A stretch of DNA of 42,350 nucleotides from Acidimicrobiales bacterium (lineage in GTDB: Bacteria > Actinomycetota > Acidimicrobiia > Acidimicrobiales > RAAP-2), in contig JADGOE010000020.1 in NCBI GenBank assembly GCA_017883135.1, forward strand, positions 1-42,350, given 5' to 3'. The notes beneath the pieces were generated by a model that ran no database searches, was not told the DNA's origin, and was given only the letters and a program-made list of their open reading frames with translations. This document shows positions 1 through 42,350 of the stretch, piece after piece; position 1 is the stretch's first letter, and every line of letters begins with the position of its first letter. The position numbers were made by a program, and so were the translations under genes.

Positions 1-144
1 GTCGGCATGGCGGCCACCTCCGATGGCACCGGCTACCGGGAGGTCGCCTCCGACGGCGGCATCTTCAGCTTCGGGACGGCCACCTTCCAGGGATCGACCG
101 GGGCGATCAGCCTGGTCGCCCCGATTGTTGCCATGACCGGTTGA
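1..144 (+). CDS. C-terminal fragment of DGGIFSFG-repeat protein
   Basis: The frame is open from base 1 and stops with TGA at 142-144, giving the last 47 residues of a protein whose start lies outside the window. The visible part reads as one repeat unit: a [15 protein letters not shown] motif followed by a GS-G core and a short hydrophobic end. This style of tandem repeat ([14 protein letters not shown] with small variations) is familiar from large secreted or surface proteins of Acidimicrobiia and other actinobacteria, where repeats are thought to build a propeller-like fold, sometimes next to cell-wall hydrolase domains. Which domain precedes it cannot be seen. It is the main taxonomic hint in the window, but that is inference. 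Confidence 0.7.
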
Positions 145-413
145 TCACCAGGCCCGTATGGTGGCCGGACGTCGAGAATGATCCCCCGTCTCCGCCTGAC
201 AGGCAGTAGCGTTCGAAGTGGCAAGTCCCAACGGCCGAAAGGTGGACGGTTAAGCCAGGTGCGCGGCGTTCCCACTGCTCGGGACAGTGACCCGGTCGGA
301 TCTGCCCGCGGACCCGCGTCCGTCGCTCGGGTTCCGACACCGGGCTTCGGGCTCCGACCATCACGAGCTCGCGAACCTGAGATGCGCTGTCGAACCGATA
401 GCCGGACAAGCAC

Positions 414-420
414 AAGGAGG
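414..420 (+). promoter_or_regulatory. Shine-Dalgarno site fixing a GTG start
   Basis: AAGGAGG, a full anti-16S match, ends seven bases before GTG 428. It decides the lipoprotein start against the longer reading (287) and the internal ATG at 470, neither of which has a comparable site. Confidence 0.75.
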
Positions 421-427
421 TCGCCGG

Positions 428-1039
428 GTGCGACGGATCACTGTGGATGAGACGGGTGCCAGCACGAACATGCCGCTCGAGCGGTGGAACCCGGGGACGG
501 ACCATCGGCGCAAGACCTGGCAGTGGGCACTGGCTCTGTCCTCGCTCGGCCTCGCCCTGTCGGCATGCAGCCTGCACATCACCAAGCACGGCATCACCGG
601 CAACGTCTTCGGTCACAAGTTCTCCGGTGCTACCGGAGTGCTTCCGGCGGGGTTCCCGAGCAGCGTGCCCGTGCCTGACAACTCCCGAGTGCTGGTCGGC
701 GGCGGCACCAACAACCAGTGGGATGTGGCGTTCGCAGTCACCGGGTCCCTCTCGTCGGGGACGGCAGCGTACGAGGCCAAGTTCCGCTCGGCCGGCTATA
801 CCGTGACCAACATCGAGACGGGATCGACGCCGGCCACGGCTGCGACCGGTTCGGGTTCGAATTCCACCTCGACAACGGTGACGTTGACCGGCTCGGTGTT
901 CACCGCGACCGACGCGCAGTGGACCGTCCAGGTCGAATCCGGAAGCACCACTTCGTCGACGGGCGGCACGCTCAAGGCAGGAGAGTTCGCGATCAACATC
1001 ACGGTCGTGCCGACATCGTCCACCACGTCTTCGACCTGA
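428..1039 (+). CDS. Predicted secreted lipoprotein, function unknown
   Basis: This is a 203-residue protein with an N-terminal basic stretch (HRRK), a hydrophobic helix (WALALSSLGLALSAC) and a lipobox LSAC, so it is probably exported and anchored to the outer face of the membrane by a lipidated cysteine. The mature part starts with a Gly/His-rich segment, then a FPSSVPVPDNSRVL motif typical of small actinobacterial lipoproteins, a compact beta-rich domain, and a Ser/Thr-rich tail ending in SSTTSST. The start is chosen at GTG 428 because of a perfect AAGGAGG site. ATG 470 would give a shorter, more standard signal peptide and remains possible. I do not recognise an enzymatic domain; a cell-surface or binding role is only a guess. 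Confidence 0.75.
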   Translation: MRRITVDETGASTNMPLERWNPGTDHRRKTWQWALALSSLGLALSACSLHITKHGITGNVFGHKFSGATGVLPAGFPSSVPVPDNSRVLVGGGTNNQWDVAFAVTGSLSSGTAAYEAKFRSAGYTVTNIETGSTPATAATGSGSNSTSTTVTLTGSVFTATDAQWTVQVESGSTTSSTGGTLKAGEFAINITVVPTSSTTSST

Positions 1040-1219
1040 ACCACTCGGTGGCGCGCCACGGCGCGGGATTCAGTCCACGAGACGGTGTCTCCCCTGCCAC
1101 CCGATCTGGAGTCGAGCCCGCATGCGAGTATCACCACACCGAGCGCCCGCACATCCTCAGCCGAGGGATGTGCACCCGACCGCCAACGGGCGCGACCAGG
1201 GGTTAGCGGTGTTCACCGG

Positions 1220-1990
1220 ATGATCGACCTACCCGTCGCCGATCCGTGGTTCGTCAGCAAACGGGTGGACGGGCAGGTCACGCTGGTGACCGAGCCACAC
1301 GTCCATCCGCTCCTGCGATGCAATGTCTGGCAGGTGCAGGGCCGCACGTCCGACCTCGTCATCGACACCTCGCTCGGGCTCGCACCACTCCGACACCTCG
1401 TCGACCGCGAGCTCGCCAACGGGCTGCTTGCAGTCGCCACCCACTTCCACAGCGATCACATCGGCGGCCTGCACGAGTTCTCCCACCGGGCCGTTCACCG
1501 TGCGGAGGTCGACCGGCTGACCGAGCCGGTGACGACGTGTCTCGAATCCCTCGCCTACGGCGAGGACGTGGTCGGCCCCTACCGTCGGGCCGGATACCGG
1601 ATCCCCGAGCTGTTCATCGACGCGGTGCCGGTCGGCGGACTGGAGACGACGGTGCTCGAGGGGGACCCGGTGCCGGCGACGCGTGTGCTCGACGGCGGCG
1701 AGATCATCGATCTCGGTGACCGCAGCTTCGAGGTCCTCCACCTGCCGGGTCACTCGCCCGGGAGCATCGGCCTGTGGGAACGTCCGACGGGGATCCTCTT
1801 CTCAGGCGACGCGGTCTACGACGGCCCCCTGCTCGACGAGCTCGACGGATCTGACGTCGGTGCGTACGTCACTACCATCCGCCGCCTTCGCGAACTGCCT
1901 GTCACAGTCGTCCACGGCGGCCACGAACCCAGCTTCGGACGCACACGCCTGATCGAACTCTGCGATCTCTACCTCGCTGCCCGAGGCTGA
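1220..1990 (+). CDS. MBL-fold metal-dependent hydrolase
   Basis: This is a 256-residue metallo-beta-lactamase-fold protein. The metal-binding motif THFHSDH lies at residues 74-80, followed by a central GHSPGSIG (third ligand), a SGDAVYDGPL segment (bridging Asp) and VVHGGHE near the C-terminus (last His). These are the four canonical ligand blocks of the family, so a hydrolase with one or two metal ions is expected; the substrate (thioester, lactone or other) cannot be told. ATG 1220 is chosen because homologous sequence starts just after it; the frame is open back to 1085 but that part is low-complexity. There is only a weak ribosome site. It stands alone, convergent with the thiolase-like gene downstream. 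Confidence 0.85.
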   Translation: MIDLPVADPWFVSKRVDGQVTLVTEPHVHPLLRCNVWQVQGRTSDLVIDTSLGLAPLRHLVDRELANGLLAVATHFHSDHIGGLHEFSHRAVHRAEVDRLTEPVTTCLESLAYGEDVVGPYRRAGYRIPELFIDAVPVGGLETTVLEGDPVPATRVLDGGEIIDLGDRSFEVLHLPGHSPGSIGLWERPTGILFSGDAVYDGPLLDELDGSDVGAYVTTIRRLRELPVTVVHGGHEPSFGRTRLIELCDLYLAARG

Positions 1991-2074
1991 CGTGCCCCGC
2001 TCCACGCTCCGTTCGGCACGCGCCGACCCGGGCCGGTGGCCGGCGACGAGCTCCGGGCCGAGCGCGGTGGACGC

Positions 2075-3565
2075 TCACGCCAGGTCGAACGAACCCTTCG
2101 CCACCCTGACCCTGGTCCCGATCACTTCGCGGGAGGCCGCATGCCGGCTCAGTTCGGCGTCCTCGCTGATGGCCACGCAACGCCTGCCGTCTGCGGTGTC
2201 GCACAGGGCCACCGTGCGGTTCGGCTCCATTCCCTCGAAGGTGACCGTGTAGGTGGCCACCGTGGCGTCGCCGTCGTAGCCGTCGAGCGTCTCGACGACT
2301 TCGACCACCTCGGTCAACGACGCCGCTTCATAGGCCAGGTCGGCCAGTAGCGGCGGCCTGCCATCGGGGAGTGCAGACCATAGTCCGAGGCCAGGCTTGG
2401 TCAACAGCCCGCTGACCGTGGTGACCAGCCCGAGCGACCCGGGGTCGGCCCGCACGGTGGGGACCACCGCTGCCATGGCTTGGAGGACGAAGTTGTTGAA
2501 CGGGCCTCCGCCAAAGGCCATGCCCCCGGTGACCGTCGGCGTCGCTCCGAGGTCGAGATGCAAGGCGCGCTGTTGGGCTCGGACCGCAGCCGGAAAACAG
2601 CTGTAGATCTCCATGGTCTCCGCCTCGGCCACCGGTCGACCCAGCCGGGCCGTCGCCGCATCGCCCAAGACGCCCATGGCCGGCCAGGCATGGGGATGCT
2701 TCCGGCGCAGGAGGGAGACGGCGTGACTCGACTCGATACCCACCAGGGGGAACACCCATCGGTCGGAGTCCACCCCCAGTCGTCGGGCCACTTCCACCGA
2801 ACAGAGCACGAGCGCAGCCGCCTGGTTGACCGTCCACTGGGTCGAATGCCACTTGTTGTAAGGGAAGGCCAACGGGCGATTGGTGGGCGAAGGCGTGTCG
2901 ATCTGTCGGGCGTCCATCGGAGCGGGGAACGCGGCGCCTGGGTTGGCTCCGGCCACCTGGTTGCAACGGGCCCACAGGTCGGCGACCACGGCGCGATGGT
3001 CCACCAATGCCTGGCCCTCTGCCGCCCGCAGTGCATTCTCGATCATTGCGTACTGCTGGACCGGGTCCCACAACCGATGAGCGACCTCCACCGCCTCGAC
3101 CAGCGGACCGGTGCGCCGGCGCGCCACGTCGGGTGCTGCATCGGGCTGCCCGGTCTCCACCGCCTCGCGCCCCGTGCGGGCCAGGTCGCGGGCCCAGCAC
3201 CTGGCCTCCCCGCCCACCACCACCGCCACCTCGGAGGCGCCGGCGACGATGGCAGCCAGCGCGTCGTTGATCAGGCTCTGTTGGGGAATGCCCAGTTCGA
3301 ACAGGTGGGTCCGGGCCTCTCGAGCACCCACGCCTTCGGCCACCAGGCGGCCAGGGTCAGGGTACGACCACGTACCCTGGGGCACGGCGATCCGGTCGAT
3401 CTTCGCCGCGAGCCCGCTCCGTCCCGCATCCGAAACCGCTGCGACCAAGGCCTGGGCCATCAGCTCACTCGGTTCGGCGTCCGCCGAGGCCGTGCCCACC
3501 CCGACCAGGACCGGCGTCCGCGGGTCGAGCGACCGAGCGCCCGTCTGGAGGATTCTCCCCGTCAT
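2075..3565 (-). CDS. Thiolase-like protein type 1 (TLP1) with extra C-terminal domain
   Basis: This is a 496-residue thiolase-superfamily protein. The N-terminal PVLVGVG strand and later VVVGGEA, EIYSCFPAA and TGGMAFGGGPFNN segments follow the thiolase fold. The last 80 or so residues (from about 415) form a separate beta-rich domain, as in mycobacterial TLP1 proteins. The position where true thiolases have the nucleophilic cysteine (NxxCxSGL) reads IPQQSLIND here, with no Cys, so classical thiolysis is unlikely; a role in handling CoA esters is inferred. It is the last gene of the minus-strand operon led by the FadE26/27-like pair and starts 4 bases after the DUF4031 stop. Sterol-related function is suggested only by that context. 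Confidence 0.82.
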   Translation of the reverse strand: MTGRILQTGARSLDPRTPVLVGVGTASADAEPSELMAQALVAAVSDAGRSGLAAKIDRIAVPQGTWSYPDPGRLVAEGVGAREARTHLFELGIPQQSLINDALAAIVAGASEVAVVVGGEARCWARDLARTGREAVETGQPDAAPDVARRRTGPLVEAVEVAHRLWDPVQQYAMIENALRAAEGQALVDHRAVVADLWARCNQVAGANPGAAFPAPMDARQIDTPSPTNRPLAFPYNKWHSTQWTVNQAAALVLCSVEVARRLGVDSDRWVFPLVGIESSHAVSLLRRKHPHAWPAMGVLGDAATARLGRPVAEAETMEIYSCFPAAVRAQQRALHLDLGATPTVTGGMAFGGGPFNNFVLQAMAAVVPTVRADPGSLGLVTTVSGLLTKPGLGLWSALPDGRPPLLADLAYEAASLTEVVEVVETLDGYDGDATVATYTVTFEGMEPNRTVALCDTADGRRCVAISEDAELSRHAASREVIGTRVRVAKGSFDLA

Positions 3566-3569
3566 CAGA

Positions 3570-3887
3570 TCAGTCTGCCCGAGGCCCTTGCGCTGCAGCG
3601 CTCCCCGCCAGGTTGTCGGACCGCCGGTCCCTGATCATCCGACCGACCTGGCGCCAGGTGACGGCGACCGCGCCGAGCGAGAGCGCGTCCTGGCGAGAGC
3701 GCTCGGGCAGGTCGTAGTGGGCATGATGCGGCCGGCCCTCCTTGCACTGGAACCACTCCCTCCGCATGCCCAGCCGAGCCGCGAAGGAATGGAGCTCGTC
3801 GTCGCTGTCGGCCACCAGGTGGGACCAACGGTCGACGGCCACTCCGAGACGGGCCGGCTGGCGCCAGTCATCGAGGTAGACGGTCAC
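3570..3887 (-). CDS. DUF4031 domain protein
   Basis: This is a 105-residue soluble protein beginning MTVYLDDW and containing WSHLVADSDDELHSFAARLG, then EGRPHHAHYDLPE with a His/Asp/Tyr cluster. This matches the DUF4031 family (short proteins with a conserved V-Y-x-D-D start, W-S-H-L and H-Y-D-L motifs), usually 85-100 residues; the last 20 residues here are an extension. Biochemical function is not known for the family. The start is GTG 3887, without a clear ribosome site, 27 bases after the rhodanese stop, so translation probably depends on the operon message. Its link to fatty-acid or sterol genes is positional only. Confidence 0.8.
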   Translation of the reverse strand: MTVYLDDWRQPARLGVAVDRWSHLVADSDDELHSFAARLGMRREWFQCKEGRPHHAHYDLPERSRQDALSLGAVAVTWRQVGRMIRDRRSDNLAGSAAAQGPRAD

Positions 3888-3914
3888 AGGCCGGCAGCAT
3901 CGCGCTGCACCGGG

Positions 3915-4265
3915 TCAGATGATCCGGCCGGTGACGCCGCCCTCGGCGGACACCGACAGGCCTGCCTGCTCCCAGGCCAGCATGCCCCCTCCGACGTTCC
4001 GGACGTCGTACCCGGCACCGGCGAGCGCAGCGGCCACGGCCCCCGACCGCCCACCAGCCCGGCAGATGCAGACCACCAACCGGTCCGCCGGTATCTCGCC
4101 GAGCCGCTCGGTGACCAGTCCCATAGGCACATGGACGGCCTCCGGAGCGTGGCCCGACTCCCATTCGGCGTCCTCGCGGACGTCGAGGAGGAGCGCACCG
4201 GCGGCAACCAGTCTGGCGGCCTCCACCGGATCGATGTCGTCTGACGCCGCGGTATCGGAAGCCAC
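3915..4265 (-). CDS. Rhodanese-like domain protein
   Basis: This is a 116-residue single-domain rhodanese. It has the DVREDAEWESGHAPEAVHVPMG block (CH2A/B region) at about 28-49 and an active-site loop CRAGGRS starting at Cys68, with a further Cys66 just before it. The six-residue loop with a cysteine is that of sulfurtransferases rather than of Cdc25-type phosphatases, so it probably carries a persulfide. The end, GGMLAWEQAGL, is the usual C-terminal helix. The start is GTG 4265 without an obvious ribosome site. It sits in the minus-strand operon between the VOC and DUF4031 genes; the sulfur acceptor is unknown. Confidence 0.88.
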   Translation of the reverse strand: MASDTAASDDIDPVEAARLVAAGALLLDVREDAEWESGHAPEAVHVPMGLVTERLGEIPADRLVVCICRAGGRSGAVAAALAGAGYDVRNVGGGMLAWEQAGLSVSAEGGVTGRII

Positions 4266-4311
4266 GCCATCACGGTATCCGAGGTTGGGGCGGGCCCGGG
4301 CACCCTCCGGG

Positions 4312-4752
4312 TCACCCCGGATGGTCCATCAACTCGATCCTCACCCCGTCGGGATCGGTGCAGTAGACGAAGTCGAGCCGGGTCCCCGGGAGATCGAACG
4401 TGGTGCGGGTGCCGCGGACCACCGCACCACCCAGGGCTTCGACCACCGCCACCACGCGGTCGACGTCGTCGACCCGCAAGGAGAGGTGGGTGAGGCCCAA
4501 CTGGTTCATCGGTCGGCGAACCGGCTCGCCGATCGTGCCGGGCGCCTCGAATCCGAGCAGCTCGATGGTGACACCGTCGCGTCGGAGCATCCGTGACTGC
4601 AGGCGGAGCCGCTCCACCTCCATGAGCGCCCCGAACTCCTCGCCGACCTGGTGTGACTCGACCTGCTCGAACCCGAGTCCCTCGCAGTAGAAACGCAGGG
4701 ACCGCTCGAGGTCGGAGACGCAGATGCCCAGATGCGAGAACGACAACGTCAC
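4312..4752 (-). CDS. VOC-family (glyoxalase/epimerase-like) protein
   Basis: This is a 146-residue protein with two paired beta-alpha-beta-beta-beta modules. The putative metal ligands are visible in the expected places: His7 (FSHLGI), Glu in VTIELLGFE, His in LTHLSLRV and Glu in RIELMDH. Family members include glyoxalase I, methylmalonyl-CoA epimerase and extradiol dioxygenases; length and pattern fit the first two best, but the substrate cannot be assigned. The start is GTG 4752, chosen because GGAAGG lies nine bases upstream (4762-4767) and the domain begins at once. An in-frame GTG at 4794 lacks any such site. It follows the FadE27-like gene by 48 bases and is probably in the same transcript. 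Confidence 0.85.
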   Translation of the reverse strand: MTLSFSHLGICVSDLERSLRFYCEGLGFEQVESHQVGEEFGALMEVERLRLQSRMLRRDGVTIELLGFEAPGTIGEPVRRPMNQLGLTHLSLRVDDVDRVVAVVEALGGAVVRGTRTTFDLPGTRLDFVYCTDPDGVRIELMDHPG

Positions 4753-4800
4753 GCCGGATCGCCTTCCACCCTCGGGAGCAGGGTCCTGCGCCACATGCGA

Positions 4801-5928
4801 TCAGGCCGGTTCGCCAGCCAATGCGGCCCCGAGCCTGAGCAGCTGGTCGGTGGCGCCACCGAGGGTGAGTTCGAGATGCTTGGTCATCAAGAAGTACCGG
4901 TGCAGGGGATAGTCGCGGTCGACGCCCACCCCTCCGTGCAGGTGCACCGCTGCGTGGACCACTCGCTGCCCCCCGTCGGCGGCCCAGAACTTGGCCACCG
5001 CCACCTCCTTGTCGGCGGGCAATCCCTCGGAGATCCGCCATGCCGCCTGCCATGCGGTGAGCCGGATGGCCTCGGCGTCGACATAGGCGTCGGCCGCCCG
5101 TTGACCCACGGCCTGAAAGGTTGCGATCGGTTTTCCGAACTGCTCTCTCGTCTTGGTGTACTCCGCCACCAGCGCCAGCGCCGCCGCAGCCGCCCCGGCC
5201 TGGGCCAGGGACAGCGCGGCCGTCGACCGCTGGACCAGCCACTCGATGATCGACGCCCCGTCCTCGACCGATCCGAGCAGGGCGTCCGGTCCCACCGGTG
5301 TGCCGGCCATGGTGAGCACGGCCTCGGACTGTCCGGTGTTGATCGGCTGGCGCTGCCGGCTCACCCCGGGGGCCTGAACGGGCACGATGAACATGGCGAG
5401 CCCATCGGGCCCCAGGCGGGCCGGCACCACGACCGCGTCGGCGATCATCCCCGAGGGGATGCACGACTTGGTGCCCGACAGCTTCCAGCCGTCACCGGCC
5501 GGCTCGGCCACCACCGACGGCGAGAGCGGAGTACCGGCCAGCTCCACCAGGGCCGTGGTCAAGACGGAGTCGCCCGACACCACCCCGGGCAGCCACTCGC
5601 TGCGCTGCGCCTCGGTCCCGAACCGGGCTATGGCCGGGGCCGCCGCGGCCAGGGTCTCGATCGCCGGCACGTACGCCGCGCTGCGTCCGGCCGCCTCGAC
5701 CACCAGTCCGGTCTCCAGAAACCCGAGGCCGGCGCCGCCGACCTCCTCGGGGAGGGCGATGCCCAGTAGGCCGGCGGCCGCCAGCTCGGACCAGAGCTTC
5801 CGGTCGAAGCGCTCACCGTCCGGTTCGGACTCCAACTCGCGCAGGCGCTCGTGGGTGGCCAGGTCGGTGAAGATCCGGGTGGCCAGGTCACGCACCGCCT
5901 CTTGTTCCTCGCTGAAGGAAAAGTCCAT
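4801..5928 (-). CDS. fadE27: Acyl-CoA dehydrogenase, FadE27/ChsE5-like subunit
   Basis: This is a 375-residue acyl-CoA dehydrogenase. It opens MDFSFSEEQEAVRDL and ends with HLHGGVGVDRDYPLHRYF, then LGGATDQLLRLG and LAGEPA, the same order and near-identical end as mycobacterial FadE27. In M. tuberculosis FadE26 and FadE27 form an alpha2beta2 flavoenzyme (ChsE4-ChsE5) that dehydrogenates the CoA ester of the cholesterol side chain; in such enzymes each alpha-beta pair shares one FAD site. The FadE26-like partner lies 16 bases upstream, supporting the same assembly. ATG 5928 has GGGGAG at good distance. Side-chain specificity is inferred from recalled sequence similarity. Confidence 0.85.
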   Translation of the reverse strand: MDFSFSEEQEAVRDLATRIFTDLATHERLRELESEPDGERFDRKLWSELAAAGLLGIALPEEVGGAGLGFLETGLVVEAAGRSAAYVPAIETLAAAAPAIARFGTEAQRSEWLPGVVSGDSVLTTALVELAGTPLSPSVVAEPAGDGWKLSGTKSCIPSGMIADAVVVPARLGPDGLAMFIVPVQAPGVSRQRQPINTGQSEAVLTMAGTPVGPDALLGSVEDGASIIEWLVQRSTAALSLAQAGAAAAALALVAEYTKTREQFGKPIATFQAVGQRAADAYVDAEAIRLTAWQAAWRISEGLPADKEVAVAKFWAADGGQRVVHAAVHLHGGVGVDRDYPLHRYFLMTKHLELTLGGATDQLLRLGAALAGEPA

Positions 5929-5944
5929 CGTTGCGTCTCCCCTT

Positions 5945-7120
5945 CTATCGCAGTGACCGGGGCATCCCGAGGCCGAAGATGGCGATCAGGTCCCGTTGGA
6001 TCTCGTTGGTCCCACCACCGAAGGTCAAGATGACCAGGCTTCGGGCGTACATCTCGAGGCGACCGGTCAACACGGCCTCGGGGCTCCCCTTGGTGAGATA
6101 GCCGGCCTGCCCGACCACCTCCATCATCAGCTTGAAGGCTTCGAGGTAGAACTCGGTGCCGAACACCTTGATGGTGGAGGCATCGGCCACGTCGAGGTGA
6201 CCCTGGGTGGCTGTCCATGCCACCTTCCAGTTGATCAGCTTCAGGAACTCGAGGCGGGCATGGATGCGGGCCAGATGGACCTGAACCCACTCGTGGTCGA
6301 TGACCCGACGGCCGTCGGCGAGCTTGGTGGACCCGGCCCACGCGCGCACGTCGGTGAGCGCCCGTTCGATGATGCCCGACGAGCACAGGGTGACCCGCTC
6401 GTGGTTGAGTTGGCTGGTGATCAGAGACCAGCCGTTGTTCTCGCCGCCGACCAGGTTTGCCGCCGGCACCCGCACGTCCTCGTAGAAGGTGTAGTTGATG
6501 TTGTGGTCGCCCAACAGGTGCATCGGCACCACTTTGATCCCCGGGGTATCCATGGGCACGATGAACATCGAGATGCCTTTGTGCTTGGAGACAGCGGGGT
6601 CGGTTCGGGTTGCCAACCAGATGTAGTCGGCGTCACCGGCCAGCGAGGTGTAGATCTTCTGACCGTTGATGACGTACTCGTCGCCGTCGCGTTCCGCCCG
6701 GGTCTGCAGAGAGGCGAGGTCCGTCCCGGACTCGGGCTCGGTGTAGCCGATGCAGAAGTGGATGTCGCCGGCCAGGATGCGCGGCAGGAACTTCTCTTTC
6801 TGCTCGGGAGTGCCGAACTCCATGATGGTCGGCCCGACCGTGTTGATGGTCAACATGGGCACCGGTGCTCCGGCCCGCATCGACTCGTCGAAGAAGATGA
6901 ACTGCTCGATGGCCGATCGGCCCTGACCTCCGTACTCCTTGGGCCATCCGATTCCCAACCAACCATCGTCGGCCATCTGTTTCACCACCCGGCGCATATC
7001 GGGCCCGATCCCATGGCTCGAGGCGAGCTGGGCCTCCACCTCGGGGGTCAGCAGGTCGGCGTAGTACTCGCGGAGGCGGTTGCGGAGAGCCTCTTGTTCC
7101 TCGGTGTAGCCGATCTCCAT
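5945..7120 (-). CDS. fadE26: Acyl-CoA dehydrogenase, FadE26/ChsE4-like subunit
   Basis: This is a 391-residue acyl-CoA dehydrogenase and the first gene of its operon. Its features, in order: YTEEQEALRNRLREYY start, GWLGIGWPKEYGGQGRS, FCIGYTEPESGTDLASL (substrate/FAD loop), VINGQKIYTS, NQLNHERVTL, KVFGTEFYLEA and the C-terminal FGGGTNEIQRD motif that contacts FAD. The whole pattern, especially WPKEYGGQGRSA, LTINTVGPTIM and QLNHERV, matches FadE26 of the mycobacterial cholesterol regulon. It would pair with the FadE27-like protein to oxidise a five-carbon steroid side chain as CoA ester. ATG 7120 has AAGGGA at suitable distance. The promoter region upstream carries a KstR-type operator at 7275-7288. 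Confidence 0.87.
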   Translation of the reverse strand: MEIGYTEEQEALRNRLREYYADLLTPEVEAQLASSHGIGPDMRRVVKQMADDGWLGIGWPKEYGGQGRSAIEQFIFFDESMRAGAPVPMLTINTVGPTIMEFGTPEQKEKFLPRILAGDIHFCIGYTEPESGTDLASLQTRAERDGDEYVINGQKIYTSLAGDADYIWLATRTDPAVSKHKGISMFIVPMDTPGIKVVPMHLLGDHNINYTFYEDVRVPAANLVGGENNGWSLITSQLNHERVTLCSSGIIERALTDVRAWAGSTKLADGRRVIDHEWVQVHLARIHARLEFLKLINWKVAWTATQGHLDVADASTIKVFGTEFYLEAFKLMMEVVGQAGYLTKGSPEAVLTGRLEMYARSLVILTFGGGTNEIQRDLIAIFGLGMPRSLR

Positions 7121-7274
7121 TGCGTCCCTTCCGGTTGTGCCTGCTGCGGGTGCCGAGCCGGGGGTGTCCCGTCCCGATCCTCGGACGGCGGAACGGCGGG
7201 TCGGTTCGACCAGTCTCCCCTCAGGCGGCCCGCCGGTCGGACGCGAGCACCGGGTGAGGCGGTCCGCCTCCTAC

Positions 7275-7288
7275 TAGAACACGTTACA
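7275..7288. promoter_or_regulatory. KstR-type operator candidate
   Basis: TAGAACACGTTACA fits TnnAACnnGTTnnA, the recalled binding pattern of the TetR-family repressor KstR that controls cholesterol genes in mycobacteria and rhodococci, at every fixed position. It lies 154 bases before fadE26 and 222 before the thiolase. Sequence match is seen; binding is inferred. No kstR gene is in the window. Confidence 0.65.
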
Positions 7289-7403
7289 TTCAGCCGGCCC
7301 CGGGCGCCACCGTCGGGGCGCGCTGCGAACAAGCGCCGCAAACGCCCGGCGAGGTAGCCTGCGCGCTGGTGGAGTGGCCACCGTCCGTCGCCCGGCACCA
7401 CTA

Positions 7404-7440
7404 GGGTTACCATCCGGTAAGTTCCAGAGTGCGGTAACCC
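7404..7440. promoter_or_regulatory. Nested inverted repeats upstream of thiolase
   Basis: GGGTTACC (7404-7411) and GGTAACCC (7433-7440) are perfect inverted copies 21 bases apart. Within them TTACC-atcc-GGTAA (7407-7420) forms a second, tighter dyad, so three half-sites of one motif occur in 37 bases. The arrangement suggests a dimeric regulator with two possible registers, about 70 bases before the thiolase start. Confidence 0.5.
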
Positions 7441-7510
7441 GTGCGATCCTGACCACCCCATCAGCCCCCATCACCACAGCGGCCCGCCGCCTGCACCCGA
7501 GGAGTATCAC

Positions 7511-8716
7511 ATGCCCGAAGCCGTAATCGTCGCCACCGGCCGGACCCCGATCGGACGGGCCAACAAGGGCTCGCTCGTCGACTGCCGGCCGGACGATCTC
7601 GCCGCGCTGGTCATCGGCGAGGTGCTGGCCAAGGTGCCCCAGCTCGACCCGCAGTCGGTCGAGGACGTCATCCTCGGCTCGGGCCAACCCGGCGGCGAGG
7701 CCGGCTACAACCTGGGCCGGGTGGCCGCCCTGCTGGCCGGGCTCCCCAACGTGCCCGGGGTGACCGTCAACCGGTACTGCTCATCCTCACTCCAGACCAT
7801 CCGCATGGCCGCCCACGCCATCCGGGCTGGAGAGGGCGATGTGTTCGTCGCCGCAGGTGTCGAGACGGTCAGTCGCTACCGCTTCGGTGCGGCCGACACC
7901 GGGCCGCACAACGAACTGTTCGCCGCGGCCGAGGCCCGCACCGCCGAGCGGACACCCGCGGCCGGCGCTCCCTGGACCCCGCTCGACGGGCTACCCGACG
8001 TGTACATCTCCATGGGTCAGACGGCGGAGAACGTAGCCGAGTTCAAACGGGTCAGCCGCGAGGAGCAGGACGAGTTCGCCGTCCAGTCCCAGACGCGGGC
8101 CGTGGCATCACAGGAGTCGGGCTTCTTCGACCGCGAGATCATTCCGGTCACCACTCCCAACGGCGACGTGGTGACCAAGGACGACGGCCCCCGGCCCGGC
8201 ACCACCCTGGAGGCACTCGCCGGGCTGAAGCCGGTGTTCCGCGAGGGCGGCACGATCACGGCCGGCAACGCCTGCCCGCTGAACGACGGAGCCGCCGCGG
8301 TGGTGGTCATGAGCGACACCAAAGCCCGCGAATTGGGGATCACCCCGCTCGCCCGCATCGTGGCCAGCGGGGTTTCGGGTCTCGACCCCGAGATCATGGG
8401 CCTCGGCCCGGTCGACGCCATCCGCCAGACCCTGCAGCGGGCCGACATGACCATCGGGGAAATCGATTTGGTGGAGATCAACGAAGCCTTTGCCGCCCAG
8501 GTGGTGCCCTCGGCCAAGGAGTTGGGCATCAGCTGGGACAAGCTGAACGTCCGCGGCGGTGCCATCGCCCTCGGCCATCCGTTCGGCCAGACCGGTGCCC
8601 GCATCATGACCACCCTGCTCAACGCCCTCGAGGACACCGGCAAGACCTTCGGCCTCGAGTCGATGTGCATCGGTGGCGGCCAGGGCATGGCCATGATCGT
8701 CGAACGCCTGTCCTGA
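7511..8716 (+). CDS. Acetyl-CoA C-acyltransferase (thiolase)
   Basis: This is a 401-residue degradative-type thiolase. Catalytic residues are in place: acylated Cys90 in NRYCSSS, His356 in ALGHPFGQTGAR and Cys386 in MCIGGGQG; NEAFAAQ precedes the His block. It cleaves 3-ketoacyl-CoA with CoA to release acetyl- or propionyl-CoA. ATG 7511 has GAGGAG seven bases upstream. It is transcribed away from fadE26 across a shared control region, as FadA-type thiolases often are from acyl-CoA dehydrogenases. In detail it looks closer to general FadA2/FadA3-type enzymes (CIGGGQG end) than to FadA5, so a steroid-specific role is inferred from context only. Confidence 0.92.
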   Translation: MPEAVIVATGRTPIGRANKGSLVDCRPDDLAALVIGEVLAKVPQLDPQSVEDVILGSGQPGGEAGYNLGRVAALLAGLPNVPGVTVNRYCSSSLQTIRMAAHAIRAGEGDVFVAAGVETVSRYRFGAADTGPHNELFAAAEARTAERTPAAGAPWTPLDGLPDVYISMGQTAENVAEFKRVSREEQDEFAVQSQTRAVASQESGFFDREIIPVTTPNGDVVTKDDGPRPGTTLEALAGLKPVFREGGTITAGNACPLNDGAAAVVVMSDTKARELGITPLARIVASGVSGLDPEIMGLGPVDAIRQTLQRADMTIGEIDLVEINEAFAAQVVPSAKELGISWDKLNVRGGAIALGHPFGQTGARIMTTLLNALEDTGKTFGLESMCIGGGQGMAMIVERLS

Positions 8717-8727
8717 CCTGCCGCCAC

Positions 8728-8755
8728 CCGCCGCAGGGAACCGTTCCTGCGGCGG
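8728..8755. terminator. Bidirectional terminator hairpin
   Basis: CCGCCGCAGG and CCTGCGGCGG form a perfect 10-base-pair stem with an 8-base loop between two convergent genes (thiolase stop 8716, ureohydrolase stop 8757-8759). There is no long U tract, only TT after the right arm. Confidence 0.65.
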
Positions 8756-8756
8756 T

Positions 8757-9749
8757 TCAGCGGTCGAGCAATGGGTCGGTCGGTCGGCGCACCTTCTCGC
8801 CGGCGATGCGGGCGCGTCGCCAGGCGATACCCGACATGGCCTCGAGGGCGATCCTGTTGCACAGATAGGCAGTGACCTCCGCGTGGTCGAACGGCGGTGA
8901 CAACTCGACGATGTCCATGCCTGCCAAGGGGAGCTCCATGGCTATGCGACGCACCGCGTCGAGCAGCTCGCGGGCGGACAGCCCCCCGGGCTCGGGGGTG
9001 CCGGTCGCCGGCGCCGAGCCGGGGTCGACCACATCGACGTCGACCGACAAGAAGACGGCGTCGCACTGATCGGTGGCGATGGCGAAGGCCTCGGTGAGAC
9101 AGGCGTCGAGTCCCCTCGCCACCACTTCGGTCATCTCGTAACTGCGCATCCCCTGCTCGGCCATCCAGTCGAGGGTTTCGGGTTCCGGCCAGTAGCCCCG
9201 CAACCCGATCTGGAGGAAGCGGTCCCCGCGCGCCGCACCCGACTCGATCAGCCGGCGCATCGGGGTCCCGTGGCCGACCAAGGCGCCGAACTGGGTGTCG
9301 GCGGTGTCGGCATGAGCGTCGAAATGGATGACCGACACCCGTCCCCAGCCCACGTGCCGTGCCACCCCGGTCACGTCAGGCAACGCGATCGTGTGGTCGC
9401 CCCCCAACACGATGGGGATGGCACCACCGGCCGCGATCCGGGCCACTGCCTCCTCGAGGCGGGAGATCGACAGTTCGGTGTCGCCGGAAGGCATCTCGAC
9501 GTCGCCGATGTCGACCACGCCGAGGTCGACCAAGGGGTCCACCCCGAGGGCCAGGTGTGGTCGCGAGCCGTCATGGGGCAGGTAGTCGGTCGTCCGGATG
9601 GCCAGCGGCCCGAACCGGCATCCAGGGCGGTGGCTGGTTCCACCATCGAACGGCGCCCCCACGATCACGACCCCGGCCTCCGCGTAGCTGGCCGGATCGT
9701 CGAGGTCAGCTGCGGGGACACCGGCGAAGGTGGCCTCCGGCCCGTACAT
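8757..9749 (-). CDS. Agmatinase-family ureohydrolase
   Basis: This is a 330-residue arginase/agmatinase-fold enzyme. The binuclear manganese ligands are visible: His119 in GGDHTI, Asp144, His146 and Asp148 in HFDAHADT, and Asp237 and Asp239 in SVDVDVVDPG. It hydrolyses a guanidino compound to an amine and urea. Agmatine, guanidinobutyrate and guanidinopropionate hydrolases share these motifs, so the substrate is open. ATG 9749 is preferred because GAGGA (9758-9762) lies eight bases upstream; an in-frame GTG at 9764 would overlap the repaired P450 stop by four bases. It is the last gene of the long minus-strand catabolic array, where a guanidine-releasing enzyme is unexpected. Confidence 0.87.
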   Translation of the reverse strand: MYGPEATFAGVPAADLDDPASYAEAGVVIVGAPFDGGTSHRPGCRFGPLAIRTTDYLPHDGSRPHLALGVDPLVDLGVVDIGDVEMPSGDTELSISRLEEAVARIAAGGAIPIVLGGDHTIALPDVTGVARHVGWGRVSVIHFDAHADTADTQFGALVGHGTPMRRLIESGAARGDRFLQIGLRGYWPEPETLDWMAEQGMRSYEMTEVVARGLDACLTEAFAIATDQCDAVFLSVDVDVVDPGSAPATGTPEPGGLSARELLDAVRRIAMELPLAGMDIVELSPPFDHAEVTAYLCNRIALEAMSGIAWRRARIAGEKVRRPTDPLLDR

Positions 9750-9777
9750 GTTTGCGGTCCTCACGGGAAGAGCACTG

Positions 9778-10962
9778 TCAAGTGGTGGGGTCCTCGCGCC
9801 TGCCCCCCGACCAGGTCACTTCCCCTGCGTCGGCCAACCGGAACGTCGGGATCCGCTGCAACCACTCCTCCAGCGCCACCCGGATCTGTATGCGGGCCAG
9901 ATTGGAACCGGCGCATCGGTGGATGCCCGATCCGAAGGCCACGTGGCGGTTGAGATCGCGGTCGATGATCACCCGATCTGCGTCCTCGAAGGCCTCCGGG
10001 TCGCGGTTGGCCGCTGGGAAGCTCATCAAGACCTTGTCCCCCGCTTTCATCGGGCACCTGGCGAACTCGACGTCCTCGGTCACCACCCGGGCAGTGGTCA
10101 CCGGCGAGTAGGCGCGCAGGAACTCCTCAATGGCCGTCGGCATGATACCCGGATCGGCGACCAGGCGATCCCGATCCTCGGGGTGGGTCGCCAGGTGCCA
10201 CAGCGACGACCCGATCGCGCTCCAAGTGGTGTCGATGCCGGCAATGAGCACCAAGGCGGCGATCCCGAGCACCACCCCTTCTTCGACCGCCACGCCGTCG
10301 ACTTCGGTGTGCAGGAGATCGCTCAACAGGTCGTCGCCGGGTTGGGGCTTCCTCCGCTCGACCTCTTTCGAGAAGAGGCCGACCAGTCCCTCGATGCCGC
10401 GCCTGCGAATGGCGGGCTCGTCGGTGAACTCCAGTATGTCCTGGACCCAACCGGTGAAGGTGTGCGACATCGACACCGGCACTCCGAGGATGTCGGCGAT
10501 GACCCGCACGGGGATCTGGCGGGCATACTCGGTCCCCGCATCGACTGTTCCGTCGGCGATGAACCCGTCGAGCAGCTCGCCACAGAGCTTCCGGGTGAAC
10601 AACTCGTAGGAGTCCACACGTTGATGGGAGAACCACGGCAGCAGTATCCGCCGGGTCCACGTGTGCAACGGCGGATCCGCCGACAGCGGAGGCAGACCGT
10701 TCTGGAGGACCCGTTGATCACCACGTTCGAGGTTGAGGGGGATCACCGTGATGTCGGACGAGCTGAAGCCCTCGACATTATGGGCCACATCGACCACGTC
10801 CCGGTAGCGGGTGGGTAGCCAGGTGCTTCCCCGTCGATCCGAGTGGGCCACCGGACAGGTCCGACGCAGTTCGTCCCAGATACTGAACGGATCTTCGATG
10901 TAGGTCGGACTGAGGACGTCGAAATCGGTGTCCCAGCGTTCCACTGGCCGTGGGTCGGTCAT
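9778..10962 (-). CDS. Cytochrome P450 (copy 1), C-terminus frameshifted
   Basis: This is a 394-residue soluble P450: I-helix AGIDTTWSAIG, ExxR in EEFLRAYSP, and heme loop FGSGIHRCAGSNLAR with thiolate Cys350. It is a close paralogue of the P450 at 11304-12506. The two align without large gaps and both have heme Cys350. After EVTWSGG it ends RREDPTT, whereas the paralogue continues with QVRGPRHLPVVFP. One extra G in the six-G run at about 9812-9817 would restore QARGPHHLTVLFP, a 400-residue protein like copy 2, stopping at 9761. Heme and substrate regions are intact, so the enzyme may still work. ATG 10962 has AGAGGAG. Substrate unknown; not recognisably CYP125 or CYP142. Confidence 0.9.
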   Translation of the reverse strand: MTDPRPVERWDTDFDVLSPTYIEDPFSIWDELRRTCPVAHSDRRGSTWLPTRYRDVVDVAHNVEGFSSSDITVIPLNLERGDQRVLQNGLPPLSADPPLHTWTRRILLPWFSHQRVDSYELFTRKLCGELLDGFIADGTVDAGTEYARQIPVRVIADILGVPVSMSHTFTGWVQDILEFTDEPAIRRRGIEGLVGLFSKEVERRKPQPGDDLLSDLLHTEVDGVAVEEGVVLGIAALVLIAGIDTTWSAIGSSLWHLATHPEDRDRLVADPGIMPTAIEEFLRAYSPVTTARVVTEDVEFARCPMKAGDKVLMSFPAANRDPEAFEDADRVIIDRDLNRHVAFGSGIHRCAGSNLARIQIRVALEEWLQRIPTFRLADAGEVTWSGGRREDPTT

Positions 10963-11008
10963 GGTGCTCCTCTGACGAACAGCATGCGACCGAGCGTCGA
11001 CAGCCTCG

Positions 11009-11020
11009 CTCATCTTGGCA
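11009..11020 (-). promoter_or_regulatory. Upstream element shared by both P450 genes
   Basis: On the minus strand this reads TGCCAAGATGAG, 46 bases before the ATG of P450 copy 1. The identical 12-mer occurs 48 bases before copy 2, inside otherwise diverged sequence. It may be a promoter element (CAAGAT as a weak -10 preceded by TG) or an operator. Confidence 0.45.
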
Positions 11021-11109
11021 TGTCACTGACCTGGCGCACTGCTCGGGCCCGGAGGCGGGCCATACCGTGCTCCCCTCGCCCGGCGCAGCTCATGTGCTGC
11101 GTGGTCAAC

Positions 11110-11307
11110 TCAGTCCGGAATCTCTTCGATGGCGTACTCGGGGCAGTTGGCGACGGCCAGCCGCGCCTTGTCCTCCAGTTCGGCCGGCACATCGCCGTCA
11201 CCCACCACCGTCGACAGCCCGTAGTCGTCCACGTCAAACAGCTCGGGCGCCAGGCCGTAGCAGCGGGCGTGCCCGGTGCACTTGTCGGGATCGACCCGGA
11301 TCCTCAT
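11110..11307 (-). CDS. P450-type 3Fe-4S ferredoxin
   Basis: This is a 65-residue ferredoxin with cluster motif Cys10-x2-His13-x2-Cys16 and Cys55-Pro56. The CxxHxxC...CP pattern, with a non-cysteine in the third cluster position, is that of small actinobacterial ferredoxins that pass electrons to P450s, usually with a [3Fe-4S] cluster. ATG 11307 overlaps the stop of P450 copy 2 by four bases (ATGA), so the two are translationally coupled; copy 1 follows 147 bases later. It is probably the shared electron donor for both, re-reduced by a ferredoxin reductase such as that at 38993-40228. The frame extends further upstream but that part lies inside the P450 gene. Confidence 0.92.
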   Translation of the reverse strand: MRIRVDPDKCTGHARCYGLAPELFDVDDYGLSTVVGDGDVPAELEDKARLAVANCPEYAIEEIPD

Positions 11308-12506
11308 GGGAACACCACCGGAAGGTGGCGGGGTCCGCGGACCTGACCACCCGCCCACGTGACCTCGTCGCCCTGGTCAAGCAGGAAGGTCGGGATCCTC
11401 GCCAGCCACTCCTCGAGCGCCACCCGCAACTCCATGCGGGCAAGGTTGGAACCGGCACATCGGTGGATGCCCGAACCGAAGGCCACATGGCGATTGTGCG
11501 CCCGGTCGAGGATCACCCGATCGGCGTCCTCGAAAGCCTCCGGATCGCGATTGGCGCCGGGAAAGTTCATCAACACCTTGTCGCCGGCCTTCATCGGGCA
11601 CCCCTCGAACTCGGTGTCCTCGGTGACAAGTCGGGCCATGGTCACCGGCGAGTAGGCCCGCAGCAGCTCCTCGATGGCCAGTGGCATGGCGTCGGGATCA
11701 GTCACCAGTCGATCCCGATCCTCGGGGTGGGTGGCCAGGTGCCAGAGGGACGATCCGATGGCGCTCCAGGTGGTGTCGACCCCGGCGATCAGCACCAGTG
11801 CGGCGATGCCGAGCACCACACTCTCCTCCACCGGTGCGCCCTCGAACTCGCTGTGCAGGAGGTCGCTCAACAGGTCCTCGCCCGGCTCTTTCTTCCGGCG
11901 GGCGACCTCTTCGACGAAGAAAGTGATCAGCCCCTCGGTGCCCCGCATGCGTCGCTCGGGGTCATCGGCGAACTCGAGCACGTCCCGGACCCACCCGGTG
12001 AACGTGTCCGAAAGCGACGCCGGGACCCCCAGGATGCCGGCGATGACACGCACCGGGATCTGCTGGGCATAGTCGCCGGCAGCATCCGCCGCACCCTTGT
12101 CGATGAACCCGTCGACGAGCTTGGCGCAGAGCTCGCGAGTCATCGCCTCGTAGGACTGAACGCGCCGATGGGAGAACCACGGCAGCAGGAGGCGTCTTGT
12201 CCAGGTGTGCAGCGGCGGGTCCGCCGAAATGGGGGGAACGCCGTAGGGGAGGACCGGATCCTCGGGGATGTCGCCCTCGAAGGGGATCACCGAGATGTCG
12301 GTCGAGCTGAAGTGCTCGACATCGTGGGCCAGGTCGACCACGTCCTGGTAACGGGTGGGGAGCCAGGTGCTGCCCCGGCGGTCGGTGTGGGCCACCGGAC
12401 AGGACTTGCGTAGATCGTCCCAGATGCTGAAAGGGTCGGCCACGTAGGCCGGGCTCATGATGTCGAAATCGGTGTCCCAGTGTTCGACTGGCCGTGGGTC
12501 GGTCAT
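11304..12506 (-). CDS. Cytochrome P450 (copy 2)
   Basis: This is a 400-residue P450 with AGVDTTWSAIG (I helix, acid-Thr pair), EELLRAYSP (ExxR), and FGSGIHRCAGSNLAR with heme Cys350. It should insert one oxygen atom into a hydrocarbon, taking electrons from the ferredoxin whose ATG overlaps this stop. It shares long blocks with copy 1 (such as SIWDELR/SIWDDLR and HTWTRR-LLPWFSH), so the pair arose by tandem duplication. ATG 12506 has GAGGAG. The SDR gene lies 107 bases upstream in the same direction, but the conserved element at 12555-12566 may provide a separate promoter. The natural substrate is not evident; neighbours suggest an alicyclic or steroid-like compound. Confidence 0.93.
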   Translation of the reverse strand: MTDPRPVEHWDTDFDIMSPAYVADPFSIWDDLRKSCPVAHTDRRGSTWLPTRYQDVVDLAHDVEHFSSTDISVIPFEGDIPEDPVLPYGVPPISADPPLHTWTRRLLLPWFSHRRVQSYEAMTRELCAKLVDGFIDKGAADAAGDYAQQIPVRVIAGILGVPASLSDTFTGWVRDVLEFADDPERRMRGTEGLITFFVEEVARRKKEPGEDLLSDLLHSEFEGAPVEESVVLGIAALVLIAGVDTTWSAIGSSLWHLATHPEDRDRLVTDPDAMPLAIEELLRAYSPVTMARLVTEDTEFEGCPMKAGDKVLMNFPGANRDPEAFEDADRVILDRAHNRHVAFGSGIHRCAGSNLARMELRVALEEWLARIPTFLLDQGDEVTWAGGQVRGPRHLPVVFP

Positions 12507-12554
12507 GGTGCTCCTCGAATTGATCAGGACGCAGGCGAACGTCCTAGCTTCTCC

Positions 12555-12566
12555 CTCATCTTGGCA
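12555..12566 (-). promoter_or_regulatory. Upstream element shared by both P450 genes (second copy)
   Basis: TGCCAAGATGAG on the minus strand, 48 bases before the ATG of P450 copy 2, identical to the copy at 11009-11020. Confidence 0.45.
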
Positions 12567-12613
12567 CGTGGCACACGATCTGCCACCGGATCTGCCAGAT
12601 CTCCGCTGCTGCG

Positions 12614-13444
12614 TCAGATGGTCAGGCCACCGTCGACCGACAGCACGGCACCCGTCGTGTAGGAGGACTCGTCGGAGGCGATGAATGCCACCGAGGCTGC
12701 GATCTCTGCCGGTGTGGAGAACCCCAGCGGCGTCATCATCCTGGCCAGCACCTTGGTATTGGCCCCTTCTGGAAGTTCGAAGGATCCCATCAGCGGGGTG
12801 TCCACCCCGCCCGGCGCCACCACATTGACCCGCACACCCCGTGCGAGGTACTCGGCGGCGAGTGCCTTTGAGAACATCAGCAGCCCGGCCTTGGACGCGC
12901 AGTAGGCGGCCGAGTAGGGCTGCCCCATCAGCGCGGTGTTCGACGCCACGTTGACGATGGACCCACCGTGCTCGACCAGGTGGGGCAGCGTGGCCCGGCA
13001 CACCAGGAACGGACCGGTCAGGTTGACGGCGAGGATCTTCTCCCAGCGGTCGAGGGGCATGTCCACGGTGTTGAAGAAGCCGCCGATGCCGGCCACGTTG
13101 CACACCACGGTCGGGGCTCCGAGCTGCTCGGCCAGCGAGGCGACCACCTCGCCCACCGACGGTTCCGAGGTGACGTCGCAGTGGAACGCCGTTGCCGCTC
13201 CACCTGCTGCTCCGATGGCGGCCACGGTTGCGGCCAGGTTGTCGGCAGCCACGTCGAGGGCGGCAACCACCGCGCCCTCCTGCGCCAACCGGTGGGCAAC
13301 CGCCCTCCCGATCCCCGAGCCCGCACCGGTCACCACGGCGACCTTGCCGGCGAACCGGTGACCGGTGAACGAGCTGATGGCCTCGTCCGCGGCGTCGTGC
13401 TCGGATCCGCCCTTTCCAAGTGTGACCCGCTGGATCGGACTCAT
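12614..13444 (-). CDS. SDR-family oxidoreductase
   Basis: This is a 276-residue classical short-chain dehydrogenase. The cofactor motif TGAGSGIG is at 39-46, CNVAG in place of the usual NNAG, a catalytic Ser in the NVASN strand, and Tyr181-x3-Lys185 (YCASK). The C-terminal SVDGGLTI is typical. An Asp at the end of strand 2 (ALDVA) favours NAD(H) over NADP(H). It probably interconverts a hydroxyl and a ketone made by the P450 step. About 30 residues precede the Rossmann core, more than usual; ATG 13444 is kept because it overlaps the upstream ligase stop by four bases. Substrate unknown. Confidence 0.9.
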   Translation of the reverse strand: MSPIQRVTLGKGGSEHDAADEAISSFTGHRFAGKVAVVTGAGSGIGRAVAHRLAQEGAVVAALDVAADNLAATVAAIGAAGGAATAFHCDVTSEPSVGEVVASLAEQLGAPTVVCNVAGIGGFFNTVDMPLDRWEKILAVNLTGPFLVCRATLPHLVEHGGSIVNVASNTALMGQPYSAAYCASKAGLLMFSKALAAEYLARGVRVNVVAPGGVDTPLMGSFELPEGANTKVLARMMTPLGFSTPAEIAASVAFIASDESSYTTGAVLSVDGGLTI

Positions 13445-15057
13445 GAGACCCCTCCTGTGTTCGGCATCGACGCGAACCGTTCGCGCAACGTGTGCTTCAG
13501 AATCTTTCCGGCCGGGTTGCGAGGCACCGCCTCGACCAACTCCAACTGCTCGGGGATGGCCTGGAGCCTGAGCTCTTGTGCCTTCAAGTAGGCGACCATG
13601 CCGTCGAAGTCGAAGGACCGGCCCTCCTTGACGGCCACCACCGCGCAGGCACGCTCGCCCGTCTTGGGGTCCGGCAGGCCGATGACGGCCACATCGGCGA
13701 CCGCCGGGTGGGTGTAGAGGAGGTCCTCGACCTCCTTGGCCGAGATGTTCTCGCCGTGGCGGATGATCACGTCCTTCAGCCGGCCGGTGATGGTCACGTA
13801 CCCGTCGTCGTCGACGATACCCAGATCGCCGCTGCGGAAGTACCCGTCTTCATCGAAGGCCTGGGCATCGAGCGCCGGATCGAGGTAGCCGCGGATCACT
13901 TGGGGTCCCTTGAGGCGGATCTCGCCCTCCGCCCCCGGCCCGGCGAGGCGGCCGTCGAGGCCGACCACGATGAGATCCACCCCCGGCGTGGGCCTTCCTT
14001 CGGTGTCGGCCAGCTTGTCGCTGGGGTCGGTGGTGCTGGCCATGACCACGATCGGTGCCTCGGTGAGCCCGTAACCCGACACGATCCCCACTCCTCCGAT
14101 CTCACGCTTGAGATCATGGTGGAGCTGTGGTGGCTTCGGCGCGCCCCCGCCCGGATAGGAGCGGACCTGGGGGAAGATCGGCTCGTCCCCGGCAACCCGC
14201 TGGGCAGCAAGGTAGGCCAGGTGGAACGGTGTGCCCGATCCAGCCAGGGTGACGTGGTTGTCAGCAAGGAAGGCCGGTGTCGCAACCGGGTCGAACGACT
14301 CCGTCGTAAGCACGGTGCAGCCGCTGAACAGTGCAGCGATCAGCCAGCCGATACCCCCGATGTGGGTGAACGGGAAGACCAGGGCCGACACGTCGTCAGC
14401 GCGAATGTCGAGGCACTCGGCCATCGCCAGCGCCGAGGCCATGACCGTCAGGTCGGAGTGTGGCGCCCCCTTTGGGTCGGCGGTGGTCCCCGACGTGTAG
14501 AACAGCCAGCGGATGGGTGCGTCGGCCGCGGTGGCCGGGGGGGCCTCCGTCTCGGGCAGGTCACCGGGGTCACCGTCGGGAAGGTCGCGGTCCACGACCA
14601 GAATCCGCAGCCCGGTTCGCTCCGCTGCGATCTCCAGCGCCATCGCCTCGAAGTCGAAGCCCCGGTAGACGGTGGGGACGATCAGCAGCGACGCCGCGCT
14701 TTGCTTGGTGATGAAGCCCACCTCGCGGCCGCGGTAGATGGGGATCAACGGGTTCTGACGGGCGCCGAGGCGGGCCAGCGCGCCAACCAGCACCAGCGAC
14801 TCGTTCCACGTGGGCAGCTCCCAGCTGACGCTGGTGCCCCGGTCCACCCCGAATTCGGCATGGAGCCCGGCCGCGGCCCGAAGGCAGGCGTCCCGATAGC
14901 CGGCGAAGGTCAGCTCGCGTCCGCTGTCCTCGTGAGCAAGCGTGGCATCAGGCGTGGCCCGGGCCCGCCGTTCTACCAGTTCCCATAGGGTGGGCGCGCT
15001 CACCCAGCCACGCGCCGCGGCCCGCTCGGCCAGCTGGTCGGTGAAGTCGGCGGTCAT
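13441..15057 (-). CDS. Acyl-CoA synthetase, AliA-like
   Basis: This is a 538-residue ANL-superfamily CoA ligase. Motifs in order: P-loop FYTSGTTADPKGA, GYGLTEAP, YFRSGDLG, GRLKDVIIRHGENIS (hinge) and NPAGKILKHTLRE with the catalytic lysine. The N-terminal SVSWELPTWNESLVL and ARQNPLIPIYRGREVGFI segments recall cyclohexanecarboxylate-CoA ligase (AliA), so an alicyclic carboxylic acid is a reasonable but unproven substrate. It activates an acid with ATP to the adenylate and then the CoA ester. ATG 15057 overlaps the stop of the upstream double-EthD-like gene by four bases, and its own stop overlaps the SDR start, so three genes are translationally chained. Confidence 0.9.
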   Translation of the reverse strand: MTADFTDQLAERAAARGWVSAPTLWELVERRARATPDATLAHEDSGRELTFAGYRDACLRAAAGLHAEFGVDRGTSVSWELPTWNESLVLVGALARLGARQNPLIPIYRGREVGFITKQSAASLLIVPTVYRGFDFEAMALEIAAERTGLRILVVDRDLPDGDPGDLPETEAPPATAADAPIRWLFYTSGTTADPKGAPHSDLTVMASALAMAECLDIRADDVSALVFPFTHIGGIGWLIAALFSGCTVLTTESFDPVATPAFLADNHVTLAGSGTPFHLAYLAAQRVAGDEPIFPQVRSYPGGGAPKPPQLHHDLKREIGGVGIVSGYGLTEAPIVVMASTTDPSDKLADTEGRPTPGVDLIVVGLDGRLAGPGAEGEIRLKGPQVIRGYLDPALDAQAFDEDGYFRSGDLGIVDDDGYVTITGRLKDVIIRHGENISAKEVEDLLYTHPAVADVAVIGLPDPKTGERACAVVAVKEGRSFDFDGMVAYLKAQELRLQAIPEQLELVEAVPRNPAGKILKHTLRERFASMPNTGGVS

Positions 15058-15905
15058 GCTGGGTCCGACCACAGCTGGTCGGTATAGGTGTCGGTGCCGG
15101 GGTCCGTTCCGATGAACGGCGAGGCCCACAGCACGTGGCCGAGCCCGCCGGCGGACACCGCCTCGCCTTGGTGGGCGAAGACCCCCTGCCAGCAGGCGGA
15201 CGGCTCCTGGTCGAGGAAGAAGAGGAGCAGCAACCGTTGGCCCACCGACTCCGACCGGGGCACATCGCCGGGAGCGTCGGCCAACAGCGGGAGCGGGCTG
15301 AAGGCCAGCACGGTGGCCACCGCAGAGCCCGGGAGCACCGAGGGCAGGTGCTCGTCTCGGTACCACGAGCACATGCGGTCCGGCGCCACTCCGTCGGCGA
15401 CTTCGACGAACACCGACACCATCCCCGCGAACCGGTGGTCCAGGGTGAGCTCGGCCGGCACGCCGTCCTCCTCGCGCCGGTGCTCCCACTCGAAGCGGTA
15501 CAGGCCGGTATGGATGTGGTCGCGCTCGTCGAACATCCGCCCCGCGGCGTGCAGGACGTTCACCTGGTCGACGGCCCACCGGTTCCACTCGTCGTGGTGC
15601 CCGTCGAGCACGTAGTAGACGCCCAAGTAGCTCCCGACCTGGGGATCGGCGACCAGCGGCATCGGACCACCGGGGCCACCGCCGGGGTAGCGGAGCCCCT
15701 TGAGGGGTGCGGTGGCCACAAAGCGGGCGCCGGCGAAGTTGTAGGCACCGATCTGGCAACCGGCGTAGAAGTGGTCCCGCTCATACCAACGGTTGTAGGC
15801 CACCTGGTGGCCCCTGTGCGGCTCCACCAGGGTGTACAGCATGGTGCCGATCCGAATGGGATCGTCGGTCACCCCGCCCTGGGCTGGTATCGATCTTCCG
15901 GTCAT
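15054..15905 (-). CDS. Unrecognised protein with two EthD-like half-repeats
   Basis: This is a 283-residue soluble protein with no family I can name. Two segments look alike: YNRWYERDHFYAGCQIGAYN near residue 40 and SWYRDEHLPSVLPGSAVATV near 180. Each has an aromatic-rich W-Y-x-R-D-x/E-H pattern, as in dimeric alpha/beta-barrel (EthD-like) proteins, so it may be an internal duplication forming a pseudo-dimer. No signal peptide or membrane segment. It sits between two CoA ligases, with ATGA overlaps at both ends (stop into ACS1 start, start over ACS2 stop), so it is very likely made with them and takes part in the same pathway. ATG 15905 is fixed by that overlap. An oxygenase, cyclase or lyase role would be speculation. 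Confidence 0.75.
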   Translation of the reverse strand: MTGRSIPAQGGVTDDPIRIGTMLYTLVEPHRGHQVAYNRWYERDHFYAGCQIGAYNFAGARFVATAPLKGLRYPGGGPGGPMPLVADPQVGSYLGVYYVLDGHHDEWNRWAVDQVNVLHAAGRMFDERDHIHTGLYRFEWEHRREEDGVPAELTLDHRFAGMVSVFVEVADGVAPDRMCSWYRDEHLPSVLPGSAVATVLAFSPLPLLADAPGDVPRSESVGQRLLLLFFLDQEPSACWQGVFAHQGEAVSAGGLGHVLWASPFIGTDPGTDTYTDQLWSDPA

Positions 15906-17584
15906 GATGCTCGCGCTCCGTTCGTCTGCTGTCGTCGATCCTCCGCGCCGCGGGCCGGCCCCGTCGTGCGGCACCCCGCACCCGCGAGGCCGGCGGCCCG
16001 GTCGGCCAGGGCACCCTTGTCCACCTTCATCATCGAGGTCAACGGAAGACCGTCGACCACTACCACCACCCGGTCCGGTGCCTTGTAGTCGGCCAGCGTG
16101 TCCCGGACCATCGACCGGAGCCCGTCGAGCAGGGCACCTTCGTCAGCCGGGGAGTCACCGGTAGGAACCACGAAGGCCACCCCGATCTCGCCCAGCACCG
16201 GGTCGGGGACACCGACCACCGCGACCTGCCCGACGTCGGGGTGGTTGCCCAGCACGCCTTCCACCTCGGCCGGATAGACGTTGTAGCCACCTCGGATGTA
16301 GAGCTCGTTGGCCCGACCGACCAGGTGCAGCCGCTTGTCGCCATCGAGGAAGCCGTAGTCGCCGGTGGTGAGCCAGCCGTCCTCGCCCAGCACCGATCCG
16401 GTGGCCTCCTCGTCGTAGGAGACGCCCTCGGCACCCGGTCCCTTCATGGGCCCGCCCCAGTACCCCCGCATCACCGCCGGCGAGCACAGCCGGACCCGCC
16501 CCACGTCGCCCGGGGTCACGGCTCGGCCGTCGTCGTCGACCAGATCGAGTGACACCCCCGGAACCGGCCTCCCCACCGTGGAGGCCACGGCCCGGTCGGG
16601 GTCACCGGGGACCGTGCCGGTGCCGAGCGATGCCTCGGTCGAGGTGTAGCACACGACGACGGGTACCCCGAGCCGCTGCTGCATTGCCGCCACCAGTTCG
16701 GGTGGCACCCGGGAGGCACCGGTGCCGGCGACACGCAGCGAGGAGACGTCGGATCCCACCAGGTCCGGGTGGGCGAGGACCAGCGCCCACTGGGTGGGTA
16801 CCCCCTGGGCCACGGTGATCCGCTCCTCGCCCAGCACCCGGATGGTGTCGGCAGCCCGCCAGGGTGTCGGGGTGATCACCGTGGTGATGCCGTTGGCGAT
16901 TTCGTCCCACATCCGGGTCATCGATCCGACGTGAGCGAACGGCAGCGGCGAGAGGCGGCGGTCGCCGGGCTCGGAGAGGACATCGGCGCCATCGGCCACC
17001 GACCGGAGGTTCATATGGTCGAAGACCGCCCCTTTGGGCAGCCCGGTGGTGCCACTCGTCCACACCACGGCAACCGGGTCCGATGACGCAAGTGCGGCCG
17101 GCCGGGTCGGGCCGGGCCCGTTCGCGGCCGACGCCACAGCGGAGCGTTCGAGCACGCAGCCCCTGGCCGCCATCGGTGGTGAGGCACCATCGTCCACCAC
17201 CACGACCACCGGCCGGGTCCGGTCGAGGATCGAGTCCACCTCGGGTGCGCCGAGCCGGAGATTGATGCCGGAGGTGACTGCCCCCAGCCGCACCGCGGCC
17301 GCGTAGCAGATCATGTACTCGATGGAGCTGGGCAGCAGCAGTGCCACCACCGAGCCGCGGGTGACGCCATGGTCGCCGAACAGGCCGGCCACGCCTTCGG
17401 CGGCGCGGTCCCACTGGGCGAACGTGACTGCCCGTCGAGGCGACGACTCGGTGGCCGGCTCCACGTACGCCTCGACGTCGGCGTTCACCAAGGCTGCAAC
17501 GCGCAGCACGTCGACCACCGTCTCGAACTCCCCCTCAATCTGACGCACCGTCATATCGGGTGCCGACTGTAACAGGGCCGCCAT
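15902..17584 (-). CDS. Acyl-CoA synthetase (second in array)
   Basis: This is an ANL-superfamily ligase of about 560 residues: P-loop WTSGTTGLPKGA, CYTSTEA, WLTTGDYG, GRANELYIRGGYNVYP (hinge) and, near the end, SMMKVDKGAL with the catalytic lysine. It forms a CoA ester from a carboxylate with ATP. The C-terminus carries a basic, Gln-rich tail (GAEDRRQQTNGARAS) beyond the normal end. The start is uncertain: ATG 17584 has a weak GGCGGA, while ATG 17554 fits the domain edge but has no ribosome site. Its stop overlaps the downstream double-EthD-like gene by four bases. The presence of two different ligases in one operon suggests two acid intermediates or a substrate with two entry points. Confidence 0.88.
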   Translation of the reverse strand: MAALLQSAPDMTVRQIEGEFETVVDVLRVAALVNADVEAYVEPATESSPRRAVTFAQWDRAAEGVAGLFGDHGVTRGSVVALLLPSSIEYMICYAAAVRLGAVTSGINLRLGAPEVDSILDRTRPVVVVVDDGASPPMAARGCVLERSAVASAANGPGPTRPAALASSDPVAVVWTSGTTGLPKGAVFDHMNLRSVADGADVLSEPGDRRLSPLPFAHVGSMTRMWDEIANGITTVITPTPWRAADTIRVLGEERITVAQGVPTQWALVLAHPDLVGSDVSSLRVAGTGASRVPPELVAAMQQRLGVPVVVCYTSTEASLGTGTVPGDPDRAVASTVGRPVPGVSLDLVDDDGRAVTPGDVGRVRLCSPAVMRGYWGGPMKGPGAEGVSYDEEATGSVLGEDGWLTTGDYGFLDGDKRLHLVGRANELYIRGGYNVYPAEVEGVLGNHPDVGQVAVVGVPDPVLGEIGVAFVVPTGDSPADEGALLDGLRSMVRDTLADYKAPDRVVVVVDGLPLTSMMKVDKGALADRAAGLAGAGCRTTGPARGAEDRRQQTNGARAS

Positions 17585-17621
17585 CACCGGTTCCGCCCCC
17601 GGTGGGGTGCTTCCCGACCCG

Positions 17622-18728
17622 CTAGAACGTGAGGACGCCCCGGGCCAACTTGCCGGCCTCCATGTCCTCGACGATGTCGCGGAACCCTTCGAGGGGGCGA
17701 CGCTCGGTGACCAACTCGTCGAGCATCAGCCTGCCCGAAAGGTACAACTCGACCATCAGTGGGATGTCGTGGTGGGGCCGGGACGAACCGTAACGGCAGC
17801 CCAGCAGGCCACGGTCGACGTAGGCCAGCGAGTTGACGTCGACCGCCACCTCGGTGCCCTGGGGCGGAATGCCGATCGCCAGCGCGTTGCCCCCCCAGTC
17901 CAGCACGTCGATGGCGTTGCGCAGCACCCCAGGATGGCCCACGCAGTCGAAGGACCAGTTGACCCCCCCGGTCCACCCGAGCGCCCCGGCCACCCGGTCG
18001 GGCCCGGGAGGGACCAGCTCGCGGATGGCGGCCACCGCATCGGTGGCCGACGCGTCGACGAAGTGGGTCGCACCGAACCGTCGGGCCAGATCTTCCTTGG
18101 AGGCAAGCGTGTCCACGGCGATGATCCGGCTGGCTCCGGCCAGACGCAGCCCCTGGATCACATTGAGCCCGACCCCGCCCACCCCGAACACGGCGGCGGT
18201 CTCCCCCGCCTGCACCTTGGCCCGGTTGAGCACCGCCCCCACGCCAGTCAGGACGCCACAGCCGATGAGGCATGCCGAGGTCATCGGGACCTCCTTGGAG
18301 ATCTTGACAGCCTGAACCTCTCTCACGATGGTCGATTCCGCGAACACCGAGGTCGCGGCGAAGTTGGAAGCCGGCTCACCCTTGTAGGTGAAGGGCTGGG
18401 ACACGTTCCCGAGAGTCTTGATGCACCAGGTGGGGTGGCCGGTGCTGCATGCTCGACAAGTGCCGCAGCTCGCCAGGGTGGCGATGACCACGTGATCCCC
18501 GACCTTGACCGACCGCACCTCGGATCCGACCGCCTCGACCACCCCGGCACCCTCGTGGCCGAGCACTGACGGCGCCTTCCACGGAATGGTGCCGTTGATC
18601 ACCGACAGGTCGCTGTGACAGACACCGGCAGCCCCGATGGCAACCCGGACCTCGGTGGGGCCGGGGCTGCCGAGACCCAGTTGGTCGGTGACCTCTACCC
18701 CGTCACCCGTGTAGACGATGCCTCGCAC
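17622..18728 (-). CDS. Zinc-dependent alcohol dehydrogenase (MDR family)
   Basis: This is a 368-residue medium-chain dehydrogenase. Catalytic zinc ligands: Cys37 (GVCHSD), His58 (GHEGAG) and a Cys in LIGCGV. Structural zinc: Cys88, Cys91, Cys94 and Cys102. The Rossmann motif is FGVGGVGL with Asp after strand 2 (AVDTL), pointing to NAD. It resembles mycobacterial class-III-like alcohol dehydrogenases and would oxidise a primary or secondary alcohol to aldehyde or ketone, fitting a step between P450 hydroxylation and CoA ligation. GTG 18728 has AGGGGAG at ideal distance. It lies 52 bases after the FadD3-like gene and 37 before the next ligase, in the same direction. Confidence 0.9.
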   Translation of the reverse strand: MRGIVYTGDGVEVTDQLGLGSPGPTEVRVAIGAAGVCHSDLSVINGTIPWKAPSVLGHEGAGVVEAVGSEVRSVKVGDHVVIATLASCGTCRACSTGHPTWCIKTLGNVSQPFTYKGEPASNFAATSVFAESTIVREVQAVKISKEVPMTSACLIGCGVLTGVGAVLNRAKVQAGETAAVFGVGGVGLNVIQGLRLAGASRIIAVDTLASKEDLARRFGATHFVDASATDAVAAIRELVPPGPDRVAGALGWTGGVNWSFDCVGHPGVLRNAIDVLDWGGNALAIGIPPQGTEVAVDVNSLAYVDRGLLGCRYGSSRPHHDIPLMVELYLSGRLMLDELVTERRPLEGFRDIVEDMEAGKLARGVLTF

Positions 18729-18780
18729 GGCACTCCCCTCTCGTTTGGATCTGCGAACGTGGACTCGGGATGGGAGGTGC

Positions 18781-20463
18781 TCACGGGCGAGGGGCGAACT
18801 GCTCGCGAAGTTCGCGCTTGAGCACCTTGCCGCCGGCGTTGACGGGCAGGGTCTCGACCGCCTGGACCCTGCGGGGCACCTTGTAGTTGGCCAGACGTTC
18901 TTTCGTCCAGGCGCCGAGCTCGGACTCGAGGTCGGCGGATGTGGCCTCGGGTGCCGGCACGACCAGGGCCATGCCGACCTCGCCCATCCGGGTGTCGGGC
19001 ACGCCGATCACCGCGACCTGGGAGACCGCCGGATGGAGCCGCAGCACTGCCTCGATCTCAGCCGGGTAGACGTTGAAGCCCCCGCTGACGTACATGTCCT
19101 TGAGCCGGTCGGTGATGGTGACGTTGCCGGCCTCGTCCATCGCTCCCACGTCGCCGGTGTGGAGCCATCCACCCGCGTCGATGGCCTCGTCGGTTGCGTC
19201 GGGGTCGTTGAAGTAGCCGCGCATCACGTTGTAGCCGCGCACGATGATCTCACCGGCCTCGCCCGCTTCGAGCTCGGTCCCGCCGACATCGACGATCCGG
19301 ACATCCACATCGGGGATGGCCCGGCCCGAGGAGCCGGAGATCACCTGGGCCGAGTCGCCACGCCGGCACATGGTCACCGTCCCGGTGGCCTCGGTCAGTC
19401 CGTAGGCGGTCAGCACCGTCTCGATGCCCAGGTCGGACCAGAGGCGCTCCACCAGCTCGACGGGCACCACGGCTGCGCCGGTGACCACCAGGCGCAGGGA
19501 GGAGAGATCGAACTCGTGGCGACCGGGATGGTCGAGGATCGATTGGAAGATGGTCGGTGGACCCGCCAGCACCGAGATGCGCTCCTCGGACAGGCGGGCC
19601 AGGACCAGGTCGAGGTCGAAGACCGGTTCGGGGACCATGGTCGCCCCGGTGATCAGACAGGTCAGGATGCCCGCCTTGTACCCGAAGGTGTGGAAGAACG
19701 GGTTGACGATGAGGTAGCGGTCACCCTGGTGGAGGCCGACCACCTCTGACCAGGTGGCGAACGTGCGCAACGTCTGGCCGTGGGTGGTCATGGCCCCTTT
19801 GGGACGGCCGGTGGTCCCCGAGGTGAACACCAGGTCGGAGAGGTCCCCCGGGGTGATCGAGGCCGTCCGCCCGGCAGCGACGTCAGCGGAGACCGAACCT
19901 CCCTCTTGGAGGAAGACCTCCCAGTGGACGACCTGGTCGCCCTTGGCCGTCGCCTTCCTCGCCGCGCCGTCGTCGGTCCGCAGGACCACCACCCGTTCGA
20001 GATCGGGAACTCTCTCGCCGGCTGCCACCGCATCGTCGAGCATGCGTGGGTAGTCCGTCCCGAGGAAGCCCTCGACGGTGAAGAGCATCCTCGCCCCCGA
20101 CTCTCGGAGGACATAGGCGGCCTCGGCTCCTTTGAACCGGGTGTTGAGAGGGACCAACAGTGCCCCCGCACCCACCGCGCCGAGCGCGGCGATCACCCAC
20201 TCGGCACAGTTGGGCGCCCAGATGGCAATCCGGTCGCCCCGGTCGATGCCGTTGGCCACGATGGCCCGGGTGGCGGCCGCCACCTCTTCGGCCAGCTGGT
20301 CGAAGGTCAACCGCGCGGTGGTCCCGCCGGGTCCGTGCCGGTCGACCAGGGCCTCGGCCTCACCGAAGCGTGCGGCTGCATCCTCGACCAGGGAGGGGAT
20401 GGTTCCCCACTGGAGATCCCCGCGGGGATCCGTCACGTCTGACACGCCGTCAGGGTAGTGCAT
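18781..20463 (-). CDS. fadD3: FadD3-like CoA ligase (HIP-CoA ligase)
   Basis: This is a 560-residue ANL ligase with FTSGTTGRPKGAM, AYGLTEATG, WLHTGDVG, DRLKDMYVSGGFNVYP and NAGGKVLKRELRE (catalytic Lys). The block NPFFHTFGYKAGILTCLITGAT matches recalled FadD3 of M. tuberculosis almost residue for residue, as does GPPTIFQSILDHPGR. FadD3 activates the bicyclic propionate (HIP) left after cleavage of steroid rings A and B. The two downstream-pathway neighbours, IpdF- and FadE30-like, lie directly upstream in the same direction, which strongly supports the call. ATG 20463 has GGGGA five bases before it. GTG 20445 is an alternative with no ribosome site. Confidence 0.87.
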   Translation of the reverse strand: MHYPDGVSDVTDPRGDLQWGTIPSLVEDAAARFGEAEALVDRHGPGGTTARLTFDQLAEEVAAATRAIVANGIDRGDRIAIWAPNCAEWVIAALGAVGAGALLVPLNTRFKGAEAAYVLRESGARMLFTVEGFLGTDYPRMLDDAVAAGERVPDLERVVVLRTDDGAARKATAKGDQVVHWEVFLQEGGSVSADVAAGRTASITPGDLSDLVFTSGTTGRPKGAMTTHGQTLRTFATWSEVVGLHQGDRYLIVNPFFHTFGYKAGILTCLITGATMVPEPVFDLDLVLARLSEERISVLAGPPTIFQSILDHPGRHEFDLSSLRLVVTGAAVVPVELVERLWSDLGIETVLTAYGLTEATGTVTMCRRGDSAQVISGSSGRAIPDVDVRIVDVGGTELEAGEAGEIIVRGYNVMRGYFNDPDATDEAIDAGGWLHTGDVGAMDEAGNVTITDRLKDMYVSGGFNVYPAEIEAVLRLHPAVSQVAVIGVPDTRMGEVGMALVVPAPEATSADLESELGAWTKERLANYKVPRRVQAVETLPVNAGGKVLKRELREQFAPRP

Positions 20464-20523
20464 GGTCCCCGGCGTTCGGCCGGACCGGCCTGCAGGACGC
20501 GCTGGACACCATGGCGCGCCCTC

Positions 20524-21336
20524 TCAGGGATGTTGGCTGCTCACCGAGACGACCTCGCCGGTCATGTAGGTGGCGTACTCGCTGGCCAGGAATGCGATGA
20601 CGTTGGCCACCTCCCACACCTCCGCACCACGTCCGAACGCCTCGCGGCGCCTCAGCTCGGCCAACTCCTCGTCGGCCATCACCTTGTTGAGGAATGGATG
20701 TACGGCGAGGCTCGGGGACACGGCGTTGATGCGCACACCGTGGAGAGCGGCCTCCATCGCGCTGCATCGGGTGAGCGCCATCACACCGGCCTTGGCCGCC
20801 GCGTAGTGGGCCTGGCCGGCCTGGGCACGCCACCCGAGCACCGACGCGTTGTTGACGATCACCCCTCCGTCGCCCCGGGCGTAGAAGTGTCGGAGAGCCG
20901 CGCGGGTGCAGCGGAAGGTGCCGGTCAGGGTCACGTCGAGGACCACCGACCACTGTTCATCGGTCATATCCACGACGTCGGCCTGGCCGCCCAGGCCGGC
21001 GTTGTTCACCGCCACGTCGAACCGGCCGTGGTGGTCGACGGCCGCCTGGTAGAGGTGCTGTACCTCGGACTCGTCGGTCACGTTGCAGGGAACCGCCAGC
21101 GGGCGCGCACCGGCGAGCTCGGGCAGTTCGGCCAGGGCATCGGCTGCCTCCCCGAGTCGGCGATGGTGCGCATCGGAGATGACCACGGTGGCCCCTTCCT
21201 CCACGCACCGCTTGGCGGTGGCGAATCCGATGCCGGTGCCGGCCGCGGCAGTGACCACCACGATCTTGCCGTTCAACAGACCGTGCCCCGCTGGCGGAAC
21301 CGGGGGTCGGGGCCCCGTCGGAGCTCGGTCGGTCAT
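20524..21336 (-). CDS. ipdF: IpdF-like SDR (HIP-CoA pathway reductase)
   Basis: This is a 270-residue SDR with the rare cofactor motif TAAAGTGIG (29-37), NNAGLGGQ, NNASVLGWRAQ (catalytic Ser), Tyr178-x3-Lys182 and the unusual end VSVSSQHP. The HGLLNGKIVVVTAAAGTGIG start, GWRAQ and QHP end are those of mycobacterial Rv3559c (IpdF), which acts on the C-5 oxygen of HIP-CoA intermediates. ATG 21336 overlaps the fadE30 stop by four bases and has AAGGGAG. The next gene is fadD3. The order fadE30-ipdF-fadD3 resembles the KstR2-controlled cluster of mycobacteria, though I found no KstR2-type site here. Confidence 0.87.
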   Translation of the reverse strand: MTDRAPTGPRPPVPPAGHGLLNGKIVVVTAAAGTGIGFATAKRCVEEGATVVISDAHHRRLGEAADALAELPELAGARPLAVPCNVTDESEVQHLYQAAVDHHGRFDVAVNNAGLGGQADVVDMTDEQWSVVLDVTLTGTFRCTRAALRHFYARGDGGVIVNNASVLGWRAQAGQAHYAAAKAGVMALTRCSAMEAALHGVRINAVSPSLAVHPFLNKVMADEELAELRRREAFGRGAEVWEVANVIAFLASEYATYMTGEVVSVSSQHP

Positions 21337-22523
21337 CGTGGTGCTCCCTTGGGTTCGGGCGGCAGGCCGAGGACCCGCTCGCCGATGATGTTCTTCTGGA
21401 TCTCGTTCGACCCGCCATAGAGGGTCTCCGAACGGCTGAAGAGGAACGTGCGCTGGAACTCGTCGAGCTCGTAGGGTGCCCCCTCGACCACCTGTCCGGC
21501 CGCGCCCCGCACGTCGATGGCCAGCTCGCCCAGCCGGCGGTGCCAGGTGGCCCAGTAGAGCTTGATGATCGATGCCTCCGGCGGCGCCACCGGGCCATCG
21601 AAGTTCGAGAGGCTGCGCAACGTGTTGTAGCGAAGGATCTCCAGCTCGGCATATGAACGGGCCAGGCGCTGGCGGACCACCGGGTCCGCGGCCGAACCGT
21701 TGGCGCGGGCCACGGCGAGCAGGTGATCGAGCTCACGCCGGAAGGAGATCTGATGGCCGAGGAGGCCGACCCCGCGCTCGAACGCGAGCGTCGCCAGAGC
21801 CACCCGCCAACCGTCACCCACCTCGCCGACCACGTGGTCGCGGCGGGTCCGGGCGCCGTCGAAGAAGACTTCGTTGAACTCCGAGGTCCTTGTCAACTGG
21901 GTGATGGGCCGGACCTCCACGCCGGGCTGGTCCATCGGCACCAACAAGTACGAGAGCCCTCGGTGCCGGACAGACCCGGGCTCGGTCCGGCACACCACGA
22001 AGGACCAGTCGGCCTGGTGTGCCAAGGAGGTCCACACCTTCTGGCCTGTGATCACCCACTCGTCCCCGTCGAGGACGGCCTTGGTCTGCACGTTGGCCAG
22101 GTCGCTTCCGGCATCGGGCTCGGAGTATCCCTGGCACCACAGCTCGGTGCCGGCCAGGATGGGAGGGAGGAACCGCGCCTTCTGCTCGACGGTCCCGTAC
22201 TGGATGATGGTTGGGCCGATCAGGCCTTCACCCAGGATGCTGACCCGGCCGGGTGCCTTGGCCTTCACGTACTCCTCGTTGAAGATGACCTGGTGGGCGA
22301 TGCTCGCACCCCTTCCCCCGTGCTCGACCGGCCAGCCGATACCGGTCCATCCACCGGCGGCCAGCACCGACTCCCAGGCCAGCCGGGTTTCGAATCCGAA
22401 GGTCTCGTCGCCTGACCCGCCACGACCGCCGAGTGCGGCGAACTCCCCGATCACGTGGTCGTCCAACCAGGCACGGATCTCCTTGCGGAACGCCTCATCC
22501 TCAGGTCGATCTCGAAGGTCCAT
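21333..22523 (-). CDS. fadE30: FadE30-like acyl-CoA dehydrogenase
   Basis: This is a 396-residue acyl-CoA dehydrogenase. Key blocks: GEFAALGGRGG near the start, GWTGIGWPVEHGGRG, ELWCQGYSEPDAGSDLA, VITGQKVWTSLAHQADW, GLSYLLVPMDQPGV, ATLAFERGV, and C-terminal LYGGSNEIQKNIIGERVLGLP. These match FadE30 of M. tuberculosis, which dehydrogenates the HIP-CoA-derived propionyl side chain. It is the first gene of the 13.8-kb minus-strand array. ATG 22523 is chosen since the family starts here and upstream residues are low-complexity; an AGGA lies ten bases before it. The frame continues to 22766 without homology. Confidence 0.89.
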   Translation of the reverse strand: MDLRDRPEDEAFRKEIRAWLDDHVIGEFAALGGRGGSGDETFGFETRLAWESVLAAGGWTGIGWPVEHGGRGASIAHQVIFNEEYVKAKAPGRVSILGEGLIGPTIIQYGTVEQKARFLPPILAGTELWCQGYSEPDAGSDLANVQTKAVLDGDEWVITGQKVWTSLAHQADWSFVVCRTEPGSVRHRGLSYLLVPMDQPGVEVRPITQLTRTSEFNEVFFDGARTRRDHVVGEVGDGWRVALATLAFERGVGLLGHQISFRRELDHLLAVARANGSAADPVVRQRLARSYAELEILRYNTLRSLSNFDGPVAPPEASIIKLYWATWHRRLGELAIDVRGAAGQVVEGAPYELDEFQRTFLFSRSETLYGGSNEIQKNIIGERVLGLPPEPKGAPR

Positions 22524-22783
22524 GGCAGTGGCGTCCTGTGGCGTCGGTGTAGCTGGAGACAGACCCGGGGCCGGCGGCACGGCAGCGGCCGGTCCGACCC
22601 TGGACACGGGTCCGGAGGAATCTGACGCGACGTTAGCAAACGGCCCTGCTGGCGACGGAGCCGGCCCCGTCTCCGATCGGCGGTGGGAACAGCCGGGCCG
22701 CCTCCGGGGTTCTCCTCTGTGTTCGTTGCCGGCGCAGGCACACGGGTCCCTGACCCGGCCGGCCACCCGAAAGGAAAATCACC
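22524..22783. other. Divergent intergenic region fadE30/msrB (260 bp)
   Basis: Holds both start regions. I found neither the KstR nor the KstR2 pattern (ANCAAGNNCTTGNT as recalled). A relatively AT-rich patch with CGTTAGCAAACG (22632-22643), a 4-base-armed dyad, could be a core promoter or operator for fadE30. AAAGGAA before msrB is its ribosome site. Confidence 0.4.
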
Positions 22784-23209
22784 ATGGTCGAGCGCACCGG
22801 AACAGGCACCGGCAGTCGGGTCGAGCTGACCGACGAGGAGTGGAAGGAGCGGCTCACACCTGAGCGCTACGCGGTCCTTCGCCAGAAGGGCACCGAGCCG
22901 GCCTGGTCGGGCGAGCTGCTCCATGCCGAGGGCAGCGGCGTCTTCACCTGCGCGGGATGCGGTGCCTCCCTGTTCCCGAGCCAGGCAAAGTTCGAGTCCG
23001 GCTCCGGCTGGCCCAGCTTTTATCAGGCTCTCGACGATGGGACCATCAACGAGCACGCGGACAAGAGCGTCGGCATGACGCGGACCGAGATCACCTGCGC
23101 TCGGTGCGGAGGCCACCTCGGCCACGTGTTCCCCGACGGGCCCGCGCCCAGCGGGCGGCGCTACTGCGTCAACTCGCTCGCACTCGAGTACGAACCCACC
23201 CAGGAGTGA
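22784..23209 (+). CDS. msrB: Peptide-methionine (R)-S-oxide reductase MsrB
   Basis: This is a 141-residue enzyme that reduces the R epimer of methionine sulfoxide in proteins. The zinc site is complete: Cys56-x2-Cys59 and Cys105-x2-Cys108. The catalytic cysteine is Cys128 in RRYCVNS, with GHLGHVFPDGP before it and SGWPSFY at 75-80. ATG 22784 has AAAGGAA at good spacing. It is a single-gene unit diverging from fadE30 and facing the SSB operon across only 18 bases. It is a general oxidative-repair enzyme, unrelated to the steroid genes. Confidence 0.95.
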   Translation: MVERTGTGTGSRVELTDEEWKERLTPERYAVLRQKGTEPAWSGELLHAEGSGVFTCAGCGASLFPSQAKFESGSGWPSFYQALDDGTINEHADKSVGMTRTEITCARCGGHLGHVFPDGPAPSGRRYCVNSLALEYEPTQE

Positions 23210-23227
23210 CGGCGCTCGCCCCCCTAC

Positions 23228-23440
23228 TCAATCGGCGGCCGACAGCCGTTGCTCGAAGAGGTCGAACAGGTCACCCAGGGCGTGGGCCTCGGCCAGCCGT
23301 CCCGACCTGACCAACACCCCGTCGGCGTCGGCCAGTGCCTGGCAGGCGGCGAAGACCTCTCGTTTACTGAGTTGCACCGATGACGCGAAGCGGGCCCTGG
23401 GAAGTGCACCTGTCGTCCCGATCGGCTCGGCGCTCCTCAC
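23228..23440 (-). CDS. Small hypothetical protein, last gene of ssb operon
   Basis: This is a 70-residue protein of unknown function. The C-terminal 47 residues are amphipathic helices with a coherent pattern (LSKREVFAACQALADADGV, then EAHALGDLFDLFEQRL), unlike random frame translations in GC-rich DNA. The first 20 residues are less convincing. GTG 23440 overlaps the stop of the upstream membrane-protein gene by four bases (GTGA), which supports both genes; a later GTG at 23377 would keep only the helical part. No membrane segment or known motif. A helical partner or regulator is possible but unproven. Confidence 0.55.
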   Translation of the reverse strand: MRSAEPIGTTGALPRARFASSVQLSKREVFAACQALADADGVLVRSGRLAEAHALGDLFDLFEQRLSAAD

Positions 23441-23703
23441 GGACTGCCCCGTTTCGGGATTCGAGACCGTGGTGGTCGCGCCTTGTCCCCCTTCCGACCG
23501 CCTGCCAGCCTGACTGCCACCAGTGCCGACCCGGCCGAGGCCGCCAGGCCGCCGGTCAGGAGCACGACGCCGCCATGAGGGCCGAGCGACGCCGGATCGT
23601 TGCCAAGGGCCACCAGGCGTGCCCCGGCCCGAAGGATCAAGAGGGCAACCGGCTGCTGCCCCCCGGTCGACTGCCAGCCGCTCGCCACCAGAGGTGCAAT
23701 CAC
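23437..23703 (-). CDS. Small predicted membrane protein
   Basis: This is an 88-residue protein with two hydrophobic stretches, PVALLILRAGARLVALG and GGVVLLTGGLAASAGSALVAVRLA, separated by a short GNDPASLGPHGG turn and followed by a strongly basic tail (GGRKGDKARPPRSR). This looks like a helical hairpin with the tail in the cytoplasm. I do not recognise the family. GTG 23703 follows the ssb stop by 35 bases, without a strong ribosome site; its own stop overlaps the next start. The reading frame continues upstream through the ssb gene, where it is noise. Confidence 0.5.
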   Translation of the reverse strand: MIAPLVASGWQSTGGQQPVALLILRAGARLVALGNDPASLGPHGGVVLLTGGLAASAGSALVAVRLAGGRKGDKARPPRSRIPKRGSP

Positions 23704-23738
23704 GAGTGCACCCGCTGCTCGAGGCCCGGCTGCCCGGC

Positions 23739-24182
23739 TCAGGACCCGGCACCGACGTGCTCGCCCTCGGCGGTCGTCCTGTCCGGCGCAGCGTCGTGAC
23801 CGACCTCCGACGACCCGTGGCGTTCCACGCGGTGCACATCGACGGTGGCGAACCGGAGGCTGGCCCCGACTTCGTCGGCGACGATCTCCACCTTGGTGCG
23901 GCGGTCCCCCTCTTCGGTCTCCCAACTGCGCTGTTCGAGCCGCCCGCTCACCACGACACGCATCCCCTTGGTGAGGCTCAGCGCGACGTTCTCCGCCAGC
24001 TCGCGCCATGTCACCACGTCGAAGAAGGACGTCGACTCCTCCCACTCGTTGGTCTCGCGATTCTGCCAACGCCGATTGACGGCCACACCCAGGGAGGTGG
24101 TGGCCTGCCCATCGCGGGTGTAACGGATTTCGGGATCCCGCGTCAGGTTGCCGGTGATCGTCGTAGTGGTCGCGCTGCTCAT
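23739..24182 (-). CDS. ssb: Single-stranded DNA-binding protein, no acidic tip
   Basis: This is a 147-residue SSB: OB-fold core from ITGNLTRDPEIRYTRDGQATTSLGVAVNRR, then SFFDVVTWRELAENVALSLTKGMRVVVSGRL and a WETEEGDRRTKVEIVADEVG block. It binds single-stranded DNA as a tetramer in related proteins. The usual C-terminal acidic tip (DDDIPF type), which recruits replication proteins, is absent: the tail ends TTAEGEHVGAGS. Length and missing tip suggest a secondary SSB (like SsbB-type paralogues) rather than the main replicative one, which normally sits with rpsF and rpsR. ATG 24182 has AAGGGGAAG. Two small genes follow in the same direction. Confidence 0.9.
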   Translation of the reverse strand: MSSATTTTITGNLTRDPEIRYTRDGQATTSLGVAVNRRWQNRETNEWEESTSFFDVVTWRELAENVALSLTKGMRVVVSGRLEQRSWETEEGDRRTKVEIVADEVGASLRFATVDVHRVERHGSSEVGHDAAPDRTTAEGEHVGAGS

Positions 24183-24569
24183 GGTGCTTCCCCTTCTCTC
24201 GTGCACCGAGGTGCCTCGCCGCCGGGCCTCGAGGAGAGGTTCCGGTCGGGCCACCCGCTTCGGGTGGCGAGAAGACGATGGGCGCACCACCTTGCTCCGA
24301 TCCCACACCGACAGCTGGCCGAGGACCTTGCCGGGTCCGATCCGCGCCTCTCGCTGGCCCCACCGGACCCCGCATTCGCTCGCGCCCGACCCACTGGAAC
24401 GGCCGGTGCGGAGCGGCTGAGCCCCGGGGTGGGACAACTCTGTACCATGGGCGATCCTGGCCCCGGGACACCGTGACGAGGAACGGGGCGCGCCCGAGCA
24501 AGGACGCAGCCCACCAAGCGCCACCTCGACGACCGGTCATCGAGGTGGCGCCCGACACCGAGGAACGCC
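24183..24569. other. Divergent intergenic region ssb/CoA-transferase (387 bp)
   Basis: No convincing gene. It holds the ssb ribosome site at its left edge, a 12-base-pair hairpin (24518-24551) and GAGGAA before the GTG at 24570. I see no clear -10/-35 pair. Confidence 0.5.
24518..24551 (+). promoter_or_regulatory. Strong hairpin just before a start codon
   Basis: GCGCCACCTCGA and TCGAGGTGGCGC form a perfect 12-base-pair stem around a 10-base loop that itself contains the palindrome GACCGGTC. The stem ends eight bases before the ribosome site (GAGGAA) of the CoA-transferase. There is no U tract, so it is more likely an operator or translational control element than a terminator. Confidence 0.6.
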
Positions 24570-25745
24570 GTGACGACACCGACAACGCCGGGCCCTCTCG
24601 ACGGTGTGCGGGTGGTGGACCTCACCTCGATCATCATGGGGCCCATGGCCACGCAGATCCTCGGAGACCTGGGAGCCGACGTCATCACCGTCGAGGATCC
24701 CAAGGGCACGCTGAGCCGGATGATGACCGCCGGTCCCCACCCACAGCTCTCCGGCATCGCCCTCAACTTGTTGCGCAACAAGCGGAACGTCGTGCTCGAC
24801 CTCAAGACCTCCGAGGGGCGGGACGCCCTGCTTGCCATCGTCGCCACCGCACACGTCTTCGTCACCAACCTCCGGCCGGGCACCTTGCAGCGGCTCCGCC
24901 TCTCCTACGAGGACATCGCCTCGGTCAAGCCCGACATCGTGTACCTCCAGGCCCAGGGGTACCCCTCGGACTCGCCTGCGGCCGACGCCCCGGCCTACGA
25001 CGACGTCATCCAAGCCGGCACCGGACTCCCCGACGCGTTCCGGCGACTGTGCGGCGAGCCACAATTCGCCCCCACGCTGATCGCCGACAAGGTCAGCGGT
25101 CTGACCATCACCTACGCGGTGCTCGCCGCCCTGCTCCACCGTGAGCGCACCGGGGAGGGGCAACGGGTCGAGGTCCCGATGGTGGACGCAATGACCGCAT
25201 TCATGCTGGTCGAACACGCCGGAGCGGCCATCGCCCGCCCACCGCAGGGCGAACCGGGCTACCAGCGGATCCTCAACCCCAACCGGAACCCGCAACGCAC
25301 CAGCGACGGCTGGGTCAGCGTCCTCCCCTACACCCGCCAGAACTTCGAGGACATCTTCCGGGCCGGCGGCCGCGCCGACCTGGTCGAGGACGCGAGGATT
25401 GCGACCGCACGCTCCCGGCTGGAGCACATCGAGGACCTCTACCTCGAGGTCGCCGACATCCTCGCCCAACGCACCACCGAGGAGTGGTTGGCGTTCTGCA
25501 CGGCCTCGGGTGTACCGGCATCGGCCGTCCCCACCCTCGACGAGCTGGTCGACGCGCTCCCCGAGGACGACCATCCGGTGGCCGGCCGCTACAAGGTGAT
25601 CCCTCAACCGGTGCGGTTCTCGCGGTTCTCCGGCCCGACAGTGAGACGGCCGGCGGCACTGAGCGGCGAGCACACGGCCGAGGTGATGGACGAGGTGACC
25701 GCATCCCGCGGCAGCCCGGACCCATCACCGCACGGCGTGCAGTGA
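24570..25745 (+). CDS. Family III (CaiB/BaiF) CoA-transferase
   Basis: This is a 391-residue class III CoA-transferase: LDGVRVVDLTSIIMGPMATQ start, LGDLGADVITVED, LRNKRNVVLDLKT, and PAYDDVIQAGTGL carrying the Asp region that forms the acyl-CoA intermediate, then GEGQRVEVPMVDAM and NPNRNP. It moves CoA between two carboxylates without ATP. GTG 24570 has AGGAA five bases upstream; homology begins right after the first ten residues. The crotonase gene downstream starts one base inside this stop (TGATG), so the two act together, perhaps in handling an unsaturated or hydroxylated acyl group. Substrates are not apparent. Confidence 0.93.
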   Translation: MTTPTTPGPLDGVRVVDLTSIIMGPMATQILGDLGADVITVEDPKGTLSRMMTAGPHPQLSGIALNLLRNKRNVVLDLKTSEGRDALLAIVATAHVFVTNLRPGTLQRLRLSYEDIASVKPDIVYLQAQGYPSDSPAADAPAYDDVIQAGTGLPDAFRRLCGEPQFAPTLIADKVSGLTITYAVLAALLHRERTGEGQRVEVPMVDAMTAFMLVEHAGAAIARPPQGEPGYQRILNPNRNPQRTSDGWVSVLPYTRQNFEDIFRAGGRADLVEDARIATARSRLEHIEDLYLEVADILAQRTTEEWLAFCTASGVPASAVPTLDELVDALPEDDHPVAGRYKVIPQPVRFSRFSGPTVRRPAALSGEHTAEVMDEVTASRGSPDPSPHGVQ

Positions 25746-26506
25746 TGGAGACCTTCGGCGACGTCACCGTCGACCGGTCCGCCGGGTACGTGGCAGAGGT
25801 GGAGATGCACCGCCCCCCGGCCAACTTCTTCGACGCCGAACTGCTGCAGTGCCTCGTCGACGGCATCTCCTGGGCCGACGGACAAGGGTGCCGAGCGATC
25901 GTCCTGTGCTCGGAGGGCAGGCACTTCTGCGCCGGGATGGACTTCGGTCGATCGACAAAACCGCCTCCGGACGAGCTCCTCGCCCTCTACGACCGGGCCC
26001 TCGCCCTCGTCGACGGGCCGCTGCCCGTGGTGGTGGCCGTCCAGGGTGCGGCCATCGGAGGGGGACTCGGTCTTGCTCTGGCCGGCGACTTCCGGGTCGG
26101 GTCACCGGACAGCAGGTTTGCGGCCAACTTCGCCCGCCTCGGGCTCCACCAGGGATTCGGCCTGTCCCTCACCCTGCCCGAGGTGGTCGGCCGCCAGCGG
26201 GCACTCGAGCTGTTGTGCACCGGACGGCGCATCGGTGGGGCCGAGGCTCTCCAGATCGGGCTGTGCGACCGGTTGGCCGACGATCCCAGGGACGAGGCCC
26301 ATCGGCTGGCCGAGGAGATCGCTTCGTCGGCGCCGTTAGCGGTGCGATCCATCCGGAGGACCCAACGCGCAGACCTGATTACCAGGTTCGCTGCGGCCGT
26401 CGGCCACGAACGGCTCGAGCAGCAGCGTTTGATGGAGACCGATGACTTCCGCGAAGGCATCGCCGCCTCGCTCGGGCGGCGGGACCCGCGCTTCACCGGC
26501 CGGTGA
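25745..26506 (+). CDS. Enoyl-CoA hydratase/isomerase family protein
   Basis: This is a 253-residue crotonase-fold protein. The oxyanion-hole segments are clear: EGRHFCAGMDF and VQGAAIGGGLGLALAGDFRVG. The position of the first catalytic Glu of classical hydratases appears to be replaced (ANFARLGLHQGFGLS instead of PE-x-x-G), while LPEVVG follows. So it may be an isomerase, a hydrolase or a non-hydrating member rather than a standard enoyl-CoA hydratase. ATG 25745 overlaps the CoA-transferase stop by one base, showing coupling. The region before it in the longer open frame belongs to the transferase gene. Confidence 0.88.
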   Translation: METFGDVTVDRSAGYVAEVEMHRPPANFFDAELLQCLVDGISWADGQGCRAIVLCSEGRHFCAGMDFGRSTKPPPDELLALYDRALALVDGPLPVVVAVQGAAIGGGLGLALAGDFRVGSPDSRFAANFARLGLHQGFGLSLTLPEVVGRQRALELLCTGRRIGGAEALQIGLCDRLADDPRDEAHRLAEEIASSAPLAVRSIRRTQRADLITRFAAAVGHERLEQQRLMETDDFREGIAASLGRRDPRFTGR

Positions 26507-26511
26507 TCACC

Positions 26512-26535
26512 CGGGGGCCGGGGCCTACGCCCCCG
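26512..26535. terminator. Candidate hairpin between convergent genes
   Basis: CGGGGGC and GCCCCCG pair over a 10-base loop at the junction of the crotonase (stop 26506) and DUF3501 (stop 26525-26527) genes. No U tract follows. Confidence 0.35.
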
Positions 26536-27145
26536 CCAGGTCCTTGGCCAACTCGACCCGGGTCGCCTCGCCCAGTACCGTGCCCGGCATGCCGTCCGGG
26601 TAGGCGGGATGGTCGACGGCGAGGGAAGTCGGTCCGGTCACGAAGGCATCGATCTGATCCTGGTCGAACCGGAACCGGACGTAGTGCACCGCCGAGGTCG
26701 TCGCCGGGCGGGTCAGGTGGGACAGGTGGTCCTCCTCCGGCGTGGAGGCGATGGCCTCCATCGAGCCCCCGGTCCCGAAACGCACCTGGCAGGCCCACTC
26801 GACACCGATGAGCCGGCTCAGCCACGTCCTCAGCTCCTCCTCGCTGACGAGCTCGAGGAACAAGGTGGCCGAGAGCTCGCCCGGCCCCGGGAGCAGGCGG
26901 TTGTAGATGTCGAGCTCGTGCTGGATCTGCCGGTCGGTGCGCATCCGCTCGGCCCGCGCCATCTCCTGCACCTGGAAGCGCACGGTCGACCGGCTTTCGA
27001 ACACCAGGGTGACCACCGGGCCCACGGTGACCCGCCGGAGCTTCTTGACGGCGATCACCCGGCGCCGGAATTCGTCCCGTTCGCGTTCGTAGGCCCGCTG
27101 GTCGGAGATGTCGTCGAGCGTGAGCGGTCGCGCCGGCTCCGTCAT
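26525..27145 (-). CDS. DUF3501 family protein
   Basis: This is a 206-residue protein: PLTLDDISDQRAYERERDEFRRRVIAVKKLRRVTVGP, then VTLVFESRSTVRFQVQEM and HELDIYNRLLPGPGELSATLFLEL. These are the standard DUF3501 blocks; C-terminal Tyr/Arg/Phe-rich strands follow. The family has no established activity but is repeatedly found next to an Fe-S oxidoreductase and rubrerythrin, as here, which suggests a role in peroxide defence. ATG 27145 overlaps the Fe-S gene stop by four bases, so the two proteins are probably produced in fixed ratio and may form a complex. Confidence 0.87.
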   Translation of the reverse strand: MTEPARPLTLDDISDQRAYERERDEFRRRVIAVKKLRRVTVGPVVTLVFESRSTVRFQVQEMARAERMRTDRQIQHELDIYNRLLPGPGELSATLFLELVSEEELRTWLSRLIGVEWACQVRFGTGGSMEAIASTPEEDHLSHLTRPATTSAVHYVRFRFDQDQIDAFVTGPTSLAVDHPAYPDGMPGTVLGEATRVELAKDLAGA

Positions 27146-28491
27146 GGACGCTCCTCGGGGATGCCATACGCCCTGGCCATCAGCTGGATTGGGTGTACCG
27201 GCCGGCGCCCCGTCTCCTGTTCGATCGAGCCGTTGGCCAGATGGCAGTCGCCGCACACCACCTCGTTGCCGGCCGCCTCCACTTCGCGTCTGAGCGGCTG
27301 GGCCACCGACCGCGCCAACCGATAGTTGTCGGCACGGTAGCCCCAGGTGCCGTCGATGCCGGAGCAGCGCTGGACCAGGTTCACCTCGACCCCGGCCACC
27401 CTCAGCAGGTCACGACCCTTCAGTCCGACCTGCGCGGCCTGCAGATGGCAGGCAACGTGGTACGTGACCTCGCCGGGCACCACTCCCGACTCGCGCCCGG
27501 GGAACACGGTGTCGAGTTCGGTGCCCTCGCCCCGGTGGAGGGCTACCAGGTACTCGGCCGGGTCGACGGTATGGGCCGCCACCAACTCGGCGTCGGCCGC
27601 CGAACGGGTCCGGGCCAGATAGATCGGATAGTCCTTGCGCACCACATAGGCACAGGTCGGTTGGGCCACGACCACCTGCCGGCCGGCCCTCACCTCGTCG
27701 GCCAATGCCTTGACATTGCGGGACGCCGCCCGGGTGAACTCCTTGATGTTGCCCTGGTGGAGCCACGGGGCGCCGCAGCACCGGGTTTCCTCGGACATCG
27801 AGCACGAGACCCGGTTGCGCTCGAGCACCTTGACCAGGTCCTGGCCGATGGACGGCTCCATGTACTCCACGAAGCAAGTCGGGAACACCGACACCGAGCC
27901 CTGGGAGCGGCCGGCCACGTCCGGCCTCGAACCCCTGGACGCCGGTTCGGCGCGGCGACGCCTGAACCACGTCGAGAAGCGCTGCCGGGAGTACGGCGGG
28001 AGCAGCCGTTCGGAGGCCATCCCGACCGTCTTCTCCATCACCCGACGGGCAAAGGTCCCGGGTCGACCGGTCAGGGCATTCACCAACGGTGCCGTCGTCG
28101 TCGATACTTTGCCCACGAGGTCGGTGCGCCCCAGGAACTGATCGGTCACCCGCTCCTTGAAGCCCACCCCCTCGGCGTGACGCACGGCGTGGGCCCGCAT
28201 CATCAGGCGCGGGAAGTCGAGCTCCCACTCGTGCGGGGGCACGTAGGGGCACTTCAGGTAGCAGAGCTTGCACTGGTAGCACTCGTCGACCACCTGATCC
28301 TGCTCTGCCGCCGTCATCCCGGCCACGTCACCGTCGCGGGCATCCACGAGGTCGAAGAGCGTCGGGAACGACGGACACAGGTTGAAGCAGAGCCGGCACC
28401 CGTGGCACAGGTCGTAGACGCGCCCGAGCTCCACCCGCAGGTCGGGCTGGTCGAGGTACTCGGGGTGGGTGGGGTCGTAGGTGGTGGTCAT
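27142..28491 (-). CDS. Fe-S oxidoreductase (HdrB/GlpC-like, CCG domains)
   Basis: This is a 449-residue protein with two [4Fe-4S] ferredoxin-type clusters, CHGCRLCFNLCP (Cys29, 32, 35, 39) and CYQCKLCYLKCP, then two CCG-type domains (TRCCGAPWLHQGN with HVACHLQA, and RCSGIDGTWG with VCGDCHLAN). This arrangement is that of GlpC/HdrB-like electron carriers; the end PVHPIQLMARAYG is characteristic of the rubrerythrin-linked subgroup. No membrane helices, so it is cytoplasmic or peripheral. It probably passes electrons to rubrerythrin for peroxide reduction (inference from gene order). ATG 28491 has GAGAG at distance nine; it is separated from the rubrerythrin gene by a hairpin. Confidence 0.88.
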   Translation of the reverse strand: MTTTYDPTHPEYLDQPDLRVELGRVYDLCHGCRLCFNLCPSFPTLFDLVDARDGDVAGMTAAEQDQVVDECYQCKLCYLKCPYVPPHEWELDFPRLMMRAHAVRHAEGVGFKERVTDQFLGRTDLVGKVSTTTAPLVNALTGRPGTFARRVMEKTVGMASERLLPPYSRQRFSTWFRRRRAEPASRGSRPDVAGRSQGSVSVFPTCFVEYMEPSIGQDLVKVLERNRVSCSMSEETRCCGAPWLHQGNIKEFTRAASRNVKALADEVRAGRQVVVAQPTCAYVVRKDYPIYLARTRSAADAELVAAHTVDPAEYLVALHRGEGTELDTVFPGRESGVVPGEVTYHVACHLQAAQVGLKGRDLLRVAGVEVNLVQRCSGIDGTWGYRADNYRLARSVAQPLRREVEAAGNEVVCGDCHLANGSIEQETGRRPVHPIQLMARAYGIPEERP

Positions 28492-28545
28492 CTCGAACTC
28501 TCGCAGAAGACGGGCACGGAGTGATCCGTCCCGGCGGTACCGACC

Positions 28546-28579
28546 GACCGGGCCCCCGGCTCTCGACCGGGGCCCGGTC
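28546..28579 (-). terminator. GC-rich hairpin between rubrerythrin and Fe-S genes
   Basis: Arms 28546-28559 and 28567-28579 pair over 13 bases with one bulged C and a 7-base loop. It lies 37 bases after the rubrerythrin stop. With no U tract it may attenuate or stabilise rather than fully stop transcription, giving more rubrerythrin than downstream message. Confidence 0.5.
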
Positions 28580-28615
28580 TCTCCTCTACCCGGGTGGGAA
28601 CACCACCCGACGTGG

Positions 28616-29035
28616 CTAGGAGACCGAGGCCAACCCCTCGGTGAACCGGCCGGCATGGCTCTTCTCCGCACGGGCCAGTGTCTCGAACCATTCGGCGACC
28701 TCGTCGAAGCCCTCTTCGCGCGCGGTGCGGGCGAACCCCGGGTACATCTCGGAGTACTCGTAGGTCTCGCCTTCGACGGCCGACTTCAGGTTCTCCTCGG
28801 TCGAACCGACCGGAGTTCCGGTCACCGGGTCGCCGACCTCGCGGAGGAAGTCGAAGTGGCCGAACGCGTGTCCCGTCTCCCCTTCGGCAACGGAGCGGAA
28901 GAGCGCGGCCACATCGGGGTAGCCCTCGACGTCCGCCTTCTGCGCGAAGTAGAGATAGCGACGATTGGCCTGGCTCTCGCCGGCGAACGCCTCCTTCAGA
29001 TTTGCTTCGGTCTTCGTGTCCTTCAGTGCTGGCAC
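28616..29035 (-). CDS. rbr: Rubrerythrin (erythrin domain only)
   Basis: This is a 139-residue ferritin-like diiron protein. Likely ligands: Glu20 ([10 protein letters not shown]), Glu53-x2-His56 (GETGHAF), Glu90 (EGETYEY) and Glu124-x2-His127 (EKSHAGRF), the rubrerythrin pattern. It would reduce hydrogen peroxide. The C-terminal rubredoxin domain found in many rubrerythrins is missing, so electrons must come from another protein; the Fe-S protein downstream is a candidate. GTG 29035 is chosen because AAAGGA lies just upstream; in this frame the message before it reads a His/Gln repeat from the hexamer tract. It follows the Fur-family gene by 50 bases. Confidence 0.92.
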
Positions 29036-29077
29036 GGTAGTCCTTTCATGTCGGTGGGCATCGTGGAACTTCCACGA

Positions 29078-29089
29078 GTAACTCGTTAC
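29078..29089. promoter_or_regulatory. Palindrome at fur stop, upstream of rubrerythrin
   Basis: GTAACTCGTTAC is an inverted repeat of 5-base arms around TC; the fur stop codon lies within it and the rubrerythrin start is 42 bases downstream. It could be an operator or simply the end of the coding region. Confidence 0.35.
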
Positions 29090-29586
29090 CTGGTGCTGGT
29101 GCTGGTGCTGGTGCTGGTGCTGGATGTCCGGGGCGAGGATCGCATTCCGGCCCGGTCGCCCGGGACCGGTGCCCGGCATTCGGGGCACAACCCCCGGAAG
29201 ACGATCTCCGCCGACCCAACTTCGAACCCAAGGTCCGCGCCCTCGGGAATCCGCAGTTCGGGGAAGGCCGCCACCAGGTCGCGCACGCTGCCGCACCGCC
29301 GGCAGACCAGGTGGTGGTGGCGGTCGTCGACGTTGGGATCGAACCGGGTCATGCCGGTACCGACATCGAGCGATGCGATCTCCCCCAGCTCGGCCAGGTC
29401 GTAGAGGGTCTGGTACACGGTCTTCAACGAGATGGTCTCCATCTCGCGACTGACCACCGCATGGACCGCCTCGGCCGAAGGATGGGTTCCATCACCCTGC
29501 AGGACCCGGAAGATGCACTGCCTCTGGGCCGTGACCTTGCGCCCGGAGGACCGGAACAGCTCGGTCAGCTCCTCGGCCGTCTTCAC
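29086..29586 (-). CDS. Fur-family metalloregulator, PerR-like by context
   Basis: This is a 166-residue Fur-family repressor. The DNA-binding half has KVTAQRQCIFRVL and ISLKTVYQTLYDLAELGEI (recognition helix). The metal region has DDRHHHLVC (His90-92) and two structural zinc pairs, Cys95/Cys98 and Cys134/Cys137. Rubrerythrin directly downstream favours a peroxide sensor (PerR type), but iron or zinc sensing cannot be excluded. The C-terminus is odd: after the last Cys pair comes a 29-residue tail ending in alternating Ser-Thr, encoded by a hexamer repeat. GTG 29586 has no ribosome site; a TACGCT hexamer seven bases upstream could make it a leaderless start. Confidence 0.9.
   Translation of the reverse strand: MKTAEELTELFRSSGRKVTAQRQCIFRVLQGDGTHPSAEAVHAVVSREMETISLKTVYQTLYDLAELGEIASLDVGTGMTRFDPNVDDRHHHLVCRRCGSVRDLVAAFPELRIPEGADLGFEVGSAEIVFRGLCPECRAPVPGDRAGMRSSPRTSSTSTSTSTSTR
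29090..29119. repeat. Hexamer tandem repeat (CTGGTG)x5
   Basis: Five perfect copies of CTGGTG followed by a degenerate sixth. Read on the minus strand it encodes the Ser-Thr tail of the Fur-family protein. Copy-number change would add or remove two residues without frameshift. Confidence 0.9.
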
Positions 29587-29603
29587 GGGGATCAGCGTAT
29601 CAC

Positions 29604-29631
29604 CAATGATTGTTTTTCAACAATGATTGTT
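29604..29631. promoter_or_regulatory. Double Fur-like operator
   Basis: AACAATGATTGTT (29619-29631) is a perfect 6-1-6 palindrome and CAATGATTGTT occurs again at 29604-29614, centres 17 bases apart. This is an AT-rich island in very GC-rich DNA, placed just before the Fur-family gene and overlapping its likely -35. Autoregulation is the natural reading; control of the divergent glpD is possible. Confidence 0.7.
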
Positions 29632-29680
29632 GACAACGGGAGGTGGTGCTGGTCGGGGGCGGGGGTCCCGCCTGGGCGAG

Positions 29681-29696
29681 GGTGGACCTGTCCACC
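29681..29696. promoter_or_regulatory. Perfect dyad upstream of glpD
   Basis: GGTGGACCTGTCCACC has 7-base arms around CT, ending 17 bases before ATG 29714. It follows a G-rich stretch (29655-29682). Could be an operator near the transcription start or a hairpin that partly covers the weak ribosome site. Confidence 0.5.
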
Positions 29697-29713
29697 TGTG
29701 GCAGGCTTTGGCC

Positions 29714-31537
29714 ATGCCCGACCGCGTCAGCGTCGCCGAGCGGCACGCCGACCGGCCGGCCGAAGGATTCCAGCGTGATCGCGCCCTGGCCCGACTGGCC
29801 TCCGAGGAGTTCGACGTGCTGGTCATCGGAGGCGGGATCACCGGGGCGGGGGTGGCCTTGGACGCCGCCAGCCGCGGCCTCAAGACCGCCCTGGTGGAGA
29901 AGGACGACTTCGCATCGGGAACCTCGTCCAAGTCGTCGAAGATGATCCACGGCGGGCTGCGCTACCTCCAACAGGGTGAGTACCGCCTTGTCTACGAGAA
30001 CCTGGCCGAACGCCAGCGATTGCTCGACAACGCTCCTCATCTGGTCTCTCCCCTCCCCTTCCTGATCCCCCTCTTCGGGCGCGCCGGGGTGGTCAACAAG
30101 GGGGCGGCCCGCGTCTACCGAACGGCACTGTGGCTCTACGACCTGACCGGTGGCATGCGGATCGGCAGGCGCCACGAGAAGGTTTCCCAGGCGCAGGCAC
30201 TGGCCCACCTGCCGACCCTCCGTACCGACCGGCTGGTGGCCGGCTTCCTCTACTGGGACGCCCGTGCCGATGACGCCAGGCTGACCCTCGCCGTGGCCCG
30301 CACCGCCGTCCTCGACCACGGCGCGGTGGCAGCCAACCACACGCCGGTCGTCGGCCTGACCACCGACGCGGGCGGCAAGGTGAACGGGGCCCGGGTGGCG
30401 CCGTCGGGCTCCGAGCCGTTCACCGTACGCGCCTCGGTGGTGATCAATGCGGCCGGCGTGTGGGCCGATGAGGTCCGCTCCTTCGACGAGCACCACGATC
30501 CGCACTCCATCCGACCTGCCAAAGGCATCCACATCACCGTGCCCGAAGCCGCATTCCCCTGCGACATCGCGGCGGTCATCCCGGTGAAGGGGGACCGCCG
30601 ATCGATCTTCGTCGTGTCGTGGGGAGAACAGGTCTACCTCGGGACCACCGACACCCAGTGGAACGGGCCGCTCGATGACCCCGCCTGCACGCCCGAGGAT
30701 GTCGATTACATCCTCGACGCGGCGAATGCCATGGTCACCAAGCCCATCAGCCGCTCCGACATCTGTGGGTTGTGGTCGGGGCTGCGGCCGCTGCTGGCCC
30801 CTGCCGAAGGTAAGGGCGCGCCGAGTGAGCGGACCGCCGACCTGTCCCGCCGCCACACCGTCCGGACGTCGCCGAGCGGGATGATCACGGTGACCGGTGG
30901 CAAGCTGACCACCTACCGCAAGATGGCCGAGGACACCGTCGACGCCGCCGTCGATGGCCTGGGCAGGCGATCGCTGCCCTGCGTGACGAAGGACCTGCGA
31001 CTGCACGGGGCGACCGCGGGCGGGCACGCGCCGGCCCGGCCCGGCCGGGTCGGGCCAGACCGGGGCACGCCGGGCACCGGCGACGCGGCGACCCTTGCCG
31101 TCCATCTGGCCGGGCGGTACGGAACCGAGACCCCCGACGTGCTGGCGCTCGCGGACGGTCATCCCGAGCTCCTCGACCCGCTGGTCCCCGGGCTCCACTA
31201 CCTCGGGGTCGAAGCGGTCCATGCGGTCCGTCACGAGATGGCGCAGTCGGTGGCCGACGTCCTCGACCGGAGGACCCGGGCCTCGCTGCGGGACGCTCGG
31301 GGCGCCGCCGACGCCGCAGTGGCTGTGGCCAACCTGATCGGCCCCGAGCTCGGATGGGACCGGGAGCGCATCGCCCGCGAAGCCTCTGCCTACGCAGAAG
31401 GTGTGCGCTCCGCGCTGAGTCGTGCGGGACTCGATGCAGGACCGGCACCGGTGGGGCTCGAGTCACCGGACGGGACCACCTCCGCCAGGACCGAAGAGGC
31501 AGCGACCGCGAGCAGCACCCGAACAGACCACACGTGA
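29714..31537 (+). CDS. glpD: Aerobic glycerol-3-phosphate dehydrogenase
   Basis: This is a 607-residue FAD-dependent GlpD: dinucleotide motif VIGGGITGAGVALDAASRG (38-56), then SGTSSKSSKMIHGGLRYLQQGEYRLV, INAAGVWAD, GTTDTQWNGPLDDP and TVTGGKLTTYRKMAED, all standard for the family. A C-terminal helical domain follows. It oxidises glycerol 3-phosphate to dihydroxyacetone phosphate and feeds electrons to the quinone pool at the membrane face. The tail of about 45 residues is Thr/Ser/Ala-rich and looks disordered. ATG 29714 is chosen by homology; the ribosome site is weak. Its stop overlaps the next start by four bases (GTGA). Confidence 0.93.
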   Translation: MPDRVSVAERHADRPAEGFQRDRALARLASEEFDVLVIGGGITGAGVALDAASRGLKTALVEKDDFASGTSSKSSKMIHGGLRYLQQGEYRLVYENLAERQRLLDNAPHLVSPLPFLIPLFGRAGVVNKGAARVYRTALWLYDLTGGMRIGRRHEKVSQAQALAHLPTLRTDRLVAGFLYWDARADDARLTLAVARTAVLDHGAVAANHTPVVGLTTDAGGKVNGARVAPSGSEPFTVRASVVINAAGVWADEVRSFDEHHDPHSIRPAKGIHITVPEAAFPCDIAAVIPVKGDRRSIFVVSWGEQVYLGTTDTQWNGPLDDPACTPEDVDYILDAANAMVTKPISRSDICGLWSGLRPLLAPAEGKGAPSERTADLSRRHTVRTSPSGMITVTGGKLTTYRKMAEDTVDAAVDGLGRRSLPCVTKDLRLHGATAGGHAPARPGRVGPDRGTPGTGDAATLAVHLAGRYGTETPDVLALADGHPELLDPLVPGLHYLGVEAVHAVRHEMAQSVADVLDRRTRASLRDARGAADAAVAVANLIGPELGWDRERIAREASAYAEGVRSALSRAGLDAGPAPVGLESPDGTTSARTEEAATASSTRTDHT

Positions 31538-33054
31538 CCCAGCCCACGCCGGTGACACCCATCGACGCCGAACCCGCCGAGGTGGTCGACCATCTCGGCG
31601 GCACGCGGATCGCCGTCGAGGACACCCTTCGCCGACAACTTGCCGACGTGTGCGACGAAGTCACCGACCACGACGACGCCCGCGCCGAGGCAGGGCGTGA
31701 CTGGTGGCCCCTTGCCATCGGTTGGGCCGTCGACGGTCAGGTACCGGCCCGGCCCGCGGTGGTGGCGCGCCCCACCGACACCGGCCAGGTGGCCGCGGTG
31801 CTGGCACTCTGCAACGCTGCCGGCGTGCCGGTCACCGCTGCCGGTGGGCGGAGCGGGGTCTGCGGTGCCTCGGTCCCCCTGTTCGGGGGGGTCGCCCTCG
31901 ACCTCTGCGGTCTGGCCGGCATCGGTGACGTCGATGGTGAGTCGCTGGTGGCCGATCTCCGCGCCGGCACCTTCGGTCCGGACGTCGAGTCCGGTCTCCG
32001 TGGAGGCCACGGCCTCACACTCGGTCATTGGCCCCAGTCGATGGACCTCTCGACCGTGGGGGGATGGCTGGCCTGCCGGGGGGCCGGCCAGTACTCCAAC
32101 CGCTACGGGAAGATCGAGGACATGGTGATCGGCCTCGAGGTGGTGCTGGCCGACGGCCGGGTGGTGCGGACCGGCGGGTCCGGGCCGCGGTCGGCCACCG
32201 GCCCGGACCTGACCCAGCTGTTCGTGGGTAGTGAGGGCACCCTCGGCGTCATTACCGAGGGACGCTTCCGGGTCCACCCGGTACCCGAGGGCGAGGGTCG
32301 GCGCGCCTTCGGGTTCACTTCGTTCGCCGAGGGACTCGACGCGTGCCGCCGGATCCTCCGGCGGGGCGCCACCCCGGCAGTCCTCCGCCTCTACGACGAG
32401 ACCGAGTCGGGTGGGTCGTTCGACCATCCGGACACCAACCTGCTCCTCGTTCTGGACGAGGCCGACCCCGGCTTTGTCGAGGCCACCCTGGCGGTGGTCG
32501 ACGACGAGTGCCGGGGCGCCGACCCGCTCGACACCGGACTGGTGGGCCGGTGGCTTGAGCACCGGAACGACGCGTCCGCCCTCGCCAAGCTGTGGCGATC
32601 CGGGCTGGTGGTGGACACCGCGGAGATCTCCGCACGGTGGAGTGCCCTGCCCGGCCTCTACCGGTCCGTTCTCGACGCGCTGTCGGGTGTCGAAGGGACG
32701 CTGGTTGCATCGTCCCACCAGTCCCACGCCTACACCGACGGCGCCTGCCTGTACTTCACCTTCGTCGGCCGCCCACCGTCGGGCGACGGCGGGACGGACC
32801 CCGACGCCCGGGCATGGGCCGGGCAGTACTACCGGCTGGCCTGGGACGAGATCACCCGGGCGACCATGTCCGCCGGCGGAGCCATCAGCCACCACCACGG
32901 CATCGGCATCAACCGGGCGCGCTTCGTCCCCACCGCCCTGGGTTCAGGATTCGACGTGCTCGCCACGGTGAAGCAAGCGCTCGACCCGAACGGCATCCTC
33001 AACCCCGGCAAGCTCGGCCTCGACAGCCCCTACGGCCGGCTCCCCTGGCCATGA
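31534..33054 (+). CDS. FAD-binding oxidase, alkyl-DHAP synthase-like
   Basis: This is a 506-residue flavoprotein of the VAO/AGPS type. The FAD domain has VARPTDTGQVAAVLALC, TAAGGRSGVCGASVPL and GQYSNRYGKIEDMVIGLEVVLADG with FVGSEGTLGVITE; the C-terminal HHHGIGINRARF starts at residue 453 and ILNPGKL closes it. The HHHGIG triad is typical of alkyldihydroxyacetonephosphate synthases, but many bacterial relatives are of unknown function. Lodged between glpD and glpK with coupling on both sides (GTGA at 31534, ATGA at 33051), it probably acts on DHAP or a related three-carbon phosphate. In mycobacteria a similar flavoprotein also lies near glpD1, as I recall. Confidence 0.85.
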   Translation: MTQPTPVTPIDAEPAEVVDHLGGTRIAVEDTLRRQLADVCDEVTDHDDARAEAGRDWWPLAIGWAVDGQVPARPAVVARPTDTGQVAAVLALCNAAGVPVTAAGGRSGVCGASVPLFGGVALDLCGLAGIGDVDGESLVADLRAGTFGPDVESGLRGGHGLTLGHWPQSMDLSTVGGWLACRGAGQYSNRYGKIEDMVIGLEVVLADGRVVRTGGSGPRSATGPDLTQLFVGSEGTLGVITEGRFRVHPVPEGEGRRAFGFTSFAEGLDACRRILRRGATPAVLRLYDETESGGSFDHPDTNLLLVLDEADPGFVEATLAVVDDECRGADPLDTGLVGRWLEHRNDASALAKLWRSGLVVDTAEISARWSALPGLYRSVLDALSGVEGTLVASSHQSHAYTDGACLYFTFVGRPPSGDGGTDPDARAWAGQYYRLAWDEITRATMSAGGAISHHHGIGINRARFVPTALGSGFDVLATVKQALDPNGILNPGKLGLDSPYGRLPWP

Positions 33055-34520
33055 GCATCCTGGTGATCGACGTCGGCACCTCGGGGGTGCGCGGCGCGGT
33101 GGTTCGTCCGGATGCAACCGTGGAGCACATCCACCACGTGGCGGTGCTCCCCGACACGCCTTTCCCCGGACTGGTGGAGTTCGACCCGACCGCCATGGCC
33201 GACGCGGTGCTCGATGTGGCGGCCCGCAGCCTGGCCGAGGGTGGACCGGTCGAGGCCGTGGGGATCGCCAACCAACGGGCCTCGACCATCGTGTGGGACC
33301 GGGCCACCGGGGTTCCGGTCGGGCCCGGCCTCGGTTGGCAGGACCTCCGCACGGTCGGCACCTGCCTCGAGCTGCAGAACCAGGGAATCCGGGTGACACC
33401 CAACGCGTCGGCGACCAAGTTGGCGGCCCTGTTGGACCTGGCCGACCCTGACCGTTCCCGCTCCGAACGGGGCGAGCTGGCGTTCGGAACCGTCGACACC
33501 TGGGTGGCGTGGACCCTGTCCGGCGGGCGCCTCCACATCACTGACGCGTCCAACGCCGGAGTGACCGGGCTGATCCACGTCGACGGGTTGGGTTGGAGCC
33601 GCGACCTGTTGGCCGCGCTGCGCATCCCCGAGGCGCTCCTCCCCACCATCGTCGACTCGAGCGGCGTGATGGGGACGGCCGAAGCCCTGTCCGGCCACCC
33701 GGTCATCGCGGGCATGGCCGGAGATCAGCAGGCCTCCCTCATCGGGCAGGGCTGCACCCTTCCGGGTCAGGCCAAGGCGACCTTCGGGACCGGGGGGATG
33801 CTCGACCAGTGTGTGGGTCCCGACCACCCTCCCCAGGCCCTACGGGGTCCGGCCGGCACCATCCCGATCATTGCCTGGCGCCGAAAGGGAACAATCACCT
33901 GGGGCGTCGAAGCCATCATGCTGTCGGCGGGCACCTGCGTGGAGTGGCTGCGCGACGACCTGGCAATCGTCGACTCGGCCGCACACTCCGCCGAGGTGGC
34001 CTCGAGGTGCGCCGACACCGGCGACGTCTGGTTCGTCCCCGCCCTGTTGGGCCTGGGCACACCGGTGTGGGACTTCGGGGCCCGGGGCACCTTCGTCGGC
34101 CTCACCCGCGGCAGCGGGCGGCCCGAGCTGGTGCGGGCGGTGCTGGAAGGAGTGGCCCACCGGGGTGCCGACCTCCTCGAGGCGGCAGAGGCCGACTCGG
34201 GGCTTCCGATCGGCAACCTTCGGATCGACGGCGGTATGTCGGCCAATGAAGTGTTCACCCAGGCCCTGGCCAACGCCTGTGGGCGGCCGATCGAGGTCTC
34301 CCCGGTCGTGGAGGCCACCACCCTCGGCGCCGCCTACCTGGCCGGCATGGCCGTCGGGACCTGGGCCGACGAAAAGGACGTGGCCGCCGCCTGGGCTCCG
34401 CGCCACGTGGTGGACCCCACGACGAGCACCGGCGAGCACGCGGCGGCCCGCACCCGCTGGCTCGAGGCCCGCCGACGTTCCGAGGGCACCATTCCCGAGC
34501 TCTCTGCCCTTGACTTCTGA
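33051..34520 (+). CDS. glpK: FGGY-family kinase, probable glycerol kinase
   Basis: This is a 489-residue FGGY sugar kinase. ATP-domain and substrate motifs: DVGTSGVRG at the start, NQRASTIVWDR, MAGDQQASLIGQG (the GDQQA-GQ form typical of GlpK), GTGGML, and C-terminal LRIDGGMSANEVFTQALANA with VEATTLGAAYLAG. It phosphorylates glycerol to glycerol 3-phosphate, the substrate of GlpD two genes upstream. The first residues and lengths differ somewhat from E. coli GlpK, so another polyol cannot be excluded. ATG 33051 overlaps the oxidase stop by four bases. A glycerol transporter is not in the window. Confidence 0.86.
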   Translation: MSILVIDVGTSGVRGAVVRPDATVEHIHHVAVLPDTPFPGLVEFDPTAMADAVLDVAARSLAEGGPVEAVGIANQRASTIVWDRATGVPVGPGLGWQDLRTVGTCLELQNQGIRVTPNASATKLAALLDLADPDRSRSERGELAFGTVDTWVAWTLSGGRLHITDASNAGVTGLIHVDGLGWSRDLLAALRIPEALLPTIVDSSGVMGTAEALSGHPVIAGMAGDQQASLIGQGCTLPGQAKATFGTGGMLDQCVGPDHPPQALRGPAGTIPIIAWRRKGTITWGVEAIMLSAGTCVEWLRDDLAIVDSAAHSAEVASRCADTGDVWFVPALLGLGTPVWDFGARGTFVGLTRGSGRPELVRAVLEGVAHRGADLLEAAEADSGLPIGNLRIDGGMSANEVFTQALANACGRPIEVSPVVEATTLGAAYLAGMAVGTWADEKDVAAAWAPRHVVDPTTSTGEHAAARTRWLEARRRSEGTIPELSALDF

Positions 34521-34611
34521 CCTCGGGCCCATCGGCACCGGGCCGGCCCGCACTGCGACCGGCATCGCGCCGTCGCGCCCGCGGCGGCCGGCGCCACTCG
34601 CGCCGCGCGCG

Positions 34612-34641
34612 TTGAACCGACCGACGGAGAACGCATAGGGT
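34612..34641 (+). promoter_or_regulatory. Candidate promoter for moxR operon
   Basis: TTGAAC (34612-34617) and TAGGGT (34636-34641) with an 18-base spacer resemble a housekeeping promoter; the ATG at 34709 would have a leader of about 60 bases. Before it, 34539-34550 is a GC palindrome after glpK that may help end that transcript. Confidence 0.35.
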
Positions 34642-34708
34642 GGGTGAGGTGCCACGCTCGGCGACGTCGGCGGCGGGTGCGGCGAACGCAGGGGAAGCAG
34701 GTGCACCC

Positions 34709-35701
34709 ATGAGCACGGGCATCGAGACGTTGGGGATCGGGTCGTCGGAACCCACCGAGGACCCGCAACCGTCGATCGACCAGGCGGTGGGCCTCGCCCG
34801 CGCACTGCACGGTGCCCTGTCCGAGGTGCTGCTCGGCACACCCGCGGCAGTGAACACCGCAGTGGTGTCGGCACTCTCGGGGGGCCACCTGCTCATCGAA
34901 GACGTGCCGGGCGTGGGCAAGACGGTGCTGGCCCGCGCACTGGCCACCGCGCTCGGGGTGAAGCTCTCGCGGATCCAGGGTCACCCCGACCTCCTCCCCT
35001 CCGACATCACCGGCGTCACGGTGTTCGCGCCGGACACCGGAACCTGGGAGTTCCGACCCGGGCCGGTCTTCGGGCACGTGGTCCTCCTGGACGAGATGAA
35101 CCGCACCCCACCCCGGACCCAGTCCGCGCTGCTCGAAGCGATGGAGGAGCAGCAGGTCTCGGTTGACGGCGAGTCGTGGCCGTTGCCCCAGCCCCACCTG
35201 GTGATCGGCACCCAGAACCCGATCGGCCAGCTCGGCACCTACCCGCTCGTCGAGAGCCAGCTCGACCGGTTCAGCCTGTCCACTTCGATCGGCTATCCCG
35301 ATGCTGACGTCGAGACCCGCCTCGTTCTCCACAACGGTGGACGCTATGCCCTCGATGCCCTGGTTCCGGTGTCCGATCCGACCAGGTGGCGCCGCGCCAT
35401 CGATGCCACCGCCTCGGTGCATGTGGTCGCCACGGTCGCCCACTACGCCGTGTCGCTGGTACGGGCCACCCGCACGGCCGGCACGGTGCGCCTGGGCGCG
35501 AGCCCCCGTGCGGCCATCTCCTTGATTCGAAGTGCCCAGGCCTACGCGGTGCTGGCCGGCCGGGCCTACGTCACCCCCCAGGACATCCAGGCGGTGGCGG
35601 TGGCCTGCCTCTCCCACCGACTGATCGCCGAAGGCAGCGGTGCCGACGGTCCGGCCCTGGTGAGCCGCATCGTCGCCGAAGCACCCGTCCCACCCACGTG
35701 A
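34709..35701 (+). CDS. MoxR-family AAA+ ATPase
   Basis: This is a 330-residue AAA+ protein: Walker A PGVGKT (67-72), Walker B VVLLDEMNR with Asp128/Glu129, sensor 1 VIGTQNP, arginine finger region ESQLDRFS and sensor 2 LGASPRAAISL. MoxR ATPases act as chaperones that remodel or activate partner proteins, usually encoded next to DUF58 and transglutaminase genes exactly as here. ATG 34709 is preferred; GTG 34640 falls in the putative -10. Its stop overlaps the DUF58 start by four bases. Target unknown. Confidence 0.93.
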   Translation: MSTGIETLGIGSSEPTEDPQPSIDQAVGLARALHGALSEVLLGTPAAVNTAVVSALSGGHLLIEDVPGVGKTVLARALATALGVKLSRIQGHPDLLPSDITGVTVFAPDTGTWEFRPGPVFGHVVLLDEMNRTPPRTQSALLEAMEEQQVSVDGESWPLPQPHLVIGTQNPIGQLGTYPLVESQLDRFSLSTSIGYPDADVETRLVLHNGGRYALDALVPVSDPTRWRRAIDATASVHVVATVAHYAVSLVRATRTAGTVRLGASPRAAISLIRSAQAYAVLAGRAYVTPQDIQAVAVACLSHRLIAEGSGADGPALVSRIVAEAPVPPT

Positions 35702-36876
35702 GCCCTTCGACGCCCCGTCGCCGAAGGCCCCTCTGGCGTACGGCCAACGCGGCGTTGACCGGACTGGTCACCGGCGTCTGCGGGGTCGTGCTGGCACGAG
35801 CGCTCCTCGGTCCCGAGATGGTGGTAGCCGGCGCCGCGATCGGCACGGTGTCCGTGCTGGTCGGCGCTGCCTTGTCCTGGAGCCTCTCTGTGCCCCACCG
35901 GCGGCGCCCATCCTCGTCGATGCTGCCCGGTGGCCGGCGGTTCCGGCGCCGGCTGCACCCGGTGGCATGGTTCGGTCCGGTGGTCGCAAGCCTGGTGACC
36001 ATGCTGGCGTGGGCCGGCGTGGCCCACTCCAGTGGATCCGGATGGGTGCAGGCGGTGGGAGCCTTGTCGGCCGCCGTGCTCATCACCGGCATCATGGCTC
36101 CGATCGCTCCGACCCTGCGAGCAACGGTCACCTGCACCGAAAGCCCCTCGGACAGGCAGGCCGGGCGACCGCTCGCGGTGACCCTGGTCGCCAACGGGCC
36201 CGTCCGGCTCCGGCCGCGCTACCCGGTCGGGCCGGCGGCCCGAGCCGAAGGAAGCTTCCGCGGGCTGCGCCCGGTTGAGGTGGAGCTCACTCCGGACCGA
36301 CGCGGTGTGGTGGAGACCCTGGTGATCGAGGTGGCCTCGTGCGCACCGTTCGGCATCTTGTGGTTGGCGAAGGATGTGACCGTGGCGCTGCCCCGGCCAC
36401 TGCACGTGGCCCCGCGCTCCGGCGAGCCACGGCCACTTGCGACCGTCGTCGACGACGCGGTCGGCGACGCGCCACTCCGGATCCCCGCCGGTATGGGCGA
36501 GCCCCGGGGGGTACGCCCATACCGGTCCGGAGATGCGCGGCGGTCGGTGCACTGGCCGGCAACGTCGCATGCCGGGGGGCTGATGGTGCGGGAAACCGAG
36601 CGGCAACGGGACGATCCGATCGTCGTCGACATGGTCCTTTCGTGCGACCCCGTCCTTGCGGAAGCCGAATCGGAGGGTGTGATGACCGCGGTGGCGGGCT
36701 GCCTGGCTCGAGGCCAGTCGGTGATGCTCGGCACCGACGAGCGGGATGGCCGCGCCATGCGGCAGGTGCGGGACCGGATCGACCTCGGGAGGCGACTGGC
36801 ACGAGCGGTTCCTCCGCCAGGCATGGCCCCCTCCGGCGGACCGCCTCAACCGGTCCGGCGGGGGCGACGGCGGTGA
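35698..36876 (+). CDS. DUF58 domain membrane protein
   Basis: This is a 392-residue protein with about four hydrophobic segments in its first 150 residues (for example GLVTGVCGVVLARALLG and AVGALSAAVLITGIMAPI) and then a soluble part. The DUF58 core GVRPYRSGDARRSVHW followed by GGLMVRETERQ is complete. DUF58 proteins carry a von Willebrand-A-like fold and accompany MoxR ATPases. The GTG start (35698) overlaps the moxR stop and its own stop overlaps the transglutaminase start (GTGA), so three genes are translated in series. A role in cell-envelope assembly is inferred from the set. Confidence 0.88.
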   Translation: MSPSTPRRRRPLWRTANAALTGLVTGVCGVVLARALLGPEMVVAGAAIGTVSVLVGAALSWSLSVPHRRRPSSSMLPGGRRFRRRLHPVAWFGPVVASLVTMLAWAGVAHSSGSGWVQAVGALSAAVLITGIMAPIAPTLRATVTCTESPSDRQAGRPLAVTLVANGPVRLRPRYPVGPAARAEGSFRGLRPVEVELTPDRRGVVETLVIEVASCAPFGILWLAKDVTVALPRPLHVAPRSGEPRPLATVVDDAVGDAPLRIPAGMGEPRGVRPYRSGDARRSVHWPATSHAGGLMVRETERQRDDPIVVDMVLSCDPVLAEAESEGVMTAVAGCLARGQSVMLGTDERDGRAMRQVRDRIDLGRRLARAVPPPGMAPSGGPPQPVRRGRRR

Positions 36877-39056
36877 CCATCTGGCAGCGGGTGGTCCAGG
36901 CGAATCGGCCCGGGCCACCCGAGCACTCGATCCAATTCCGCGTTGCGTCCACGGCCGCGGTGATGGTCGCCGCCGCTGCCTGCTGGAGCCAGGGGGAGAT
37001 CGACCTGCCGGTCGCCCTGTTCACCATGGTTGCCACGGTGGTCGGCAACGTCCTGTCCTATCGGCGCCGCTCGAAGCCGTGGCCGGTGGTGAAGCCGATT
37101 CTGGCCGCCTGCGCCATCGCCGGCTTCGTGTGGTTCATCGCCACCGTGGCCCACACCGCCACGCCCGGCGACATCTCGACGGTGGAGGGTCCCCTGGCCG
37201 TGCTGTTCACCTGGGTGCTGAGCACCCACGCGTTTGACGTCCCGTCCCGCAGGGACGTGGCCTACTCGCTGGCCGGTTCAGCCGCTCTGATGGCGGTGGC
37301 GGCGGCCCAGTCGGTGGACCTGTCCCTCGGGCCCTACGTGGTGGCCTGGGTTGCCTGCGGCATCTGGGGGCTGGTCTCCATGTGGCAGTCGATGGCCGGC
37401 GCCCGCGGGGTCCCGTGGCTCACCGTGGGGGTCGCCGGAATGGCGGTCCTCGTGGTGGCCGGCCTGTTGGTCTCTGTCCTGCCGGCACCCCGGGTCTCGA
37501 CATCGCTCATCTTCCCGTCCACCTCGGCCAATTCCGCACCGGTCGACAGCACCAACAACCTGACCGACGGCTCAGCGAGCCTCCCCGCCCATGCCGCCAG
37601 CCCTCAGGGCCGCACCGGGGTCGGCGGCTTCCTCGGTTTTGCCAAGTCCCTGGACACCGGAGTCCGCGCATCACTGGGGAACGAGGTCGTGATGCGGGTG
37701 CGTGCAAGCCGGCCCAACTTCTGGATCGGCCAGACCTACGACCGGTGGGACGGGCAGAACTGGGTGCAGTCGACCGAGCCGGCTGATGGCAAGAACGGGC
37801 ACGTGACCACGTTGGCGACGGGGTCACCGTTCACCATCCCCGTCACCTCCGACCAAGTGGCCGTCCAGTCCACCGGAGCCACCGACGTCCAGACCTACTA
37901 CCTCGCCCAATCGGGGCCTAACCTGGTCTTCCATGCCGACACGGCCCAGCGGGTGTACCTCCAGTCCCGCTCCCTCTTCCTGACCGGCGACGGCACGATC
38001 GTCTCGACCACCTCGATGGGGGCCGGCACGATCTACACGGTGGTCTCCAACGACAACTCGGCAACCGCAAGGCAACTGCGGAATGCCACCATCCCGCTGT
38101 CCCCCACCGACCCGGGAGCCCTCACTCCGCTCAGCCCCGGCGAGCTGCTCCGCTACCGCCAGCTCCCCCACGCAGATCCCCGGGTTTCCGCCCTGGCCGC
38201 CCGGATCACCTCGGGTATCGGAGCCCCCGGTGACGTCGACACACATGTCTATGACAAGGTCGAAGCCATCGAGGCATGGATGTCCTCGCGCATCAGGTAC
38301 ACCACCGACATCCCACCACTCGCCCCCCACGCGGACGCGGTCGACACCTTCCTCTTCGGCGCCCGCTTGGGCTACTGCGAGCAGATCTCCACGGCCACCG
38401 TGGTCATGCTGCGCTCCCTCGGCATTGCGGCCCGCGAGACGGTGGGGTACGTGCCAGGGCCCTACAACCCGATCACCGACCTCTACGACGTCCAGGCCAA
38501 GGATGCCCACGCCTGGGTGCAGGTCTGGTTCCCCGGATTCGGCTGGCAGAACTTCGACCCCACCGCGGTGGTGCCGCTGGCGAACCCGGCGCCGGGCTCG
38601 GTCATCGCCCACCACGCCGGCACCACGTTGCGCCACCTCCCCTGGATTCCGATCGCCGTCGTCGCGACAACGGCGATCGCCATCGGGCAGTTCCGCCGGC
38701 GGCGCCGGCGGCGCCCTCCCACATGGGCCCACCAGGTCGCCGCCGATCTCGACCGGGGCGGGGGGCGCCTGGGTCGGTCCCGACGCCCCGACGAGACACT
38801 CACCGCCTACGGCGAACGCCTTGCAGGCACCGACCTTACGAACGCCGAAGCGTTGATCGGGACCACCCGGTTGGTGGAGCGCTGCAGCTACGGTGGGATC
38901 GAGCCCTCGGCCGATCAGATCGCGGGGGCCCTTGCCTTCACCCGCCGGTACCGCTCCGTCCGCCGGACGAACAGCGTGGAGAGGTGCACCGATCAGGACC
39001 GCGCCGAGGCCAACGCCTCGTCGAAGGAGGCCCCGGCGACCAGCAGGGGCCGATAG
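36873..39056 (+). CDS. TgpA-like membrane transglutaminase-fold protein
   Basis: This is a 727-residue protein: about six N-terminal transmembrane helices (residues 20-220), a large extracytoplasmic region, and a transglutaminase core with triad Cys502 (GYCEQ), His546 (DAHAWVQV) and Asp562 (NFDPTA). A last membrane helix (PWIPIAVVATTAIAIG) is followed by an arginine-rich stop-transfer (RRRRRRRP) and a cytoplasmic DUF4129-like domain. It matches the DUF3488-transglutaminase (TgpA) family that partners MoxR and DUF58; it may cross-link or cleave envelope proteins. GTG 36873 is set by the GTGA overlap. Its 3-prime end overlaps the convergent reductase gene by 64 bases. Confidence 0.9.
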   Translation: MTIWQRVVQANRPGPPEHSIQFRVASTAAVMVAAAACWSQGEIDLPVALFTMVATVVGNVLSYRRRSKPWPVVKPILAACAIAGFVWFIATVAHTATPGDISTVEGPLAVLFTWVLSTHAFDVPSRRDVAYSLAGSAALMAVAAAQSVDLSLGPYVVAWVACGIWGLVSMWQSMAGARGVPWLTVGVAGMAVLVVAGLLVSVLPAPRVSTSLIFPSTSANSAPVDSTNNLTDGSASLPAHAASPQGRTGVGGFLGFAKSLDTGVRASLGNEVVMRVRASRPNFWIGQTYDRWDGQNWVQSTEPADGKNGHVTTLATGSPFTIPVTSDQVAVQSTGATDVQTYYLAQSGPNLVFHADTAQRVYLQSRSLFLTGDGTIVSTTSMGAGTIYTVVSNDNSATARQLRNATIPLSPTDPGALTPLSPGELLRYRQLPHADPRVSALAARITSGIGAPGDVDTHVYDKVEAIEAWMSSRIRYTTDIPPLAPHADAVDTFLFGARLGYCEQISTATVVMLRSLGIAARETVGYVPGPYNPITDLYDVQAKDAHAWVQVWFPGFGWQNFDPTAVVPLANPAPGSVIAHHAGTTLRHLPWIPIAVVATTAIAIGQFRRRRRRRPPTWAHQVAADLDRGGGRLGRSRRPDETLTAYGERLAGTDLTNAEALIGTTRLVERCSYGGIEPSADQIAGALAFTRRYRSVRRTNSVERCTDQDRAEANASSKEAPATSRGR

Positions 39057-40228
39057 GACATCAGCTGGCGCGGTTGGCTGAAGGCCAGCACGGCACGGAG
39101 CCGATCTCCGCGGCGGTAGAGGGCCACCAACTTGCGCTCGTCCACCGACCCCCCCACCACGACGACTTCGTCGCCGGGGCCCGGCACTCCGATCATCTGG
39201 ATCTTCGTCGAGTACTGGTCCGACCAGAAGAACGGGATCGGGTCGTACGGCTGGGACCCGGCCGATCCGGCCAGAAGGTTGCGAGCGGCCGCGGCACCGC
39301 CTTCGGCGGCGTTGGTCCAATGCTCGACACGAGACAACTCACCGGTCGCGGGGTACATCCACCGGGCCACGTCTCCGGCGGCCACCACGCGGTCGTGGGC
39401 GAACAGGCTCTGGTCGCACACCACGCCGTTCTCCAGGGTGACGCCCGAATCCTCCAACCAGTCGACGGCCGGCTCCACACCGACGCCCACCACCACCAGG
39501 TCCGCGTCGAGGCTGTTGCCGTCCATCAGATGAACGACGACCGGGGTCGGCCCGCCAGGGTGCGAAGACAGGCGCTCCACCCCGACGCCGGTCAGGAGCT
39601 CTACCCCGTTGTCACGGTGGAGCCCGGCGCACACCTCCCCCATCGCATCACCCAGCACCCGTCCCAAGGGGGTCGGGAGCGCCTCGACCATCGTGACCCG
39701 TGCCCCCAAGCCGTGACAAGTGGCGGCAACTTCGGAACCGATGAACCCGGCGCCGATCACCACCACCCGCGCTCCCTCGCCGGCCGACTCGAGACCTGCT
39801 CGGACGCCCAGACAGTCATCGAGGGTCCGTAGCGTCCAGACGCCGGGGATCCCACCGGTGCCCGGGAGCCGGCGGGCCCGGGCACCGGTGGCCACCACCA
39901 GCCCGTCGTAGTGCAGCTCCGTCCCGTCGTCGAAGGTCACCGTGCGGGCGTCGGTGTCGAGTGACGTGGCTCGCCGGCCGAGTCGGAACTCGAGCCCCAG
40001 CGTGTCGAGCCGGTCGGGCGCGTGGTGGTGGATGCGCTCGACGTCCCAGGTGCCGGCCAGGAATTGCTTGGACAGCGGGGGCCGGTCATAGGGGGCGTGC
40101 TGCTCGTCGCCGACGACGATGACCGGGCCCCCATGGCCTTCGTGGCGGATCTCTTCGGCAGCGCGAAGTCCGGCCAACGATGCGCCGATGACGAGGATCG
40201 TAGACTCTGTGGGCTGGGGATCGGTCAT
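38993..40228 (-). CDS. Ferredoxin reductase (FAD, NAD(P)H)
   Basis: This is a 411-residue FAD/NAD oxidoreductase with the FAD motif VIGASLAGLRAAEE (N-terminus), YDRPPLSKQFLAG, VVATGARARRLPG, the NAD motif VVVIGAGFIGSEVA, and AAGDVARW. The C-terminal domain has VEHWTNAAEGG and FFWSDQY, as in rhodocoxin- and putidaredoxin-reductases. It passes electrons from NAD(P)H to a ferredoxin, plausibly that at 11110-11307 for the P450s; no P450 or ferredoxin is adjacent here. ATG 40228 follows the MBL-protein stop by 46 bases. The last 21 codons overlap the end of the transglutaminase gene on the other strand. Confidence 0.9.
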   Translation of the reverse strand: MTDPQPTESTILVIGASLAGLRAAEEIRHEGHGGPVIVVGDEQHAPYDRPPLSKQFLAGTWDVERIHHHAPDRLDTLGLEFRLGRRATSLDTDARTVTFDDGTELHYDGLVVATGARARRLPGTGGIPGVWTLRTLDDCLGVRAGLESAGEGARVVVIGAGFIGSEVAATCHGLGARVTMVEALPTPLGRVLGDAMGEVCAGLHRDNGVELLTGVGVERLSSHPGGPTPVVVHLMDGNSLDADLVVVGVGVEPAVDWLEDSGVTLENGVVCDQSLFAHDRVVAAGDVARWMYPATGELSRVEHWTNAAEGGAAAARNLLAGSAGSQPYDPIPFFWSDQYSTKIQMIGVPGPGDEVVVVGGSVDERKLVALYRRGDRLRAVLAFSQPRQLMSYRPLLVAGASFDEALASARS

Positions 40229-40274
40229 CGGGCGCCATCGTAGGTGGCCGGTACCCGACCAGGTCCAACCGGTG

Positions 40275-41024
40275 TCACTGGCCGAACATGGTCATCCACT
40301 GCTCGGGCGTCCGCAGACGGAACACGTAGTTGTGTGATCGGGTCTGGCCCATGGTGGCCGATGGCTCGTCCGAGTAGAGGTGGCCCGGATACAGCACCGT
40401 GTCGTCGGGAACCCGGGCCAGTCGGGTGGTCAGGGACTCGTACATGGCCTCGGGGTCCCCACCGGGCAGGTCGGTGCGACCGCACCCGTCGAGGAAGAGC
40501 GTGTCGCCGGCGATCAAGCGCCCGCCGACCAGAAAGCACTGGCTTCCCGGAGTGTGGCCCGGAGTGTGGACCAGGGTGATGGGGATGGCGCCCACCTCGA
40601 CGAGGTCCCCTCCCCGATGGGTGACCAGATCCTCGGCACCTACGCCCGTCGAGCGAACCACCCAGGGCGACTCGTCGGCCTGGACGTGCACGGGGACCTG
40701 GGCCACCTCGACCAGCCGGCCGATCCCCTCGATCCCCCAGCCCATCAGGTCGCCGCCCACATGGTCGGGGTGGTAGTGGGTGGCCAGGGCGCCCACACAC
40801 TCCATGTCATCGGCCCGCAGAATCCCGAGGAGCTCGTCGACGCCGTAGGCGGGGTCGACGATCACGGCCTCGCCGGTGACCGTGTCCCCGACCAGATAGA
40901 CGAAGTTCACCATTTGCCGGGCGATCTGGTCGTCGACGGCGAAGTCCCGGCCGGCCAGCAGTTGACGGAAGTAGAGGCGGTCAGATTCCGGCGAGGTCGG
41001 ATCCTCTGTGTCGTTGTCGGTCAC
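40275..41024 (-). CDS. MBL-fold hydrolase, glyoxalase II/persulfide dioxygenase type
   Basis: This is a 249-residue metallo-beta-lactamase-fold protein: THYHPDH (His83, His85, Asp87, His88), LVHTPGHTPGSQC, IAGDTLFLDGCGRTDLPGG and YPGHLYSDEPSATMG. The GCGRTDLPGGD block is shared by glyoxalase II-like enzymes and persulfide dioxygenases (ETHE1 type); full discrimination is not possible. Unusually long spacing between the first and second motif blocks holds a segment (EGIGRLVEVAQVPVHVQADE). GTG 41024 has AAGG at seven bases; GTG 41030 has none. It diverges from the CoA ligase and shares with it an inverted repeat at 41109-41138. Confidence 0.88.
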   Translation of the reverse strand: MTDNDTEDPTSPESDRLYFRQLLAGRDFAVDDQIARQMVNFVYLVGDTVTGEAVIVDPAYGVDELLGILRADDMECVGALATHYHPDHVGGDLMGWGIEGIGRLVEVAQVPVHVQADESPWVVRSTGVGAEDLVTHRGGDLVEVGAIPITLVHTPGHTPGSQCFLVGGRLIAGDTLFLDGCGRTDLPGGDPEAMYESLTTRLARVPDDTVLYPGHLYSDEPSATMGQTRSHNYVFRLRTPEQWMTMFGQ

Positions 41025-41108
41025 TCCCACACCTTACGGTCGGAGCACGGACCCGGTCCCCTTCGGGAAGCGCCCGGCGTGGCACACGAGAACGATCTAC
41101 AGTTCCCT

Positions 41109-41138
41109 CCACCGATCGCAGAGAACTCCGATCGGTGG
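41109..41138. promoter_or_regulatory. Inverted repeat in divergent promoter region
   Basis: CCACCGATCG and CGATCGGTGG are perfect inverted copies around a 10-base spacer, between two divergent starts (GTG 41024 minus and GTG 41209 plus). Spacing of one helical turn between identical half-sites suits a dimeric repressor. Confidence 0.55.
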
Positions 41139-41208
41139 GCACGGCTGCGGGGGGTCGACCCGAGCCAAACCCACAGCGGGGACGGGGCTGAATCGAAGGG
41201 GTGGTGCT

Positions 41209-42291
41209 GTGACCGACGACCAAGGACGGACCTCCGTGGCAGCGGAGTACCAGACTGCGGCACAGATGCTGCGCCACTGGGCAACCCGGACCCCCGACGC
41301 TCCCATGTTGACCCTGGCGACCACCACGCTGACCTGGAGCCAGGTGTACGCGAACGCCAAGCGGGTGAGCCACGCGCTGGCTGCCGAGGGAGTGGTGCCC
41401 GGCGAGCGGGTCCCCTTCCTCGACCGCAACTGCATCGAGTACTTCGAGGTCTTCTTCGGTTGCGCGCTGCTCGGGGCGGTGAGCGTGGCCGTCAACTGGC
41501 GGCTTGCCCCGGCCGAGATGGCCGCCATCCTCGAGGACGCCCAGGCATCGGTCCTCTTCTACGGGAACGAGTACAACGGTGCCGTCAAGGACATGACCCC
41601 TCTGGTCACCTCCGTCCGCACCTGGGTGCCACTGGAGCAGCTCGACGACTGGCGGGGTGCCGGCGTTACCGATGAACCGGACGACCCAGGGTTCGCCCCC
41701 AGCCCCGACGACGTGGTCACCCAGCTGTACACCTCAGGGACCGCCGGGCTCCCCAAAGGGGCGATGATCTCGGGAAGGAACATCTCGACCATCCTGAACG
41801 AGGCGATCGGGATCTTCCATATCGGTGCCGACACGGTCTCGCTGGTCGCCATGCCGCTCTTCCACATCGGGGGAACCGGATGGGCGCTGTCGGGCATGTC
41901 GCGCGGCGGGCATTCGGTCATCGTGCGGGACATCGACCCCGCCGTGATCCTCGGGATCATCGAGGAGCACAGGATCACCGAGACGTTCGTCGTCCCCGCG
42001 GTGCTGATGTTCCTGCTGGCCACCCCCGAGCTGGCCACCACGGACGTCAGCTCGCTCCGCACGGTCTTCTACGGCGCCTCCCCGATCAGCGTGGACGTAC
42101 TGGTCCGCTCGATGGAAGCGCTCGGATGCGAGTTCGCCCAGGTCTACGGGCTCACCGAGACCACTGGCGCCATCACCTCCCTGATGCCCGAGGACCACGA
42201 CCCCGACGGCCCGCGTGCCCATCTGCTGCGCTCCGCCGGGCGCCCCTTCGACCACTCGGAACTTGCGTTCTACAGGCCGAGGGCCGCCTAG
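41209..42291 (+). pseudogene. Acyl-CoA synthetase, C-terminal part missing
   Basis: This is an ANL CoA ligase that runs normally for about 350 residues: start motifs, VNWRLAPAEMA, P-loop variant YTSGTAGLPKGAM (Ala where Thr is usual), PLFHIGGTGWALSGM, TVFYGASPIS and QVYGLTETTGAI. After SAGRPFDHSE (base 42261) it loses all resemblance and stops at 42291. The family needs another 160 or so residues, including YxTGD, the hinge and the catalytic lysine, so this product could not complete catalysis. No single-base shift restores the family sequence in any of the three frames through 42350. GTG 41209 has AAGGGG eight bases upstream. It is either interrupted or an assembly edge. Confidence 0.75.
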
Positions 42292-42350
42292 CCATTCTTC
42301 CTGGCCAGAACCGTAGACGAGGCGACGTGGACCACTCCGCCAACGCCTTG
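42288..42350 (-). CDS. Possible partial minus-strand ORF at window edge
   Basis: In the sequence beyond the ligase break one minus-strand frame reads GVGGVVHVASSTVLARKNG and stops at 42288-42290, inside the ligase stop codon. The composition would fit the end of a protein running in from the right. With 20 residues no family can be named. Confidence 0.2.
   Translation of the reverse strand, partial: QGVGGVVHVASSTVLARKNG

Follow-up and report, generated by a model that had tools for sequence, protein, structure and literature searches.

An acyl-CoA synthetase/ligase-type gene that breaks off at the end of an Acidimicrobiales contig: most likely an assembly breakpoint

Introduction

At the right end of a contig from an Acidimicrobiales bacterium (GenBank assembly GCA_017883135.1, contig JADGOE010000020.1), a gene for an AMP-binding enzyme loses its family sequence within a few codons and runs into a stop. 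Has this gene been interrupted in the organism, or has it been interrupted in the assembly? The window, i.e., the whole stretch of DNA that was analysed, is the complete contig C31 (42,350 bases) of the draft genome G000 (2.96 Mb, 126 contigs, rated 98% complete), and position 42350 is a physical contig end; the sequence in question spans the final 96 bases of the window (42255-42350). An earlier sequence-only reading of these bases had proposed an insertion, a deletion or a chimeric contig end rather than a simple frameshift. The analysis described here indicates that the sequence does contain the break, which is most likely not a feature of the organism's biology.

The ligase gene and the position of its break

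The break and its surroundings comprise the following features.

38993..40228, minus strand: FAD/NAD-dependent reductase-type protein, intact neighbouring gene in synteny with G007 (PF07992, E=1.1e-60; PF14759, E=8.5e-18)
40275..41030, minus strand: metallo-beta-lactamase-fold hydrolase, intact neighbouring gene in synteny with G007 (PF00753, E=1.1e-17)
41209..42255, plus strand: acyl-CoA synthetase/ligase-type gene, 5′ two thirds, GTG start (PF00501)
42256..42350, no strand assigned: non-homologous tail of 95 bases (86 bases if the codons to 42264 are counted as ligase), delimited by the drop in similarity to G007
42289..42291, plus strand: accidental stop codon in the tail, from the frame translation

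The frame 41209-42288 encodes an AMP-binding enzyme through ...SAGRPFDHSEL, followed by AFYRPRAA and the stop codon TAG at 42289-42291. In Pfam searches this frame matches PF00501 over positions 1-353 of the 384 of the profile (E=6.1e-69, 233.1 bits), while PF13193 (AMP-binding_C) is absent from it on C31, and the frame is not claimed to encode an intact enzyme. The closest comparison is offered by the related genome G007, whose ortholog of the ligase is 85% identical and which aligns with the 4.27 kb 5′ of the break in a single alignment at 82% identity. C31 thus resembles the genus orthologs, which carry both PF00501 and PF13193, in the N-terminal part of the enzyme and in the 5′ neighbours, but differs from them in lacking the C-terminal third; in 16 of 16 relatives' loci (L004-L019) the ligase continues beyond the break position to its full C-terminus. 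Among seven named loci that contain a relative of the ligase, three belong to metagenome-assembled Acidimicrobiaceae (bog_575, KR3_bin-1063, and palsa_738), bog_575 being the closest. At 41743-41745, the conserved ligase motif (YTSGTAGLPKG) has Ala in C31 and Thr in the loci L004-L019.

The loss of similarity is abrupt. Compared with G007 in steps of 20 bases, the window is identical at 15-20 of 20 positions in all sixteen steps of 41923-42242 and at 15 of 20 in 42243-42262; the next four steps give 6, 9, 7, and 9 of 20, and the final 8 bases give 4 of 8. The earlier observation that family similarity is lost after SAGRPFDHSE in all three frames is therefore borne out: similarity is gone within 42255-42264, also at the DNA level. 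A pattern scan of the relatives' loci at the break matched 17 of 19 (L020 and L022 were unmatched), and in all loci found in this way the codon corresponding to 42256-42258, which specifies Ser in C31, specifies Val. The E-L codons that follow the Ser fit the family; their third bases are A and T, against a GC3 of 0.903 in the preceding gene. Judged by the change from Val to Ser and by these two A/T third bases, the break would best be placed at 42255/42256, at the latest at 42264, which gives a tail of about 95 bases, and the family-like E-L after it may be due to chance.

Past the break, 8-11 codons unrelated to the family precede the stop, whose early occurrence had also been pointed out. 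The minus-strand frame described as ending inside the same stop does exist as well and ends in the same CTAG, but it comprises only about 20 codons and carries no weight. A continuation of the ligase family was sought in every frame of the tail and none was found. A simple frameshift, or another local error in an otherwise continuous ligase, is for this reason extremely improbable: similarity has disappeared in all frames and from the DNA itself, and no point in support of such an error emerged.

The sequence expected downstream

In the relatives, the sequence next in line is a block consisting of the 3′ third of the ligase, xseB (identified by Pfam in G007), xseA, and rnpB. The neighbourhood of xseA and rnpB is present in 10 of the 11 relatives' loci, and 9 of these 10 have the ligase turned towards xseA, the arrangement seen in G007. 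The interval between the break point and the rnpB end measures 2,977 bases in G007 and about 2.7-3.5 kb in the 8 of 11 loci from which it was taken (L065, L067, and L070-L075; L068 was excluded because its break point was a spurious pattern match, L069 has no rnpB, and the ligase of L076 is flipped).

The missing half of the ligase, which according to the earlier reading might have turned up in another contig, was sought in the G000 assembly and was not found there. For the orthologous 3′ part of the ligase and for xseB, the best matches in G000 (65-79%) lie inside other ligase-type genes and are followed by short chance matches, and none of the 19 PF13193 hits of this genome is a gene fragment at a contig end. 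Searches of the same assembly found neither xseA nor an RNase P RNA (rnpB, RF00010). As controls, the xseA query detects its target in 11 of the 13 other genomes of the genus (G006 and G009 gave no match; the G006 contig stops about 0.5 kb past the ligase), and RF00010 gives a match in 11 of the 14 control genomes as well as in 10 of the 11 loci from relatives.

As hardly any bacterium can do without rnpB, the block is unlikely to have been truly deleted, and an assembly gap is the plain reading. The smallest G000 contig among the 114 of 126 examined measures 2,987 bases, and a short orphan piece carrying the missing block could have been lost under a length cut-off. Such a loss would be natural given that recombinase genes and several contig ends are found beyond rnpB in this genus.

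Shared contig ends in the assembly

Passages of the paper on COBRA describe that assemblers (IDBA_UD, metaSPAdes, and MEGAHIT) fragment at multiple paths and that the end sequences correspond to maxK or maxK-1, which is 99 bp under the simulation settings used there (PMC10914622). Of the 252 contig ends of G000, 122 were compared with one another (100 left ends, 20 right ends, and both ends of C31), an end being counted as shared if an exact 25-mer lay within 6 bases of it. Terminal sequence is shared with another end in 28 of the 122, the longest exact overlap being 99 bases, and 94 have no partner. In 15 of the 122, 94-99 bases are shared with an end that is flanked differently, the edge of one common sequence being reached from two places. 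The count of 28 retains all cases, including one end (L182/L180, 28 bases, internal) whose overlap is probably not genuine and five more pairs with 37-85 bases. For the right end of C31, neither the 122 ends nor the 126 binned contigs contain a partner sequence. A survey of open frames at 42 contig ends was non-discriminating, as frames often stop within 200 bases of an end.

Two sets of shared ends deserve separate mention. The contigs C1, C30, and C112 of G000 (L102, L131, and L217:1-99) start with identical 96-99 bases and then diverge; their shared start is a repeat edge with at least three contexts. In the end pairs L167/L181:1-99 and L206/L207:1-99 of the same genome, motifs look alike by eye (..GGCGGAG.TT..TAGTTGAGGCAA..). 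Of 242 loci, L167 and L181 alone contain this motif as written; it is absent from the window. The two pairs perhaps represent one dispersed repeat family, the likeness of L206/L207 having been judged by eye.

In the light of these overlaps, the break in the ligase very probably reflects no more than a contig ending in the ordinary way for a short-read de Bruijn-graph assembly. The assembly walk would leave the unique sequence of the ligase at about 42255, continue for about one k-mer along sequence from a different graph path, and stop at the branch. The last 95-99 bases would accordingly represent the assembler's terminal overlap and lie outside the gene, and the true continuation (the 3′ third of the ligase, xseB, xseA, and rnpB) would be carried by a piece missing from the bin. 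As the source of the other path, a repeat, a strain variant, a chimeric molecule, or another organism might be considered. The corresponding feature would be the following.

42252..42350, plus strand: putative terminal 99-mer (assembler overlap length), based on end overlaps of up to 99 bases; partner not among the G000 contigs

C31 is like the de Bruijn-graph contig ends treated in those passages (PMC10914622) in that the break is situated at a contig end, in that overlaps in the assembly reach up to 99 bases, and in that the tail is of about that size; it is unlike them in that the partner contig of the C31 end is not in the bin and the overlap is presumed. That the right end of C31 obeys the 99-base overlap rule is what we infer, and the same applies to the origin of the branch. 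The non-homologous tail (86-95 bases) does not exceed the maximal end overlap. On the other hand, counted from the last family-like codon it measures 86 bases, slightly less than 94-99, and end overlaps of 37-85 bases also occur. A tail of less than read length would also result from a chimeric read at a coverage gap.

Among the options put forward earlier, the chimeric contig end is favoured because the tail approximates a terminal overlap of this assembly and because the downstream block was not found in it. The dismissal of a frameshift also stands. The biological insertion or deletion named alongside fares less well: the tail has neither a significant second copy nor an element that could be recognised, and rnpB, whose genuine loss would be surprising, is part of the missing block. 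For the annotation of such contigs this means that the last 100 bases or so may follow another path and thereby fake a truncated or interrupted gene. In the present case, one gap removes the end of the ligase, xseB, xseA, and rnpB from an assembly rated 98% complete.

Composition and relatives of the tail

Unrelated DNA could also have been joined to the ligase by a chimeric library molecule or by a mis-assembled tip at a coverage gap, an explanation that we regard as conceivable, if doubtful. In its favour, good matches to the tail were lacking in both searches of related genomes, in which scoring covered the best 5 or 2 candidates of each genome: in the family, 3 of 172 genomes matched at E<=0.001, one of them being G000 itself and the other two weak, and in the class G000 was the only one among 395 genomes at E<=1e-4. 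The failure to find the true continuation of the ligase in G000 fits this explanation as well. Against it, a tail of nearly 99 bases is explained more directly by a terminal overlap, and the tail does not stand out as foreign by its composition (65% GC versus 68% in the ligase gene).

A second copy of the tail would be expected if the ligase had been interrupted by a real insertion of a mobile element or repeat, the tail then constituting the first 99 bases or so of a multi-copy element whose several contexts halted the assembler. Such an insertion is rather unlikely. Shared ends are indeed common in this assembly, with the 15 ends that have 94-99 bases in common with a differently flanked end, and the contig crosses the junction, which suggests that junction k-mers were present in the graph. 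However, no significant second copy was detected in the 126 contigs of G000, where the best other matches have E=0.131 and 0.123; an origin of the tail from elsewhere in G000 was ruled out on the same grounds. Contigs outside the bin may still carry copies. The tail matches no plasmid and gives only two marginal matches to phages (E=0.8), and exact 24-mers from it were found neither in viral contigs (3 patterns) nor in contigs of the species genomes (1 pattern). While the abrupt loss of homology within a gene is what an insertion-sequence interruption would also produce, neither an element or transposase nor a second copy is seen here, and a single boundary is visible. To some extent, insertion and chimera could themselves have caused the branch at which the assembly would have stopped, and the confidence placed in each overlaps with that placed in an ordinary contig end.

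At the loose cut-off of E<=1, short matches to the tail occur in 13 of the 14 genomes of the genus, mostly by plain chance. Three candidate origins were considered and set aside. First, a match in G097, a genome of another genus of the family, lies in a ruvA-type gene, which we take to be ruvA from its appearance (E=5.5e-4); the idea that the tail is a minus-strand ruvA was dropped because the match is weak and because G000 has a gene with RuvA_N on C24. Second, a match in G005 to what is presumably, as recognised by eye, the end of a MaoC-type gene was judged to be chance (E=0.0014; a similar stretch of G010 gives E=0.39). Third, an internal deletion, in which the tail would be later sequence of the ligase or of its downstream region, was rejected, since the best placement of the tail in the 14-kb locus of G007 is a stretch of 29 bases near 2286 and not in the ligase.

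A match beyond rnpB and the variable flank

This stretch of 29 bases is also the best match of the tail overall. It aligns 42321-42349 with G007:C94:2286-2314 at 90% identity, with E=3e-4 for a single genome, which becomes about 0.004 once all 14 genomes are counted. In G007 it lies on the same contig as the orthologous ligase, about 4 kb from the equivalent of the break, past rnpB and beside a tyrosine-recombinase fragment (PF00589). In a control with 1,100 shuffles over 11 loci, none reached its score, the best being one point lower, while the tail scores in the 10 other relatives' loci are at shuffle level. The match may be regarded as a lead, not as proof of a rearrangement, and chance would explain it awkwardly.

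If taken at face value, it would point to a true inversion or other rearrangement between the ligase and a mobile-element remnant beside rnpB, or to a mobile element of an rnpB hotspot. Either event would have joined element DNA to the 5′ two thirds of the ligase, and the tail would be the edge of the element. The proximity of the match to the orthologous locus, its orientation, which is the one an inversion would give, and the outcome of the shuffles are consistent with this. The locus has moreover undergone rearrangement: in G003 (L076:5971-10053) the ligase is on the same strand as xseA, i.e., flipped relative to the arrangement in the other relatives. We nevertheless consider an event of this kind in C31 quite improbable. 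The match covers only 29 bases and leaves the remaining 57-66 bases of the tail unmatched there, its significance shrinks once 14 genomes are taken into account, and the other 10 loci do not rise above shuffled sequence. In G007, the short frame spanning the match yields no Pfam hit and has no relative among the loci compared. The match in the ruvA-type gene of the other genus is nearly equal in strength, and G000 has its own RuvA_N gene. Finally, the argument from location was made post hoc, and the assembly does not contain the second breakpoint. An ordinary contig end thus remains the preferred reading of the break.

Independently of C31, the genus seems to have an integration hotspot at rnpB. 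No tRNA was found at the break or in the locus in 13 sources, no attachment-site duplication at rnpB was detected in the stretches examined, and no description of such a hotspot in the genus was encountered among the literature matches listed. In the rnpB flank of L073, the frame is broken; the single frame tested has no Pfam match, and its kinship derives from tblastn. The contigs of four relatives (L067:1-160, L068:1-104, L070:1-28, and L075:1-253) end about 30-250 bases past rnpB, as would be expected if variable mobile elements at this site break assemblies.
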